A stretch of DNA of 64,000 bases, taken from Polymorphum gilvum SL003B-26A1 (GTDB taxonomy: Bacteria; Pseudomonadota; Alphaproteobacteria; Rhizobiales; Stappiaceae). A program made the translations under genes and the position numbers. Positions within the stretch are counted from its first letter, which is position 1. Every line of letters starts with the position of its first letter. Positions 1 to 64,000 of this stretch are shown here, piece by piece. The notes under the pieces are model-generated. The model saw nothing but the letters and a program-made list of their open reading frames with translations, was not told the DNA's origin and did no database searches. Location: assembly GCF_000192745.1 (NCBI RefSeq), contig NC_015259.1:1069001-1133000 (forward strand), written 5' to 3'.

Positions 1-232
1 AGCCCGCCTCAGCGATGGAGCGGCGGACGAGGGCGGCGAGGTCGGTCTTCGGATCGCCGGCGCAGCGCACCGCCAGGAAGGCGATCCCCGATGCCAGGGC
101 GCATTCCGCATTCACCGGCGCCGGCGTCTCGGCGGCGAGGAAGGCGTCGACGACGGTGTCGGATATCAGGTCGCAGAGCTTGTCCGGGTGGCCGCGGGTG
201 ACCGATTCCGAGGTGTGGATGAAATTGCGCAT
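1..232 (-). CDS. S-adenosylmethionine synthetase-like protein, 5' part only (gene runs off the window start)
   Basis: The first 77 codons of a minus-strand gene are present. The N-terminus carries the TSESV-x2-GHPDK-x2-D-x-ISD signature of methionine adenosyltransferase (MetK), which makes S-adenosylmethionine from methionine and ATP; the GHPDK loop contacts ATP in that family. It starts MRNFIHTSESV, right where family members start. The residues after ISD diverge from housekeeping MetK, so this may be a paralogue. The ATG overlaps the stop of the upstream cation ATPase gene (TGATG), so the two are translationally coupled. The pairing with an ATPase is unusual. The C-terminal nine tenths lie outside the window, so completeness cannot be judged. 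Confidence 0.8.
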   Translation of the reverse strand, partial: MRNFIHTSESVTRGHPDKLCDLISDTVVDAFLAAETPAPVNAECALASGIAFLAVRCAGDPKTDLAALVRRSIAEAG

Positions 233-3200
233 CAGGCCTCCTTTCCACGCCGGTCGGGTCCGGCGTCGAGGGCATGGCGGGCAAGGGCGAAACCGACCGG
301 GACGGCCGCCGCTGCAAGCGAAAAAGCAAGATCTCCCAAGCGCATGGGCGCAATGCCCAGCAGCCTGCGGAGCCACGGGACGGAGAACGGCAGCACCTGC
401 AGGGCGATCGCGCCGACCAGAGCGGCATCCAGCGTCCGGTTGGCGAACAGCCGTTGCATGTCGTCCCCGCCGCCTTTCTCGAAGCGCTGGGCGCCCAGTG
501 TATAGAGCAACTGGCTCATCACCAGGGTGTTGAACGTCATGCCGCGGGTTTGCGGCCCCGGTCCGTATTGCGCCAGGCCGCGGAAATGGGTCGCGAGCGC
601 GGCGGCGGCGATCAGCGAGGCGTCGATCCCCATCCGCGTGGCATCGCGCCCGGGGATGATGTGGCCGTTGCCGTCACGCGGCGGAACGTCCATGACGTCG
701 GCGTCCGGCTCCGCCATGGCAAGGCCGAGGCCGGGCAGGATGTCGGTAACCAGGTTGATCCACAGAAGTTCCATCGGTGTTTCGAGTTCGCCGGGGCCAT
801 GGACGGCCTCGACGATGCTGACCATGATCTCCGAAAGATTGGTGGTGACGAGATATTCCAGCGAGCGGCGAATGTTGCGGTAGACGGTCCGACCCTGGGC
901 GATGGCCGACACCAGCGTCGGCAGCCGGTCGTCGGCGATCACGACATTGGCGACGTCGCGGGCGAGATTGGTGCCGGACTGCCCCATGGCGATGCCCACG
1001 TCCGCCGCCTTCAGCGCAGGACCGTCGTTGACGCCGTCACCGGTCATGCCGACCACGCGGCCGCTGTCCTGGATCGCGCGGACGATCGCCAGCTTCTGCT
1101 GCGGACTGACGCGGGCAAAGGCGTGGGCCTGGGTGGCAAGGCGCGACAGAAGCGCGGGATCGAGCGCGGCGAGGTCACCCGCGTCGATGACGCGGATCGG
1201 GGCACCCTGGCCGAGGTCGAGTTGTTCGGCGACCGCCTGGGCGGTGGCCATCTGATCGCCGGTGATCAGGGTCGTGGCAATACCGGCCCGGTGCAGGGCA
1301 GCGATGAAGTCCTTCGATCCCGGCCGCAGCGGATCGATCATGGCGGCGATGCCGTGCCAGACGAGACCCTGCGTGTCGTCGGGGTCCGCTCCGGCGGCGC
1401 CGCTGGCGAAGGCCAGCACGCGGGCGGGCATGGACGCCAGCGCGTCGTTGGTTGCCATGATCCGGGTCCGGTCTGCAGACGTCAGCGGACGCAGCCCCGC
1501 TTCGTCGCGATGCCGCTCGCACAGGGACAGAACCTCGGCCGGACTGCCCTTGACCGTGACGAAGCGCCCTCCCGCGTCTTCGTGAACCGTCGTGGTGTAG
1601 CGCCGGCCATCCTCCCGTTCGATGAAGCGCGTGAAGGGCCTGGCCGCGCGCAGGCCGGAAATGTCCTCGCCGCAGTCGAGCGCCAGTTGCAGGAGGGCCC
1701 GTTCGGTCGCCGACGAGGAGGCTGGATCGACGGCACCCGAGACGGGGTCGATCTGCGCCTCGTTGTTGAGGATCATCACTTCCATGAGGGCGCGGAGCGC
1801 GTCGCCGTCTCCGTCGCCACCGGCGGGCACCAGCCGCCCGCGCTCGACGTCGTAACGCGTGCTGCCCGCGATGACGGCAGCGACGGCCATCGTGTTGGCT
1901 GTCAGCGTGCCGGTCTTGTCGAGGCAAAGCGTCTGAAGGGCGCCGAGGCTTTCGACGACATCGAGACGGCGGATCAGGATGCCGCTCTTCTCCATCCGTC
2001 GGATGCCGCGGGCCATGGTCGTCGTCGCGACCGTCGGCAGACCCTCCGGGACCGCAGCCACGGCAAGGGCAAGCGCATCCTTCAGCATCACCGAGACGCT
2101 GTAGCCACGCAGCCAGCCGACGCCGAAGAATACCCCGCAAGCCGCAAGGCTGAGGCCGACGAGCCGTCTGCCGATGTCGTCGAGATCCTGTTCCACGGGC
2201 GCCCTGGGCCGTTCGGCGGCGTCGGCCAGATGCTGAATGGCTGCGATCTGAGTGTCGGCACCGGTTGCAACCACCACCGCTAGGGCCGAGCCGGCGGTGA
2301 CGATCGTCCCGGCAAACACCATGTTGGACAGTGCCGACAGCACCCGTGCGTCCGGCGCGTCATCACCAGGATATTTCATCACCGGGACGCTCTCGCCGGT
2401 GAGCGCGGATTCATCGATCAACAGGCCCTTCGCAGCGATGAGGCGGGCATCGGCGGCGACATGATGGCCGGGGCGCAGAAGCATGATGTCGCCCGGAACG
2501 ATGGTCCGGGCCGGAAGGACGCATTCCACGCCGTCGCGGAGCAGCGTGCAACTTTGTTCCGATGTGTCGATCAGGCGGCGGATGGTGCGTTCGGCCTGGC
2601 CTTCGGTCACATAGCCGAGCACGCCGTTGACGACGACGACGGCCATCGTGGCGACCGCGTCCGCGACGCCGCCGGTGGCGACCGAGACGACAGCCGACCC
2701 GGCGAGCAGGACGACGGGCAGGCTCTCGAACTGCTTCATGAACAGTTGGAGCGGCGATGCGGCCTGGCCTTCGGGCAACGCGTTCGGGCCGTGCTGTTTC
2801 AGGCGGTTGCGCGCCACCTCGCCCGACAGGCCGGCCTTGAGGTCGGTTTCGAACCGTCTTTCGATCTCGGCGAGCGAGCCGCGGCTGAACCTGAGCGCGC
2901 TGCCGTCCGCCGTTCCGGCCCGTGTCGGCTTGCTTGCGGGCGGCTGCCTGCCGTCTGGCCGCCTGCCGTCTGCCGGCTGTTTCGCCGGTACGGACTCGCG
3001 AAGCGGCGCCATCGCCTCGACCGCCGAACGGAGCCGGTCGAGCGCTGTCTCGTGCGGCACCTGCCGCGTGAATTCGGCGATCAGGCTGCCGGTCCGGGCG
3101 CGGGCGCTGGCCCTGTCGAACAGGCCTGTCGCCTTGACGGCCTCCTCGAGGCTTCGACACGCCGCATCGTCGCCCTGCAACCCGGCAATGCGGACCCGCA

Positions 3201-3255
3201 GACGTCCGGGCACCGCAGCATGTTCGACGCTCATACCCCACATGGGCAGCCGCAT
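232..3255 (-). CDS. P-type cation-transporting ATPase (P2-like) with N-terminal HMA-like domain
   Basis: Membrane ion pump of about 1007 residues. Visible elements in order: an N-terminal heavy-metal-associated-like fold (GRLRVRIAGL onward, without a CxxC metal site), a cation-ATPase N-terminal segment, TGES of the actuator domain near residue 287, AVPEGLP in the fourth helix (typical of Ca2+/P2 pumps), the phosphorylation motif DKTGTLT near 446, TGDGVND near 738, and C-terminal membrane helices. The PEGLP motif argues against a copper CPx pump; the ion is unknown. The start at 3255 has GAGAG upstream; another ATG at 3234 (MSVEHAAV) begins nearer to the conserved domain. The stop overlaps the start of the metK-like gene. 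The promoter region holds an FNR/FixK-like box, which suggests low-oxygen control. Confidence 0.9.
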   Translation of the reverse strand: MRLPMWGMSVEHAAVPGRLRVRIAGLQGDDAACRSLEEAVKATGLFDRASARARTGSLIAEFTRQVPHETALDRLRSAVEAMAPLRESVPAKQPADGRRPDGRQPPASKPTRAGTADGSALRFSRGSLAEIERRFETDLKAGLSGEVARNRLKQHGPNALPEGQAASPLQLFMKQFESLPVVLLAGSAVVSVATGGVADAVATMAVVVVNGVLGYVTEGQAERTIRRLIDTSEQSCTLLRDGVECVLPARTIVPGDIMLLRPGHHVAADARLIAAKGLLIDESALTGESVPVMKYPGDDAPDARVLSALSNMVFAGTIVTAGSALAVVVATGADTQIAAIQHLADAAERPRAPVEQDLDDIGRRLVGLSLAACGVFFGVGWLRGYSVSVMLKDALALAVAAVPEGLPTVATTTMARGIRRMEKSGILIRRLDVVESLGALQTLCLDKTGTLTANTMAVAAVIAGSTRYDVERGRLVPAGGDGDGDALRALMEVMILNNEAQIDPVSGAVDPASSSATERALLQLALDCGEDISGLRAARPFTRFIEREDGRRYTTTVHEDAGGRFVTVKGSPAEVLSLCERHRDEAGLRPLTSADRTRIMATNDALASMPARVLAFASGAAGADPDDTQGLVWHGIAAMIDPLRPGSKDFIAALHRAGIATTLITGDQMATAQAVAEQLDLGQGAPIRVIDAGDLAALDPALLSRLATQAHAFARVSPQQKLAIVRAIQDSGRVVGMTGDGVNDGPALKAADVGIAMGQSGTNLARDVANVVIADDRLPTLVSAIAQGRTVYRNIRRSLEYLVTTNLSEIMVSIVEAVHGPGELETPMELLWINLVTDILPGLGLAMAEPDADVMDVPPRDGNGHIIPGRDATRMGIDASLIAAAALATHFRGLAQYGPGPQTRGMTFNTLVMSQLLYTLGAQRFEKGGGDDMQRLFANRTLDAALVGAIALQVLPFSVPWLRRLLGIAPMRLGDLAFSLAAAAVPVGFALARHALDAGPDRRGKEA

Positions 3256-3308
3256 TCCAGCTCTCGAAAGGCGCGACAAGTCGCAGCGTCCGCGTTGTGG
3301 CGGACGAG

Positions 3309-3330
3309 GCCGCATTAGAGCCGCATTAGA
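3309..3330. repeat. Exact tandem duplication of an 11-mer in the ATPase leader
   Basis: GCCGCATTAGA occurs twice back to back (3309-3319 and 3320-3330), just upstream of the ATPase start and between it and the FNR-like box. It could affect the -10/leader region of the minus-strand promoter. It is only two copies, so its role is open. Confidence 0.6.
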
Positions 3331-3352
3331 TAGGCAAACAAGGTGACGGCTG

Positions 3353-3368
3353 TTTGACGCCGGTCAAA
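3353..3368. promoter_or_regulatory. FNR/FixK-type operator upstream of the cation ATPase-metK operon
   Basis: TTTGACGCCGGTCAAA is a perfect inverted repeat with a 4-base spacer. It matches the TTGA-N6-TCAA architecture bound by CRP/FNR-family oxygen or NO regulators (FNR, FixK, Anr, Dnr). It lies about 105 bases upstream of the ATPase start. The family match is established knowledge; that it works here is inferred. Confidence 0.65.
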
Positions 3369-3407
3369 GGCGACAAAAAAGCCCGGAGCATTGTCGAAAC
3401 CACCGTC

Positions 3408-3429
3408 GACGCCGCGTGGCTGCGGCGTC
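3408..3429. terminator. Hairpin at the end of the minus-strand ABC operon
   Basis: GACGCCGC and GCGGCGTC form an 8-bp stem with a 6-base loop that overlaps the stop codon of the ABC ATPase gene. In the minus direction no T-run follows directly (a T6 run lies about 30 bases further), so this is a weak terminator candidate. Confidence 0.35.
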
Positions 3430-4096
3430 AGGCCTGGTAGAGGACCTTCAGCCGTTCAGCGATTTCGTCGCGGCGGCCGGTGTCGTCTCGGACGCCGGCC
3501 AGCGAAAGGTCCAGCTTGACTGTCGCCGGCCGGCCGCTCAGCACGATCAGCCGCGATCCGAGGCGCAGTGCCTCGTCGAGGTCATGGGTCGCCAGGATCG
3601 CTCCCGTGCCATGGGTGCGGATCATCTGTTCGGTCAGGGCGTGCATCCGGTCGGCGGTTTCCGGATCGAGCGAGGCGAAGGCCTCGTCGAGCAACAGGAT
3701 AGCCGGTTTGGCGGCAAAGGCCCGGGCGAGCGCCAGCCGACGCTGCTGGCCGAGCGACAGTTGGCGCGGAAATGCGTCCTCGCGCCCTTCCAGGCCCACC
3801 TCCGCCAGAAGTGCCCGCGCGTCTGACGCGCTGCAGCGGGTCGCCAGGGTGACATTCTGCACGGCCGATCGCCACGGCAGGAGTGTCGGCTCCTGAAACA
3901 CGATGGCCGTTCGTCCCACATCCTCGATGCGTCCCGCAAAGTCCCGATCGAGCCCCGCGACCATGCGGATCAGCGTCGACTTGCCGATGCCGGACGGCCC
4001 GAGCAGCGCGATGCGTTCTCCCGACGCGATGTCCAGCTCGATCCGGCCGAGGACGGAAACGGAGCCGAACGACTTTCCGGCGATGTCAATCCGCAT
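3428..4096 (-). CDS. ABC transporter ATP-binding protein (nitrate/sulfonate/taurine type)
   Basis: Cytoplasmic ATPase of an importer, 222 residues. Walker A GPSGIGKST near 34-42, signature LSLGQQRRLALARA, Walker B ILLLDEAFASLD, and H-loop THDLDEAL are all present. It belongs to the SsuB/TauB/NrtD group. The start MRIDIAGKSFG at 4096 fits the family; a longer in-frame start at 4144 would lie inside the permease gene and add a non-conserved tail. It overlaps the permease end by 11 bases and is the third gene of a binding protein-permease-ATPase operon read leftward. Confidence 0.9.
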   Translation of the reverse strand: MRIDIAGKSFGSVSVLGRIELDIASGERIALLGPSGIGKSTLIRMVAGLDRDFAGRIEDVGRTAIVFQEPTLLPWRSAVQNVTLATRCSASDARALLAEVGLEGREDAFPRQLSLGQQRRLALARAFAAKPAILLLDEAFASLDPETADRMHALTEQMIRTHGTGAILATHDLDEALRLGSRLIVLSGRPATVKLDLSLAGVRDDTGRRDEIAERLKVLYQA

Positions 4097-4853
4097 CGCG
4101 GCGCCAGCGCGAGACACGCTGCTCCCACGGCTGCAGGACGGCATATTCGACCGTCAGCATGACGACGATGAAGCTGATCGCATAGGCAAGGACATAGGCG
4201 ACGTTGAACAGCTCGAAATAGAGGTGGATCTGGAAGCCGATGCCGTTCGAACGGCCGAGGAATTCCACGACCAGGACGATCTTCCAGATCAGCGAGATTC
4301 CGGCCCTGCTGGCGGAGGCGACGTGGGGGGCAAGCTGGGGCACCACCACGTGGCGCAATCGCGTGAGTGTCGGCATGCGGAAGCTGCGTGCCATCTCGTC
4401 GAGGCGCGGGTCGAGGGCGCGAGTGCCTTCGCGCAGCATGACCGTGACGACCGGGATCTTGTTGACTGCGACTGCAACGACGGCCGCGACCTCGTTCAGA
4501 CCGATCCAGATGTAGGCCAGCACGATCGCGACCAGCGCCGGGAGGTTGAGCAGGGCGATCAGCCAGGGATTGAGCCAGGTGTTGGCCAGCCTGCTGCGCC
4601 CCATGAGCAGGCCCAGCAACGTGCCGATGCTCATGGCGATGGCAAAGGACGCCAGAACCCGGAGCAGGGTCGCCGACAGATGGGTCCAGAGGTTCCCGTT
4701 GCGCGCCTCGCGCCACAGGACGTCGAGAACCGCCGCCGGCGAAGGCAGAACGGTCCGGTCGCCGTGGAGATGGGCTGCCACGGCCCAGGCGAGCAGCAGC
4801 AATGCGCCGGAGGCGAAGCCGATCAGACGTCCCTGCTGCCTCGCCTCACTCAC
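4086..4853 (-). CDS. ABC transporter permease (nitrate/sulfonate/taurine type)
   Basis: Inner-membrane permease of 255 residues with about six hydrophobic segments and the binding-protein-dependent transport fold. The coupling-loop region reads EGTRALDPRLDEMARSF. The start codon is GTG and overlaps the stop of the substrate-binding protein gene by 8 bases (GTGAGTGA), which implies translational coupling. It works with the ATPase downstream and the binding protein upstream. Substrate unknown. Confidence 0.88.
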   Translation of the reverse strand: MSEARQQGRLIGFASGALLLLAWAVAAHLHGDRTVLPSPAAVLDVLWREARNGNLWTHLSATLLRVLASFAIAMSIGTLLGLLMGRSRLANTWLNPWLIALLNLPALVAIVLAYIWIGLNEVAAVVAVAVNKIPVVTVMLREGTRALDPRLDEMARSFRMPTLTRLRHVVVPQLAPHVASASRAGISLIWKIVLVVEFLGRSNGIGFQIHLYFELFNVAYVLAYAISFIVVMLTVEYAVLQPWEQRVSRWRRDAD

Positions 4854-5820
4854 CTTGATAGAAGACTCCGTCCGGCAGGGTCTTCGCAGCCCCGACCAGT
4901 TCCTCGCCGCCCAGTTCGGCCATGAGGGCGTACATGGACCGGGCCGCCTCGACGTCGACGGAATCCTCGCCGGGGATACCTGCCCTGTAGCCGGCCTTCA
5001 AGGCCTCGAATTCGGCGGCGTCGGCCACGTTCATCATCGGGCGCAACCGCTCCCAGGCGGCATCGTCGGTGGCGAGCAGAGTTTTGGCCGCCCGAGACGC
5101 CTCGGCAAGGCCTTTGGCAAGCTCCGGCTTATTGTTCACCAGATCGCCGCTGACGACGTAGCCGAGCAGCGGCGTCTCGGGGTCGAGGCCGAGCGCCGTG
5201 GAGGCTTCGGTGACGCTGACCACCTCCCGGAAGCCTTTCGCCTTCATCTTGGCGAGGAAGTGCCAGAAGTTGATGGTGGCGTCGATCTCGCGCTGCAGGG
5301 CGTTCTGGAAGATCAGCGGCGGCGCGCCGAACACCTGCTCGGTCTCCGCGGCGAGGTCCAGACCTTCCGTCTTCTTCGCATAGGCAAGCAGGATCAGCCA
5401 GCTCTTGTCGAGCGGTCCGCCGGCGATGCCGATCTTGCCGCCCTTGAGGTCGGACAGCTTCTGAACCGGGCTGTCCGGTGCCACCAGCAGGCCGCCGACG
5501 GCGGTCGAATAGGGGATGAAGACATAGTCCTTGCCCTCGGCGCGCTGGCGCGCGACCCAGAGCCAGTCCGCGACCATGGAATCCGCCTCGCCGCCCTGGA
5601 AGGCGATGCGCGTGGCGGGATTGCCGGCCATCTCGAGGATCTCCATCTCGAACCCGGCCTTCTTGTCGAGTTCGTAGTGCTTGATCGTGTCGAGTTCCCA
5701 GTTGACCGTGCCGGTTTTCAGGGTGGCAAAGCGCAGGGTCTCGGCGCCGGCACCGAGCGGCCAAGCGGTTGCGGCGAGCAGCAGCGCCGCCGCAAGAAGG
5801 CGGCCTGGATGAAGCGTCAT
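4846..5820 (-). CDS. ABC transporter periplasmic substrate-binding protein (NMT1/SsuA-like)
   Basis: Periplasmic binding protein of 324 residues with a clear signal peptide (cleavage near AGAETLRF). The fold is that of the NrtA/SsuA/THI5-like binding proteins: an early T-x-NWELD segment, the AFQGGEADSMVAD loop, and the KIGIAGGPLDKSW loop of the second lobe. First gene of a three-gene import operon, with GGGAGG before the ATG. The intergenic region it shares with the response regulator carries an 18-bp motif also found upstream of the PQQ-system genes. That suggests the importer belongs to the methanol dehydrogenase regulon. The cargo is not evident from sequence. Confidence 0.88.
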   Translation of the reverse strand: MTLHPGRLLAAALLLAATAWPLGAGAETLRFATLKTGTVNWELDTIKHYELDKKAGFEMEILEMAGNPATRIAFQGGEADSMVADWLWVARQRAEGKDYVFIPYSTAVGGLLVAPDSPVQKLSDLKGGKIGIAGGPLDKSWLILLAYAKKTEGLDLAAETEQVFGAPPLIFQNALQREIDATINFWHFLAKMKAKGFREVVSVTEASTALGLDPETPLLGYVVSGDLVNNKPELAKGLAEASRAAKTLLATDDAAWERLRPMMNVADAAEFEALKAGYRAGIPGEDSVDVEAARSMYALMAELGGEELVGAAKTLPDGVFYQGE

Positions 5821-5899
5821 GGAATCCTCCCTTCAGCCAATTGTCGTGGCTTTTCCGGATCTGGATATTCACCTTAAGAGTCGCGCGGATTTCAAGAAT

Positions 5900-5917
5900 T
5901 AGTCCTTTAGTCGCAAG
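5900..5917. promoter_or_regulatory. Shared 18-bp island motif, copy 1
   Basis: TAGTCCTTTAGTCGCAAG lies in the divergent promoter region between the ABC importer (minus) and the response regulator (plus). It matches the copy at 25824-25841 at 16 of 18 positions and the xoxF-upstream copy at 19792-19809 at 13 of 18. It is a candidate operator for one of the island's response regulators. Confidence 0.5.
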
Positions 5918-6020
5918 CGGAGCGAATGAGGTCTCGTTCGATTTCGCTTCCAGGTCTAGAGTGATGAAAAACCGGGAGGGCTGATTTGGACACGTCACCG
6001 AGCGAAGGAACAGGCATCCC

Positions 6021-6722
6021 ATGGCGGTAGAGCGCTTGAAGCCCGAGATGCGGAGCCGGGGCGGCGAGATTGGTACGGTTCTGGTTATCGACGACCATCC
6101 GCTGTTCTGCGATGCGCTGGTTCTGACGCTGCGCATGGCATTCGCCCTCACCGACGTGCGGACCGCCAACAGCCTCAGCCAGGCCCTTGGTCTCCTGTCG
6201 GGCGGTTTGCGTCCGGACGCCGTGGTGCTGGACCTGAATCTGCCGGACGTTTCCGGCTCGGAAGGTCTGGTGGCCTTGCGGCGACGCTTGCCCGACGTGC
6301 CGATCACTGTCGTGTCCGCGCTGATGAAGCCCCGGCTTGTCTCGGCGAGCCTCGCTGCCGGAGCCTGCGGCTTCGTGCCCAAAGACGTCGACCGCGAGCA
6401 CATGTGTGCCGCCTTTCGCAAGATGTGGTCGGGTGAGGTCTACATTCCCGACGGCTACACGCCGGAGGAGGCGGAAGGGGAACTGGTCCTGTCGCAGCAG
6501 GATATCCTCAGCCGTCTGGCGACGCTGACGCCGCAGCAGACCAAGATCCTCAAGCTCGTCTGCGCCGGAAAGCCGAACAAGCTGATCGCCTATGACCTGT
6601 CGATTGCGGAAACGACGGTCAAGGCGCATGTGACTGCGATCCTGCGCAAGCTGGGGGCGCACAGCAGAACCCAGGCGGTCCTTGTCGCCAAGGAGGCGCT
6701 CTTTTTCAACGAAACGCCCTGA
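6021..6722 (+). CDS. NarL/LuxR-family response regulator
   Basis: Two-component DNA-binding regulator of 233 residues. An N-terminal receiver domain has the acidic pair in VLVIDDHP and a phospho-acceptor Asp at residue 71 (VVLDLNLPD). A C-terminal LuxR helix-turn-helix spans about 165-225 (LTPQQTKILKLVCAGKPNKLIAYDL). It resembles the AgmR/ErbR/ExaE regulators of PQQ-dependent alcohol oxidation in pseudomonads. It heads a plus-strand run of signalling genes and probably takes phosphate from the NahK/ErcS-like kinase two genes downstream. The phosphotransfer partner is inferred from position. Confidence 0.9.
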   Translation: MAVERLKPEMRSRGGEIGTVLVIDDHPLFCDALVLTLRMAFALTDVRTANSLSQALGLLSGGLRPDAVVLDLNLPDVSGSEGLVALRRRLPDVPITVVSALMKPRLVSASLAAGACGFVPKDVDREHMCAAFRKMWSGEVYIPDGYTPEEAEGELVLSQQDILSRLATLTPQQTKILKLVCAGKPNKLIAYDLSIAETTVKAHVTAILRKLGAHSRTQAVLVAKEALFFNETP

Positions 6723-6775
6723 GGGCGCCCGCCCTGGCGCCTCGGCGTTGACGGTGTTTCGGGGAGGAGACACCC

Positions 6776-7936
6776 TTGACCAAGCCACTCATCTGCAGCG
6801 ACCTGACAGGCGCGGTACCCCGCTTCGCGGTTTCGCGGGCGGGCGATCCGGAAGCCGTCGCCGGCGAATTCAAGGCGGAATTCGCCGGCATGACGGCCTC
6901 GCTCATCATGTATTTCTCATCGAGTTCTTATGATTTTTCCCGGCTTGCCGGGGCGATGTGCGCTAGCTTTCCTGGTATTCCATGCGTCGGCTGCACGACC
7001 GCCGGCGAAGTTTCCGTCGAGGGGTACACGAGTGACTCGGTCGTCGCGATCGCCTTCCCGGCCCGCCATTTCCGGGCGCGGATCAAGATGATCGAGAACT
7101 TGCGGTCGCAGTCCGTGTCTGACTGCATGCGCATCGTTCGCGGTTTCGGCGCCGACCTGGATGAGCGGCCGGGCTGGAACCGGCTGGGCCTTCTGCTGGT
7201 CGACGGATTGAGCCGGCAGGAGGATGCTCTTGCGGCTGCGATCGATGCCGTGCTGCATCGCGTGCCGGTGCTCGGCGGCAGCACCGGCGACGGCCTGTCC
7301 TTTTGCAAGACGGAAATCGCGGTTGGCACGACCGTGAAGACCGACTGCGCAGTCCTCTGCCTGCTCGAGACCGACTTCGAGACCCGGGAACTGATCTTCG
7401 ACCATTTCGAACCGACCAGCACGCGGATGGTGGTGACGCGGGCGGATCCGGCCGAGCGGCTCGTGATGGAGATCAACGCCGAACCGGCGGCCGAAGAATA
7501 CGCCTATCTGATCGGCAAATCCGTCGACGATCTGTCGCCGTTCGACTTCGCCTCCAATCCCCTGCTCGTACGCGCAGGCGACCGCTATCACGTCCGGGCA
7601 ATCCAGCAGGCGACGCCCGAGCGGGCGCTGAAGCTGCTGTCGGCGATCGACGAAGGCGTCATCCTGACGCTGGGCCATGCGCAGGACATCGCCGTCGGTC
7701 TCGAAGAGGAACTCGCCGGCCTGCCGCGCCGGCCCGACATGGTGCTGTCCTTCGACTGCATCCTGCGCCGGCTGGACGCCGAACGACTCGGAATGGCGGG
7801 CACGGTCTCGCAGATCTTCCGGCGGCACAACATGGTCGGCTTCAACACGTATGGCGAGCAGCATCACGGCATGCACGTCAATCAGACATTTGTCGGCGTC
7901 GCCTTCTTCCGGCCGGGCTCGGCCGGCGTCACCTGA
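6776..7936 (+). CDS. FIST-domain sensory protein
   Basis: Cytoplasmic protein of 386 residues with FIST N and FIST C domains: the early GCTTAGE motif (FIST_N) and a C-terminal part with NTYGEQHHGMHVNQT typical of FIST_C. FIST proteins are predicted small-ligand sensors that work with signalling proteins. The start codon is TTG, preceded by GGGGAGGAG. The stop is 14 bases before the GTG start of the hybrid kinase, so the two are probably co-translated and may be functionally one sensor. The same pairing occurs in alcohol-oxidation regulons of other proteobacteria. The ligand is unknown. Confidence 0.88.
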   Translation: MTKPLICSDLTGAVPRFAVSRAGDPEAVAGEFKAEFAGMTASLIMYFSSSSYDFSRLAGAMCASFPGIPCVGCTTAGEVSVEGYTSDSVVAIAFPARHFRARIKMIENLRSQSVSDCMRIVRGFGADLDERPGWNRLGLLLVDGLSRQEDALAAAIDAVLHRVPVLGGSTGDGLSFCKTEIAVGTTVKTDCAVLCLLETDFETRELIFDHFEPTSTRMVVTRADPAERLVMEINAEPAAEEYAYLIGKSVDDLSPFDFASNPLLVRAGDRYHVRAIQQATPERALKLLSAIDEGVILTLGHAQDIAVGLEEELAGLPRRPDMVLSFDCILRRLDAERLGMAGTVSQIFRRHNMVGFNTYGEQHHGMHVNQTFVGVAFFRPGSAGVT

Positions 7937-7950
7937 GCGCGGAGACCTAT

Positions 7951-10206
7951 GTGCTGAGGCCCACGGACAGCCCGGAACGCCAGATCGAAAAGCTCACTCG
8001 CATCAACGAGGCACTCATCACGCGCCTCGATCGCAGCAGCACGATCGGAAGCTCGGCCTATTCGCTGTTCCAGACCGCGACGGCGCTGGAAAAGGAGGTT
8101 CACGATCGCACCCACGACCTGCATGCGGCGCTGGCCGACCTGAGCCTGAAGAACCGCGAACTCGCGCTCGCCCATGCGAATGCCGAGAGGGCGCGGCAGA
8201 ACCTCGTCAATGCGATCGAAGCGATGCAGGAAGGCTTCGCGCTGTTTTCCAACGGCGCGCTGGTGATCTGCAACCGGCGTTTCCGGAACCTTCTCACCGA
8301 CGTGTCGCATCGCATTGAGCCCGGCATCGCCTTCGACCGCTATGCGGCGCTGGTGTCGACCAGCCAGGAACTGGAACTGGCGGAAGGCCAGACGGCCGAG
8401 GACTGGTACAATTTCCGCATTGCGCAGAGCCGCCGGCCGAAAGCGACCTTCACCGTCGCGCTCAAGGGGGACCGCTGGCTGCAGGTGTCGGAGCGCCAGA
8501 CCCTCGGCGGCGGCCTGGCGATCCTGCACACGGACGTCACCGACATGGTGCGCCAGCAGCGGCGCGAGCAGGAAAAGATCATCGATGCGCAGGCCAACCT
8601 CGCGCGCGTCACCTTCGAGCACCTGATCCAGGGCCTGAGCACCTTCAACAGCGACGGCGACTTGGTGAGCTGCAACAACCGCTTCCGGGACCTGGTGCCG
8701 CTACCCTATGCCCTCACCCGGTCGGGCGTCGGCATCGACAACATCATCGACTACCTGGTCGGCCACGAGATCTTCCAGCATCCCTGGGGTGAGCAGGATG
8801 ACTGGATCCACGGCCTGCGCTTCCGTACGCCGATGCGGGTCGAACTGCACCGCAACGACGGGGTGATCCTGGACGCCAGTTTCCAGCGCCTGCCGGAGAA
8901 CGGCTTCATCGCCATGTTCACGGACGTGACGGCAGAGCGGGAGGTGACCAAGGCGCTCCAGCAGGCCAAGGACACGCTCGAGGCTCGGGTGGAAGAGCGG
9001 ACGGCGGCGCTGACCCGGGCAAACGAGGAACTGACGCGCGAAATCCGCGAGCGCCAGGCCTTCGAATTCGCCTTGCGAGAGGCCAAGGAAACGGCCGAAG
9101 CGGCAAACCTGTCCAAGAACCGCTTCCTGCGCGCGGCCAGCCACGATCTGCTGCAGCCGATGAGCGCGGCCAAGCTGTTCCTGTCGACCCTGCAGAGCAG
9201 CGGACTGGACGAAGGCCAGGCCGATGTCGCTCAACGCCTCGGGCGCGCCTTCATGTCGATGGAGGCGTTGCTCCACGCCCTGCTCGACATCTCGCGCCTC
9301 GATACCGGCAAGGAGGAGTTCAACTGGGCGAACGTGCCGCTGTCGAGGATCCTCGATCCGCTGCGGGACGAGTTCCAGGAGCTTGCGACCGGCTACGCGC
9401 AGTCGCTGCGCGTCGTGCCGAGCAGCCTGACGGTGCGCAGCGATCCGACCTACCTGCGTCGGATCGCGCAGAACCTCGTGTCCAACGCGATCAAGTACAG
9501 CGAGCACGGACGTGTTCTCGTCGGCGTGCGCCGGCGCGGCGGCAAGGCTGTTTTGGAGGTGTGGGACACGGGACCAGGAATCGCGCCGGACGACCAGGAG
9601 CGGATCTTCGAGGAGTTCCACCGGCTGGGCGATGCCGGTGGCAAGCCCGGTATGGGGCTCGGCCTTTCCATTGTGCAACGGGCATGCGCCCAGCTCGGTC
9701 ATGCGCTCAGCCTGTCGAGCGAGGTGGGTCGCGGCAGCGTGTTCCGTGTCAGTCTGGACCTCGCGGAAGACCGCCCGAGCCTTTCCGCATCGCCGCCGAT
9801 GGAGCCGACCGGTTCGTTCGGCCCCATGCAGAACGTCATCGGCCTTGTCGTCGAGAACGACCCGGAGGTTCGCGCCGCGATGACGGTGCTGATGGAAAGC
9901 TGGGGGATGGGCGCGCTCGACGTCGGCAGCACCCAGGAGGCGGTGGACCTCATCCGGGAGATCGATGTCACGCCGGACATCGTCATCGCGGACTTTCAGC
10001 TTGACGGTGCCGACACGGGTCTTGACAGCATCGCCGCCCTGCGCACGATGACGGGCCAGAACCTCCCCGCGCTGCTCGTCACGGCCGACCGCTCGCGCAG
10101 CCTGCGCCGCGGTGCGGCGGAACTCGGGGTCAAGGTGTTGTCGAAGCCGGTTTCTCCCTGGCGGCTGATGGCCGCGATCCGGGCGCTGACGCGGAGCGGA
10201 ACCTGA
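7951..10206 (+). CDS. NahK/ErcS-like hybrid sensor histidine kinase
   Basis: Soluble hybrid kinase of 751 residues. An N-terminal coiled coil (KEVHDRTHDLHAAL) is followed by two PAS-like domains and a second coiled coil. The HisKA motif is SHDLLQP with the phospho-acceptor His near residue 398, then an HATPase domain (NLVSNAIKY, DTGPGI, GMGLGLS). A C-terminal receiver has its Asp near residue 681 (IVIADFQLDG). SHDLLQP is characteristic of the NahK/ErcS group. No membrane segments are visible. The start was set at the GTG at 7951 because GGAG lies 6 bases upstream and the FIST gene ends at 7936; the frame stays open further upstream but overlaps FIST coding sequence. Confidence 0.9.
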   Translation: MLRPTDSPERQIEKLTRINEALITRLDRSSTIGSSAYSLFQTATALEKEVHDRTHDLHAALADLSLKNRELALAHANAERARQNLVNAIEAMQEGFALFSNGALVICNRRFRNLLTDVSHRIEPGIAFDRYAALVSTSQELELAEGQTAEDWYNFRIAQSRRPKATFTVALKGDRWLQVSERQTLGGGLAILHTDVTDMVRQQRREQEKIIDAQANLARVTFEHLIQGLSTFNSDGDLVSCNNRFRDLVPLPYALTRSGVGIDNIIDYLVGHEIFQHPWGEQDDWIHGLRFRTPMRVELHRNDGVILDASFQRLPENGFIAMFTDVTAEREVTKALQQAKDTLEARVEERTAALTRANEELTREIRERQAFEFALREAKETAEAANLSKNRFLRAASHDLLQPMSAAKLFLSTLQSSGLDEGQADVAQRLGRAFMSMEALLHALLDISRLDTGKEEFNWANVPLSRILDPLRDEFQELATGYAQSLRVVPSSLTVRSDPTYLRRIAQNLVSNAIKYSEHGRVLVGVRRRGGKAVLEVWDTGPGIAPDDQERIFEEFHRLGDAGGKPGMGLGLSIVQRACAQLGHALSLSSEVGRGSVFRVSLDLAEDRPSLSASPPMEPTGSFGPMQNVIGLVVENDPEVRAAMTVLMESWGMGALDVGSTQEAVDLIREIDVTPDIVIADFQLDGADTGLDSIAALRTMTGQNLPALLVTADRSRSLRRGAAELGVKVLSKPVSPWRLMAAIRALTRSGT

Positions 10207-10209
10207 ACG

Positions 10210-11844
10210 ATGCGTCTGCGGGGGCTGTTCAGGACGTTGCGGTTCCGCCTCATGGCAGGCGGTACAATGCTTGCGGCGGTCGCCGTGCTGACGGCAGGGC
10301 TAGCGGCCCACGGAACGCGCCAGGCCGCCGTGCTGACCGACGAGGGCCTGTCGGCGCACAAGCGGATGGAACTCTTTTCCACATTGTCGCGCCGGGTTGG
10401 CGAATACGCGGTGCTTGCCTTCGAGATGGGCAATGCGACCATGGCCGACGAGGACCGGCAGGCACGCCTGTCGGAACGCCGACGGATCGTGTCCGATGCG
10501 TTCGCCATGCTGGAAGAGGCGGTCGTGGCGAATGTCCTGGCGGTTCCGGAAACGGACGCCGCCGAACGAACGCGGCGGGCCACGCAGAGCCTGGCGGTTG
10601 CCCGCCTTGCCGCGCAATTCGACGATCTCGACCGGACGCTGGCCTCGCACACCGGCGCGGTTGCGGCGGACAGGACGGCGCTGCGGATCGCGCTCGACGG
10701 TTTCGCGAGCCGCTTCTCGCCCATGCTGGGGGTGCAGATCGAGGAGGAGCGGCGCAATCGCGATGCGGCTTTCGCTGCCGCTGAGGATCTGCGTGCGCGT
10801 CTGACGGCGCTGGCGGTTGCCGCCGCCATCGCCGCGCCGGCGATACTGCTCCTCGTCTATTTCGGGCTGGTCCGTCCGTTGCTCCGCCGGCTCGGCGCGG
10901 CGACGGCGGCGGCAGGACTGCTCGGGGATGAAACGCTTGATTTCTCGCTGCCCGTTACACAGCGCGACGAACTTGGCCTCCTGTTCACGCGCATCAACCA
11001 GATGGCGCGCCGGCTGGAGCGGCGGCGACAGCGTGTCGATGTCGACCGGGCGCGCCTCGAAGATCTGGTGGACGAGCGTACCGGCGCGCTGCGGCGGGCC
11101 AACGAAAGGTTGTCCCGCGTCGATTCGGAACGGCGTCGCTTCTTTGCCGATGTCGGCCACGAACTTCGAACGCCGCTCACCGTGATCCTGGCTGAGACCG
11201 AACTGGGGATGACCGCGGACATGGCCCAGAAGGACGAGGCGCTTTCGATCATCCGCACGCGTGCCCAGCGGCTCAATCGGCGCATCGACGATCTGCTGCG
11301 GATCGCACGGTCCGAGAGCGGCCAGATCGAGTTCGATCGGCGGCTGGTCGACCTTCACGCCGCAGCGATGCTCGCCCTCGAGGATCTGGCGCCGCTGATC
11401 AAGCGCAATCGGGTGACTATCGATCAGGAACTGGCAGGCGACCTGTTCGTCGACGGCGACGCGGACTGGCTGCGTCAGGTGATAGGGGGGCTGCTGGAAA
11501 ACGCGATCAAGTATGCCGGGGCGAACTGCCGCATCTCGATCGTCCTGACAGCACGGGAAGATGCTGCGGAACTGTGGGTACGCGATGACGGCCCGGGTCT
11601 CGAACCGCGTCTGCAAGAACGGGTCTTCGAGCGGTTCGCCCGGGGTGACGCCGGTGGGCGCGGCTTCGGGGTCGGTCTGGCGCTGGCGCGCTGGATCGTG
11701 GAGGATCACGGCGGGCGGATCAGGCTCGTCAGCCCCTGGAAGGATGGGCGGGGGACTGCGGTCGGCGTGATTCTGCCGCTGACGAAGGGCGAGGCCATGC
11801 CGTTGGAACAGGAGGAGCTGCATGACGCGCGTGCTGATAGTTGA
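10210..11844 (+). CDS. Membrane sensor histidine kinase
   Basis: Transmembrane kinase of 544 residues. The first membrane helix is near residues 14-35, a periplasmic sensor of about 160 residues follows, and a second helix lies near 200-222. Then come HAMP, HisKA (FADVGHELRTPL, phospho-acceptor His near 317) and an HATPase domain (LENAIKY, DDGPGL, GFGVGLALARWIV). It starts 3 bases after the hybrid kinase stop and overlaps the OmpR-type regulator by 23 bases, so the two form a kinase-regulator pair. By position it is comparable to the MxbDM/MxcQE systems that control methanol dehydrogenase in Methylobacterium, but orthology cannot be decided here. Confidence 0.9.
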   Translation: MRLRGLFRTLRFRLMAGGTMLAAVAVLTAGLAAHGTRQAAVLTDEGLSAHKRMELFSTLSRRVGEYAVLAFEMGNATMADEDRQARLSERRRIVSDAFAMLEEAVVANVLAVPETDAAERTRRATQSLAVARLAAQFDDLDRTLASHTGAVAADRTALRIALDGFASRFSPMLGVQIEEERRNRDAAFAAAEDLRARLTALAVAAAIAAPAILLLVYFGLVRPLLRRLGAATAAAGLLGDETLDFSLPVTQRDELGLLFTRINQMARRLERRRQRVDVDRARLEDLVDERTGALRRANERLSRVDSERRRFFADVGHELRTPLTVILAETELGMTADMAQKDEALSIIRTRAQRLNRRIDDLLRIARSESGQIEFDRRLVDLHAAAMLALEDLAPLIKRNRVTIDQELAGDLFVDGDADWLRQVIGGLLENAIKYAGANCRISIVLTAREDAAELWVRDDGPGLEPRLQERVFERFARGDAGGRGFGVGLALARWIVEDHGGRIRLVSPWKDGRGTAVGVILPLTKGEAMPLEQEELHDARADS

Positions 11845-12505
11845 GGACGACGAGGACATCGCATCGGTGATTGCACGCGGGCTTCAGAGAGAGGGATATG
11901 AAACGCTGTGCGCTGCCGATGTCCGCGCCGCCCGCGACGCCATGGTCGCAGAAATGCCCGATGCCGCGATCGTGGACATGATGCTTGGCGAGGAAAGCGG
12001 CTCGAAGCTGGTCGCGGATCTGCGCGCGAAAGGCGTCCGCATTCCGATCATCATGCTGAGCGCCCTGTCGCGCGTATCGGACCGTACGGCGGGACTGGTC
12101 GCCGGCGCCGACGACTACGTCGTGAAACCGTTCGAGTTCAAAGAGCTGGTGGCCCGACTGAAGGTTCAGGAACAGCGCCATTCCGGTGCCGACAACCAAT
12201 TGCGATACGGCGATCTGACGCTCGATCCGGAACAACGCATGGTTCGCGGTGGGGGACGGGAGGTGTTGCTCACGGAGCGGGAGGCGGCACTGCTGACCTT
12301 CTTTCTGAGCCGTCCGGACGCCGTCGTCACCCGTGGCGAGATCTTCGACAAGCTGTGGGCAGGTCAAGGCGGCAGTACGGACAACGTGGTCGATGTCTAC
12401 ATCGGCTATCTGCGGCGCAAGCTCAGCCCGATGGCTGATTACGGCGTGGCGTTGAAAACCGTGAGGGGGAGGGGATTCATAATGACGAGGGAGGTGCGAC
12501 AATGA
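11822..12505 (+). CDS. OmpR-family response regulator
   Basis: Receiver plus winged-helix regulator of 227 residues: acidic pocket VEDDED, phospho-acceptor Asp at 52 (AIVDMMLG), conserved Lys in YVVKPFE, and a C-terminal Trans_reg_C domain (RRGRGF-type end, here VRGRGFIM). It overlaps the cognate kinase gene by 23 bases and the next gene by ATGA. The downstream co-translated genes encode secreted proteins of unknown function, which may be targets or modulators of this pathway. Confidence 0.92.
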   Translation: MTRVLIVEDDEDIASVIARGLQREGYETLCAADVRAARDAMVAEMPDAAIVDMMLGEESGSKLVADLRAKGVRIPIIMLSALSRVSDRTAGLVAGADDYVVKPFEFKELVARLKVQEQRHSGADNQLRYGDLTLDPEQRMVRGGGREVLLTEREAALLTFFLSRPDAVVTRGEIFDKLWAGQGGSTDNVVDVYIGYLRRKLSPMADYGVALKTVRGRGFIMTREVRQ

Positions 12506-13164
12506 CCGGACTTCGCCAGAGCGTTCTAGCGCTCGCATTTGCATTGGCGACCTGTGTGCCCGTGCTTGCCGGAGCAGCGGGAGATGCCGTGTTCGCGACA
12601 GGCGTTCTCGACAGCACGGACATCGGGACCGAACTCCATTACAGCCATCGCCGGTCAGGACCGGATGTGGAGCGGTTCCAGCCGATCGAGGTCGGCGAGG
12701 TCGTCCTCAGGATGGAGCGCGGAGATGCAGCCGGTCGCGAGGTCGAGATCACGATGATCGCGGACGGTCGCAAGCGCGTGCTGGACGCGTTTCCCGCTAG
12801 CGCCGGCAATCCGGTTCTGCTGGCGTTCCTGGAATCGAGCCTGCGTTCTATGGCCGGCATTACCGGCGGCAGCCCGTTCTATATCCGCAACCGCCTTAGG
12901 GAAGCCCTGCAGTCCAGCGGCGACGTGCTGTCTACGGATTACGAACTTGAGGGTCGCAAGGTGGCGGCGCAGGAACTCGTGTTCCATCCATTCTCCACGG
13001 ACCCGAATGCTGAGCGCATGGGTGCTTTTTCGAAGCTCGAGATCCGCTTCGTCGTGTCGCCTGATGTCCCTGGCTATTTTGCTCTCTTTTCCGCGCGGGC
13101 AGGCGAGGGGACCGATGCCTTCTCGGAAGAAATCCGCTTCGTTCAGAAGGAGGACGCGAAATGA
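12502..13164 (+). CDS. Secreted protein of unknown function in the two-component operon
   Basis: Protein of 220 residues with a signal peptide (cleavage near LAGAAGDAVF). I do not recognise the mature domain. It has alternating beta-like stretches, no cysteines in the mature part, and segments such as GEVVLRMERGDAAGREVEITM. It is coupled by ATGA to the OmpR-type regulator upstream and to the next small secreted protein downstream. Periplasmic location is inferred from the signal peptide. A role in sensing or maturing the methanol dehydrogenase system is suggested only by its operon. Confidence 0.8.
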   Translation: MTGLRQSVLALAFALATCVPVLAGAAGDAVFATGVLDSTDIGTELHYSHRRSGPDVERFQPIEVGEVVLRMERGDAAGREVEITMIADGRKRVLDAFPASAGNPVLLAFLESSLRSMAGITGGSPFYIRNRLREALQSSGDVLSTDYELEGRKVAAQELVFHPFSTDPNAERMGAFSKLEIRFVVSPDVPGYFALFSARAGEGTDAFSEEIRFVQKEDAK

Positions 13165-13511
13165 ATCGGTTCGCGATGGTGCTTCTTGTCGCCCTTTTCG
13201 GCGTAGGGCCCGTCGGCGCCCAGACCGCGCCGGGCTACAACGATTATCCGACCGCTGCCCGGGCCGACTATGTGTTCGCCTGCATGGCCGTCAACGGGCG
13301 TACCCAGGATGCCCTGCAGCGATGCTCCTGTTCGATCGACGTCATCGCCAGCGTGCTGCCCTACGACGACTACGTATCGGCGGAGGCCGTGCTGCGTCTG
13401 AGAAATACCGCGGGCGAGCGCTACGTGCTGTTCCGCGACTCGCAGCCCGCAAATGTCATTGTCGCCGAGTTGCGGCGGGCCCAGGCTGAGGCTGAGATCC
13501 TCTGCTTCTAG
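13161..13511 (+). CDS. Small secreted Cys-containing protein of unknown function
   Basis: Protein of 116 residues with a signal peptide ending near VGAQTAPGY. The mature part has four cysteines, FACMAVNG, RCSCSID and a C-terminal ILCF, which in the periplasm could form two disulfides. The spacing CSC excludes a c-type heme motif. The start overlaps the preceding gene by ATGA, so it is the last gene of the sensor operon. I recognise no family function; a small binding or chaperone protein for the quinoprotein system is one possibility. Confidence 0.78.
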   Translation: MNRFAMVLLVALFGVGPVGAQTAPGYNDYPTAARADYVFACMAVNGRTQDALQRCSCSIDVIASVLPYDDYVSAEAVLRLRNTAGERYVLFRDSQPANVIVAELRRAQAEAEILCF

Positions 13512-13616
13512 GGCAAGGAGGGCGCGATCGGCAGGCCGCCGTCTGTCGGCATGACTGGAAGGCACCCGCGCAGAGCGATCCGTGCGGGTCTCCGCGACAT
13601 TGCGGCCGGTCGAGGG

Positions 13617-14438
13617 TCAGCCGTCGACGGCCGCCTTGCGGAATGTTGCCTCGAAGATCCCGCCGTTGGTATCAGTCGCGCGAACATGGACCGTTTCCGC
13701 GCCGTTGTCCGTATAGGAAAACTGGAACGTCGGATCCTCGCTGATCGAAATTCCGCCGGTCATCCTGAACAGCAGGTCGTCACCCTGACGGACCTCGATT
13801 TCGTCGACGAAATGGGCGGGAATGGTCAGAAGAGTGACCTGATCTCGCTGGAGCCCCGAGAAATTCGGGTGCCGGATCATCAGCTTGGCCTCGATACGAG
13901 CGCCGGACTGCGCGGTCAGCCCGCTCATGTGGCGCAGTTTCATTTGTCCCATCGTGTCGATGGCGACCTGGGGATCCTTGCTGGCCGGCGCGGAACAGCC
14001 GCCCGAGGCCTTGACGAACCGTCCTGTCATGAAGGTCCTGCCGTCCTCGGTCGTAGCGAGGGCGCGGACGTTCGAATAGGCGTTGACGCGCACCCGTGTC
14101 TCAAGGTCGATGCGGCCCATGAGTTCGCCAAAGGTGAAGGTCGCGGCGATCGGTGCGGGGTTTTCGTCCACGATCAGCGACAGCTCGGTGATGCGCTCGG
14201 CGGATGCATCGGTCTGGACGATCCGTATCGGGACCGTGGCAGCGTCATGGGCGCGGAACGGCGCGTCGAGGGTGAAAAGGCTCTCGCCGGGCAGAAGATC
14301 CCTGTCGCCGGTCACGTCGGCCCTGAGGTCAGACCACGTCTGGCTTTCGATCAGCGGGTTTCTGATTTCGTCGGCCGTGGTGTTTCCGGCAATCGAAACG
14401 AGAGCCGCAGCAACAGCCCCAAGAATTGGCCTGCTCAT
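13617..14438 (-). CDS. Quinoprotein dehydrogenase-associated SoxYZ-like carrier protein
   Basis: Exported protein of 273 residues (signal peptide to about NTTADEIRN). The N-terminal part is SoxY-like with GGCSAPASKD, whose Cys corresponds to the sulfur-carrying region of SoxY. The C-terminal part is SoxZ-like (KLMIRHPNFSGLQRD, HFVDEIEVR). In the sulfur-oxidation system SoxYZ carries a covalent intermediate on Cys. The fused form here is the type found beside PQQ dehydrogenases with no Sox enzymes. The start at 14438 (MSRPILG) has GGAAGGA upstream. It is divergent from the zinc hydrolase gene, its usual partner. The cargo in quinoprotein systems is not established. Confidence 0.88.
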   Translation of the reverse strand: MSRPILGAVAAALVSIAGNTTADEIRNPLIESQTWSDLRADVTGDRDLLPGESLFTLDAPFRAHDAATVPIRIVQTDASAERITELSLIVDENPAPIAATFTFGELMGRIDLETRVRVNAYSNVRALATTEDGRTFMTGRFVKASGGCSAPASKDPQVAIDTMGQMKLRHMSGLTAQSGARIEAKLMIRHPNFSGLQRDQVTLLTIPAHFVDEIEVRQGDDLLFRMTGGISISEDPTFQFSYTDNGAETVHVRATDTNGGIFEATFRKAAVDG

Positions 14439-14583
14439 TCGGGCATTCCTTCCGTTGCGTCTATCGTCAATGCAGTTCACAAATCGGGGCGATTGTAAAT
14501 TGGACCTTGGTGCTTGATTACTCGGGAGACGGGCGAATCCTAAACTGGATTAAGGATATTCACCGCTTCGTGAAGGCGAGATC

Positions 14584-15633
14584 ATGTTCGCGCTTTTCCT
14601 CTCCGTTTGTCTGGCCGCCATGCCGGACGTCTGCGCTGAGCGGCTTGTACCCAGTCCTGCGCCGCTGGACGAGGCAACCTGCATCGCCAGCGGTGCGGAC
14701 CGCAGCGCGGCCTGGGTCGCCGCGCATGCCGGGGCGAGGCTTGAAGGATGGCGCTGCGCGCCCCTGGCCGAAGCTCCGGCGCTCGCCGTCGCGGAGATTG
14801 CGCCGGGCGTGTTCGTGCACAAGGGACGCAGCGAGGACATCACCCCGCAGAATCGGGGCGACATCGCCAATCTCAGCTTCGTCGTCGGAGAAGAAGCGGT
14901 CGCGGTGATCGATGCCGGCGGCTCCCGGCCGATCGGGGAGGGCCTCTACGCGGCGGTCCGACAGGTCACCGACCTGCCGATCCGTTATCTCGTCCTGACG
15001 CACATGCATCCGGATCACACGCTCGGGGGCGAAGTCTTCCGCGAGGCCGGCGCCGAGATCATCGGCAACCATCGGCTCGCGGACGCGCTGGCGCGCCGCG
15101 CCGACACCTATGACCGGAACTTCCGCCGCTTTCTCGGGCCGGCGGTCCATATGGGGCTCGGCATCGTACCGCCGGACCGCGGCGTCGACGGCGCGGCAAC
15201 CCTTGATCTCGGGGGGCGAATTCTCGATCTGGAAAGCCATCCGACCGCCCATACCAACAACGATCTGACCGTCTTTGACCGGCTGACCGGCACGTTCTGG
15301 TCCGGGGATCTGGTGTTCGAGGAAATGCTGCCGGTGCTCGATGGCGAACTGCTCGGCTGGATCGCCGTGCTCGAGCGGCTTGAGGGCAGAACCGCCGAAC
15401 GTCTGGTGCCAGGGCACGGCCCTGTGCCCCTGGACTGGCCGCAGGGCATCATGGCGACCCGGTCCTATCTGGTTGCCCTGCGCGACCAGACCCGGGCGGC
15501 GGTCAAACGCGGCGACAGCCTTTCCAAGGCGGCGCAGGAGATCGCCCGGGACCAGCGCGGAACCTGGCGGCTGTTCGACGAGATCAATCCGCGCAACGCG
15601 ACCGCAGCGTTCACCGAACTCGAATGGGAATAA
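14584..15633 (+). CDS. Quinoprotein relay system zinc metallohydrolase (metallo-beta-lactamase fold)
   Basis: Exported protein of 349 residues with a short signal peptide and early cysteines. The metallo-beta-lactamase signature HMHPDH is at residues 140-145, with further ligands in HPTAHTNND and GHGPVPLD and the SGDLVF motif, so a two-zinc site is likely intact. It resembles SoxH-like hydrolases that occur with the SoxYZ-like carrier near PQQ-dependent dehydrogenases. It is divergent from that carrier gene, with a shared 145-base control region. The reaction is unknown; hydrolysis of a thioester-like intermediate on the carrier is a reasonable inference. Confidence 0.88.
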   Translation: MFALFLSVCLAAMPDVCAERLVPSPAPLDEATCIASGADRSAAWVAAHAGARLEGWRCAPLAEAPALAVAEIAPGVFVHKGRSEDITPQNRGDIANLSFVVGEEAVAVIDAGGSRPIGEGLYAAVRQVTDLPIRYLVLTHMHPDHTLGGEVFREAGAEIIGNHRLADALARRADTYDRNFRRFLGPAVHMGLGIVPPDRGVDGAATLDLGGRILDLESHPTAHTNNDLTVFDRLTGTFWSGDLVFEEMLPVLDGELLGWIAVLERLEGRTAERLVPGHGPVPLDWPQGIMATRSYLVALRDQTRAAVKRGDSLSKAAQEIARDQRGTWRLFDEINPRNATAAFTELEWE

Positions 15634-15641
15634 CCAGCCGG

Positions 15642-16307
15642 CTATTCCTCCAGGCGCTGGAGTATCATGCGAGCCAGGGCGAAGATGCGCTGTTCCAGGA
15701 TTACCGGCGTCTCGCAGACGTAGGTGAGCGACTGGCGCCTGTCCTCGAAGATGCGCGTGTCCCAGGTGACCTGATCGTCCAGTTCCTCGATCCGGTCATG
15801 GTCGGGCTCGGTAACTGCCCTTAGGTCATGCAGTTCGGTTCGGCGCCGGTCGATCTGTTCGGACAAGGCCGTCTGTTTCTTTGCGTAACGGCCGATGCCG
15901 GCAATGATCGCGGACCGATCCCGTTCGATGCGTTCGAACGTTGCGAGGAAGAGCCCGGCAAGGGCGGGTTCGCGGTCGCTGGCGTGGGCCTTGGCGAAGG
16001 CGTCGATCAGGCTTTCGGCGCCCTCAAGGGCAGTCCTGCGGACGGCAAGGCGGCCGGCAAGATCGATGATTTCCCGGTCCTTCGCGCGTGCCTCGACCGC
16101 CTCGTCGATGGCCGGGCCGGACCACATCTGGCCGATTGAGAGATGCGGTACCTTGCGCTGGATGCAGGGCCATTCGGGGTCGTCGAAACTGGCGGCGACT
16201 GCGGGTTGCCCGAAGCCGACAAGGCTTGTCAGCGTCAGGGTGAGCGCGGTCAGGGCGAGCGGGCCGGAAAGGGCTTTGCGGCTCGGCTTTGATGGCAGGT
16301 GACGCAT
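15642..16307 (-). CDS. Exported helical protein of unknown function
   Basis: Protein of 221 residues with a long signal peptide (cleavage near AVAASFDDPEW). The mature part begins with a conserved-looking DDPEWPCIQRKVP segment and then becomes strongly helical and charged, for example EQIDRRRTELHDLR and DRIEELDDQV, which suggests a coiled coil. Two cysteines (PCIQ and YVCET) could form a disulfide. The start at 16307 is set by GGGGGAGGACAGG. It converges with the zinc hydrolase gene. No function is recognised; its place between the relay hydrolase and formaldehyde dehydrogenase suggests a methanol-system accessory. Confidence 0.8.
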   Translation of the reverse strand: MRHLPSKPSRKALSGPLALTALTLTLTSLVGFGQPAVAASFDDPEWPCIQRKVPHLSIGQMWSGPAIDEAVEARAKDREIIDLAGRLAVRRTALEGAESLIDAFAKAHASDREPALAGLFLATFERIERDRSAIIAGIGRYAKKQTALSEQIDRRRTELHDLRAVTEPDHDRIEELDDQVTWDTRIFEDRRQSLTYVCETPVILEQRIFALARMILQRLEE

Positions 16308-16700
16308 CCTGTCCTCCCCCGGATTTCTTTGTCCCGACGGTCGAAGATGGGGAGCGGTGCTGTCAAAGGGTATTTCTTGAGAAAATAATAAGAATGAGAG
16401 AGTCTCAGAATCCGGGCGCCACCGCTCCCCTGGCCCGGGTGAGGAGACCGGCTCTCGCGACACCTCCAAAGCTTTGGCAGAAGAGCCGCTCGCCGATCCC
16501 CGGACGGCGCGTTCCATTTCCGGGGCATAGGTGTGCCGGCTGCCCGAACCCCTGCGATTTCCGACTAATGTCCTGTCTCTTTTCGCGCGAGCGGGCCGAT
16601 ATAGTCGGCCCAATGCGCGCTCCGACGGGTGCGCAATCGATCATGATTGACCGGGTGGGAACTCCGTAAGACGGCCCGGCGTTTCGAGAGGAGACGCAAG
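16308..16700. promoter_or_regulatory. Divergent control region between the unknown exported protein and formaldehyde dehydrogenase
   Basis: 393 bases without a credible gene. It holds an AT-rich stretch around 16365-16400 (CTTGAGAAAATAATAAG), unusual for this GC-rich DNA and a likely promoter area, and a 12-bp palindrome CCAAAGCTTTGG at 16466-16477. No copy of the 18-bp island motif was seen. Confidence 0.45.
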
Positions 16701-17828
<1,128 letters not shown>

Positions 17829-18097
17829 CGGTCGACCCGGGGCGGTTCGGCACCAGTACGCCGGGCCGACCCGGGTTCGAGCGGTCCCGCAACCCCATGT
17901 AGCCTGTTGCGGCTACGCGTCTTTGGACACATGAAACGCACGTGATCAGCACAGGTCGGCATGATGCGGCGATCGTATCAGCGAGGCCATGCGTTCGGCT
18001 TCGTCACACTGTGAACAAAGTGGTTGGACTAACCTCGCCGGAAGGCATGCGACGGGGGCAATCGCAGTCGTTGCCATGAGATCGGGAGAGCAACGGA

Positions 18098-18508
18098 ATG
18101 GCGATCAAGACGAAGCTGACGGCTGCATTTGCTGGTGTGACGATGATGGCGGCACTCACGACCTCCGGCTGGAGCGATGAGGCAAAAGTCCCGCAACCGA
18201 CGCCGAAGGCCGCCCATGAGGGCCATGCAATGGAGACGCATGGCGGGTCGGACACGGCGGCGACGGCCGCGTTCCGGGAAGCTAACGCACGCATGCACGG
18301 GGGCATGGAGATCGAGTTTACCGGCGATGCCGATATTGATTTTGTCCGCGGCATGATCGCGCATCACCAGGGCGCCATCGATATGGCGCGGATTGTGATG
18401 GAATACGGGACCGACCCGGAGATCCGCAAGCTCGCGGAGGACATCGTCAAGGCTCAGGATTCCGAAATCGCCTTCATGAAGGATTGGCTGGCAAAACGCG
18501 GGATGTAA
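18098..18508 (+). CDS. DUF305-family exported protein
   Basis: Protein of 136 residues with a signal peptide (cleavage near SGWSDEAK). A His/Met-rich linker (HEGHAMETHGG) precedes the DUF305 core with MIAHHQGAIDMA and the C-terminal AQDSEIAFMKDWLA. DUF305 proteins have a ferritin-like helical fold; some, such as CopM, bind copper. A metal-binding role in the periplasm is plausible. It sits between the two glutathione-dependent formaldehyde enzymes but is separated from each by over 200 bases, so it probably has its own promoter. Confidence 0.88.
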   Translation: MAIKTKLTAAFAGVTMMAALTTSGWSDEAKVPQPTPKAAHEGHAMETHGGSDTAATAAFREANARMHGGMEIEFTGDADIDFVRGMIAHHQGAIDMARIVMEYGTDPEIRKLAEDIVKAQDSEIAFMKDWLAKRGM

Positions 18509-18742
18509 CAGGCAGCCCGGCCTCGCCGACCGCCGGATGATCATTCGGAGCAGACGCCGGGGACTGTCGGTTGCGCCTCCCGCCATGACAGGACATCAGC
18601 TTCCGCCGGGTATCAGCGGATCGATTGCATCGTGCGGCTTGCGCTGGACGCCGGTCCGTGCCGGCAGTGCGCTGAAAACGTTGCCGCCGACGCCGACTGC
18701 CTTAGGCTTAGGAGTTTCGTCACATTTCGAGGGGGACTATTG

Positions 18743-19570
18743 ATGCAAACCGTATCCGAAAACCGCAGCTTCGATGGCGTGCAGGGCGTCTACACCCATG
18801 CCTCCGAAGTGTGCTCCTGCGACATGACCTTCGCGGTCTACATGCCGCCGCAGGCCGAGGCGGGGCCGGTCCCCTGCCTTTGGTATCTGTCCGGCCTGAC
18901 CTGTACCCATGAAAACGCCATGACCAAGGCCGGCCTCCAGGAACATGCGGCCGAGGCTGGTCTTGCGGTGGTGTTCCCGGATACCAGCCCGCGTGGGGCG
19001 GATGTCGCCGACGACGAGGCCTATGACCTCGGCAAGGGGGCGGGATTCTACGTCAACGCGACGCAGGCTCCGTGGGCACCTCACTTCCAGATGTACGACT
19101 ACGTGCTGACGGAACTGCGCGCTCTGGTGGAAAAAGAGTTCGCCGTCAGCGATCGCCACGGCATTACGGGACATTCGATGGGCGGGCATGGCGCCCTGAC
19201 TCTGGCGATGAACAATCCCGACCGGTATCAGTCGCTGTCCGCCTTCGCGCCGATCGCCCACCCGACACGGTCGGACTGGGGCCGCAAGCAGCTAGGAGCC
19301 TATCTCGGGGCGGACGAAACCGCCTGGCTGCGCCATGATTCGACGCTGCTGGTCCGGTCGGTCGGGTGGCATTCGGATATTCTGGTCGATCAGGGCAGCA
19401 AGGATCAGTTCCTCGACCTGCTGAAGCCCGAAGCCCTGTCGGCGGCGCTCGCCGAGGCTCGCGTCCCGTCCGTCTTCCGCATGCAGCCGGGATACGATCA
19501 TTCCTACTATTTCGTATCCACCTTCGCGCGGGACCACGTCCGTTGGCACGCTGACAGGCTTGCGCTCTGA
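18743..19570 (+). CDS. fghA: S-formylglutathione hydrolase
   Basis: Cytoplasmic esterase-D family hydrolase of 275 residues that releases formate and glutathione from S-formylglutathione. The family's LSGLTCTHENAM oxyanion region, nucleophile motif GHSMGGHGAL, the acidic residue in DQGSKDQFL and the His in GYDHSYYF are all present, so the triad is complete. The start MQTVSENRSF at 18743 follows GAGGGGG. It completes the glutathione pathway with the class III dehydrogenase upstream. Immediately before xoxF, but with a 386-base control region in between. Confidence 0.96.
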   Translation: MQTVSENRSFDGVQGVYTHASEVCSCDMTFAVYMPPQAEAGPVPCLWYLSGLTCTHENAMTKAGLQEHAAEAGLAVVFPDTSPRGADVADDEAYDLGKGAGFYVNATQAPWAPHFQMYDYVLTELRALVEKEFAVSDRHGITGHSMGGHGALTLAMNNPDRYQSLSAFAPIAHPTRSDWGRKQLGAYLGADETAWLRHDSTLLVRSVGWHSDILVDQGSKDQFLDLLKPEALSAALAEARVPSVFRMQPGYDHSYYFVSTFARDHVRWHADRLAL

Positions 19571-19956
19571 GCGGCTGTCAGGTCCTGTCGGCGGCACGGG
19601 CGCCGGGACCCGGCGGGTGCTGCTCTGATCTCGCGTAAAGGCCGCCGACGGTCCGAAATCGTTCGGTCAACTGGCTTGCGTTGTCCGAATTCCGGGCAAT
19701 GCGGAATGTGCTGTTTCTGCCTGGTTTCGGCCTCGCTTCTCGGTCCGTTTTCGCCGTTCAGCGGTAGGGCAAAAGTTCTTTCTGCTACCCCTACTACTTT
19801 AGCCTCAAAATCGGCTCGGGTTTATTGACGAGGCAGCGAGCCCTTCCGTCTAATAAAAAAATCATAAGAGGCACGCGTGCGCTCTGTGATCGAGTTCGGC
19901 CTCCGGATCGGCGATTGGGAGGATTGGAGGCCGGATATGCATTTGGGAGGAAACAC
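19571..19956. promoter_or_regulatory. xoxF upstream control region
   Basis: 386 bases without a gene between fghA and xoxF. It contains a GC-rich imperfect hairpin near 19600-19620 with no T-run, a third, weaker copy of the island motif at 19792-19809, and an AT-rich segment around 19850-19870. The xoxF ribosome-binding site GGGAGG is at 19945-19950. A promoter here must be strong if XoxF is the main methanol dehydrogenase. Confidence 0.55.
19792..19809. promoter_or_regulatory. Shared 18-bp island motif, weaker copy upstream of xoxF
   Basis: TACTACTTTAGCCTCAAA matches the copy at 5900-5917 at 13 of 18 positions, in the same orientation. It lies 148 bases upstream of the xoxF start codon, a normal distance for an activator site. 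Confidence 0.35.
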
Positions 19957-21759
19957 ATGAGGAAGCTGATTCTCTGCGCGGCTGCCGCGCTGGTCTCGAC
20001 CAGCTATGCAGCGCTCGCAAATGACTCTGTCCTGCAGGGACAGAGCGATCCGAAGCAATGGGTCCTGCAGACGGGCGACTACGCGAACACGCGCTTTTCC
20101 CAGCTCGACGAGATCAACAAGGACAATGTCAAGGACCTGCAGGTCGCCTGGACCTTCTCGACCGGCGTCCTGCGTGGCCATGAGGGCTCGCCGCTCGTCG
20201 TCGGCGACGTGATGTATGTCCACACGCCGTTCCCGAACAACGTTTTCGCCTTGGATCTCAACAACGACGGCAAGATCCTGTGGCGCTACGAGCCCAAGCA
20301 GGATCCGGACGTCATCGCGGTGATGTGCTGCGACACCGTCTATCGCGGTCTTGCCTATGCCGACGGCAAGCTGTTCCTGCACCAGGCCGATACCACCGTC
20401 GTGGCGCTGGACGCCAAGTCTGGTGCGGTGCTGTGGAGCGTCGTCAACGGCGATCCCTCCATCGGCGAGACCAACACCGCGACGGTTCTGCCGGTCAAGG
20501 ACAAGGTCATCGTCGGCATCTCCGGCGGCGAGTTCGGCGTACGGGGTTCCGTGACCGCCTACAACATGAACACCGGCGAGCGGGTGTGGCGTGCCTATTC
20601 CATGGGCCCGGACGAGGACATTCTGGTCGATCCGGAGAAGACCACCCATCTTGGCAAGCCGGTCGGCAAGGACTCCGGCCTGAACACCTGGGAAGGCGAC
20701 CAGTGGAAGATCGGCGGCGGCACCACCTGGGGCTGGTACTCCTATGATCCGGAAGCCGACCTCGTCTACTATGGCACTGGCAATCCCTCGACCTGGAACC
20801 CCTCGCAGCGTCCCGGCGACAACCGTTGGTCCATGACCATCATGGCCCGCAACCCCGACACCGGCATGGCCAGCTGGTTCTACCAGATGACACCGCATGA
20901 CGAGTGGGACTACGACGGCATCAACGAGATGATCCTGAGCGATCAGGAGATCAACGGCGAGATGCGCAAGGTGCTGGTCCACTTCGACCGCAACGGCTTC
21001 GCCTACACGATGGACCGCCTGAGCGGCGAGTTGCTCGTGGCGGAGAAGTACGATCCGGTCGTCAACTGGGCGACCCATGTCGAGATGGACAAGAACTCCG
21101 ACCAGTACGGTCGGCCGCAAGTCGTCGCACAGTACTCGACCGCGCAGAACGGCGAGGACGTCAACACCACCGGCGTCTGCCCGGCGGCGCTCGGCACCAA
21201 GGACCAGCAGCCGGCGGCCTTCTCGCCGCGGACCGGTCTGCACTACGTGCCGACCAACCACGTCTGCATGGACTATGAGCCGTTCCGCGTCAGCTATACC
21301 GCCGGCCAGCCCTATGTCGGGGCGACGCTGTCGATGTATCCGGCGCCGGACAGCCATGGCGGCATGGGCAACTTCATCGCCTGGGACGCCACGAAGGGTG
21401 AAATCGTCTGGTCGCTGCCCGAGCAGTTCTCGGTGTGGTCCGGAGCCCTGGCAACGGCTGGCGACGTCGTGTTCTACGGGACGCTGGAAGGCTATCTGAA
21501 GGCGGTCGACGCCAAGACGGGTGAACTGCTGTACCGGTTCAAGACCCCGTCCGGTATCATCGGCAACGTCATGACCTACGAGCACAACGGCAAGCAGTAT
21601 GTCGGCATCCTGTCGGGCGTCGGCGGCTGGGCGGGCATCGGCCTCGCGGCCGGTCTGACCAACCCGAACGACGGTCTCGGCGCGGTCGGCGGCTATGCCG
21701 CCCTGTCCGACTACACCTCGCTCGGCGGCCAGCTCACCGTGTTTGCGCTGCCGAACTGA
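19957..21759 (+). CDS. xoxF: Lanthanide-dependent methanol/alcohol dehydrogenase XoxF
   Basis: Periplasmic PQQ enzyme of 600 residues that oxidises methanol (and possibly formaldehyde or other primary alcohols). Signal peptide to ALANDS; eight-bladed propeller with W-docking repeats; vicinal disulfide Cys124-Cys125 that sits over PQQ. The metal and catalytic residues align with XoxF numbering: Glu192, Asn276, catalytic Asp318 and the extra Asp320 (HDEWDYDG). Calcium-type MxaF has Ala at the last position, so Asp320 marks lanthanide dependence. No mxaI small-subunit gene is nearby, as expected for XoxF. The start at 19957 follows GGGAGG. Electrons should go to the cytochrome encoded next. Confidence 0.96.
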
Positions 21760-21797
21760 GGTCTGTGGACTAAGGTCGTAAAAACTCGGCGATGACG

Positions 21798-21836
21798 GCT
21801 CGGCCCCAAGTGTTTACTCTTGGGGCCGAGCTTTTT
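21798..21836 (+). terminator. Strong intrinsic terminator/attenuator between xoxF and xoxG
   Basis: GCTCGGCCCCAAG (21798-21810) and CTTGGGGCCGAGC (21819-21831) form a perfect 13-bp stem with an 8-base loop, followed directly by TTTTT. The xoxG ribosome-binding site GGGAGG follows immediately. This should end most xoxF transcripts and leave limited read-through into xoxG-xoxJ, or protect the 3' end of xoxF mRNA. Confidence 0.9.
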
Positions 21837-21854
21837 GGGAGGAAAGATCTAGAA

Positions 21855-22385
21855 ATGACCAAGAAATTCTCGTTGCTGTCCGCGTCCGTGATGGCCGTTG
21901 CGGCAATCCTGGCAAGTGCGCCGATCGGCGCCGAAGAGGTCAAGCCGGACGTCGCGGTGGAGTACGTCGAAGGAGGGCGCGCGTTCACCAAGGACGATAT
22001 TCCGACCTACTTCATCGCCGAGGATGGTACCGTCGACTGGCCGGTGTTTTCGGGCTTCCGGCGCTATCACGCCGAATGTCACGTCTGCCACGGACCGGAT
22101 GGCGAGGGATCGACCTATGCTCCGGCCCTGAAGGAGTCCGCGTTGGCGATGGACTATTACGACTTCATCGAGGTCATCGCGAGCGGTCGCCAGAAGGTCG
22201 GCGCGTCGGAGAACTCGGTCATGCCGGCGTTCGGCACGAACAAGAACGTGATGTGCTTCGTCGACGACATCTATGTTTATCTGAAGGCGCGTGGCATGGA
22301 TGCGATCGCGCGCGGTCGGCCGGCCAAGAAGGTCGACAAGCCGGATGAACTGCGTGCCGAGGAAGAAGAGTGCATGAGCGGGTGA
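21855..22385 (+). CDS. xoxG: c-type cytochrome XoxG, electron acceptor of XoxF
   Basis: Periplasmic mono-heme cytochrome of 176 residues with signal peptide to IGAEE. The heme motif CHVCHG is at residues 75-80, and the axial Met is probably in SVMPAFG near 123. It belongs to the methanol-metabolism-related cytochrome c group. The start at 21855 was chosen over an upstream ATG at 21792 because the latter lies before the terminator hairpin and adds a non-signal extension. It accepts electrons from XoxF. The C-terminal tail is charged and ends EEEECMSG, with a stray Cys. Confidence 0.93.
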   Translation: MTKKFSLLSASVMAVAAILASAPIGAEEVKPDVAVEYVEGGRAFTKDDIPTYFIAEDGTVDWPVFSGFRRYHAECHVCHGPDGEGSTYAPALKESALAMDYYDFIEVIASGRQKVGASENSVMPAFGTNKNVMCFVDDIYVYLKARGMDAIARGRPAKKVDKPDELRAEEEECMSG

Positions 22386-23212
22386 CGGTGATGGTCAGGT
22401 GGTTGGTGCTGTGCGTGCTGATGGCCCTGCCGGTGACGGCGGCACAGGCGCAGGTCTCGGACCTCGTCTCGAGCACGGCGTTCCGCGTCTGTGCGGATCC
22501 GGCGAACCTGCCGTTTTCCAGCAAGTCGGGCGAGGGGTTCGAGAACAGGATCGCTGACCTGGTCGCTGCCGAACTCGGAATGCCGGTCGAATACACCTGG
22601 TTTCCGATGGCGACCGGCTTCGTCCGCAATACCTTGCGGACGGGCCAATGCGACGTGATCCTGGGCTTTGCCCAGGGACACGAACTCGTCCTCAATACAA
22701 ACCACTACTACACCTCGACTCACGTTCTCGTGACACGCACGGACAGTGCGCTGGCGGAGGTCGATACGCTGTCGGATAGTCGGCTTAAGGGCCGCGAGAT
22801 CGGCGTTATCGCGGGGTCGCCGCCAGCGTCGCATCTGGCCCGCAATGGATTGATGGCGACGACCCATGGCTACAACCTGATGGTCGATCGCCGTGTCGAA
22901 AGCCCCATCGAGACGATGCTTCGCGACCTGTCCGAGGGGCGGCTCGACGCCGCGATCATGTGGGGGCCGGCCGGGGCTCCGCTCGCCAAGTCCATGGCCG
23001 GATTGAAGATAACGCCCCTGCTGAAGGAGCCGGAAAGCCCGAAGCTGTTCTACCGGATCACCATGGGGGTGCGTCAGGGCGAGCTGGTCTGGAAGCGCAA
23101 GCTGAATTCCCTGATCCGCAAGAAGCAGGACGAGATCGATGCGATCCTGCGCGAGGCCGGTGTGCCGCTGCTGGATGACATGGGTCGGGCGCTCAAGACG
23201 GACGGGGGATAG
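22370..23212 (+). CDS. xoxJ: XoxJ, quinoprotein dehydrogenase-associated periplasmic binding-like protein
   Basis: Periplasmic solute-binding-fold protein of up to 280 residues, with signal peptide to AAQAQVSD. It has the type II binding-protein fold (FRVCADPANLPFSSKSGEGFENRIADLVA) characteristic of XoxJ/MxaJ, proposed to help activate or load the dehydrogenase. The start at 22370 overlaps xoxG by 16 bases and has a purine-rich GAGGAAGAAGAG upstream; an internal ATG at 22391 also leaves a good signal peptide. It follows xoxF-xoxG in the conserved order, and the next gene starts directly after its stop. Confidence 0.93.
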   Translation: MHERVTVMVRWLVLCVLMALPVTAAQAQVSDLVSSTAFRVCADPANLPFSSKSGEGFENRIADLVAAELGMPVEYTWFPMATGFVRNTLRTGQCDVILGFAQGHELVLNTNHYYTSTHVLVTRTDSALAEVDTLSDSRLKGREIGVIAGSPPASHLARNGLMATTHGYNLMVDRRVESPIETMLRDLSEGRLDAAIMWGPAGAPLAKSMAGLKITPLLKEPESPKLFYRITMGVRQGELVWKRKLNSLIRKKQDEIDAILREAGVPLLDDMGRALKTDGG

Positions 23213-23770
23213 ATGATCCGGGCGGCCGCCTTTGCCGTCCTCGTTTCCGTGCTTTGCGTGGCAGGCGCGGCGGGGCAGGCGGGCGGAGTTGCGGAGCCGG
23301 ACGGGTTCCGGGGGGAGCCCTACCGGGCGCCGGTTCCCGAGACGCTCGAAGGGGCACAGGTGCTCGACGATGCCGGCGCCCACGCGTTGTGGCTGGGGGG
23401 ACAAGCCGTTTTCGTCGACGTGCTGCCGAAGACCGAGCGGCCGGCCAACCTGCCGGCTGGAACGCTTTGGCGGGACAAGCCGCACGTCAGCATCAAGGAT
23501 GCTGTCTGGCTGCCGGGTACCGGCTACGAGGCCTTGCATCCGGACGTGGAAATGTATCTGAAACAAGGGCTTGAGGCGATCACGGGCGGCGACAGGGACA
23601 AGCCGCTCGTGATCTTCTGCCTGGCCGATTGCTGGATGTCCTGGAACGCCGCCAAGCGGGCCGTGAGCTACGGCTACCGGCAAGTCTACTGGTATCCGGA
23701 CGGCGTCGACGGGTGGGATTTCTCCGGTCACCCGCTGGAGACGATCACGAAGTTCGAGGTGGACAACTAG
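23213..23770 (+). CDS. PQQ-dependent catabolism-associated CxxxCW-motif protein (rhodanese-like)
   Basis: Exported protein of 185 residues with a signal peptide ending near GAAGQAGG. A rhodanese-like fold is suggested by DAGAHALWLGGQAVFVDVLP and by the active-loop-like FCLADCWMSWNAAKRA. Here the two Cys are separated by three residues (C-LAD-C-W). The family is found with PQQ-dependent alcohol catabolism genes; its role is unknown, perhaps thiol chemistry on a periplasmic partner. It begins at the base after the xoxJ stop, and its stop overlaps the convergent propeller gene by 4 bases. Confidence 0.88.
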   Translation: MIRAAAFAVLVSVLCVAGAAGQAGGVAEPDGFRGEPYRAPVPETLEGAQVLDDAGAHALWLGGQAVFVDVLPKTERPANLPAGTLWRDKPHVSIKDAVWLPGTGYEALHPDVEMYLKQGLEAITGGDRDKPLVIFCLADCWMSWNAAKRAVSYGYRQVYWYPDGVDGWDFSGHPLETITKFEVDN

Positions 23771-24705
23771 CGTGGGGCGAGCAGGAAGGCGCCGAAGGCC
23801 CTCGGTCCGTCTCCGACCGCGATCTCATCCGTAACTTCTTGTTTTTCGACGTCAATCAGGCTCAGGCTGTTGGACATCCAGTTGGCGACGACAACAAGGC
23901 GGCCGTCCGATGTCGTCCCGATTCCCTCCGGATACTCTCCCACTTCCATCCTGCCTACCACCTGACCGGCTTCGGCGTCGAACACGGTGACGGTGTCGGC
24001 ATACTGGTCGGTGACGAAGCCGAGATCGCCGGCGAAGGCGATCGTATAGGGACGTTCGCCAGTCGGTATCTGTGCGACCAGGGTCGCCGTCGCGAGGTCG
24101 ACGACGCTGACGGTGTTGGAGCCGACGTCAGCCGTATAGGCCCGGCCGTCGCGCAGGGTGACGCCGAAGGGCCGCGTGCCGGTGCCGACGACGGCAAGGC
24201 GGTCGCCGGTGGCGGTGTCGAACACCGAGATCTGGCTGTCGTCGCGGTCGGCGGTGACGAGCAGGGCGCCGTCCGCGCTGACGGCGAGGCCGGAGGGTGA
24301 GGCGCCGGTCGCCAGTTCGCGGATGACGGCGAGGCGGTCGGGATCGATCTCCCAGACGCGGGCGCCGTACCAGTCCGATACGTAGATGCGGCCGTCGACC
24401 GGGTTGACGGCGATGCCGAAGGGGCCGCCGTCCAGTTGAAGGAGGGTGCTGACGTCGGCGCCGTCGGCGGCCAGAACATTCAGCACTTTGGTTTCGGGAC
24501 TGACGACATAGACGGTCCGTCCGTCCGGCGACAGGGCGACGCCGGCCGGCTTGCCGCCGACTGCCACGGTGCGGATCACGGTGCGCGCGTCGATGTCGAC
24601 GACGGTGACAGTGCCGCTGCCCTGGTTGGTGACGAAGGCGAGGTCGCCGGCCAGCGCCGCGCCGCCGCACAGCAGAGCGGCGACGAGCGCTGCGACGCGG
24701 ATCAC
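23767..24705 (-). CDS. Exported YVTN/YncE-like beta-propeller protein
   Basis: Periplasmic seven-bladed propeller of 312 residues with a signal peptide ending AALAGDLAF. Repeats of the form TVTVVDIDARTVIRTVAVGG-KPAGVALSPDGRTVYV recur about every 42 residues. It belongs to the propellers associated with PQQ-dependent catabolism. The start codon is GTG, overlapping the SRPBCC gene stop (GTGA). It faces the CxxxCW gene end to end. A second, divergent propeller lies at 27147-28109. Role unknown; a scaffold or binding protein is likely. Confidence 0.88.
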   Translation of the reverse strand: MIRVAALVAALLCGGAALAGDLAFVTNQGSGTVTVVDIDARTVIRTVAVGGKPAGVALSPDGRTVYVVSPETKVLNVLAADGADVSTLLQLDGGPFGIAVNPVDGRIYVSDWYGARVWEIDPDRLAVIRELATGASPSGLAVSADGALLVTADRDDSQISVFDTATGDRLAVVGTGTRPFGVTLRDGRAYTADVGSNTVSVVDLATATLVAQIPTGERPYTIAFAGDLGFVTDQYADTVTVFDAEAGQVVGRMEVGEYPEGIGTTSDGRLVVVANWMSNSLSLIDVEKQEVTDEIAVGDGPRAFGAFLLAPR

Positions 24706-25241
24706 TCGCGCGATCCGAATTTCGCCTTCAGCGCTTCCATGCCGGCCTCGTAGACGGCGGTCACGGCGGCGACGGCCGCCTCGTCGTTGAGATGGGCTGG
24801 CGGATCATTGTTCGGGAAACCGCGATAGAAGGCCCCGCGCCATTCGACCAGGGCCTTGCCGCCGTCGTCCTTGACGGTGAGGTGGGCCGAATAGTTGGTC
24901 ACCGGCAGGACTTCGACGTCCACGGCCTCGATCCGGTAGGAATAGGTGCGCTTGTCGGCGTCGTACTTGTAGAGCAGCTCGGAAATGGTCGGCCCGCCCT
25001 CCTTTTCGAGCGTCAGCACGCGGGTGGCATCGATGGCGTTGCCGTTCTCGCCCGCGGTCGCGAACACCGCCGGGTGCCAGGACATGTCCTGGAAGTCGCC
25101 GATTGCCGTCCAGACCTCGTCGGGCGTGGCGTCGAGCTTGGCGGTCACGGTGACTTTCTGGCGCGAGGGGCCATGGGCGGAAGCCGGTGCTAGGCCGAGA
25201 ACGACAATGGCGAGCGACGCCAGGACAGCGAGAAACTTCAT
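24702..25241 (-). CDS. Exported SRPBCC-family protein (MxaD-like)
   Basis: Protein of 179 residues with signal peptide (cleavage near SAHGPSRQ). The START/SRPBCC hydrophobic-pocket fold is visible: ATPDEVWTAIGDFQDMSWHPAV and the C-terminal helix VYEAGMEALKAKF. MxaD, a periplasmic protein that promotes electron transfer between methanol dehydrogenase and cytochrome cL in Methylobacterium, is of this type. A similar helper role for XoxF is inferred. It is coupled to the propeller gene by GTGA and preceded by the DUF3280 gene. Confidence 0.85.
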   Translation of the reverse strand: MKFLAVLASLAIVVLGLAPASAHGPSRQKVTVTAKLDATPDEVWTAIGDFQDMSWHPAVFATAGENGNAIDATRVLTLEKEGGPTISELLYKYDADKRTYSYRIEAVDVEVLPVTNYSAHLTVKDDGGKALVEWRGAFYRGFPNNDPPAHLNDEAAVAAVTAVYEAGMEALKAKFGSRE

Positions 25242-25283
25242 GTGGTGCTCCCTAGATTGCGATCGCGGAATCTTCGCCCCGTC

Positions 25284-25787
25284 TCATTGCCTGAAGATGC
25301 GGTTGCGCAGAAGATAGCCGAGGCCCCGCGTCCAGCTGACGTCGGTGTTGCCTCGAATGTCGACGACGCCGGCGGCAAGCTGCCTGCCCGTCGCCGCCTC
25401 GGAGAGGACGAGGTTCATGCTGAGGATCAGGTTGGAGGTCTTCTGGACCTCGCCGACGAGAACGTAGTCGGCGCCAATCTTGCGCGCCATTGGGAAGGTG
25501 CAGCCGTTGCATTTGGCCGGGTTGGAGACCCGGTCCAGTTCGGCGCGCACGGGATCCAGAGAAACCAGAGTGAAGCCGCGTTTGGTCATGTCCTCGGCCA
25601 CGTAGGCCGTCGCCATCGCCAACCGTTCGGTCTCGTCCGGGCGCTCGCCGTTGAAATCCCCTTCGGTCGACGTGTCGATGAAGGTCAGGCCGAAGTAGGC
25701 GACCCTAGCCCCGTCGGGCAGAGGACCTCCGACAGCCGGGGTTGCCAGCAGGGCAAGAAGGACGACAGGCAGAAGACGTCTGAACAT
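25284..25787 (-). CDS. DUF3280-like exported protein
   Basis: Protein of 167 residues with a signal peptide ending TPAVGGPLP. The core has VAYFGLTFIDTSTEG, a CNGC pair (NPAKCNGCTFPMARKIGADYVLVGEV) and a C-terminal SWTRGLGYLLRNRIF. It looks like the DUF2380/DUF3280 family seen near PQQ dehydrogenases. The CNGC pair may form a disulfide or bind a metal. It is the first gene of a three-gene minus-strand operon; the start at 25787 begins the signal peptide. The function is not known. Confidence 0.82.
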   Translation of the reverse strand: MFRRLLPVVLLALLATPAVGGPLPDGARVAYFGLTFIDTSTEGDFNGERPDETERLAMATAYVAEDMTKRGFTLVSLDPVRAELDRVSNPAKCNGCTFPMARKIGADYVLVGEVQKTSNLILSMNLVLSEAATGRQLAAGVVDIRGNTDVSWTRGLGYLLRNRIFRQ

Positions 25788-25823
25788 GGAAAAACCATGC
25801 CCTCCGCGCGCGCGAACGAACAA

Positions 25824-25841
25824 TAGTCCTAAAGTCGCAAG
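25824..25841. promoter_or_regulatory. Shared 18-bp island motif, copy 2
   Basis: TAGTCCTAAAGTCGCAAG lies in the divergent control region between the DUF3280 operon (minus) and the PQQ-system binding protein operon (plus). It is 16/18 identical to the copy at 5900-5917. An AT-rich stretch follows at 25850-25876. Confidence 0.55.
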
Positions 25842-25947
25842 GCTCAATTTCCTTATTAAAATCTTATAATTAAAAAGGGTTCTGGGTGGCTTGACCATGC
25901 CTCGCGCTGCATGTCTCCATCTAGAAAAACGACAGGGGAGGAAGCCG

Positions 25948-27135
25948 ATGCGCCTGACTGCGCTGGCGGGAGTGCTTGCCGTCTTGCTGCCTTGCGCCGC
26001 CTTGGCCAAGGAGACACAGGAGATCCGTTCCGCCGTGATCCGCGTCGGCGAGGGCAATCGCACACCGACGTCCCGCCTCGATCTGCCGCCAAGCGACGTC
26101 GGCTTTGCCGGCGCGCGGCTTGCCACCGACGACAACCAGACGACCGGTCGCTTCATGGGCCAGACGTTCCTGACCGAGGAGGTTCCCGTCGCCACCGCCG
26201 AGGAGGCGGGCGCGAAGCTGGAGGAACTGATCGCGCAGGGAACCCGATTCATCGTGACCATGGCCGATGCCGACACGACGCTGGCGCTGGCGGACCGGGC
26301 CGGCGACCGGGCCCTGGTCCTCAACGCCATGGCGCGCGAGGACCGGCTGCGCAACGAGGCCTGCCGGGCCAATCTGCTGCACACCGCGCCGAGCCACGCG
26401 ATGGTGGCGGATTCGCTGGCGCAGTTCCTGGTCTGGAAGGGCTGGCGCAACTGGTTCCTCATTTCCGGCGATCACGCGGAGGACCTGGCGCTGGCCGATG
26501 CCTACCGGCGCGCGGCGCGGAAATTCGGCGCAAAGATCGTCGAGGAACGCGTCTTCGAGGACACGGGCGGGGCGCGCAGGACCGATTCCGGCCACGTCCA
26601 GGTGCAGAAGCAGATCCCGGCCTTCACGCAACGGGCCAAGGCGCACGACATCGTCGTGGCGGCGGACGAGAACGATGTGTTCGCGGTGCATCTGCCGTAT
26701 CACACCTGGGATGCGCGCCCGGTCGCCGGGTCGGCGGGCCTTCGGCCGCTGACCTGGCACCCCGCGCAGGAGGCCTGGGGTGCGACACAGTTCCAGAACC
26801 GTTTCGAACGTGCCTCCAACCGGTTCATGCGCGAGGAGGACTATCAGGTCTGGACCGCGCTGCGGGTGCTGGGCGAAGCGGCGACGCGGACGAAGTCCGG
26901 GGAGTTCGAGGTTCTGCGCGACCACATCCTCGGCGAGAGCTTCGAACTGGCAGCGTTCAAGGGGCAGAAGCTGACCTTCCGGTCCTGGGACGGCCAGCTG
27001 CGCCAGCCGATCCTGCTGACGGCCGATCGCATCCTCGTCTCGGTGTCGCCGCAGCCGGAATTCCTGCACCAGGTGTCTCATCTCGACACCCTGGGCCACG
27101 ACCGGCCAGAATCGGCCTGCTCCCTCAAGCGATAG
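25948..27135 (+). CDS. ABC transporter substrate-binding protein of the PQQ-dependent alcohol dehydrogenase system
   Basis: Periplasmic type I binding protein of 395 residues with a signal peptide ending CAALAKETQ. It has the Leu/Ile/Val-binding-like two-lobe fold (SHAMVADSLAQFLVWKGWRNWFL). The start at 25948 follows GGGGAGGAAG. It is first in a plus-strand run with the propeller, the small secreted protein and the PepSY-like protein; the ABC exporter subunits follow at 29130-30667. A binding protein of import type next to an ABC-2-type exporter is a peculiarity of this PQQ-associated system. The ligand is unknown. Confidence 0.9.
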   Translation: MRLTALAGVLAVLLPCAALAKETQEIRSAVIRVGEGNRTPTSRLDLPPSDVGFAGARLATDDNQTTGRFMGQTFLTEEVPVATAEEAGAKLEELIAQGTRFIVTMADADTTLALADRAGDRALVLNAMAREDRLRNEACRANLLHTAPSHAMVADSLAQFLVWKGWRNWFLISGDHAEDLALADAYRRAARKFGAKIVEERVFEDTGGARRTDSGHVQVQKQIPAFTQRAKAHDIVVAADENDVFAVHLPYHTWDARPVAGSAGLRPLTWHPAQEAWGATQFQNRFERASNRFMREEDYQVWTALRVLGEAATRTKSGEFEVLRDHILGESFELAAFKGQKLTFRSWDGQLRQPILLTADRILVSVSPQPEFLHQVSHLDTLGHDRPESACSLKR

Positions 27136-27146
27136 GACGACCCTGC

Positions 27147-28109
27147 ATGCTCCGAGCCCTTCTTCTTGCCTCCGCCTGCCTCGTCGTAACGCCGGCGCTT
27201 GCCAACAAGGTCTTTGTCTCGAACGAGAAAGGCAACACGATCACCGTGCTCGACAGCACGACGAACGAGGTGATCGCTACCTTCCCGGGCGGCCAGCGGC
27301 CGCGCGGCATCACCATCTCGCCGGACGGCAAGGAACTCTACGTCTGCGCTTCGGACGACGACCTGGTGCGGGTGTTCGATCCGGAAACCTACCAGGAACT
27401 ACACACCCTGCCGTCCGGGCCGGATCCCGAGCTGTTCGTGCTGCATCCGTCGGGCAATCCGCTCTTCATTGCCAACGAGGACGACAACATCGTCACAGTG
27501 GTCGACGTGAAGACGCGCAAGGTGCTGGCAGAGATCCCGGTCGGCGTCGAGCCGGAGGGCATGGGCGTCAGCCCGGACGGCAAGATCGTGGTCAACACGT
27601 CCGAGACGACGAACATGGCGCATTTCATCGACACGGAGACTTATGAGATCGTCCAGAACGTGCTGGTCGACCAGCGTCCCCGCTTCGCCCAGTTCACCGC
27701 CGACGGCTCGCGTCTCTACGTCAGCGCGGAAATCGGCGGCACGGTCAGCGTGATCGACCCGACCAGCGGCGAGATCGTCAAGAAGATCACCTTCGAGGTG
27801 CCCGGCGTCGTGCCGGAAGCCCTCCAGCCGGTGGGCGTGCGCGTGACCAGCGACGGCAAGAAGGTGTTCGTCGCGCTCGGTCCGGCGAACCGGGTCGCGG
27901 TCGTCAACGGGGATACGCTCGAAGTCGACAAGTACCTGCTGGTCGGCCAGCGCGTCTGGCAGCTCGCCTTCACGCCGGACGAGAAGTGGCTCTACACCAC
28001 CAACGGCAATTCCAACGACGTGTCGATCATCGACGTGGAGGAACTGAAGGTCGTCAAGTCCGTCCAGGTCGGCGAACAGCCGTGGGGCGTCGTAGTGGCG
28101 CCGAACTGA
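27147..28109 (+). CDS. PQQ-dependent catabolism-associated beta-propeller protein
   Basis: Exported propeller of 320 residues with signal peptide ending TPALANKVF. YVTN-type repeats such as NTITVLDSTTNEVIATFPGG and RPRGITISPDGKELYV recur about every 42 residues, giving seven blades. It is 11 bases after the binding protein gene and 21 bases before the next secreted protein gene. It is distinct from the minus-strand propeller at 23767-24705 but of the same class. Role unknown; co-occurrence with PQQ dehydrogenases is established for the family. Confidence 0.92.
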   Translation: MLRALLLASACLVVTPALANKVFVSNEKGNTITVLDSTTNEVIATFPGGQRPRGITISPDGKELYVCASDDDLVRVFDPETYQELHTLPSGPDPELFVLHPSGNPLFIANEDDNIVTVVDVKTRKVLAEIPVGVEPEGMGVSPDGKIVVNTSETTNMAHFIDTETYEIVQNVLVDQRPRFAQFTADGSRLYVSAEIGGTVSVIDPTSGEIVKKITFEVPGVVPEALQPVGVRVTSDGKKVFVALGPANRVAVVNGDTLEVDKYLLVGQRVWQLAFTPDEKWLYTTNGNSNDVSIIDVEELKVVKSVQVGEQPWGVVVAPN

Positions 28110-28130
28110 CCGAATACCAGGGAGGAACAG

Positions 28131-28559
28131 ATGAAAAAGACCGTACTTGCTTTCGTCGCCGCTGTGCTCGCGACGCCGGCTGCCGCCCATGATTACGGCT
28201 TTGCCGGTCTGCTGTCGAAGAACAACCGCGAGACGCTGGCGCCGCTGACGCTTGCCTCCGGCAAGCCGGTCGCCGAGGCACCGTACATGCTCAAGTCGGG
28301 AATGTACTACAAGATCAAGATGGTCGCCGACGGGTCGGCGGAACTGGCATTGTCCGGCGGCGAGTTCTTCCGCGCGGTCTGGGTCAACGAGATCGTCATC
28401 AACAAGATCGAGGTGCGGCCCATGGGCGTGCACAGCATCGAGTTCGACGCCGGCGGCGAAGCGGAGATGTCCTTCATCGCCATCAAGCCCGGGACCTACG
28501 AACTCAGCATCCCCGGATCGACCGGCGACACCCAGAAGGCCGTCTTCGTCATCCAGTAG
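28131..28559 (+). CDS. Small secreted protein of unknown function
   Basis: Protein of 142 residues with signal peptide to TPAAAHDYG. The mature part looks all-beta, like a cupredoxin- or Ig-type sandwich (MYYKIKMVADGSAELAL, GTYELSIPG), but lacks a Cys-Met-His copper site. No cysteines are present. GGGAGGAACAG precedes the ATG. It sits between the propeller and the acidic PepSY-like protein in one operon, so a periplasmic accessory role in XoxF function or lanthanide handling is plausible but unproven. Confidence 0.82.
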   Translation: MKKTVLAFVAAVLATPAAAHDYGFAGLLSKNNRETLAPLTLASGKPVAEAPYMLKSGMYYKIKMVADGSAELALSGGEFFRAVWVNEIVINKIEVRPMGVHSIEFDAGGEAEMSFIAIKPGTYELSIPGSTGDTQKAVFVIQ

Positions 28560-28608
28560 GAGAACCGGCGCCGTCCGCATCCCCGAGACCTGAAAGAGGA
28601 GGAATACA

Positions 28609-28860
28609 ATGTTGCGCGCATTTGCCCTGTCCGCCACGTTCGCCGTCGGCCTCGCCGCTCCGGCCTTCGCCGACGATCCGACGCCGGAGGCGGTCGAGAA
28701 GATCAATGCCCTGCTCGCCTCGATGAACTGCGAAATCGACGAGGACGACATCGAGATGGAGGATGGCGGCTATGACCTCGACGACGTCCAGTGTGCCGAC
28801 GGTCAGTACGACATGAAGCTCAACGCCAACTTCGAGGTGACCGACCGGCGCAAGGAATAG
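28609..28860 (+). CDS. Tiny very acidic PepSY-like periplasmic protein, candidate lanthanide binder
   Basis: Protein of 83 residues with signal peptide ending PAFADDPT. The mature 62 residues carry 20 Asp/Glu. The pattern EAVEKINALL then DDGGY-like (EDGGYDLDDV), CADGQYDMKLN and a final FEVTDRRKE fits one PepSY domain. Two cysteines could form a disulfide. Lanpepsy of Methylobacillus, a periplasmic lanthanide-binding protein, is built from PepSY domains, so this protein beside xoxF is a good lanthanide-binding candidate. It has no EF-hand, so it is not lanmodulin. GAGGAGG precedes the start. Binding is inferred, not shown. Confidence 0.82.
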   Translation: MLRAFALSATFAVGLAAPAFADDPTPEAVEKINALLASMNCEIDEDDIEMEDGGYDLDDVQCADGQYDMKLNANFEVTDRRKE

Positions 28861-28895
28861 GCATGTAGACATGGGTCCGAAAGGGCGATGACGAC

Positions 28896-28925
28896 GGAGG
28901 CCCGGCCTGCGCATGCCGGGCCTCC
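28896..28925 (+). terminator. Hairpin after the PepSY-like gene
   Basis: GGAGGCCCGGC (28896-28906) and GCCGGGCCTCC (28915-28925) form a perfect 11-bp stem with an 8-base loop, 36 bases after the stop. Only a short pyrimidine stretch follows instead of a T-run, so it may be a weak or Rho-assisted terminator. Confidence 0.6.
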
Positions 28926-29028
28926 GGCCTCTTCGGTCCCGACCTGCTTGGGTTCCGGTGCGATCCGGTCCAGATGACTGCCGCAGGGCCTCGTCCCGGA
29001 CAGTGCTACGGTCGCCGCACGGGCGGCC

Positions 29029-29067
29029 TGACAGTAGCGTGACAGGGGCCTGACAAGGGGCCTGACA
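29029..29067 (+). repeat. Phased TGACA direct repeats upstream of the PQQ-system ABC exporter
   Basis: TGACA starts at 29029, 29040, 29051 and 29063, so the spacing is 11, 11 and 12 bases, about one helix turn. The last two units share GGGGCC spacers. It lies 62-100 bases upstream of the exporter ATPase gene and could be an array of activator sites or just a short tandem duplication. Confidence 0.55.
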
Positions 29068-29129
29068 GGGGCGGCGGATGTCGTAGGACTTCGGCCCGTT
29101 CCTGCCGAAATTTTTCCGGGTTACTCAGA

Positions 29130-29861
29130 ATGACCGCATTGCAGATCACCGGCGTCCGCCATTCCTTCGGCAAGACCAGGGCGCTCGACGACGTGTCGCT
29201 GAGCGTGAAGGAAGGCTCGTTCACGGCCCTTCTCGGCGTCAACGGCGCCGGCAAGACGACGTTGTTCTCGCTGATCACACGGCTCTACGACAACGTGTCG
29301 GGCGAGATTCTGGTGTGCGGCTACGACGTGCGGCGCCGGCCCGGGCCGGCGCTGGCCTCGCTCGGCGTCGTGTTCCAGTCGAGCGCCATGGACCGAGACC
29401 TGACCGTGCGTCAGAACCTCACCTATCACGCAGCGTTGCACGGGCTCGGGCGGGCCGAGACGCGCCGGCGCATCGACGAGGCGACGACGCTGGTCGCCAT
29501 CGCCGACCGTCTCGACAGCCGGGTCTCGGCGCTGTCGGGCGGGCAGCAGCGGCGGGCCGAGATCGCGCGCGCCCTGATGCACGGGCCGCGGCTGCTGTTG
29601 CTCGACGAACCGACGGTGGGTCTCGACGTGAAGTCTCGCATCGAAGTCGTGGCGCTGGTGCGCCGCCTGGTCGAGCAGGAAGGCGTCGCGGCGCTGTGGG
29701 CGACGCATATCCTCGACGAGATCGAGCCCGACGACGACGTCGTCGTGCTGCACAAGGGGCGGGTGCTGGCGCAGGGTACAGCGGGTGCACTTGCCGGAGC
29801 GGAGGGCCTGTCGGAGGCGTTCCTGCGCCTGACCGGGCTCAACGCGGAGGCGGCGGCATGA
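29130..29861 (+). CDS. ABC transporter ATP-binding protein, PQQ-dependent alcohol dehydrogenase system
   Basis: Cytoplasmic ATPase of 243 residues for an ABC-2-type exporter. Walker A GVNGAGKTT, signature LSGGQQRRAEIARAL, Walker B LLLLDEPTVGLD, and switch His in ATHILDEIE. It belongs to the group found beside PQQ-linked alcohol oxidation genes and pairs with the permease that overlaps its stop by ATGA. No good Shine-Dalgarno sequence is visible before the ATG. The exported substrate is unknown. Confidence 0.92.
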   Translation: MTALQITGVRHSFGKTRALDDVSLSVKEGSFTALLGVNGAGKTTLFSLITRLYDNVSGEILVCGYDVRRRPGPALASLGVVFQSSAMDRDLTVRQNLTYHAALHGLGRAETRRRIDEATTLVAIADRLDSRVSALSGGQQRRAEIARALMHGPRLLLLDEPTVGLDVKSRIEVVALVRRLVEQEGVAALWATHILDEIEPDDDVVVLHKGRVLAQGTAGALAGAEGLSEAFLRLTGLNAEAAA

Positions 29862-30667
29862 CCCGGCTCGGCTGGTGCGGCCGCCTGATCGCCTTCCGCG
29901 GCATCGTCTGGCGCGAGGGTCTGCGCTTCACCCGTCAGCGCGAGCGCTTCCTGTCCGCGCTGGTGCGCCCGCTGGTGTGGCTGTTCATCTTCGCGGCCGG
30001 CTTCCGCGCCGTGCTCGGCCTGTCGATCACGCCGCCCTACGAGACCTACGTGCTCTACGAGGTCTACGTGACGCCGGGCCTGTGCGCCATGATCCAGCTG
30101 TTCAACGGCATGCAGTCGTCGCTGTCGATGGTCTACGACCGCGAGACGGGCGCCATGCGCGTGCTGCTGGTCAGTCCCTATCCGCGCTGGTTCCTGCTGA
30201 CCTCCAAGCTGCTGGCCGGTGTCGCCGTGTCGGTCGTGCAGGTCTATGCCTTCCTCGCCATCGCCTGGTTCTGGGAGGTCGAGCCGCCGGTGCTCGGTTA
30301 CCTCGCAGTGCTGCCGGCGCTGATCCTGTCGGGCATGATGCTTGGCGCGCTCGGCCTGCTGATCTCCTCGACGATCCGGCAGTTGGAAAACTTCGCCGGG
30401 GTGATGAACTTCGTCATCTTCCCGATGTTCTTCGCCTCGACGGCGCTCTACCCGCTGTGGCGCCTGCGCGATTCCAGCGTGCTGCTGGCCGACATCTGCG
30501 CCCTCAACCCGTTCACTTATGCCGTCGAACTGATCCGCTTCGCCCTCTACCTGCAGGTCGACTGGACGTCGCTGGCGGTGGTGGCCAGCTGCACGGCGGT
30601 GTTCCTCGGCGGGGCGATCTATGCCTACGATCCGAGCAAGGGGCTGATCCGGCTGCGCCGGGGATAG
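29858..30667 (+). CDS. pedC: ABC-2-type permease, PedC-like
   Basis: Inner-membrane permease of 269 residues with six hydrophobic segments. The ABC-2 signature region LISSTIRQLENFAGVMNFVIFPMFFASTALYPLW is split here by the conserved Pro and aromatic residues. It resembles PedC of the Pseudomonas phenylethanol (ped) PQQ-alcohol cluster. The start overlaps the ATPase stop (ATGA), so the two are coupled. Together with the binding-like protein at 25948 it forms the PQQ-associated transporter, which may export a product or help deliver a cofactor or metal chelator. Confidence 0.9.
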   Translation: MTRLGWCGRLIAFRGIVWREGLRFTRQRERFLSALVRPLVWLFIFAAGFRAVLGLSITPPYETYVLYEVYVTPGLCAMIQLFNGMQSSLSMVYDRETGAMRVLLVSPYPRWFLLTSKLLAGVAVSVVQVYAFLAIAWFWEVEPPVLGYLAVLPALILSGMMLGALGLLISSTIRQLENFAGVMNFVIFPMFFASTALYPLWRLRDSSVLLADICALNPFTYAVELIRFALYLQVDWTSLAVVASCTAVFLGGAIYAYDPSKGLIRLRRG

Positions 30668-30762
30668 GCGGGCGACATCGGCGCCGATTGATCGACCGCA
30701 AGTCGTGATTGTTGCGGATCGCCGATGATGGCATCAATGGCCATCGAACTCCCGGACCTCGC

Positions 30763-31518
<756 letters not shown>

Positions 31519-31523
31519 ACGGC

Positions 31524-33887
31524 ATGCGCGTCCTCGACCGCAAGCTCATGCGCGACCTCGTCCACCTCAAGGGCCAGGTGCTGGCGATCGCGGTGGTGAT
31601 CGCCACCGGCGTCGGCATGATGGTCATGTCGCTCGGCAACATCCAGTCGCTGGAGGCCACCGCCGAGGCCTATTACGAGCGCTACCGCTTCGCCGACGTG
31701 TTCGCCACCGTCAAGCGGGCGCCGAAGGACCTCGCCCGCCGCATCGCGGACCTCCCCGGCGTGCAGAGCGTCGAGCCGCGGATCGTCAGGTACGCGCTGC
31801 TCGACATCGCCGGCTTCGACGCGCCGGTTACCGGGCTGCTTTCGTCGCTGCCGCGCGGCGGCCAGCCGCTACTCAACCGCCTGGCGCTGCAGCAGGGCCG
31901 GCTGCCCGATCCGCTCCGGCCCGAGGAGGCAGTGCTGAACGCGCGCTTCGCCGAGGCGCACGGGCTCGGTCTCGGCGACAGCCTGCAGGCGGTGATCAAC
32001 ACCCGCAAACGCACGCTGCGCGTGGTCGGCGTCGCGCTGTCGCCGGAACACAGCTACGCCATCGGCCCGGGCATGCTGATGCCTGACGACAAGCGCTACG
32101 GCGTGCTGTGGATGGGCGAGGCGGCGCTGGCCGGCGCCTTCGACCTCGACAACGCCTTCAACGACGTGTCGCTGACGCTGCTGCCGGGTACGGATCCCGA
32201 GGCGGTGATCGACCGGCTGGACCTGCTGCTGGAGCGCTACGGCGGCACCGGCGCCTATGCGCGCAAGGACCAGCTGTCGAACTGGTTCCTGCAGAGCGAG
32301 ATCGACCAGCTCTCGACCATGGCGGCGCTGTTACCGAGCATCTTCCTCGCGGTCGCGGCGTTCCTGACCAATGTCGTGGTCGACCGGTTGATCGCCATCG
32401 AGCGCGGGGTCGTCGGCCTGCTCAAGGCGTTCGGCTATTCCGATCTGGAGGTTGGCTGGCACTATATCAAGCTGGTGATGGCGATCGCGGTCATCGGCAT
32501 CGTGCTCGGCTCGGGTCTGGGCGCGTTGCTCGGGCACTACATGACCAGCCTCTACGCCGACTTCTATTCGTTCCCGTTCCTGTTGTTCCGGCCGCAGCCG
32601 GACAGTTTCCTCATTGCCGGCGGCTTCAGCCTCGCCGCGGCGCTGCTCGGAACTGCCTCGGCAGTGTGGCGTGCGGTGCGGCTCGCGCCGGCGGAGGCGA
32701 TGCGGCCGCCGTCGCCGCCGGTGTTCACGCGCACGGCGTTGAGCAGGAGCTGGATCGCGGCGCAACTCGACCAGCCGACGCGGATGATCTTCCGCCAGGT
32801 GCTGCGCTGGCCGCTGCGCTCGGGCCTGACTGTGCTCGGCATCGCCATGGCGGTCGCCGTGCTGATCATCTCCCTGCAATGGGCGGATTCGATCAACCGA
32901 CTGGTCGACATCCAGTTCTTCGCCTCGCAGCGCCAGGACGCGACCATCAGTCTGGCGGAGGTGCGCTCGAGTCAGGTCGAGCACAGCTTCCGCGCCATGC
33001 CCGGCGTGATGGCGGTGGAAGGCGAGCGCAGCGTTGCCGCGCGCGCGCGGTCCGGACCGCGCGAGAAACGCATCAGCCTGACCGGCGTGCCGGCGGAGCA
33101 AAGCCTGACGCTGATCTACGACGAGACGATCGGGGCGGTCGGCACGCCGGAGGACGGGCTCGTGCTATCGCGCAAGCTGGCCGAAATCCTCGACGTCCGG
33201 CTCGGCGACCGCGTCACGCTGGAGGTCCTGGAGGGGCGTCGGCCGGTGCTGGAGGTGCCGGTGGTGCGCATCTTCGACACCTATCTCGGCTATCCGGCCT
33301 ATATCCGGCTGGAGGCGCTGAACCGGATGATGGGCGAAAGGCCGGCCGTGAACACGGTGCATCTTCTGTTTGACGACGCCAGGCGGGCCGAGCTGTTTGC
33401 CCGGCTCAAGGACACGCCCGGCGTCGCCTTCGTCAACCTGCGCGAGGCGGCGGTGGCAACCTTCCACGAGACGATGGCCGAAACGCTGCTGATCTTCACC
33501 GGCCTATTCAGCGGCTTTGCCGCTGCGCTCGCCATCGGTGTGGTCTACAACGCGGCGCGCATCGCGCTGTCGGAACGGGCGCGCGAATTCGCCACGCTGA
33601 GGGTGATCGGCTTCACGCGCTTCGAGATTTCCTACATCCTGCTCGGCCAGAGCCTGCTGCTGGCGCTGCTGGCGATGCCGATCGGCTGCGTCATCGGCTA
33701 TCTTCTTGCCACCTATCTTGCGGCTGCGTTCGATACGGAATTGTTCAGGATCCCGGCGGTCGTCGAGCCGTCGACCTATGGGTACGCCGTCCTGGTCACC
33801 CTGGCGGCGGCCGCCGGCGCCGCGCTGATGGTGCGCCGCCGCCTCGACCACCTCGACCTGATCGCCGTGCTGAAGACCCGGGAGTAA
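31524..33887 (+). CDS. FtsX/MacB-type ABC permease with two FtsX domains
   Basis: Inner-membrane protein of 787 residues. An N-terminal helix (LAIAVVIATGVGMMVMSLG) is followed by a large periplasmic domain, an FtsX helix bundle near 275-400, a second periplasmic domain, and a C-terminal FtsX bundle near 660-780 (LSERAREFATLRVIGFT). The duplicated FtsX layout fits lipoprotein or macrolide-type extruders. An alternative GTG start at 31515 overlaps the ATPase stop. Works with the adaptor encoded 4 bases downstream. Substrate unknown. Confidence 0.9.
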   Translation: MRVLDRKLMRDLVHLKGQVLAIAVVIATGVGMMVMSLGNIQSLEATAEAYYERYRFADVFATVKRAPKDLARRIADLPGVQSVEPRIVRYALLDIAGFDAPVTGLLSSLPRGGQPLLNRLALQQGRLPDPLRPEEAVLNARFAEAHGLGLGDSLQAVINTRKRTLRVVGVALSPEHSYAIGPGMLMPDDKRYGVLWMGEAALAGAFDLDNAFNDVSLTLLPGTDPEAVIDRLDLLLERYGGTGAYARKDQLSNWFLQSEIDQLSTMAALLPSIFLAVAAFLTNVVVDRLIAIERGVVGLLKAFGYSDLEVGWHYIKLVMAIAVIGIVLGSGLGALLGHYMTSLYADFYSFPFLLFRPQPDSFLIAGGFSLAAALLGTASAVWRAVRLAPAEAMRPPSPPVFTRTALSRSWIAAQLDQPTRMIFRQVLRWPLRSGLTVLGIAMAVAVLIISLQWADSINRLVDIQFFASQRQDATISLAEVRSSQVEHSFRAMPGVMAVEGERSVAARARSGPREKRISLTGVPAEQSLTLIYDETIGAVGTPEDGLVLSRKLAEILDVRLGDRVTLEVLEGRRPVLEVPVVRIFDTYLGYPAYIRLEALNRMMGERPAVNTVHLLFDDARRAELFARLKDTPGVAFVNLREAAVATFHETMAETLLIFTGLFSGFAAALAIGVVYNAARIALSERAREFATLRVIGFTRFEISYILLGQSLLLALLAMPIGCVIGYLLATYLAAAFDTELFRIPAVVEPSTYGYAVLVTLAAAAGAALMVRRRLDHLDLIAVLKTRE

Positions 33888-33891
33888 CGAC

Positions 33892-35109
33892 ATGCGCGTC
33901 GCCCTTCGACGGATCCTGCTGTGGGGCACGCTCGCCGCCGTGTCGGCGGCCGGCGTCGCCTACATGATGTGGCCGCGGCCGATCCCCGTCGACCTCGCCG
34001 TCGTGGCCGAAGGGCCGCTGCGCGTCACGGTTGACGAGGAAGGCCGCACGCGGATCCGGGACATCTACGAGGTCTCGGCGCCGGTGGCCGGCCGGCTTCT
34101 GCGCATCGGCCTGCGCGCCGGCGACGACGTCGAGGCGGACCGGACGCTGATCGCGGAACTGCAGCCGATCGATCCGGGGTTCAGGGACCTGCGGACCGAG
34201 GCTGAACTGCGCGCCGCGGTGCAGGCCGCGATCGCCGGCCTGGATCTCGCCCGGGCCAACGTGGAGCGCAGCTATGCCCAGCTCGCCTTCGCCGAGGCGG
34301 ATCTGCAACGGGCTGAACAGCTGGCCGGGCGGGGCACGGTCTCGACGCGCCAGCTGGAAGAAGCGCAACTGGCGGTGCGCACGGCCAAGGCCGAGGTCGC
34401 CCAGGCGGAAGCGACCGCCGAGATGCGCAAGCACGAACTGGAGCGGTCGCGCAGCTTGCTGCTGTCGCCGGTCGACGCGATCGGCCGGCGCGGTGACTGC
34501 CCGTGCGTGCCGGTGTATTCCCCGGTCGACGGCAAGGTGTTGCGCGTGCTGCAGGAAAGCGAGGTCGTCGTCGAGGCGGGCGCCACGCTGGTCGAGATCG
34601 GCGACCCGCGCAATCTTGAGATCGTCATCGACCTGCTGTCTGCCGACGCGGTGAAGGTCGAACCGGGCCAGAGGGTAATTCTGGAATCCTGGGGAGGGCA
34701 GAGCGCGCTCAACGGCGTGGTCACCCGCATTGAGCCCTTCGGCTTCACCAAGGTGTCCGCGCTCGGCATCGAGGAACAACGCGTCAACGTGCGGGTGGCG
34801 CTGACCGATCCGTCCGAGGCCTATGCCCGGCTCGCCCACGGGTTCCGGGTCGAGGCGGCGATCGTGCAGTGGGAGGCGGACCGGGTGCTCAAACTGCCGT
34901 TGACCGCGCTGTTCCGCCGCGATGGCCAATGGACCGTTTTCGCCGTCGTCGACGGCAGGGCGCGGGAGCGGCGGGTCGAGATCGGACACGGCAACGGACT
35001 GGAGGTCGAGATCCTGTCGGGGCTCGCTGCCGGCGACACGGTGATCGTGCACCCCAGCGATCGGGTCGTCGACGGCATCGCCGTAGTCGAGCGGCAGCTG
35101 GAGCGCTGA
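33892..35109 (+). CDS. HlyD/MacA-like periplasmic adaptor
   Basis: Membrane-anchored adaptor of 405 residues: an N-terminal helix (LLWGTLAAVSAAGVAYMMW), a split lipoyl/barrel-sandwich domain (YEVSAPVAGRLLRIGLRAGDDVEAD and YSPVDGKVLRVLQESEVVVEAG), a coiled-coil hairpin between them (ANVERSYAQLAFAEADLQRAEQLA), and a beta-barrel. It would link the MacB-like permease to an outer-membrane channel, which is not encoded here. A Cys pair (GDCPCVP) between the hairpin and the second lipoyl half is unusual. Last gene of the efflux operon. Confidence 0.9.
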   Translation: MRVALRRILLWGTLAAVSAAGVAYMMWPRPIPVDLAVVAEGPLRVTVDEEGRTRIRDIYEVSAPVAGRLLRIGLRAGDDVEADRTLIAELQPIDPGFRDLRTEAELRAAVQAAIAGLDLARANVERSYAQLAFAEADLQRAEQLAGRGTVSTRQLEEAQLAVRTAKAEVAQAEATAEMRKHELERSRSLLLSPVDAIGRRGDCPCVPVYSPVDGKVLRVLQESEVVVEAGATLVEIGDPRNLEIVIDLLSADAVKVEPGQRVILESWGGQSALNGVVTRIEPFGFTKVSALGIEEQRVNVRVALTDPSEAYARLAHGFRVEAAIVQWEADRVLKLPLTALFRRDGQWTVFAVVDGRARERRVEIGHGNGLEVEILSGLAAGDTVIVHPSDRVVDGIAVVERQLER

Positions 35110-35122
35110 GGCCGGGCCTCAG
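35106..35122. terminator. 17-bp palindrome covering both convergent stop codons
   Basis: CTGAGGCCGGGCCTCAG contains the TGA of the adaptor gene and, on the other strand, the TGA of the LacI gene. It could fold in RNA from either strand. No T-run follows on either side, so termination is only possible, not strong. Confidence 0.4.
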
Positions 35123-36171
35123 GGGCGCGGGGCAGGCCCGGAGGACTGGCGCACGACCAACTCGACCGGCAGCACCTTGTGGCCATCCGGCGGAAGGGTG
35201 CCGTTCTCGATCATCGCCAGGATCATGCGCGCGGCATTGCGGCCGATCTCGTAGTGCTGGATGCGGATCGTGGTCAGCGGTGGGTCGATGCGGTCGACAA
35301 GTGCCATGTCGTTGAAGCCGGTGACCGAGATGTCCTCCGGCACCTTCAGGCCGCGCCGCTTGAACGCGGCGATGGCACCGATGGCGAGGCGGTCATTGGC
35401 ACAGAGTGCGGCCGTCACCGGCGTGCCCTTGGCCAGGATCTGTTCGGCGCAGCGCTCGCCCTCCGCCTCGTTGAAGCTTTCTGCATAGACGATCACCGGC
35501 GGCTCGGCCTGCTCCAGGATTTCGGCGTGGTAGCGCGCGAAAGCCTCGGCGCGCAGCTTGCCGGTGGACAGCGATTGCGGACCGGCGATGTGCACGATGC
35601 GCCGGTGGCCGAGTGCGACCAGATGGGTGAGGATGCGCTTGATGCCGAAATCGTCGTCGTTGGTCACCGAGGGCACGGACGGATCGTCAAGGCGCCGGTT
35701 GACGGTGACGATCGGAAAGCCGCGCTGGGCCATGCGCGCGATATGGGCGTCCTGGCGCGGCACGCTGGCGGCGATGATGCCGTCGACGCCACGCGCGATC
35801 AGGGTTTCCGTCAGCTGTTCCTCGCGGTCGGCGTCACCATCGGTGTTGACCATTATCGCGGCGTAACCCTGGGCGGCAAGTTCGTCCTCGATGCCGCGGA
35901 AGATCGGCGGGAACAGCAGGTTGGTTATGTCGGGAATGACGACGCCGATCGTCTTGGTCCGGTTGGTCCGTAGCGACGAGGCGATGCTGTTCGGGCGGTA
36001 GTTCAACTCCCGGCAGACAGCCCGGATCTTCTCCTTCACCTCGTCGCGAATGAGGTGATCGGCATTCGGATCCAGGGTTCGCGACACCGTCGACACATGT
36101 ACGCCGGCGAGGCGGGCGACATCCTTCAGCGTCGGCCGTTTCTTCCGCTCGGGTGGTGTGCGGTCGTCCAT
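35119..36171 (-). CDS. LacI-family transcriptional regulator
   Basis: DNA-binding repressor of 350 residues. N-terminal LacI helix-turn-helix (TLKDVARLAGVHVSTVSRTLD), hinge NYRPNSIASSLR, then a periplasmic-binding-like ligand domain (TIGVVIPDITN, VTGFNDM, PPLTTIRI). The start MDDRTPPERKK at 36171 has AGGGGACGA before it. Two LacI-type palindromes lie in its own upstream region and two more in the livK/dehydrogenase promoter region 12 kb away, so it probably controls the whole 36.6-51.1 kb set. The effector is unknown. Confidence 0.93.
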   Translation of the reverse strand: MDDRTPPERKKRPTLKDVARLAGVHVSTVSRTLDPNADHLIRDEVKEKIRAVCRELNYRPNSIASSLRTNRTKTIGVVIPDITNLLFPPIFRGIEDELAAQGYAAIMVNTDGDADREEQLTETLIARGVDGIIAASVPRQDAHIARMAQRGFPIVTVNRRLDDPSVPSVTNDDDFGIKRILTHLVALGHRRIVHIAGPQSLSTGKLRAEAFARYHAEILEQAEPPVIVYAESFNEAEGERCAEQILAKGTPVTAALCANDRLAIGAIAAFKRRGLKVPEDISVTGFNDMALVDRIDPPLTTIRIQHYEIGRNAARMILAMIENGTLPPDGHKVLPVELVVRQSSGPAPRP

Positions 36172-36301
36172 TCGTCCCCTTGATCCGATCCGTAGTCTTC
36201 TTCGCGACAAGGTTTAGCCGGTTTTACACGGCCGTGTCAGCCGCCTTGACCAGCGGTTCCTTGCGACAAAAGGCTTCTTTGGTAACAATATAGCAGGACT
36301 G

Positions 36302-36315
36302 TGCAAACGTTTGTA
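36302..36315. promoter_or_regulatory. LacI-type operator 1
   Basis: TGCAAACGTTTGTA, an almost perfect palindrome around the central CG typical of LacI/GalR-family sites. It lies about 130 bases upstream of the repressor gene start, nearer to it than operator 2. Confidence 0.7.
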
Positions 36316-36513
36316 AGAAGTTGTTTCCAAAGACGCTGGGACGGTTTTTCGATTTCCTCCTCCGTGCAGCGCAACGGCGGCGACGTCAGGATTGAGTGGG
36401 AGCTGCCTTCAAGGCGATCCATCAGACGGAAAAGGCGTTTTCCCGTCCGGTTACCGATCTGGGCGCGCCTTGCGGCAGAATCCTCATTGACAGAAGCAAT
36501 CGGGCACGGTTTA

Positions 36514-36531
36514 TATGCAATCGATTGCATA
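36514..36531. promoter_or_regulatory. LacI-type operator 2
   Basis: TATGCAATCGATTGCATA is a perfect 18-bp palindrome with the central CG. It lies about 70 bases before the M24 gene start, a classic repressor position. Confidence 0.78.
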
Positions 36532-36599
36532 AGCAGCCGGGCCAGCCCGGTTCCGGGCGCGTGGTCACCGCCGCGCACGCCCGTCAGGGAGGATCTGTC

Positions 36600-37898
36600 A
36601 TGAACAAGGCTCTCAACCCGCGTATCCTGCAGCCGGGCGACATGAACCCGAACTGGCGTTGGGAGGGCCGCCTGCCGGCCTGGGGCCACACGTCGGTCGA
36701 TTTCGAGCGCCGCGTCGACCACGACCGGCTGCGCCGCTACCGGCTCAGCCGGGCCAAGGATGCTCTGAAGAACAGCGGTTGCGGCTCGCTCCTGCTCTTC
36801 GACGTCAACAACATCCGCTACATTTCCGGCACCAAGATCGGCGAGTGGGAACGCGACAAGATGTGCCGGTTCTGCCTGCTGACCGGCGACGACGAGCCCT
36901 ATGTCTGGGACTTCGGTTCGGCCGCGGTGCACCACAAGAAATATGCCGACTGGCTCAACCCGGACCACTGCCGGGCCGGCGTGGTCGGCATGCGCGGCAC
37001 CATTCCGCCGTCCTTCGGCCTGATGAAGCTCTATGCCGAGGAGATCGCCGGACTCATCCGCGATGCCGGCATGGCGGGCATGCCGGTCGGTGTCGACTAC
37101 GCAGAGACGGCGATGTTCTACGCGCTGCAGGAGGCGGGCCTCAACATCGTCGACGGCCAGCAGATCATGCTGGGGGCACGCGAGATCAAGAACGTCGACG
37201 AGATCCAGTTGCTGACCCAGGCGGCGTCCATGGTCGACGGCGTCTATCACATGATCTACGAGGAACTGAAGCCAGGCATCCGCGAGAACGACATCGTCGC
37301 GATGGCCAACAAGATGCTCTACGAGATGGGCTCGGACGACGTCGAGGCGATCAACGCCATTTCCGGCGAACGCTGCAACCCGCATCCGCACAACTTCACC
37401 GACCGTTATTTCCGTCCGGGCGACCAGGCCTTCTTCGACATCCTGCAATCCTACCAGGGCTATCGAACCTGCTACTACCGCACCTTCAACATCGGCCGGG
37501 CGACGCCGGCGCAGCGCGACGCCTATGTCCGCTGCCGCGAGTGGCTGGATGCCTCGATCGAGCGGATCAAGCCGGGGGTGACCACCGATCGGGTGGCGGA
37601 AGTCTGGCCAACCGCCGAAAGCCTCGGCTTCCCGAACGAACTCGCCGCCTTCGGCCTGCAGTTCGGCCACGGCCTCGGCCTGGCTCTGCACGAGCGGCCG
37701 ATCATCTCCCGGGCCGTCTCGCTCGACAATCCGATGGAGATCAAGACCGGCATGGTGTTCGCGCTGGAAACCTACTGCCCGGCGGCGGACGGCTATTCGG
37801 CCGCGCGCATCGAGGAGGAGGTCGTCGTCACCGACAAGGGCTGCGAGGTGATCTCGCTGTTCCCGGCCGAGGAACTGCCGATCGCCAACCGGTACTGA
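36600..37898 (+). CDS. M24-family (aminopeptidase P/creatinase fold) protein with altered metal site
   Basis: Cytoplasmic pita-bread-fold protein of 432 residues. An N-terminal creatinase-like domain (LLLFDVNNIRYISGT) precedes the M24 domain. Of the five metal ligands, the first Asp (FFDIL), His (FGHGLGLALHE), and both Glu (LETYCP and RIEEEVVV) are visible. The second Asp position, in the D-x10-D segment, reads Cys (YRTCYYRTF). It is therefore unlikely to be an ordinary Xaa-Pro peptidase; creatinase-like or lyase (DddP-type) chemistry on a small molecule is possible. First gene of the LacI-controlled operon, 48 bases before E1alpha. Confidence 0.85.
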   Translation: MNKALNPRILQPGDMNPNWRWEGRLPAWGHTSVDFERRVDHDRLRRYRLSRAKDALKNSGCGSLLLFDVNNIRYISGTKIGEWERDKMCRFCLLTGDDEPYVWDFGSAAVHHKKYADWLNPDHCRAGVVGMRGTIPPSFGLMKLYAEEIAGLIRDAGMAGMPVGVDYAETAMFYALQEAGLNIVDGQQIMLGAREIKNVDEIQLLTQAASMVDGVYHMIYEELKPGIRENDIVAMANKMLYEMGSDDVEAINAISGERCNPHPHNFTDRYFRPGDQAFFDILQSYQGYRTCYYRTFNIGRATPAQRDAYVRCREWLDASIERIKPGVTTDRVAEVWPTAESLGFPNELAAFGLQFGHGLGLALHERPIISRAVSLDNPMEIKTGMVFALETYCPAADGYSAARIEEEVVVTDKGCEVISLFPAEELPIANRY

Positions 37899-37946
37899 TC
37901 GGCCTGCAATCCCGTACCCGCATCGTCCGCTGAAAGGGAGGCCCCC

Positions 37947-38972
37947 ATGGCGCGTCCAAGAAAGAAACCCGTGGCCAGTCCGGGCAACGACGACATCGGC
38001 GAAGACAAGCGCCTGGAACTGTGGCGCAAGCAGCTCGAGATCCGCCATTGCGAGCAGCGCGCCTACGACCTGTTCCTGCAGAACCTGGTCAAGGGCACCA
38101 GTCACCTGTCGCTCGGCCAGGAGGCGATCGCGGCCGGCTTCGCCGCCGCCATGCGGCCCGACGACAAGAGCTTCTGCACCTATCGTGGCCACGCGCACAC
38201 GCTGGCGCGCGGCGTGCCGATGGAGCAGATGCTCGGCGAACTGATGCAGCGCGACTGCGGGTTGATGCGCGGCAAGGGCGGCTCCATGCACCTGACCTCG
38301 ATCGATCACGGCGTCATGGGCTCCTATGCGATCATCGGCGCGCATCTGCCGATCGCCGTCGGCTCTGCCTGGCGGGCGCAGTATCTCGGTCACGACGACG
38401 TCACGGTGGTGTTCTTCGGCGATGGCACGACCAACATCGGCGCCTTCCACGAGGCACTCAACTACGCAGTGGTGTTCAAGCTGCCGGTCGTGTTCGTGTG
38501 CGAGAACAATCTCTACATGGAATACACGCCGATCGGCGCGATCACCGCGGTCGAGCATCCGGCCGCCGACCGGGCCGGCGCCTACGGCCTCGACAAGATC
38601 ATCATCGACGGCAACGACGCCGACGAGGTCTACCGCACGGCGCAGACCGCCTTCGCGAAGGCGCGCGCCGGCGAGGGGCCGAGCCTGATCGAGTGCAAGA
38701 CCTACCGCCACTCGGGCCATTCGCGCGCCGATCCGGGCGCCTACCGGCCGAAGGGCGAGCTGGAGCGCTGGAAGGAGCACGACCCGATCAAGGTCTATCG
38801 CGCGCGGCTCGCCGAGTTCGGCATCGCCGACGCGGTGATAGACGACATCGAGCAGGCGGTGAAGGCCGAGGTGGAGCGCGCGACCGCCGTGTGCAAGGCC
38901 GCGCCCCTGCCACCCGAGGACATCCTGACGACCGACGTATATGCCGATGGAGGCTGGGCATGGCGGAACTGA
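37947..38972 (+). CDS. ThDP-dependent dehydrogenase E1 component, alpha subunit (acetoin/pyruvate type)
   Basis: Protein of 341 residues. The ThDP/Mg motif is GDGTTNIGAFHEALN followed by the conserved VCENN, with GKGGSMHL and YRHSGHSRADPG typical of the acetoin/pyruvate dehydrogenase E1alpha family. It forms an alpha2beta2 E1 with the next gene and would decarboxylate a 2-oxoacid or cleave an acetoin-like diketone. The end overlaps the E1beta start by 13 bases. Substrate unknown. Confidence 0.92.
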   Translation: MARPRKKPVASPGNDDIGEDKRLELWRKQLEIRHCEQRAYDLFLQNLVKGTSHLSLGQEAIAAGFAAAMRPDDKSFCTYRGHAHTLARGVPMEQMLGELMQRDCGLMRGKGGSMHLTSIDHGVMGSYAIIGAHLPIAVGSAWRAQYLGHDDVTVVFFGDGTTNIGAFHEALNYAVVFKLPVVFVCENNLYMEYTPIGAITAVEHPAADRAGAYGLDKIIIDGNDADEVYRTAQTAFAKARAGEGPSLIECKTYRHSGHSRADPGAYRPKGELERWKEHDPIKVYRARLAEFGIADAVIDDIEQAVKAEVERATAVCKAAPLPPEDILTTDVYADGGWAWRN

Positions 38973-39934
38973 CCTATCGCGAGGCCGTGGCCGCCGGCAT
39001 CGCCCAGGAAATGGAGCGCGACGAGCGGGTGGCCTTCCTCGGCGAGGACGTGGCGGCGGCCGGCGGCGTGTTCAAGGCGACCGTCGGCCTGCTGGAACGT
39101 TTCGGGCCCAGGCGCGTGATCGACACGCCGATCTCCGAGCAGGCGATCCTCGGCGCGGCGATGGGGGCCGCCATGACCGGTATGCGGCCGATCGCCGAGA
39201 TCATGTTCTCCGACTTCCTGGCCGTGTGCTGGGACTTCCCGGCCAACGAGTTCTCCAAGGCGCGCTACATGTCCAACGGCCAGATCAAGCTGCCGCTGGT
39301 CGTGCGCTGCGGCAACGGTGCCGGCTCGCGCTTCGGCGCCCAGCATTCGCAGTCGGTCGAGAACTGGGCGATGGCGATCCCCGGCCTGAAGGTGGTCGCG
39401 CCGTCGACGCCGGCCGACGTCAAGGGCCTGCTCGCCGCCGCCGTGCGCGACGACGATCCGGTGATGTTCTTCGAGCACAAGTCGCTTTATGCTCTGAAGG
39501 GCGAGGTTCCCGATGGCGAGCATGTCGACCAGCTCGGCGTGGCCCGGATTGTGCGGCCCGGCAAGGACTGCACCATCGTCGCGCTGGCGCTGATGGTGCA
39601 TCGGGCGCTTGCCGCGGCCGAGAAGCTCGCCGAGCGCGGCATCGAGGCGGAGGTCATCGACGTGCGCTCGCTGGTGCCGCTCGACACGCGGACGATCCTC
39701 GGCTCGATCGCCCGCACCGGACGGCTGTTCACCGTCGAGGAGAACCCGCGCCTGTGCGGCTGGGGCGCCGAGATTGCCTCCATCGCGGCGGACGAGCTGT
39801 TCTACGACCTTGACGGGCCGATCGTGCGCATCACGACGCCGCACATTCCGCTGCCCGCCGCCGACAACCTGGAGGACATCGTGCTGCCGACGGTCGACCG
39901 GATCGTCGAGACGGTCACGCGGTCCATGGCCTGA
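38960..39934 (+). CDS. Dehydrogenase E1 component, beta subunit (acetoin/pyruvate type)
   Basis: Protein of 324 residues with the transketolase-like pyrimidine-binding domain: FLGEDVAAAGGVFKAT, RVIDTPISEQ (catalytic Glu region) and the C-terminal domain with DVRSLVPLDTRTI. The start MAELTYREA at 38960 lies inside the E1alpha end. Part of a multienzyme complex with the E1alpha and E2 of this operon. An aldehyde dehydrogenase gene is inserted between E1beta and E2, a departure from the usual order. Confidence 0.92.
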   Translation: MAELTYREAVAAGIAQEMERDERVAFLGEDVAAAGGVFKATVGLLERFGPRRVIDTPISEQAILGAAMGAAMTGMRPIAEIMFSDFLAVCWDFPANEFSKARYMSNGQIKLPLVVRCGNGAGSRFGAQHSQSVENWAMAIPGLKVVAPSTPADVKGLLAAAVRDDDPVMFFEHKSLYALKGEVPDGEHVDQLGVARIVRPGKDCTIVALALMVHRALAAAEKLAERGIEAEVIDVRSLVPLDTRTILGSIARTGRLFTVEENPRLCGWGAEIASIAADELFYDLDGPIVRITTPHIPLPAADNLEDIVLPTVDRIVETVTRSMA

Positions 39935-39950
39935 GGCTAGGAGACATCCG

Positions 39951-41402
39951 ATGAACAAGCCCGTCCTTTCTTCCGTCCCGACCGATCTCTACATCGACGG
40001 CGCGTTCCGTCCCGCCGCCGGCGGCGAGCGGTTCACGGTCTATAACCCGGCGAGCGAGGAGGTGCTGGCGGAGGTCGCCAGCGCCGGCATCGAGGACGCC
40101 GTGGCTGCGCTCGACGCCGCCGAACGCGCCGGCGCGGACTGGGCGAAGCGGTCGCCGCGCGAGCGCTGCGAGATCCTGCGCAAGGCGTTCGAGCTGTTCT
40201 CTGCGCGCAAGGAGGACTTCGCCCGGCTGATCACGCTGGAAAACGGCAAGGCGCGCTCCGACGCCATGGGCGAGGCGACCTATGCCGCCGAGTTCTTCCG
40301 CTGGTATTCCGAGGAAGGCGTGCGCAACATCGGCAGCCTGTCGACGGCGCCGGCGTCGGGCGCGCGCATCCTGGTGCAGCACAAGCCGGCCGGCATCGCC
40401 GTGCTGGTGACGCCGTGGAACTACCCGGCGGCGATGGGTACGCGCAAGCTCGCACCCGCGCTCGCCGCCGGCTGTCCCGTGATCATCAAGCCGGCCTCTG
40501 AAACGCCGCTGACCATGCTGGCGCTGATGCCGCTGCTGGAGGAGGCGGGCGTGCCGAAAGGCCTCGTCAACGTCATCCCGTCGCGTCGTTCGGGCGCGGT
40601 GGTCGACGCCCTGTTGCATGACCCGCGCGTGCGGGTGGTGTCGTTCACCGGCTCGACCGAGGTCGGGCGCAAGCTGTTGCGGAGCGCGGCCGACTGCGTC
40701 GTCAATCCGGCGATGGAACTGGGCGGCAACGCGCCGCTGATCGTGTTCGAGGACGCCGACATTGACACGGCGGTGGAGGGCTGCCTGCTCGCCAAGATGC
40801 GCAATCTCGGCGAAGCCTGCACGGCGGCCAACCGCATCTACGTGCACGCGGCGGTCGAGGCGGCCTTCGTGGAAAGGTTCACCGCCAGGATGGCGAAGCT
40901 CAGGGTCGGCGACGGGCTCGATCCGTCGGTCGACGTCGGCCCGCTGGTCAATGCCGAGACACGCGACAAGGTCGCGGAACTGGTCGCCGATGCCGTGGCA
41001 AAGGGGGCGACGGTGCGGTGCGGCGGCGCGGCGCCGCAAGGCCGCGGCTTCTTCTATCCGCCGACGGTGCTGACCGGCGTGCCGGACGACGCCGACCTGC
41101 TGCGCGAGGAGATCTTCGGCCCGGTCGCTGCGATCCAGACCTTCACCGACGAGGACGAGATCGTCGCGCGGGCGAATTCCACCGAATATGGCCTGGTCGC
41201 CTATGTCTTCACGAAGGACCTCGGCCGCGGCCTGCGCGTCTCCGAACGCCTTGAGTTCGGCATGATCGGCCTCAACCGCGGCCTCGTCTCCGATCCCGCG
41301 GCTCCGTTCGGCGGCGTTAAGCAGTCGGGTCTCGGCCGCGAGGGCGCGCACGAGGGCCTGATGGAGTTCCTGGAAACCCAGTACATCTCGGTCGCCTGGT
41401 GA
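39951..41402 (+). CDS. NAD(P)-dependent aldehyde dehydrogenase (succinate-semialdehyde type)
   Basis: Enzyme of 483 residues that oxidises an aldehyde to the acid. Conserved features: TPWNYPAAMGTRKLAPALAAG region, FTGSTEVGRKL, catalytic Glu in MELGGNAP, nucleophile Cys in LGEACTAANR, and EEIFGPVAAIQ. It resembles GabD-type enzymes. The start at 39951 follows TAGGAGA. Co-transcribed with E1 and E2 genes, so it may oxidise the aldehyde released or used by that pathway. Confidence 0.93.
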   Translation: MNKPVLSSVPTDLYIDGAFRPAAGGERFTVYNPASEEVLAEVASAGIEDAVAALDAAERAGADWAKRSPRERCEILRKAFELFSARKEDFARLITLENGKARSDAMGEATYAAEFFRWYSEEGVRNIGSLSTAPASGARILVQHKPAGIAVLVTPWNYPAAMGTRKLAPALAAGCPVIIKPASETPLTMLALMPLLEEAGVPKGLVNVIPSRRSGAVVDALLHDPRVRVVSFTGSTEVGRKLLRSAADCVVNPAMELGGNAPLIVFEDADIDTAVEGCLLAKMRNLGEACTAANRIYVHAAVEAAFVERFTARMAKLRVGDGLDPSVDVGPLVNAETRDKVAELVADAVAKGATVRCGGAAPQGRGFFYPPTVLTGVPDDADLLREEIFGPVAAIQTFTDEDEIVARANSTEYGLVAYVFTKDLGRGLRVSERLEFGMIGLNRGLVSDPAAPFGGVKQSGLGREGAHEGLMEFLETQYISVAW

Positions 41403-41439
41403 GGCGGACCCACGGACACACAAGGCACGAGGGGTCCTC

Positions 41440-42780
41440 ATGGAAGTTCTGATGCCCCAGCTGGGGGAAACGGTCACCGAAGGGACGATCAGCACCTGGT
41501 TCAAGAGCGAGGGCGATGCCGTCGCGGCCGGCGACGTGCTGTTCGAGATCGAGACCGAGAAGGTCGCCATGGAGGTGCAGGCGATCGAGTCGGGCACGCT
41601 GACCCGGGTGCTGGTGCAGGCCGGCGAGACCGTTGCCGTCGGCACCACCGTGGCGATGATCGGCGAGCAGGCAGCGCTGACCGGCGGCAATCCCGGCCTC
41701 GCCGATCCCGCCGGCAGCAATCCCAGCAGCGGCAATCCGGGTCCGGGGGCGATGAACGGTGCGGCCCCGGCGCCGGAGGGCTTCGGTCCCTACAGCGAGG
41801 TGCGCACACCGACCGAACGGTTCGGGTCGCGGCACATGGCCGGTGGCCTCAGGATCTCGCCGCTCGCCCGGCGCATCGCCGCGCAGCAGGGCATCGACGT
41901 CGCCGGCCTGGCGCGCGACCTGGCTGCGGCGGGACGCAGGAAGATCCTGCGCGACGATGTGCTGGGCTATGCCGAGAGGCAGAAGCAGAGCCCGGCCGCC
42001 GCCGCGCCCCGGCCGGCCACGGTCGAAGCCCGGCCGATGCCGGCGCGCGCGTCGCTGCCCGCCGGCGGCGACTACGACCTCGTGCCGCTCAACCGGATCC
42101 GCAGGCGGACGGCCGAGCATCTGGCCCGTTCCTGGACGGACGTGCCGCATGTCGCGCAGGCGGTCGAGGTCGACTTCCAGGCCGTCGACAAGGCGCGGCG
42201 GCGGCTGAACGACGCGCACGCGGCCGCCTGGGGCTTCCGGCTGACCTACCTGCCGTTCATCGCCCGTGCCGTATGCCTGGCGATCCGCGAGTTTCCGCGT
42301 GTCAACGCTTCGATCGACGGGGATGCGCTCAGGGTCCACCGGCGAGTCAACCTCGGCATCGCCGTGGACCTCGACCACGACGGCTTGATGGTGCCGGTCG
42401 TGCATGGGGCGGAAGACCTCAATCTTGCCGGACTGGCGCGCGCCATGAAGGACCGGATCGACCGGGCCCGGGCCGGCAAGCTGACCGCTGACGATCTGAC
42501 CGGCGGCACCTATTCGCTGTCCAATTCCGGTACGTTCGGCACCCTGTTCACCGCGCCGATCGTCAACGCGCCGGAAGTGGCGATCCTGTCTACCGACGGC
42601 ATCCGCAAGCGGCCGGTCGTCATCGAGGGCGAGGACGAGGACCGCATCGCGATCCGCCCGGTCGGCGTGCTGGCGCAGAGCTTCGATCACAGGGCCTTCG
42701 ACGGCGCCTATTCGGCCGCCTTCCTGCACCGGGTAAGGACGATCCTCGAAAGCCGCGACTGGATGTCGGAAACGGGATGA
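41440..42780 (+). CDS. Dihydrolipoamide acyltransferase (E2) component
   Basis: Protein of 446 residues: lipoyl domain with the lipoylated Lys at 41 (EIETEKVAM), a linker rich in Gly-Asn-Pro, a peripheral-subunit-binding domain (ISPLARRIAAQQGIDVAGL), and the catalytic domain ending with FDHRAFDGAYSAAFL, where His and Asp are the active-site residues. It transfers the acyl group from E1 to CoA. No E3 gene is visible, so the cell's shared dihydrolipoamide dehydrogenase is probably used. Confidence 0.93.
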   Translation: MEVLMPQLGETVTEGTISTWFKSEGDAVAAGDVLFEIETEKVAMEVQAIESGTLTRVLVQAGETVAVGTTVAMIGEQAALTGGNPGLADPAGSNPSSGNPGPGAMNGAAPAPEGFGPYSEVRTPTERFGSRHMAGGLRISPLARRIAAQQGIDVAGLARDLAAAGRRKILRDDVLGYAERQKQSPAAAAPRPATVEARPMPARASLPAGGDYDLVPLNRIRRRTAEHLARSWTDVPHVAQAVEVDFQAVDKARRRLNDAHAAAWGFRLTYLPFIARAVCLAIREFPRVNASIDGDALRVHRRVNLGIAVDLDHDGLMVPVVHGAEDLNLAGLARAMKDRIDRARAGKLTADDLTGGTYSLSNSGTFGTLFTAPIVNAPEVAILSTDGIRKRPVVIEGEDEDRIAIRPVGVLAQSFDHRAFDGAYSAAFLHRVRTILESRDWMSETG

Positions 42781-42802
42781 GGCTACTTGCCGGTCTCGCC
42801 GA

Positions 42803-42818
42803 GCCCGGACCTCCGGGC
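42803..42818. terminator. Hairpin between convergent E2 and GST genes
   Basis: GCCCGG and CCGGGC form a 6-bp stem with a 4-base loop soon after the E2 stop. A second hairpin (CCGGC/GCCGG) lies at 42944-42961 before the GST stop. Neither has a T-run. The rest of 42781-42966 shows nothing recognisable. Confidence 0.35.
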
Positions 42819-42966
42819 CGGCGCGGGTCGGAATGCGGCTCGATGCCGAGATGAAGTTCGCGCTAATGTCCGGCGAATGCGCTGCGGGGTTGCCTGAGGC
42901 GCGCGGAAGGGTTCTGGATGGCGGCTGGCTTGCGCGTTGATGTCCGGCGCAGCTGTGCCGGCGCGT

Positions 42967-43749
42967 CTACGCCGGGCCGGCCTTCTTGCTTGCCAGTTGT
43001 TCGCGCAGATGCGGATATTTCTCGGTCAGCAAGGCGCCGTGGTAGTAGGTCGGCTTGTAGGCCGGATGCGACCTGATCGCCTCGAACCAGCGCGCTACGG
43101 CGGGCCGGTCGTCCCACATGTGGTCGAGGTTGATGTCGTCCATCCGCACGATCACGGGCATCACCGCGATATCCGCAAGGCTGAGCCGGCTGCCCATCAG
43201 CCAGGGTCCGCCGCTTTCGGCCAGAACCTTGTCCATCCGCTCGATGCCGCGTCTAAGCCGGTCCATTGCGGAGTTCATCTCGCTTTCCGGGAAGCCCGTC
43301 CGGCCCATGGTGAGCAGGAACTCCTTGCGCAGCGGCTTGGAATTGGCCAGATCCAGGAACTCTTCCTCGCTCATCTTCTGGAAATGCGGCAGGAAGGCCA
43401 GGTTGTAGGACGGCACGCGGATTGCCGGCGTCGGCACCTCGTCGATGAAGCGCATCAGCGAGCGCATCCGGGCCAGACCCAGCGCGTCGGCGGGGCGCAA
43501 CGGCTCGGGATGAGGCCGCGTCTCGTCAAGATATTCGATGATGACCGCGGAATCGACCACGGCTTCGCCATCGTCGAGCAGGGCGGGAACCACGCCGTTC
43601 GGGTTGATCGCCAGGTAGTCCGGCTTCAGCTGGTCGCCCGCGAACAGGTCCAGCTTGTGTTCCTCGAAGGCAAGTCCCTTGGCGTTGAGGACGAAGCGGA
43701 CGCGCTGGCTGCAGGTCGATTGCGGCGCGTTGTAGAGCACATAGGCCAT
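42967..43749 (-). CDS. Glutathione S-transferase family protein
   Basis: Cytoplasmic protein of 260 residues. The N-terminal thioredoxin-like domain has an active-site-like APQSTCSQRVRFVLNAKGL, where Ser/Cys may contact glutathione, plus NPNGVVPALLDDG and DSAVIIEYLDE (glutathione-binding). The C-terminal helical domain has the LSLADIAVMPV N-capping motif. The start at 43749 (MAYVLYN). Last gene of the Liv operon, 61 bases after livM, so it may process the imported compound, for instance an isomerisation or dehalogenation. Confidence 0.9.
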   Translation of the reverse strand: MAYVLYNAPQSTCSQRVRFVLNAKGLAFEEHKLDLFAGDQLKPDYLAINPNGVVPALLDDGEAVVDSAVIIEYLDETRPHPEPLRPADALGLARMRSLMRFIDEVPTPAIRVPSYNLAFLPHFQKMSEEEFLDLANSKPLRKEFLLTMGRTGFPESEMNSAMDRLRRGIERMDKVLAESGGPWLMGSRLSLADIAVMPVIVRMDDINLDHMWDDRPAVARWFEAIRSHPAYKPTYYHGALLTEKYPHLREQLASKKAGPA

Positions 43750-43810
43750 GGTGGTGGATCCGGATTGACGGCGGAGGGGAGGCCGGCCCGTGGGCCGGCC
43801 GAACGGACAC

Positions 43811-44845
43811 TCAGTCCCAGTTGAGGAAGCGCGGCAGCTTGCCCGCCTTGGCGAGCGTGCCGACAATGCCGGCCGGGAAGAACATCAGGGCAATCACCAT
43901 GATCACGCCGGTGCCGAGGATGTTGAGTTCGCTGGCGCCGAAATAGGTGACGAAGAACTCGTTGAAGGCGATCAGCAGCACCGCGCCGACGACGGGTCCG
44001 GCCACGGTGCCCTTGCCGCCGAGGATGCACATCAGCACCATGTTGGCTGCGATCAGCACGATGAGGAAGATGTTCGGCCGCAGGTAGGTGATGTATTCAC
44101 CCCAGATCGCGCCGGCCATGCCGACGAAGAACGCCGACAGCGCGAAGGCGGAGACCTTGTAGAGGCGGGTGTTGATGCCGGCGCTCTCCGCCTTCACCTC
44201 GTCCTGGGAGATCGCCCTGAGGCCGAGGCCGAACTTCGAATGCTTGATCCGGTACGAGGCGTAGACCGTCAGCGAAACGACGACCAGCATGGCGTAGTAG
44301 TAGGGCAGCTTGGTCCACTGCACGTCGATGGCGAGCTGGGGCAGGGTGACGCCGTTGGCGCCGCCGACGAAGTGCCAGTTGTCGAACAGGATGCGCACGA
44401 CCATCAGCAGGGCGATCGACGAGATGATGAAGGTCGGGCCGCGCATGCGCAGCGTGATCAGCCCGACCAGGAACCCGACGGCGGCGGCGACGAGGCCGGC
44501 CACGGGCGCGGTGATCAGCGAGGTGACACCGGAATAGGCCAGGACCATGCCGGAGAAATAGCCGCCGATGCAGAAGAACACGTTGTGCCCGAGGGAGATG
44601 TAGCCGGTGTAGCCGCCGAGGATGTTCCAGCTCGAGGCCATGGCGGCATACATCATCGCGTAGAGCACGAGGTGCAGCAGGTAGTTGTAGCCGCCGAAGA
44701 ACTGCAGGGCGGGCAGTGCGGCGAGGATCACCAGCAGGGCGATCGGAAAGGCGACGACCCGCTGGCTGGCCTTTTCGCGTGCCAGGCTCCGGTTGTGCTT
44801 GCGGCGTGCCTCGATGACGTCGCTGACGTCCATTTGCATGGTCAT
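43811..44845 (-). CDS. livM: Branched-chain amino acid-type ABC permease LivM
   Basis: Inner-membrane permease of 344 residues with about nine hydrophobic segments and the LivM signature GYTGYISLGHNVFFCIGGY and the EAA-like loop IKHSKFGLGLRAISQDEVKAES. The start at 44845 (MTMQMDVSD) has GAGGAGG upstream and lies 2 bases after the livH stop. It forms the channel with LivH for an amino-acid-like or aromatic-acid substrate. Confidence 0.93.
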   Translation of the reverse strand: MTMQMDVSDVIEARRKHNRSLAREKASQRVVAFPIALLVILAALPALQFFGGYNYLLHLVLYAMMYAAMASSWNILGGYTGYISLGHNVFFCIGGYFSGMVLAYSGVTSLITAPVAGLVAAAVGFLVGLITLRMRGPTFIISSIALLMVVRILFDNWHFVGGANGVTLPQLAIDVQWTKLPYYYAMLVVVSLTVYASYRIKHSKFGLGLRAISQDEVKAESAGINTRLYKVSAFALSAFFVGMAGAIWGEYITYLRPNIFLIVLIAANMVLMCILGGKGTVAGPVVGAVLLIAFNEFFVTYFGASELNILGTGVIMVIALMFFPAGIVGTLAKAGKLPRFLNWD

Positions 44846-44847
44846 GA

Positions 44848-45726
44848 TCAGGCCTCCTCGATCTTGTCGCCGAACAGCCCTTGCGGGCGCACCAGCAGGA
44901 TGACGAACAGCGCGAGGAAGAAGGTCAGCGTCGACCAGGTCGCGCCGGCATAGGTGCCGACGAAGGCGGCGATGACCGACAGGAGGATGGCGCCGACGAT
45001 GGCGCCGACCAGCTTGCCCATGCCGCCGAGCACGACCAGCGACATCAGGATGGCGATCCATTCCCAGTGCTTGGCCGGGAAGAAGGAGAAGATGAACGAC
45101 ACCAACGCCCCGGCCGCCCCGGCCAGGCCGATGCCGATGCCGAAGGTGATCAGCGATACCAGGCCGACATTGACGCCCATCAGCTGGGCGGCGGCGCGGT
45201 TCTGCGTGGTGGCGCGGATGGCGTAGCCGAAGCGGGTGAAGTGCAGGAACACCATGAGCGCGCCGATGACGGCGATGCTGGCGATGCCGGCATAGAGCTG
45301 GCCGGTCGGGATGAACAGGTCGCCGATGAAGATCGCGTCGGTGGCGTAGGACGGCGAGGTGACGCGCTGGGTGTTGGAGAACATGGCGCCGAGCGCGCCG
45401 TCGAAGCAGAGAGCGACGGCGAAGGTCAGCAGCACGGTCATTTCCGAGTACTTGGCGCTGGCGGCCTCCCTCTCGAACACCAGCTTGTAGAGGATGAGAC
45501 CGACGCAGAACATGAACACGGCGGCGATCGGCATGGAGAGGATCGGATCGAGGCCGTAGAGCCTGAACAGCCAGTAGCTGACATAGGCGCCGGCGATGAT
45601 CATGATCGGATGGGCGAGGTTGACGATGCGCATGACGCCGAAGATCAGCGTCAGGCCCGAGGCCATGAGGGCATAGACGCCTCCCAGCGCCAGCCCGAGG
45701 ATGAGGATCTGGATCACGTCGACCAT
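44848..45726 (-). CDS. livH: Branched-chain amino acid-type ABC permease LivH
   Basis: Inner-membrane permease of 292 residues with eight hydrophobic segments, the LivH N-terminus (ILILGLALGGVYALMASGLTLIFGVMRIVNLAH) broken by the conserved Gly/Ala pattern, and the loop RFGYAIRATTQNRAAAQLMG. It lies between livF and livM in the operon. Confidence 0.93.
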   Translation of the reverse strand: MVDVIQILILGLALGGVYALMASGLTLIFGVMRIVNLAHPIMIIAGAYVSYWLFRLYGLDPILSMPIAAVFMFCVGLILYKLVFEREAASAKYSEMTVLLTFAVALCFDGALGAMFSNTQRVTSPSYATDAIFIGDLFIPTGQLYAGIASIAVIGALMVFLHFTRFGYAIRATTQNRAAAQLMGVNVGLVSLITFGIGIGLAGAAGALVSFIFSFFPAKHWEWIAILMSLVVLGGMGKLVGAIVGAILLSVIAAFVGTYAGATWSTLTFFLALFVILLVRPQGLFGDKIEEA

Positions 45727-45754
45727 TGCTGGTTCCTGTCCTTCGCGGTCGGTG

Positions 45755-46486
45755 TCACGCGGCGGTGCGCGTCTTGCCCAGGTAGAGTTCCTGGATGCGC
45801 GGGTCGGTCAGTACGTCGGCCGCCGGTCCCTCGAACAGGGTGGTGCCGAGGTCGAGCACCGTGCCCCAGGTGGAATTCTTCAGTCCGACGATGGCGTTCT
45901 GCTCGACCAGGATGACGGTCATGCCGGAGCGCGACAGCATGTGCATGATCTCGAACATCTGCTCGACGATCTGCGGCGCGAGCCCGAGCGAGGGCTCGTC
46001 GAGCATGACGATCTTCGGCTTCACCAGCAGGGTGCGGGCCATGGCCAGCATCTGCTGCTGGCCGCCGGACATGGTCCCGGCGTGCTGGTGGGCGCGTTCG
46101 CGCAGGATCGGGAACTGCTCCAGCACCTCCTCGATGCGCTGGTCCAGCAGCTTCTGGTCGGAGAGCACGTAGCCGCCCATGCGCAGGTTCTCGCGCACGC
46201 TCATCTTGGGAAACAGCGCGCGTTCCTGCGGCACGAAGCAGATGCCCTTGCGCAGCACCTGGTCCGGGCGCAAGCCGTCGATGCGTTCGCCCTCCAGCAG
46301 CACCTCGCCCTGGCGCAGCGGCAGCAGGCCGACGATCGCCTTCAGCAAGGTCGACTTGCCGGCGCCGTTGGGGCCGATGATGCACTGCACCTGTCCCGGC
46401 TTCACGGTCAGGCTGGCGCCGTTGAGGATGGCCGGGCCACGGCCGTAGCCGGCGACGACGCCGCGTACTTCGAGCAGCTCAGGCAT
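45755..46486 (-). CDS. livF: ABC transporter ATP-binding protein LivF
   Basis: ATPase of 243 residues: Walker A GPNGAGKST, signature MSGGQQQMLAMARTL, Walker B IVMLDEPSLGLAP and the typical LivF end VLTDPRIQELYLG. It starts inside the end of livG (8-base overlap), so the two ATPases are coupled. Confidence 0.94.
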   Translation of the reverse strand: MPELLEVRGVVAGYGRGPAILNGASLTVKPGQVQCIIGPNGAGKSTLLKAIVGLLPLRQGEVLLEGERIDGLRPDQVLRKGICFVPQERALFPKMSVRENLRMGGYVLSDQKLLDQRIEEVLEQFPILRERAHQHAGTMSGGQQQMLAMARTLLVKPKIVMLDEPSLGLAPQIVEQMFEIMHMLSRSGMTVILVEQNAIVGLKNSTWGTVLDLGTTLFEGPAADVLTDPRIQELYLGKTRTAA

Positions 46487-47252
46487 GGGCGGCCTCCGCG
46501 TTCAGTTCGGCGGCATGCGGCGTCGCGCCGCCGCCGAGATAGGCCTCGAGCACAAGCGGATCCGCCTGCACGGCCTCAGGTGTGCCTTCGGCAATCACCT
46601 GACCATGGGCCATGACCACGACCTTGTGGGACAGAGACATGACCAGGTCCATGTTGTGCTCGACGATCAGCACGGTCAGGCCGCGGTCGTTGAGGGCGCG
46701 GATCCGGTCGACCAGTTCGACGAGCAGGCGCGGGTTGATGCCTCCTGCGGGCTCGTCGAGGAGGATGATCTTGGGGTCGGACATCAGCAGGGCGCCGAAA
46801 TCCATCAGCTTCTTCTGGCCGTAGGACAGGTTGCTGGTTTCCTCGTAGGCGAGGCGGGTGATGCCGAGGAACTCGAGAATCTCCATCGCCTTGTCGTATT
46901 CCGCCTGCGAGATCGCCGGGCCGAACAGGGACTTCACGCCCGAGGTCTTCGACTGGACGACGAGGTTTTCCAGGACAGTCAGGTCCTCCAGGTTGCGGGT
47001 GATCTGGAAGGTGCGGCTGAGGCCGCAGCGCGTGACCTGGTGCGGCCGCAGCGCGTCGATGCGCTGCCCCTCCAGCCAGACCTCGCCCCCCGAGGGGGTA
47101 AGCGTCTTGCTGATGCAGTTGAAGGCGGTGGTCTTGCCGGCGCCGTTGGGGCCGATCAGCGCGGTGATCGATCCGCGCTCGACGGTGAATGTGCAGTCGT
47201 CGACGGCACGGATCCCGCCGAAGTGCTTGGACAGGTTGCGCACTTCGAGCAT
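46479..47252 (-). CDS. livG: ABC transporter ATP-binding protein LivG
   Basis: ATPase of 257 residues: LEVRNLSKHFGGIRAVDD start typical of LivG, Walker A GPNGAGKTT, signature LSYGQKKLMDFGALL, Walker B IILLDEPAGGINP. The start at 47252 was chosen at the conserved MLEVRNL. It lies 107 bases downstream of the binding protein gene. Confidence 0.94.
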   Translation of the reverse strand: MLEVRNLSKHFGGIRAVDDCTFTVERGSITALIGPNGAGKTTAFNCISKTLTPSGGEVWLEGQRIDALRPHQVTRCGLSRTFQITRNLEDLTVLENLVVQSKTSGVKSLFGPAISQAEYDKAMEILEFLGITRLAYEETSNLSYGQKKLMDFGALLMSDPKIILLDEPAGGINPRLLVELVDRIRALNDRGLTVLIVEHNMDLVMSLSHKVVVMAHGQVIAEGTPEAVQADPLVLEAYLGGGATPHAAELNAEAAHA

Positions 47253-47359
47253 GAGGCATGGTCTCCCGGACGGAATTGGAACTCGGCGGGCCGGCTGCGG
47301 CCGGCGGCTGCCGCGATGGCCCGTGCGCGGGCTTGCCGCGCACGGGGAACCGGGGCCGA

Positions 47360-48643
47360 TTACTTCCAGGCCGGCTTGGGATGGATCGCCTGGGCGACGC
47401 CGGCGAACTCGTCCGTCGGGTAGATGAAGTTCAGCTTGCCCGCCTGCCACTGCGCCATGAGGAAGGGCCGGTCGATCGGCAGCCCGCGCTCGTCCCAGGC
47501 GAACGGGCCGAGGATGGTGCGCACCGGTTCGGCCTTGGTGCGCGCGTGCATCCACTCGCTCAGCTTGGCGTTGTCCGTGGTGCCGATCGCCTCGATCGCC
47601 TGCACGACGCCCTGGCACACGGCGAAGGGAATCGCCGAGTCCTCGTCAGCGTCCTTGCCGTATTTCGCCTTGAAGTCGGCGAGGAACTGCTGGTTGGTGT
47701 AGTCCTTGCCGTTCAGCGTGCCGACGAAGGGCACTTCCTCGTGCCAGGACGAGTGCACCATGACGCCCTCGGCGTCGTTGCCGAGGCCTTCATGGAACTC
47801 GGCCTGGGTGCCCTGGCTGAGATAGAGCAGCTTGATGTCGGCGCGCACGGTCTTGAGCGCGCGGGTGAGCTGCACGGCCTCCTCGGCCGAGGCGGTCAGG
47901 CCGATGACCAAGTCGGCGCCGGAGCGCTTGATCGAGTTGGCAAGGTTGAGCCAGTCGGAGAAGCCCTCCTCCGGCCAGGTCTCGGTATAGACGACCTCGA
48001 TCTCGGATTCCTTGAGATAGCCTGGGGCGAGGTCGGCAACGAGGCCGCCACCGGGGTTGGTCACCTTCTGGCCGAGGAGGCCGGCGGCGATGGCGTTGGC
48101 GAAGAAGTCGTCGGCGTTGACGAGCGCGGCCTTCTTCGGCCTCTGGTCGGCCGGGATCACGTCGCGGATGGTCGACACCAGGGTCTCGCCAACGTATTCG
48201 GCGGCGTTCTGCTGGAAGTAGAAGGCGTGCTTATGACCCTGCTCCCAGATGCGCAGGGCGCCGCCCGCCGGCACCGGATGGACCTTGCCGTATTTCTCCA
48301 GCACCGAGGAGACCGGGAAGGTCAGCTTGGACGAGAAGGTGCCGAAGATGACGTCGGCCTTGTCGACGTTGATCAGGCGCTCGGCCTGGTTGATCGCGGT
48401 CTCCGTATCGGAGCGGTTGTCGCTGACGATCAATTCGAGCGGGCGGCCGATCAGGCCGCCGGCGGCGTTGATCTGGTCAACGCACAGTTCATAGCCTTCC
48501 TTGTGCTTCTGCCCGCTGACGGAAAAATTGCCGGTCAGCGGCAGGGACGCGCCGATCTTGATCGGGTCCGCAGCCTGGGCCGTCCCGCCGAGCAGGCCGC
48601 ATACGGCCGCCGTCACGAGCGACGTCTTCAACATATCGCGCAT
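47360..48643 (-). CDS. livK: Branched-chain amino acid-type ABC substrate-binding protein
   Basis: Periplasmic type I binding protein of 427 residues, signal peptide ending TAQAADPIK. The N-lobe opens KIGASLPLTGNFSVSG with the GYELCVDQINAAGG helix, the family's usual amino-acid/aromatic-acid receptor layout. It heads the livK-G-F-H-M-GST operon. GGGAGGAAACCG precedes the ATG. Its promoter region contains two LacI-type operators, so import is probably induced by the same signal as the E1/E2 operon. The real ligand is probably the pathway substrate, not Leu/Ile/Val. Confidence 0.93.
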   Translation of the reverse strand: MRDMLKTSLVTAAVCGLLGGTAQAADPIKIGASLPLTGNFSVSGQKHKEGYELCVDQINAAGGLIGRPLELIVSDNRSDTETAINQAERLINVDKADVIFGTFSSKLTFPVSSVLEKYGKVHPVPAGGALRIWEQGHKHAFYFQQNAAEYVGETLVSTIRDVIPADQRPKKAALVNADDFFANAIAAGLLGQKVTNPGGGLVADLAPGYLKESEIEVVYTETWPEEGFSDWLNLANSIKRSGADLVIGLTASAEEAVQLTRALKTVRADIKLLYLSQGTQAEFHEGLGNDAEGVMVHSSWHEEVPFVGTLNGKDYTNQQFLADFKAKYGKDADEDSAIPFAVCQGVVQAIEAIGTTDNAKLSEWMHARTKAEPVRTILGPFAWDERGLPIDRPFLMAQWQAGKLNFIYPTDEFAGVAQAIHPKPAWK

Positions 48644-48687
48644 CGGTTTCCTCCCAGATGTGATCGCCGCGCTTGGTTGTTTTCTTC

Positions 48688-48699
48688 GCAAACGATTGC
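48688..48699. promoter_or_regulatory. LacI-type operator 3
   Basis: GCAAACGATTGC, within TTCGCAAACGATTGCACAA, combines the half-sites of operators 1 and 2 around the central CG. It lies 45 bases upstream of livK, on the promoter. Confidence 0.7.
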
Positions 48700-48953
48700 A
48701 CAACTATGCGGCGCCATCGCCGGCCCGTCAAGAGGAAAGGCCAGGCTGGGGCGGTGGGCGGGTGGCGGCTCCGCGGCATCCTGGGCGACGTAATTGCGAC
48801 GCTCTTTCCGGCTTGTCGTCGGTTTTCCCTCGGAACAGGGCAGCTATCACCATTTTGCATAGACCCCACACAGGCCCCGCGCAGGCGCCCGTAGGTGCGC
48901 GACGCGAGCCGGCTTGCGCTGTCCGGGAGGCTGTGTTACATCCGGTTCATTAA

Positions 48954-48967
48954 TGCAAACGTTTGCA
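48954..48967. promoter_or_regulatory. LacI-type operator 4
   Basis: TGCAAACGTTTGCA is a perfect 14-bp palindrome, nearly identical to operator 1, about 110 bases upstream of the dehydrogenase gene. Confidence 0.75.
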
Positions 48968-49077
48968 CATTTTGTGCGAATTCCATCAGACCCAAGCCGG
49001 CTCGGGAGGCGCGGCGATCTTCGGACGGGCCCGGTGGCGCGTGCGGGAAGCGGACGAGAGTTTCAGGGAGAAGCGTC

Positions 49078-50046
49078 ATGGAAAATGCAAAGCACAAGGT
49101 CGCCTGGGTGGGCATGGGCCGCATGGGCTACCCGATGGCCGAGCGCCTGGCCAAGGCCGGCGTCGACCTCAGCGTGTGGAACCGGACCAAGTCCAAGGCC
49201 GAACCGCTCGGCGCGCATGGCGCGCGCATCGTCGACACGCTGCCGGAGCTCGCCTCGGCCGACATCGTGTTCACGATGGTGTCCACCGGCAAGGATCTGG
49301 AGCAGGTCTATTTCGGCGCCAACGGCATCGCCAGCGGCGCCAACGGCTCGTTCCCGGGCATCTTCGTCGACTGCTCGAGCATCGGCGTCGACCAGTCGGC
49401 CGACCTCAGGGCGCGTCTCGCCGAACGCGGTGCGAAGCTGATCGCCGCGCCGGTCTCAGGCAACGGCAAGTGCGTCAAGGCCGGCAAGCTGAGCTCGGTT
49501 GCCTCCGGTCCCAAGGACGTCTACGAAATCGTCGAGCCCTATCTGCAGACGATCGCCGGCAACGGCGTCTCCTATGTCGGCGAGGGCGAACTCGCCCGCT
49601 TCTGCAAGATCGCGCACAACGTGCTGCTCGGCGTCGTCACGCAGAACCTGATCGAGATCACGCTGATGGCCGAGAAGGCCGGGGTGCCGCGCCACGCCTT
49701 CCTCTCGTTCATCAACGACTCGGTGATGGGCTCGATCTTCACCCGCTACAAGACGCCGGCGCTGGTCAACCTCGACTGGACGACGACCTTCACCCCGGCG
49801 CTGCTGCGCAAGGACCTCGACCTCGGCCTGCAGGCCGCGCGCGAGCTCGGCGTCAGCGTGCCGGTGACGGCGGCCACCCGCGAGGCGCTGCAGATGCATT
49901 TCGGTGCCGCCCAGCTGCAGCCGGATCCTGCGGCCTATCTGGAGAAGGATTTCTCCGCGCTCATGGAGACCATGGCGCTCGCCGCCGGCATGAAGCTCGA
50001 AAGCGAGAACCGGCAGGTCGCGTCCGGCCTGGAAATCCCAGGCTGA
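49078..50046 (+). CDS. 3-hydroxyisobutyrate dehydrogenase-like NAD(P) oxidoreductase
   Basis: Enzyme of 322 residues of the beta-hydroxyacid dehydrogenase family. The Rossmann motif is VGMGRMGYPMAERLAKAG. The substrate loop is APVSGNGKCVKAGKLS, where most relatives have SGG-x3-A-x2-G. The catalytic Lys is in CKIAHNVLLG. It would oxidise a short hydroxyacid or reduce the matching semialdehyde. It starts at 49078 behind operator 4 and leads a two-gene operon with the alpha/beta hydrolase. Confidence 0.9.
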   Translation: MENAKHKVAWVGMGRMGYPMAERLAKAGVDLSVWNRTKSKAEPLGAHGARIVDTLPELASADIVFTMVSTGKDLEQVYFGANGIASGANGSFPGIFVDCSSIGVDQSADLRARLAERGAKLIAAPVSGNGKCVKAGKLSSVASGPKDVYEIVEPYLQTIAGNGVSYVGEGELARFCKIAHNVLLGVVTQNLIEITLMAEKAGVPRHAFLSFINDSVMGSIFTRYKTPALVNLDWTTTFTPALLRKDLDLGLQAARELGVSVPVTAATREALQMHFGAAQLQPDPAAYLEKDFSALMETMALAAGMKLESENRQVASGLEIPG

Positions 50047-50075
50047 AGCGGCGGCACGACGCTGCGGAGCGGGCC

Positions 50076-51140
50076 ATGGCCGAGACCGAAAACAGACTGG
50101 AGGCGGTCGCCGGCCACTGGCTGCCGCGCATGGAGGTGGCCGGCATTGCCTCGGCCACCGCCCGGGCGATCATGGCCGAGGCCGGCGCCTGGGCGAACTG
50201 GTGCAGGGCCTGGACGGCGGCCGGCGACCGCCATCTCGCCCTGGCCGAGGAGGCCGAGGCGAAGGGGCGGCGGGTGACCGCCGGCGACGGCTACGCGCGC
50301 GCCGCGCTGCTTTACCACTTCGCTCAGTTCATGTTCTTCGACGATCCCGACCAGAAGGCGTCGGCGAACGCGCGCAAGCTTGCCGCATTCCGGCGCGCCG
50401 CGCCGCTACTCGATCCGCCGGCCGACCTGGTCGCGATCCCGTTCGAGGGCGGGCACCTGCGTGCCAGCCTGCGCAGGCCGGCCGGGCAGGAGCCCGTCGA
50501 CGCGGTGATCCTGGTGCCGGGCTCGGATTCCACCAAGGAGGAGTTTCCGGCGTTGGAAGCTCATTTCCTGAAGCGGGGGCTTGCCACCCTGTCGCTCGAC
50601 GGTCCGGGTCAGGGCGAGGGGCGGGCGTTCGGACCGCTGCGTGCCGACATCGGCGGCGCCGTTTCGGCGGCAGCCGCATTCCTGCGCGGGCAGCCCGGAC
50701 TGTCCGGACGGCTTGGCCTGATGGGCATGGCCTTCGGCGGCAACCTGGCCTTGCGGGCTGCGACCGCGGTCCCGGATCTGGCCGGCGTCGTTTCCGTCAA
50801 CGGCTTCCACGACCTTGCTGCCATGTGGCCGACGTTCCCGCAGGTTTATAGGGACAACATGCGCTTCGCGCTCGGTGCGACATCCGCCGAGGCAGCTTTC
50901 GAGGCGGCAGCGGCCTTCACCCTGGCCGGCGTGCCGGCGCCGGAGTGCCCGGTGCTGGTCCTTCACGGCGCTCGCGACACGATCTTTCCGCCGGTCGAGG
51001 CGCAGCGGCAGGTCGACTGGGCCGGTGCACGAAGCGAACTCCACGTGTTCCCCGAAGGCAATCACGTCTGCAACAATATCGCCTGGCTGTATCGCCCCCT
51101 CGTTGCGGACTGGCTGGCGGAACGGCTGCGTTCCGGCTAA
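50076..51140 (+). CDS. Alpha/beta-hydrolase-fold protein lacking the nucleophile serine
   Basis: Protein of 354 residues with an N-terminal helical cap-like domain and an alpha/beta-hydrolase core of the FrsA/2,6-dihydroxypseudooxynicotine-hydrolase type. [10 protein letters not shown], the acid in [10 protein letters not shown] and the His in EGNHVCNN are in place. The nucleophile elbow, expected G-x-S-x-G, reads GMAFGG, so Ser is replaced by Ala. Hydrolysis by the usual serine route is therefore unlikely; a Ser-independent C-C bond or decarboxylase-like reaction, or a binding role, are options. It follows the dehydrogenase by 29 bases. Confidence 0.85.
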
Positions 51141-51167
51141 AACCGGTCAGGGCAATTTCGTCTCGAT

Positions 51168-51182
51168 TCTTAGAATACGAGA
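51168..51182. promoter_or_regulatory. Candidate IclR-type operator A
   Basis: TCTTAGAATACGAGA, part of a longer imperfect inverted repeat (51161-51182, TCTCG...CGAGA). It lies 17 bases upstream of the molybdenum hydroxylase operon and matches the copy at 61182-61196 at 11 of 15 positions. Confidence 0.45.
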
Positions 51183-51198
51183 AAATTGGAGGGTAGCG

Positions 51199-51672
<474 letters not shown>

Positions 51673-51673
51673 C

Positions 51674-52483
51674 ATGTATCGGTTCGACTACCATCGGGCA
51701 GGCAGCGTCGCGCAAGCCGCAGCCCTGCTGGCGGAGCGCGGCGAGGCCGTACCGCTCGCCGGCGGCATGACCCTGATCCCGACGCTCAAGCACCGGCTCG
51801 CCGCGCCGTCCGATCTGGTCGACCTCGGCTTCATCGAGGGCCTGTCCGGCATCGCGATCGGCAGCGAGACCGTGACCATCGGTGCTATGACCCGCCATGC
51901 GGATGTCGCCGCCAGTGCCGAACTTGCCCGCGTGCTGCCGATCCTGCCCCGCCTGGCCGGCCATATCGGCGACCGTCAGGTGCGCAGCCGCGGCACCATC
52001 GGCGGCTCGCTGGCCAACAACGACCCGGCCGCCTGCTATCCGGCCGCGGCCCTCGCGCTCGGCGCGACCATCGTCACCGACCGGCGCGAGATCGCGGCCG
52101 ACGACTATTTCCAGGGGCTTTTCGCCACGGCGCTGGAGCCCGGGGAACTCATCGTCGCGATCCGCTTCCCGCGTGTCGACGCCGCCGCCTACGCCAAGTT
52201 CGCCAACCCGGCCTCCCGCTACGCGATGGTCGGCGTCGCGGTCGCGCGCGGTGCCGGCACGATCCGGGTCGCGGTGACCGGCGCCGGCTCCGGCGGGGTG
52301 TTCCGGCCGGACGTGCTGGAGGCCGCGCTCGCCGTCGACTTCTCGCCCGAGGCGGCGTTGCGGGCGCGGGTGGATGCGGACGACCTGATGTCGGACATCC
52401 ATGCGCAGGCCGATTACCGCGCGCATCTGATTTCCGTGATGGCGAGCCGTGCCGTCGCCGACTGCCTTGGAGGAGCCGCATGA
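51674..52483 (+). CDS. Molybdenum hydroxylase medium subunit, FAD-binding
   Basis: Protein of 269 residues with FAD-binding motifs [13 protein letters not shown] and the [13 protein letters not shown] segment that follows VRSRG, typical of CoxM/xanthine dehydrogenase medium subunits. It takes electrons from the iron-sulfur subunit and passes them to the final acceptor. Its stop overlaps the large subunit start (ATGA). Confidence 0.95.
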
Positions 52484-54795
52484 GCGTCCTGCGCATCGGG
52501 GAAGCCGTTCCGCGGCTGGAAAACCGCGACCTTGTCACCGGTATGGCGACCTACACCGACGACCTCGCGTTCGACGACGAGGCGGTCATGGTCATCGTGC
52601 GCTCGCCGCATGCCCATGCGGCCATCCGGGCGATCGACTGCAGCGCGGCGCGCGCGATGCCGGGTGTCCTCGCCGTGCTGACGGCGGCGGAGATGCAGGA
52701 GGACGGTATCGGCGGCTTCCGCCCCCAGTTCACCGTCCCGGATCCCGACGGTGCGCCGATGTTCGTGCCGGACTTCTACCCGCTGGTGATCGACCGTGTC
52801 CGGGCCATCGGCGATCCGGTCGCCGTGGTCGTCGCGGAAACTCGCGAGCAGGCCGAGGACGCCGCGGAACGCGTGGTCGTCGACTACGAGGACGCCGAAG
52901 CCGCGATCCATCCGCGCGCGGCGGTGGAGGCGTCCGCGCCGCTGGTCTGGGAAGCGGCCGGCAGCAACAGGCTGTTCAGCACGAGTTTCGGCGACCGGGC
53001 GGCGCGCGAGGCGGCCTTCGCCGCTGCCGACCACGTCGTCACGCTGAGCTACCGGATCAACCGGGTCACCGCCAATCCGCTGGAGCCGCGAGCGATGATC
53101 GCCCGCCACGATCCTGCCACCGACGAGACCACGTTCTGGACCGGCACGCCGGCGGCCAACCGGACCAGGGAACTGCTCGCGGAGCAGAATTTCCCAGGCA
53201 CCGCGCCCATCCACGTCGTCTCGACCAATTGCGGCGGCTCGTTCGGCATGAAGAACTCGCCCTCGCGCGAGAGCGCGCTGACGGTGTGGGCAGCGCGGCG
53301 GACGGGCCGCACCGTGCGCTGGCTGTCGACGCGTACGGAGGGCCATCTCGGCGACGCGCATGCCCGCGACTGGGACGTCACCGTCAGCCTGGCGCTCGAT
53401 GCCGACGGGACGTTCCGCGCGGTGCACAGCGAGAGCTACGTCAATCTCGGCGCCTACCTCGGCTCCACCGCCCTGGTCATGGCCGTGTCCTATCATGGCG
53501 GCATGGCCGGCATGTACCGCACGCCGGTGGTGACCGCCGACGTTCATGGCGTGCTCACCCACACCCAGCCGCTGGCGCCCTATCGGGGCGCCGGGCGGCC
53601 GGAATCCCTGTTCGCGATCGAGCGCATCATCGACTACGCGGCGGCGACCCTCGGCTTCGACCGGATCGAGCTGCGGCGCAGGAACCTGATCCGCCCGGAC
53701 GAGATGCCGTTCCGCACCGGGCTGCATTACGTCTACGACAGCGGCGACTTCCCGGCGGTGATGGAGCGCGCGCTTGAGCTTGCCGACCATGCCGGCTTCG
53801 AGGTCCGACGCCGGGAGGCGGCGGCGCGCGGCTGCTTGCTCGGCTTCGGCCTCGCCAACGGCATCGAGATCGCCAACAACGGTCCGGGCGGCAAGCTGCC
53901 GCCGGTGCCGGAGTTCGCCCAGATCGTTTTCGAGGCGGACGGCCGCCCGATCGTGCGCATCGGCGGCGGCGAGGGCGGCCAGGGCCAGAAGACGGTGTTC
54001 TCCCAGATTGCCGGCTCGCTGCTCGGCCTCGACGTCGACCGCTTTTCCTTCGAGATCGGCAACACGCGCCGTGTCGAGAAGGGCGTCGGCACGTTCGGTT
54101 CGCACACTTCGGGCGCGGCCGCCCATTCGCTCGCCGATGTGGCCGAGCAGGTGAAGACCAAGGGCCGGGCGCTGCTTGCCGCCGCCTGGTCGGTGTCGGC
54201 GGACGAGATCGCCTACGAGGACGGCGTGTTCCGGCATGCCGGCGGCAACCGCTTCAAGGACCTGGAAGAGCTTGCCCGGGACAATCCCGGCGCGCTCGAC
54301 AGCAAGGCCTTCGTGCCGGCGGACGGCTGCACCTATCCGAATGGCACCCACGTGTGCGAGGTCGAGATCGACAGGCTGACCGGGCAGGCGCGGATCACGC
54401 GCTACGTGGTCACCGACGACGTCGGCACTGTCATCAATCCTCTGCTGCTGAAGGGCCAGATCCACGGCGGCGTGGCGCAGGGCGTCGGCCAGGCGCTGAT
54501 GGAAGACATCGTCTACGAGGACGGCAGCGGCCAGATGCTGTCCTGCTCGTTCATGGACTATGCCATGCCGCGGGCGGACCATTTTCCGCCGCTCAAGGTG
54601 GAGCCGATGCCGACGCCGACCGCAGCCAACGCCATAGGCGCCAAGGGCGCGGGCGAAGCCGGCGTGGTCGGGGCGATCCCGGCGGTGATCAACGCCGTCT
54701 GCCATGCGCTCGCCCCGCTCGGTATCCATCACGTCGACATGCCGGCGACGGCGCAGTCGATCTGGCGGGCGATGCGGGCGGCGAGCCGGGACTGA
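52480..54795 (+). CDS. Molybdenum hydroxylase large subunit (molybdopterin cytosine dinucleotide type)
   Basis: Catalytic subunit of 771 residues. Conserved elements: GGSFGMKN, APYRGAGRPE, GGEGGQGQKT, and the active-site Glu in KGAGEAGVVGAIPAV. The loop PYRGAGRPE, not AYRCSFR, shows that this is not a form I CO dehydrogenase but a carbon hydroxylase of the aldehyde/N-heteroaromatic type. It would insert oxygen from water next to a ring nitrogen or oxidise an aldehyde. Accessory insertion genes (XdhC, MobA) are not seen. The substrate is undetermined. Confidence 0.94.
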   Translation: MSVLRIGEAVPRLENRDLVTGMATYTDDLAFDDEAVMVIVRSPHAHAAIRAIDCSAARAMPGVLAVLTAAEMQEDGIGGFRPQFTVPDPDGAPMFVPDFYPLVIDRVRAIGDPVAVVVAETREQAEDAAERVVVDYEDAEAAIHPRAAVEASAPLVWEAAGSNRLFSTSFGDRAAREAAFAAADHVVTLSYRINRVTANPLEPRAMIARHDPATDETTFWTGTPAANRTRELLAEQNFPGTAPIHVVSTNCGGSFGMKNSPSRESALTVWAARRTGRTVRWLSTRTEGHLGDAHARDWDVTVSLALDADGTFRAVHSESYVNLGAYLGSTALVMAVSYHGGMAGMYRTPVVTADVHGVLTHTQPLAPYRGAGRPESLFAIERIIDYAAATLGFDRIELRRRNLIRPDEMPFRTGLHYVYDSGDFPAVMERALELADHAGFEVRRREAAARGCLLGFGLANGIEIANNGPGGKLPPVPEFAQIVFEADGRPIVRIGGGEGGQGQKTVFSQIAGSLLGLDVDRFSFEIGNTRRVEKGVGTFGSHTSGAAAHSLADVAEQVKTKGRALLAAAWSVSADEIAYEDGVFRHAGGNRFKDLEELARDNPGALDSKAFVPADGCTYPNGTHVCEVEIDRLTGQARITRYVVTDDVGTVINPLLLKGQIHGGVAQGVGQALMEDIVYEDGSGQMLSCSFMDYAMPRADHFPPLKVEPMPTPTAANAIGAKGAGEAGVVGAIPAVINAVCHALAPLGIHHVDMPATAQSIWRAMRAASRD

Positions 54796-54821
54796 CGGCG
54801 GCGGCTGCTGCGGCCGCCGTC
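54794..54821. terminator. Bidirectional hairpin between convergent genes
   Basis: GACGGCGGC (54794-54802) and GCCGCCGTC (54813-54821) form a perfect 9-bp stem with a 10-base loop. It overlaps the stop codons of the large subunit and the TauE/SafE genes. No T-run. Confidence 0.5.
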
Positions 54822-55545
54822 ACAGCAGGGCGTCGACGACGATCTTGATCGCGATGGCGCCGAGCAGCACCAGGATCAGCCGGTCGAAGGTCTGGCGGGA
54901 CAGCTTCTTCGCCAGATGTGTGCCGACCGGCATGGCGGCGAGCACGGTGGCGGTCGCCGCCAGCCCGAGCAGGAAGCGCTCGCTGTCGAGCAGGCCGAGC
55001 GTGTAGAGCCGCTCCATCTGCAGCACCGACATGACCAGGAAGAACACCGAGATCGTCGCGATGAAGGTCTCGCGGCCGAGGCGCAGGGCGTTGAGGAAGG
55101 TGATCGACACCGGCGCCGAGATGCCGGTCGCTCCCTGCAGGATGCCGGCGACCATGCCCATCGGGAACGACAGCGCCAGGCCAGGCTTGTAGGCGAGGCT
55201 CCAGTCAGAGCGCAGCAGGCGGAAGGCGATGTAGACGAAGACCACGCCGGCGACGCCGAGCGACAGGGTGTCCGGCGGCAGGGCGGCCAGCAGGTGGGTG
55301 CCGATCCCAGCCCCCAGCGCCCCGGCGACCGAGAACAGCAGCAGAAACCGGCCTGGCAGCAGATGGCCGCGGTACTGCCAGGCCTGCCAGATGTTGACCA
55401 GTAGGTTCGGCACGATGAACACCGTGACCGCGAACTGGACGTCGAACAGCATTGCCAGGACCGGAATCGCGATCACCGGCGCGCCGGCGCCGGTGGCGCC
55501 CTTGAGGATGCCACCGAAGATGAAGGCGATGAAGGCGTAGATCAT
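54820..55545 (-). CDS. TauE/SafE-family membrane exporter
   Basis: Membrane protein of 241 residues with seven to eight hydrophobic segments. FIFGGILKGATGAGAPVIAIP and GMVAGILQGATGISAPV are the duplicated family motifs. TauE/SafE proteins export anions such as sulfite, sulfoacetate or other organic anions. Downstream (minus) of the ThDP enzyme gene, probably in one operon with it, with a gap of 61 bases. The cargo here might be a product of that enzyme's reaction. Confidence 0.9.
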   Translation of the reverse strand: MIYAFIAFIFGGILKGATGAGAPVIAIPVLAMLFDVQFAVTVFIVPNLLVNIWQAWQYRGHLLPGRFLLLFSVAGALGAGIGTHLLAALPPDTLSLGVAGVVFVYIAFRLLRSDWSLAYKPGLALSFPMGMVAGILQGATGISAPVSITFLNALRLGRETFIATISVFFLVMSVLQMERLYTLGLLDSERFLLGLAATATVLAAMPVGTHLAKKLSRQTFDRLILVLLGAIAIKIVVDALL

Positions 55546-55606
55546 GCCGGGGGCGTCCGATGGCGAGCCGGATCGTGCATCTGGCGTGTGGCAGGCATGG
55601 GCAGGC

Positions 55607-57340
55607 TCAGTGGCTGTCTGAAACGGCGATGCGCAGGTCGAGGACCGCCTGCCGCCGCTCGGTGCGGATCACCTTGATCGCACGCTCGAGCGCTGCTGGC
55701 AAATCCCTGCCGTGCTCGACGCGTTCGGTGTAGGCGCGGCTCGCCGCGGCGACCTGCAGATAGTCCGGCGCCGGTTCGAGCGAGGTCAGCGGCATGGTGT
55801 TGGCCCTTGCGGCTGCGCCCTTCGGATAGGCGTTGACCACCGAGCGGCGGACGGCGTTCCACAGGCCGTTGTTCTTGATCATGACCAGGATCGGCAGGTC
55901 GAGCGCCTCCGCGATCTGGTGGCAGGCGACCGGGTTGGCGAAGATGTAGGAGCCGTCGCCGATACAGGCGACGACCAGCCGCTCGCGATCGGCGAGTTGG
56001 GCGCCGAGGGCGGCCGGAAGCGCCCAGCCGAGCCCGCCCGAGTGGGGGTTGTTGAACATCCGGTTGGGGCCCTTCAGCGTCATCGCGCCGGGCACCACGC
56101 CGAGCTCTCCGAATACCACTGCCCGCTCGTCGAGCGCTTCGGACAGGCACAGGCTCATCCATTCCGCGCTCATCGGGCTGGCACAGCCCGAGACGGCTGC
56201 GGCTTTCGCAGATGTCCGGCGGGTTTCCGACAGGGTTCCGGCAGCGATCCGGCGCTTTTCCGCACGCTCGTCCGATGCCGGCATGGCGGCGTCGAGGGCG
56301 GCGTCGAGGGCGACGATGGCCGCGGTCGCGTCGCTGGTTATCACCAGGTCGGCCTGATAGCCGCGCACCGGCATGCGTTGGAAAAGCGGGTCGGGACCGA
56401 CATGGATGACGCGTACGTCCGGACCGGGCCTGTGCAGAGCCTCGATCCAGGGCACGCCGCTGTCGAGCACCAGCACGACGTCGGCCGCGGCCATCGGCCC
56501 CCTGGGGTCGTAGCCGAGGAACATGGGGTCGTCGGAGGCCATCACGTTCCTGATCGTAAAGGGTTCGACGACGCCGATGCCATGGCGGTTGCACAGGGCC
56601 GACAGCCGTTCGGCCAGCAGGCCTTGCGTGTCGGAGCGCTGGCAAAGGATCAACGGATGGCGTGCGCCGGCAAGCCAGGTGGCGGCGGTGGCAATGGCGT
56701 CCGGGTCCGGCCGGGGCGCCGTCGCCGGGGGATTGGCGGGCACGGAAAAATCGGCGCTGGGCGCGATATCCTCCATCAGGGGTTCGCGCGGCAGGCTGAG
56801 ATAGACCGGTCCTCTCGGCTCGCTCATCGCCAGCGCCGCCGCCCGCGCCACCAGCGGTTCGCCCTGCTCCGGATAGCGCATTTCATAGTAGAATTTGGTG
56901 ATCTCGCCGATCATTGCGGTCTGATCGTACATTTCCTGACCGTACTGGATCGGTGTAATGCGCGACCCTGGACGTCCTCTCTCCGTAATCGGCGTGCGAC
57001 CGGACAGGACGATTACGGGAACATTGTCGCTCGCTGCGTTAATCATGCCCATGACACTGTTAGCAAGCCCAACATTGACATGAACCATCACAGCTTGTGC
57101 CTTGCCGGTCACCAGGTAATAGCCATGGGCCATCGCGACGCCAGCCGTCTCATGCGGCACGGTCACCGGCTCCGGAATCTCATCCGGCCCCAGAGCCGCA
57201 AGGGCTTCTATGATCGGCGGAAAATCCGTTCCGGCATTGGCAAAGAGATAGTTCACGCCACTGCGCTTGAGACCCAGAAGGACCGCTTCCGCACCGTTCT
57301 TCGGCTGTTTTCCGGGATTTTTCACCGGTTCTCTCATCAT
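55607..57340 (-). CDS. ThDP-dependent enzyme of the acetolactate synthase/decarboxylase superfamily
   Basis: Enzyme of 577 residues with N-terminal pyrimidine domain (catalytic Glu in PHETAGVAMA), central domain, and C-terminal pyrophosphate domain with GDGSYIFANPVACHQIAEALD then MIKNNGLWN (ThDP/Mg motif). It does not show the traits of acetohydroxyacid synthase with FAD, nor those of sulfoacetaldehyde acetyltransferase. Carboligase, 2-oxoacid decarboxylase or C-C lyase are possible. The start has two adjacent ATGs (57340, 57337) behind GGAGGCGG; the second has better spacing. It is transcribed away from the TRAP operon. Confidence 0.88.
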   Translation of the reverse strand: MMREPVKNPGKQPKNGAEAVLLGLKRSGVNYLFANAGTDFPPIIEALAALGPDEIPEPVTVPHETAGVAMAHGYYLVTGKAQAVMVHVNVGLANSVMGMINAASDNVPVIVLSGRTPITERGRPGSRITPIQYGQEMYDQTAMIGEITKFYYEMRYPEQGEPLVARAAALAMSEPRGPVYLSLPREPLMEDIAPSADFSVPANPPATAPRPDPDAIATAATWLAGARHPLILCQRSDTQGLLAERLSALCNRHGIGVVEPFTIRNVMASDDPMFLGYDPRGPMAAADVVLVLDSGVPWIEALHRPGPDVRVIHVGPDPLFQRMPVRGYQADLVITSDATAAIVALDAALDAAMPASDERAEKRRIAAGTLSETRRTSAKAAAVSGCASPMSAEWMSLCLSEALDERAVVFGELGVVPGAMTLKGPNRMFNNPHSGGLGWALPAALGAQLADRERLVVACIGDGSYIFANPVACHQIAEALDLPILVMIKNNGLWNAVRRSVVNAYPKGAAARANTMPLTSLEPAPDYLQVAAASRAYTERVEHGRDLPAALERAIKVIRTERRQAVLDLRIAVSDSH

Positions 57341-57435
57341 CCGCCTCCTCCCGCTCCGGCGGCAGGCGCCGGCCGAAAAATTTTCCGCAGTAGGCCTTGT
57401 AAAACTACGTAGTTCAAGGGCATTCTAATCAGAAA

Positions 57436-57450
57436 TCTCGTTATAAGGGA
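57436..57450. promoter_or_regulatory. Candidate IclR-type operator B
   Basis: TCTCGTTATAAGGGA in the divergent region between the ThDP enzyme and the TRAP genes, matching the TCTC-N7-GRGA pattern of the site at 61182. A perfect palindrome ACTACGTAGT lies nearby at about 57405-57414. Confidence 0.4.
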
Positions 57451-57502
57451 TTTTTGATCGATTTGGCGCTGCTCGGCGCCAGGTCAACCAGGGAGGAAAG
57501 CA

Positions 57503-58453
57503 ATGCGGAAATTCATCGCCATGGCGGCGCTCGCCGCCGGACTGGGCTTCGCTGCGTCAGCCTCGGCGCAGGTCGTCGGGATTGCCACGTCGAACCCGGG
57601 ATCGCTGTTCCACAACATCGGCACGGCCGTCGCCAATGCGGCCAACCAAGCCGGCCTCAACACCACGATCCAGCCGGCGACCAGCCCGAACCAGTTCATT
57701 CCCTTCATCAATTCGGGCGGTATCGAGTTCGGTGTGGCGAATCTGCAGGAGGTCACCTACGCGCTCGAAGGCAAGGGCTGGTTCAATGGCACCGCCTTTC
57801 CGAACCTGCGTGTGGTGGCAATGCTGATGCCGCTGCAGGAAGCGATCTTCGTGCGCAAGGACAGCGACATCAAGTCCGTGGCCGATCTCAAGGGCAAGCG
57901 GATGGTCGACGGCTACACGGCGCAGAACACGATCTTGCCGCAGCTCGACGCCATCTATTCGACGGCCGGCCTCACCCGCGCGGACATGACGCCGGTCTAC
58001 GTACCGAGTGTGGTCGAGGGCGCGAACGCCTTCATCGCCGGCGAGGCGGACGGCTTCATCTTCGCGCATGGCGCGGCGAAGGTGCGCGAGGCCGATGCGG
58101 CCGTCGGCGGCTTGAGGGCGCTTGCCATCGATAATCCGACCGACGAGACGCTGGCCAAGGCGCGCGAGCACTGGCCGACCGCGTTTTTCTCCCACATGAA
58201 GGCGGGTTCCAGCCCGGGCGTGCTTGAGGATGCGGCCTATTTCGCCTTCCCTCAGGTGATCTTCACCCATGCGAACGCATCGGAGGACGCGGTCTACCGC
58301 ATGGCCAAGGCGATCCACGAGGGCAAGGAGGCTATGGTCGCCACGTTCCCGCCGTTCCGGGCCTTCGACCCGGCCGCGATGCGTGGCGATCCGGGCGTGT
58401 CGGAATTCCATCCAGGCGCCATCCGCTTCTTTGAAGAAGCCGGCCTGAAGTAA
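57503..58453 (+). CDS. TAXI-family TRAP transporter solute receptor
   Basis: Periplasmic receptor of 316 residues with signal peptide ending SASAQVVGI. Typical TAXI features: GIATSNPGSLFHNIGTAVAN near the mature N-terminus, FGVANLQEVTYAL and the VRKDSDIKSVADLKGKR loop. It delivers an organic acid to the fused membrane protein encoded 11 bases downstream. GGGAGGAAAG precedes the start. TAXI receptors often bind carboxylates such as glutamate or aromatic acids. Confidence 0.94.
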   Translation: MRKFIAMAALAAGLGFAASASAQVVGIATSNPGSLFHNIGTAVANAANQAGLNTTIQPATSPNQFIPFINSGGIEFGVANLQEVTYALEGKGWFNGTAFPNLRVVAMLMPLQEAIFVRKDSDIKSVADLKGKRMVDGYTAQNTILPQLDAIYSTAGLTRADMTPVYVPSVVEGANAFIAGEADGFIFAHGAAKVREADAAVGGLRALAIDNPTDETLAKAREHWPTAFFSHMKAGSSPGVLEDAAYFAFPQVIFTHANASEDAVYRMAKAIHEGKEAMVATFPPFRAFDPAAMRGDPGVSEFHPGAIRFFEEAGLK

Positions 58454-58464
58454 AGGGAAGCGGG

Positions 58465-60411
58465 ATGGCCGGATCGATTGGAGGCGAAGCCGGATCTGGC
58501 CTCGCCAGGCGGTACTGGAAGCCCATCGCGGACGGTCTCGCCCTGCTGCTGACGTTGACGGCGATCTGCTGGGCGCTGTCCGTGCCGCGCCACCTCGGCG
58601 TCGGCTTCTATCCGCAGCAGTTCTTTGCGGCCATCCTCGCCCTTGCGCTGCCGATCGCCTACCTGAGCCTGCCTGCGCGCCGCGATGCGGCGCGCGAGCG
58701 GGTGCCGTGGGTCGACATTGCTTTGGCCGTGCTCAGCTTCGCGGCCGTCTTCTACATCGCGATCCGCTATCCAGACCTCGTCCTCAAGATCTTCTCGCGG
58801 TCGCCGGAGATCTGGATTGCCGGACTGCTCGTCATCGTTCTCGTGCTGGAAGCGCTGCGCCGGGCGACCGGCTGGGCGCTGGTCATCATCATCGCGGTGT
58901 TCCTGCTCTACGCGCTGTTCGGAAACCTGTTGCCCGGTCGCCTGTCCGGCCGATCGCAGGACTGGCAGATGCTGGCAAGCTACATGGCCGTCGACACCAA
59001 CGGCATCCTCGGTCTGCCGCTCGCCGTCGCCGCCACGGTCGTGATCACCTTTATCCTGTTCGGCGGCCTGCTCGCGGTCACCGGCGGCACCCATTTCTTC
59101 ACCGACGCGGCGATGCTGGGGATGGGCCGGTTCCGCGGCGGCTCGATGAAGATCGCCGTTCTCGCCTCGGGCCTGTTCGGGTCGATTTCCGGCTCGGCCG
59201 TGGCCAATGTCGTCGGCACCGGCGTGGTGACGATCCCGATGATCAAGCGCGACGGCTATCCCGCCCACAAGGCCGGAGCGATCGAGGCCGTTGCTTCGAC
59301 CGGGGGGCAGCTGATGCCGCCCGTCATGGGCGCGTCGGCCTTCCTGATGGCGGAATTCCTGGCCGTACCCTATTCCGCTGTGGTCATGGCGGCGCTGGTT
59401 CCGGCGATCCTCTACTACGTCGCCCTGTTCATCCAGGCCGATCTGGAAGCGGCGCGGCTCGGTATCCGCCCGGTGCCGAAAGCGCAGCTGCCGGCCGGAG
59501 GCGCGGTGCTGACGGGCCTGCATTTCATCCTGTCCTTCGCTGTGCTGATCCTGGCGCTGTTCGTCCTGCGCTGGCAGCCGGAACGGGCGGCGCTCCTGGC
59601 CGGCGTGAGTCTCGTCGTCACCTCGCTCGCCATCGGCTACAAGGGCCGGCGCCCGCGGCTCGTCGACCTGTTCATGAGCCTGTCGCGCACCGGGCACGCG
59701 GTGGTCGAGATCATCCTGATCTCGGCGGCCTCCGGTTTCGTCATCGGGGTGCTCAACGTCACCGGCCTCAGCTTCAACCTGACCTATGCGCTCGTCCAGG
59801 TCGGCGGCGGCAGCGCCATCGTCCTGCTCGTCCTGTCGGCCCTGGTCTGCATCGTGCTCGGCATGGGGTTGCCGACGCTCGGGGTCTATGTGTTGCTCGC
59901 CGCGCTGGTCGCGCCGGCCCTCGTCCAGGTCGGCATCGAGCCGGTCGCCGCGCATCTCTACGTGCTCTACTTCGGCATGATGTCGATGATCACGCCACCG
60001 ATCGCGCTGGCCGCCTTCGCCGCGGCGAGCATCGCCAAGGCGTCGTCGATGGCGACGGGCTTCGCTGCCGTCCGGTTTGGCTGGTCGGCCTACGTGATCC
60101 CGTTCCTGTTCGTGTTCTCGCCAACCCTGCTGCTGATCGGCGAACCGGCCGACGTCGCCATCGCGGTCGCCACGGCGACCATGGGTGTCTGGCTGGTCTC
60201 CTCGGCACTCGCGGGTTATTTCTCCGACACGCTGAGCATGCCGATGCGCGGGCTGTTCGCGCTGTCCGGCCTGCTTGCGCTCATCCCCGCGAAGGCATTC
60301 GAGGGGGCGCTCTACAGCGACATCCTGGGCGTGTCCTTGGGGCTTGCCCTGATGCTTCGGGAGCTTTATCGCCGCCGCAGGATTGTCCCCGCAGCGGAAG
60401 GTGAGACATGA
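58465..60411 (+). CDS. TRAP transporter fused membrane subunit (DctQM type)
   Basis: Inner-membrane protein of 648 residues with about 16 hydrophobic segments. The N-terminal part is a small Q-like module, and the rest is the large M-like transporter (GLFGSISGSAVANVVGTG, LIKRDGY-like MIKRDGYPAHKAGAIEA, LVCIVLGMGLPTLGVYVL). It uses an ion gradient for uptake with the TAXI receptor. Its stop overlaps the IclR gene start (ATGA). Confidence 0.94.
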   Translation: MAGSIGGEAGSGLARRYWKPIADGLALLLTLTAICWALSVPRHLGVGFYPQQFFAAILALALPIAYLSLPARRDAARERVPWVDIALAVLSFAAVFYIAIRYPDLVLKIFSRSPEIWIAGLLVIVLVLEALRRATGWALVIIIAVFLLYALFGNLLPGRLSGRSQDWQMLASYMAVDTNGILGLPLAVAATVVITFILFGGLLAVTGGTHFFTDAAMLGMGRFRGGSMKIAVLASGLFGSISGSAVANVVGTGVVTIPMIKRDGYPAHKAGAIEAVASTGGQLMPPVMGASAFLMAEFLAVPYSAVVMAALVPAILYYVALFIQADLEAARLGIRPVPKAQLPAGGAVLTGLHFILSFAVLILALFVLRWQPERAALLAGVSLVVTSLAIGYKGRRPRLVDLFMSLSRTGHAVVEIILISAASGFVIGVLNVTGLSFNLTYALVQVGGGSAIVLLVLSALVCIVLGMGLPTLGVYVLLAALVAPALVQVGIEPVAAHLYVLYFGMMSMITPPIALAAFAAASIAKASSMATGFAAVRFGWSAYVIPFLFVFSPTLLLIGEPADVAIAVATATMGVWLVSSALAGYFSDTLSMPMRGLFALSGLLALIPAKAFEGALYSDILGVSLGLALMLRELYRRRRIVPAAEGET

Positions 60412-61181
60412 CGGCGCGCAACAGCCTGGAACGGGTCCTGTCCGTTCTCGAGGTCTTCTCCGAGGACCGACTGGAATGGACACCCGAGCAACTGATGGAG
60501 GAACTCGGCTACAGCCGGCCGACGCTCTACCGCTATCTCAAGACATTGAAGGATGCCGGCTTCCTGATCTCCATGCCAGGCACGGGCTTCACGCTGGGGC
60601 CGAAGGTGGTCGAGATGGACTACCTGATGCGCAAGTCCGACCCGGTGATCCTCAACGGCCAGAAGTACCTGGAGCGGTTCGTCGGCAAGTATCCGTGCGC
60701 CGCGCTGCTGGTGCGCTGGTACGGCACCCGAATCCTGTGCGTGGCCTCGGAATGCTCCACCCCCGATGCGATCAGTTCCTATTCGCGCGGCCGGCCGATG
60801 CCGTTGGCGCGCGGTGCCATTTCCCGCTCAATCATGGCGTTTCTGCCGAGGCGGCAGCTGCTGCCCCTGATCGAGCAGAACCTGGCCGATCTGCGGGCGA
60901 TCGGCCTGGGCGAGACTTCGGAAGCGGTGCAGGACAGTTTCCGGAAGGTGCGCAAGGCGGGGGTCGCGATCGCCTACGGCGAGGTCACGCCCGGCGTGGT
61001 CGGCATCGCGGCCCCGGTGTTCGACACGGGCAAGAGCCCGATCGCGAGCATCTGTCTGACGATCCCGGGCAACGACATCTCGGGCAATCGCCTGGACCAG
61101 ATGGCCGCCGAAATCCGCGCTGCGGCCGAAGCGATCAGTGATGAGCTGAGCCGCCGGCGTTGCGACAAAATTGAGAAATAA
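60408..61181 (+). CDS. IclR-family transcriptional regulator
   Basis: Regulator of 257 residues. N-terminal winged helix (ERVLSVLEVFSEDRLEWTPEQLMEELG then SRPTLYRYLKTLKDAGFL) and C-terminal GAF-like effector domain (ALLVRWYGTRILCVASE, VIPGNDI-like LTIPGNDIS). It is coupled by ATGA to the TRAP membrane gene, so the transported compound may be its effector. Shared motifs upstream of 51199, 57503 and 61253 are candidate binding sites. Confidence 0.93.
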   Translation: MTARNSLERVLSVLEVFSEDRLEWTPEQLMEELGYSRPTLYRYLKTLKDAGFLISMPGTGFTLGPKVVEMDYLMRKSDPVILNGQKYLERFVGKYPCAALLVRWYGTRILCVASECSTPDAISSYSRGRPMPLARGAISRSIMAFLPRRQLLPLIEQNLADLRAIGLGETSEAVQDSFRKVRKAGVAIAYGEVTPGVVGIAAPVFDTGKSPIASICLTIPGNDISGNRLDQMAAEIRAAAEAISDELSRRRCDKIEK

Positions 61182-61214
61182 TCTCATATTGCGAGATAAA
61201 TTGACAAATTGTCA
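61182..61214. promoter_or_regulatory. Candidate IclR-type operator C plus adjacent palindrome
   Basis: TCTCATATTGCGAGA (61182-61196) is an inverted repeat directly after the IclR stop. It is followed by the perfect palindrome TGACAAATTGTCA at 61202-61214, about 40 bases before the amidohydrolase start. The region is AT-rich, which is rare here. Confidence 0.5.
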
Positions 61215-61252
61215 GAACTGTGCCGAATAGGGCAACACCAAGGGGGACGCTC

Positions 61253-62269
61253 ATGAAGAAAATCGACATCTTCAATCACATCTGGCCAGAGCCCTTCTTC
61301 AAGGCCCTGATCGCCCATATCGGCGAGATGACCGACATCACCATGCGCAGCGGCGCCGTGCCGATGATGACCAATCTCGACCGCCGGTTCGAGGTCATGG
61401 ACATGTTCGGGCCGGACTACATGCAGGTGCTGTCGCTCGCCTCGCCGCCGCTGGAAAAGCTGGCCGATCCGGCGAAGGCGCTCGAGCTGTCGCGGATCGG
61501 GTCCGATTCCCTTGCCGAGTTGTGCCAGCGCTATCCCGAGCGGTTCCCGGCCTTCATCGGCACCGCGCCGCTGAGCAATCCCGCAGCGGTGGTCGGCGAA
61601 TGCCGGCGCGCGATCGAGGATCTGGGCGCGGCGGGCATGCAGATCTTCACCAACGTCGCCGGCAAGCCGCTGGACCTCGCCGAGTTCGAGCCGTTCTTCG
61701 AGTACATGGCCTCGGCCGGCAAGCCGGTCTGGCTGCATCCCGCGCGCGGCGAGGCCTTTGCCGACTATCAGACCGAGAAGCGCTCCGAATACGAAATCTG
61801 GTGGACCTTCGGCTGGCCCTACGAAACCTCGGCCGCCATGGCGCGCCTCGTCTTCTCGCGCATGTTCGACAAGTACCCGGGCTTGAAGGTGATCACGCAT
61901 CACGCCGGCGGCATGGTGCCCTTCTTCGAGGGACGGGTCGGACCCGGCTGGGACCAGATGGGCGCGCGCACCACAGACCGCGACCTTGCCGCCGTGCGCA
62001 AGGCGCTGAAGCGGCCGCATCTGGACTATTTCAAGGAATTCTACGCCGATACGGCTTCGTTCGGCTCGCGCAAGGCAATCGAGCACGCCATCGAGTTCTT
62101 CGGCGAGGACCGCGTCCTGTTTGCTTCCGATGCGCCGTTCGACCCGGAAGGCGGGCCGATGTACATCCGCGAGACCATGCGCTGCATCGACAGCCTCGAC
62201 CTCACCGACGCGCAGCGGCGCAAGATCTATCATGGCAACGCGACCGCCCTGCTCGGGCTTTCGCTCTGA
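61253..62269 (+). CDS. ACMSD-like amidohydrolase-fold protein
   Basis: Protein of 338 residues of the amidohydrolase-2 family, which includes aminocarboxymuconate-semialdehyde decarboxylase (ACMSD) and gamma-resorcylate decarboxylase. WLHPARG, ITHHAGGMVPFFEGR and FASDAPFDPEGG carry the later metal and catalytic residues. The first motif, D-x-H-x-H in ACMSD, reads DIFNH here, so the first His is Phe. A decarboxylase or hydrolase in a ring-cleavage pathway is plausible, but the altered site needs a different metal geometry. The start at 61253 follows AGGGGGA. It is 20 bases before the FAD monooxygenase. Confidence 0.9.
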   Translation: MKKIDIFNHIWPEPFFKALIAHIGEMTDITMRSGAVPMMTNLDRRFEVMDMFGPDYMQVLSLASPPLEKLADPAKALELSRIGSDSLAELCQRYPERFPAFIGTAPLSNPAAVVGECRRAIEDLGAAGMQIFTNVAGKPLDLAEFEPFFEYMASAGKPVWLHPARGEAFADYQTEKRSEYEIWWTFGWPYETSAAMARLVFSRMFDKYPGLKVITHHAGGMVPFFEGRVGPGWDQMGARTTDRDLAAVRKALKRPHLDYFKEFYADTASFGSRKAIEHAIEFFGEDRVLFASDAPFDPEGGPMYIRETMRCIDSLDLTDAQRRKIYHGNATALLGLSL

Positions 62270-62289
62270 CGGCCGGTGACCGCGAAGCC

Positions 62290-63415
62290 ATGGCCAGGAC
62301 GGAAAAGAACGGCGGCGGGATTGTCCACGATGTGCTGATCGTCGGCGGCGGACCCGTCGGCATGGGGCTTGCCATCGAACTCGGCCAGCGCGGCCTGCGC
62401 TGTGCCGTCGTGGAGCGTTACGAGACCATCCAGCCGATCCCCAAGGGTCAGAACCTGACCCAGCGCACTATGGAGCACTTCCACTTCTGGCGGGCGGAAC
62501 GGGAGCTGAGGGCGGCGCGTACGGTTCCTGCGGACTACGGCATCGGCGGGCTGACCAGCTACGGCACGCTGCTCGGCGGCTACCACTACGACTGGCTGCA
62601 GCGCGAGCTTGTCCGGCCGTATTATTTCACCGACAACGAACGCCTGCCGCAATACGCGACCGAAGCGGTGCTGCGCCGCCGTGCCGCCGACCTTCCGACC
62701 GTCGATCTCCTGTACGACACCGTCGCGGAGGATCTCGACCAGGATGCGGACGGCGTTACCCTCGTCGTGCGCGATCGGCTCGGGTCGGGCAGGCGGACCT
62801 TGCGCGGACGCTATCTTGTCGGCTGCGACGGCAGCCATTCGACGATCCGCGACAAGGCCGGACTGACCCAGACCAAGACCGACCACGACCGGCTGATGGT
62901 GCTTCTCGTATTCCGTTCCCCGGACCTGCACGACCTGCTCGCGCGCTATCCGGGCAAGTCATTCTACAACGTGCTGCATCCCGATCTCGACGGCTACTGG
63001 CAGTTCTTCGGTCGCGTCGATCTCGGCAACACGTGGTTCTTCCACGCTCCGGTGCCGCCGGGCACGACGCACGACAGCTTCGACTTCGCGGCCTATCTGC
63101 ACCGCGCGGTGGGGGCGGAGTTCAAGGTCGCGTTCGAGCATATCGGCTTCTGGGACCTGCGGATCGCGATCGCCGATGCCTATCGGACGGAACGGGTCTT
63201 CATCGCCGGCGACGCCGCCCACAGCCACCCGCCCTACGGCGGCTACGGCGTCAACACCGGCTTCGAGGATGCCCGCAATCTCGGCTGGAAGCTGGCGGCC
63301 GTGCTCCAGGGCTGGGGCGGGCCCGCCCTGCTGAACAGCTACGACGCCGAACGCCGGCCGGTGTTCGCGTCGACGGCGCGCGATTTCATCGAGAAGGCGA
63401 TCGACAGTGACCGCC
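62290..63415 (+). pseudogene. FAD-dependent aromatic monooxygenase, 3' end lost to an IS21 insertion
   Basis: The first 375 codons of a PheA/TfdB/MhpA-type hydroxylase. GGGPVGMGLAIELGQRG (FAD dinucleotide fold), the mid DG motif (YLVGCDGSHSTIRDKAGL) and GDAAHSHPPYGGYGVNTGFEDARNLGWKL are intact. The typical C-terminal part, about 100-200 residues, is missing. At 63416 the sequence switches to the end of an IS21-family element; the frame continues through IS DNA to a stop at 63618, which would add a foreign tail. The enzyme would hydroxylate an aromatic ring with NAD(P)H. It may be inactive; the remnant of the 3' end should lie beyond the IS, outside the window. Confidence 0.88.
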
Positions 63416-63422
63416 TGTCAAC

Positions 63423-63465
63423 GGCGGAGCAAAAGTCGTCCATTGGGCGGCGTAAAAGTAGGCCA
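63423..63465. repeat. IS21 end: two imperfect 20-bp direct repeats
   Basis: GGCGGAGCAAAAGTCGTCCA (63423-63442) and GGCGGCGTAAAAGTAGGCCA (63446-63465) agree at 16 of 20 positions with a 23-base period. Multiple terminal repeats of this kind are typical IS21 transposase-binding sites. Confidence 0.75.
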
Positions 63466-63470
63466 CCTGA

Positions 63471-63545
63471 CGCCGCACGCGGGGAACGTCGGGAGGGCGT
63501 AGCCCGACCAGAGTTTCCCGCGTGCGGCGTTGGCGACTTTTTGAG
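63471..63545 (+). terminator. Large nested hairpin with T-run inside the IS end
   Basis: CGCCGCACGCGGG (63471-63483) pairs with CCCGCGTGCGGCG (63517-63529), and within it GTCGGG (63488-63493) pairs with CCCGAC (63503-63508). TTGGCGACTTTTT follows. It could stop transcription entering the IS from the interrupted gene. Confidence 0.65.
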
Positions 63546-63550
63546 GGGCT

Positions 63551-64000
63551 TCAGCCTGCCCTTCGGGCGCGGCTTTGAGCGAGACGATAGCTGTCGCCGT
63601 TCATCTCGAGGATGTTGACGTGGTGGGTCAGCCGGTCGAGCAGTGCGCCGGTCAGCCGTTCCGATCCCAGCGTCTCGGTCCATTCGTCGAATGGCAGATT
63701 GCTGGTGATCAGGGTGGCACCGCGTTCGTAGCGTTGCGCGATCAGCTCGAACAGCAATTCCGCCCCGGTCTTTGACAATGGCACGAAGCCCAGTTCGTCG
63801 ATGATCAGGAGCTTGTAGGCTGCCATCTGCTTCTGGAAACGCAGCAGACGTCGCTCGTCGCGCGCCTCCATCATCTCGCTGACCAGGGCAGCGGCGGTCG
63901 TGAAGCCGACGGACAAGCCCTTCTGGCAGGCGGCCAGACCGAGACCGAGCGCCACATGGGTCTTGCCCGTGCCGCTGGGGCCAAGCGCGATGACGTTCTC
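63551..64000 (-). CDS. istB: IS21-family helper ATPase IstB, 5' end outside the window
   Basis: The C-terminal 149 codons or so, read leftward from the window end. The Walker A motif GPSGTGKTH is in the last 40 bases of the window, Walker B is LLIIDELGFVPLS, and ITSNLPFDEW is the sensor region typical of IstB, an AAA+ ATPase that selects the target for the IstA transposase. No frameshift is visible in the part seen. Confidence 0.93.
   Translation of the reverse strand, partial: ENVIALGPSGTGKTHVALGLGLAACQKGLSVGFTTAAALVSEMMEARDERRLLRFQKQMAAYKLLIIDELGFVPLSKTGAELLFELIAQRYERGATLITSNLPFDEWTETLGSERLTGALLDRLTHHVNILEMNGDSYRLAQSRARRAG

Follow-up and report, generated by a model that had tools for sequence, protein, structure and literature searches.

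What is the function of a very small, acidic, secreted protein whose gene lies within a xoxF island? The window analyzed here, a 64,000-nucleotide stretch of the Polymorphum gilvum SL003B-26A1 genome (contig NC_015259.1, positions 1,069,001 to 1,133,000), encodes such a protein, which a sequence-only reading had put forward as a candidate single-domain PepSY-like lanthanide binder that could serve as a periplasmic buffer or as a chaperone for XoxF. XoxF is carried by many marine and soil Rhodobacterales, and the alphaproteobacterial lanthanide binders that have been studied, LanM and LanD, come from relatives of Methylobacterium. As described below, the protein is probably a previously unreported rare-earth-handling protein, because its gene takes the position occupied elsewhere by lanD and because its co-occurrence with XoxF is nearly constant. 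A search of the open-access literature returned no report of a PepSY gene in the lut clusters of Alphaproteobacteria.

The gene extends from 28609 to 28860 on the forward strand and encodes 83 amino acids, as delineated by the open reading frame list, profile matches, the alignment, and the predicted model. A Shine-Dalgarno-like AGGAGG, read from the sequence (28597..28602, +), precedes the ATG with a spacing of 6 nt. The N-terminal segment, MLRAFALSATFAVGLAAPAFA (28609..28671, +), was delineated by eye and is modeled with low pLDDT; it looks like a signal peptide ending in APAFA, directly ahead of DDP. The mature part comprises 62 residues, among them the 20 acidic residues that had been counted previously (12 aspartates and 8 glutamates) and 5 lysines or arginines. 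Its pI is 4.05, and its calculated charge is about -15 at pH 7. In an alignment of 92 sequences, I32, C41, D58, D59, C62, G65, Q66, and D68 are invariant, and the dN/dS values between close pairs of relatives, 0.05-0.27, indicate purifying selection. On these two grounds the reading frame is a genuine coding gene. Just 3' of its stop codon there is a GC-rich, 12-bp hairpin (28895..28926, +; z -2.7 in the fold of 28860-28960), which has no T-run and was not picked up by the terminator scan. It may represent the end of a lutA-propeller-lutC-pepsy unit.

The claim of a single PepSY-like pattern stands for the family, as judged from profile matches: 14 of the 15 members in the alignment match PF13670 (PepSY_2) at E up to 0.1, the best of them at 3.4e-10, whereas the match of the window protein itself (E 0.0079, 16.6 bits) falls below the Pfam cut-off of 24.3. 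A model of the protein built by AlphaFold with a 74-sequence alignment displays one helix (26-38) and a four-stranded sheet, with pLDDT >90 for the greater part of the mature chain. The top row of the VIA-align comparison was UipA (Z 6.9, rmsd 5.6, 69 residues aligned), with a Z-score not above the general level; the match of the model is compatible with a PepSY fold and is not decisive. Foldseek alone gave no match to the model at E ≤ 0.001, and sequence searches of the PDB with the protein and with its profile returned nothing credible.

The surroundings of the gene bear out its earlier placement in the xoxF island and locate it more exactly, namely within the lut block. The lanthanide-dependent methanol dehydrogenase XoxF (19957..21759, +), which is 64-85% identical to XoxF of many genomes, is followed by a XoxG-like cytochrome c (21792..22385, +) and a XoxJ-like periplasmic protein (22370..23212, +), both named from position and sequence within the xoxF synteny. 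Between xoxFGJ and lutA lie genes for a CXXCW protein and an SRPBCC (MxaD-like) protein (24702-25241, -). The latter and a second beta-propeller (23767-24705, -) accompany the cluster and were found with it in 47-49 of 80 loci. The lut genes begin with LutA, the periplasmic binding component (25948..27135, +; TIGR03863 and synteny), and a beta-propeller in the LutB position (27147..28109, +; TIGR03866 and synteny), the start codons of both having been chosen by eye. These are followed by a 142-residue protein with a predicted cupredoxin-like fold (28131..28559, +), whose gene is the conserved neighbor upstream of the PepSY gene and which, by the published gene order, is a homologue of Methylorubrum extorquens LutC. 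Beyond the PepSY gene lie the ABC ATPase LutE (29130..29861, +; TIGR03864 and synteny) and the ABC permease LutF (29858..30667, +; synteny, tblastn, and reading frame, with an approximate start codon). A LutG homologue is contained in a more distant reading frame (15642..16613, -), in which 15651-16226 matches the LutG-position protein of an M. extorquens-like genome (40% identity, 6e-40). No second PepSY gene or tandem pattern was found in the window. The family to which P. gilvum belongs mostly lacks both PepSY and XoxF, which suggests that the island was acquired.

The M. extorquens-like genome has the gene order lutA, propeller, lutC, LanD, lutE, lutF, and its LanD matches landiscernin (PDB 9c8w) with an E value of 2e-32. 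LanD, also called LutD, is a periplasmic lanthanide-binding protein associated with LutAEF (PMC10848612). Thus, the slot between lutC and lutE that holds LanD in that genome holds the PepSY gene in the window. At 74 LutC loci taken from the search of Hyphomicrobiales, the next gene encodes LanD in 23, PepSY in 16, neither in 35, and both in none. Part of this exclusion pattern is a matter of lineage, because by sequence identity the two types of slot, PepSY and LanD, belong with different sub-branches of LutC. Homology between the two small proteins was considered and ruled out by an hhalign comparison of their profiles (probability 0.6%). It is an evenly balanced proposition that the LutC slot of lut clusters is filled by two or more small lanthanide-binding proteins that are unrelated to each other, LanD in Methylobacterium-like genomes and, in Rhodobacterales as well as other Alphaproteobacteria, a PepSY protein with a single domain. 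In some LutC loci (L085, L086, L087, L092, L093, and L213) the next gene looks like a homologue of LutG rather than LanD or PepSY.

The linkage to LutC extends well beyond the window. In a set of 397 Hyphomicrobiales genomes the best PepSY matches mostly lie directly downstream of the LutC homologue, and a separate scan, of named genomes, recovered 80 relatives, mostly from Rhodobacterales but also from Rhizobiaceae; 77 of these have the LutC homologue upstream. Both lutA and the lut beta-propeller are present at 70 of these 80 loci and lutE at 45, and XoxF lies in the same locus (20 kb or less) in 54. In several Ruegeria loci the PepSY gene appears to be the last of a lutA-propeller-lutC-pepsy unit, since lutE and lutF are encoded there on the opposite strand. 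The LutC-PepSY pair is separated from the rest of the lut genes in Methylobrevis, in one Chthonobacter, and in the f34 genomes.

Homologues found mostly in genomes without XoxF would have spoken against the proposed link to lanthanide metabolism; in fact, XoxF is encoded in the genomes of 79 of the 80 relatives, including 25 of the 26 that have no XoxF nearby. Strong co-occurrence was likewise observed in two genome sets, with statistics that ignore phylogeny in both. Among the Hyphomicrobiales, 49 of 64 genomes with PepSY carry XoxF (Fisher 5e-19), a count that takes in PepSY proteins not belonging to the lut clade as well as XoxF-like sequences with only about 53% identity; when restricted to LutC-linked PepSY and XoxF of at least 60% identity, the count is 13 of 15 genomes (4e-7). 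In a Rhodobacterales family, sampled as a set centered on a carrier genome, XoxF is present in 13 of 15 PepSY genomes versus 23 of 174 overall (p 8e-12). Ten of these 23 XoxF genomes have no PepSY gene, and the protein is therefore not required. A class-wide sample spread evenly over families contained only two PepSY carriers. In two genomes with no XoxF match (G182 and G359), PepSY matches occur in pairs within one frame of 178-205 aa, which suggests two-domain PepSY proteins.

The mean numbers of acidic and basic residues are 18.9 and 5.3 in PepSY proteins of the lut clade versus 15.7 and 8.5 in outgroup relatives. Most of the invariant carboxylates (E49, positions 56, 58, 59, 68, and 74, and the C-terminal acid) are common to relatives outside lut clusters, and for this reason they may be structural. 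Enrichment in the lut clade is confined to D44 and to acids near positions 38, 46, 52-53, and 70. In the window protein, K70, N72, and N74 stand at positions that tend to be acidic in the clade.

Four characterized or related groups of proteins provide points of comparison. Landiscernin of M. extorquens, with about 61 residues in its mature form and two cysteines, resembles the window protein in being a small, secreted, acidic component of a lut system encoded directly after lutC. It differs in that it has no Pfam match, its profile is unrelated, and it never shares a LutC slot with a PepSY gene. Lanpepsy (LanP) of Methylobacillus flagellatus is likewise periplasmic, contains PepSY domains, and belongs to a lanthanide context; it binds up to four Ln3+ ions, with acidic residues in the site (PMC11845868). 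By description, however, it is a 19 kDa protein with two PepSY domains (PMC12482762), whereas the window protein has one and a mature mass of about 7 kDa, and a common fold alone does not make the latter the minimal form of Lanpepsy that the sequence-only reading had envisaged. UipA from Microbacterium has the PepSY fold and a negatively charged face through which uranyl is bound, but it is a tandem-PepSY, single-pass membrane protein of uranium tolerance (PMC8963506). The non-lut secreted PepSY_2 proteins of Hyphomicrobiales belong to the same family and retain C41, C62, D59, D68, and other residues; they are less acidic and, in the fetched set, do not lie behind lutC except in L088.

Given the slot, the acidity, and the fold, the best reading of these data, and one that is somewhat favored, is that the single-domain PepSY protein binds lanthanides in LanD's place in many lut clusters and acts alongside LutC and LutAEF when lanthanides are handled in the periplasm. 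The protein would be exported to the periplasm, where one helix is predicted to pack against the four-stranded sheet and C41 and C62 may form a disulfide. Surface carboxylates, possibly those of the 44-53 loop together with E49, D56, D58/D59, and D68, would coordinate a trivalent lanthanide. In conjunction with LutC, the protein might then hand the metal to the LutA/LutEF transporter or withhold it, such that its role could be metal delivery, buffering, or the diversion of unwanted lanthanides.

The sequence-only reading had instead suggested a periplasmic lanthanide buffer or a chaperone of XoxF; in this view the protein would load the enzyme directly, in the manner of LanM or Lanpepsy. The near-complete co-occurrence with XoxF would fit such a role, as would the finding that one LanM query gave no match in the genome of P. 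gilvum, LanM being present in 110 of 111 genomes of the Methylobacterium-like genus. The tightest linkage, however, is to LutC (77 of 80 loci) and the lut transporter genes rather than to xoxF (54 of 80 within the locus), orphan LutC-PepSY pairs are located away from xoxF, and the gene occupies the position that landiscernin has elsewhere. Direct loading of XoxF is accordingly regarded as unlikely, and participation in the LutAEF branch of transport, given the LutC linkage and the landiscernin slot, fits better. The same linkage, which is the most conserved of all and is kept where the other lut genes are not nearby, could mean that the protein simply stabilizes LutC or the transporter and has no metal role of its own, its acidity being a surface property. 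That many of the carboxylates are common to non-lut relatives is in keeping with this idea, but the extra acidity of the lut clade, the LanD slot, and the existence of f-element-binding PepSY proteins make it quite improbable.

A further precedent is DbfQ of Vibrio cholerae, which like the window protein is small, secreted, and built from a single PepSY domain, and which acts on an adjacent sensor kinase; a wide linkage of PepSY proteins to kinases has also been described (PMC12714742). A protein that reports lanthanide status by binding a sensor kinase is nonetheless very improbable here, for only 4 of the 80 loci had a match to the one kinase query or the one regulator query within 4 kb, and the nearest recognized two-component pair in the window is about 16 kb from the PepSY gene. 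Similarly, there is scant likelihood that the protein binds another cation such as Ca2+ or Fe3+, or that it inhibits a peptidase, in line with the older general idea on PepSY domains. Protease inhibition has been proposed for these domains (PMC12714742), and the title of a paper by Gallois et al. cited there refers to iron binding by UipA, but the near exclusivity of the PepSY gene to XoxF and lut contexts speaks against both.

If the preferred reading, a lanthanide-binding PepSY protein of the LutC/LutAEF branch, is correct, a conserved protein in the LanD slot would identify a component so far missing from the picture of lanthanide handling in Rhodobacterales. It would be a lanthanide-binding PepSY protein with just one domain, which may differ in the lanthanides that it favors, and would provide a scaffold of very small size for separating rare earths. 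The exchange of LanD for PepSY would, in addition, provide a test of what the LutC slot does.

In an uncultured Roseovarius (L160:6488-7048), and nowhere else among the loci, the lut cluster has two PepSY genes in tandem. Each encodes a single domain, and only one of them falls in the lut clade, the other being of a different subtype; as a pair they look like a two-domain Lanpepsy divided in two. In L100:7881-8138 a different PepSY subtype is flanked by lutA and the beta-propeller gene instead of following LutC. The record titled Oceanobacillus (L101, WNWL01000005.1) contains a typical alphaproteobacterial lut cluster and is probably mislabeled. Finally, in two Rhodovulum loci (L129:11556-12068 and L175) a secreted EF-hand protein, LanM-like at about 35%, is encoded near the PepSY gene, its start in L129 lying ~1.4 kb after that gene.
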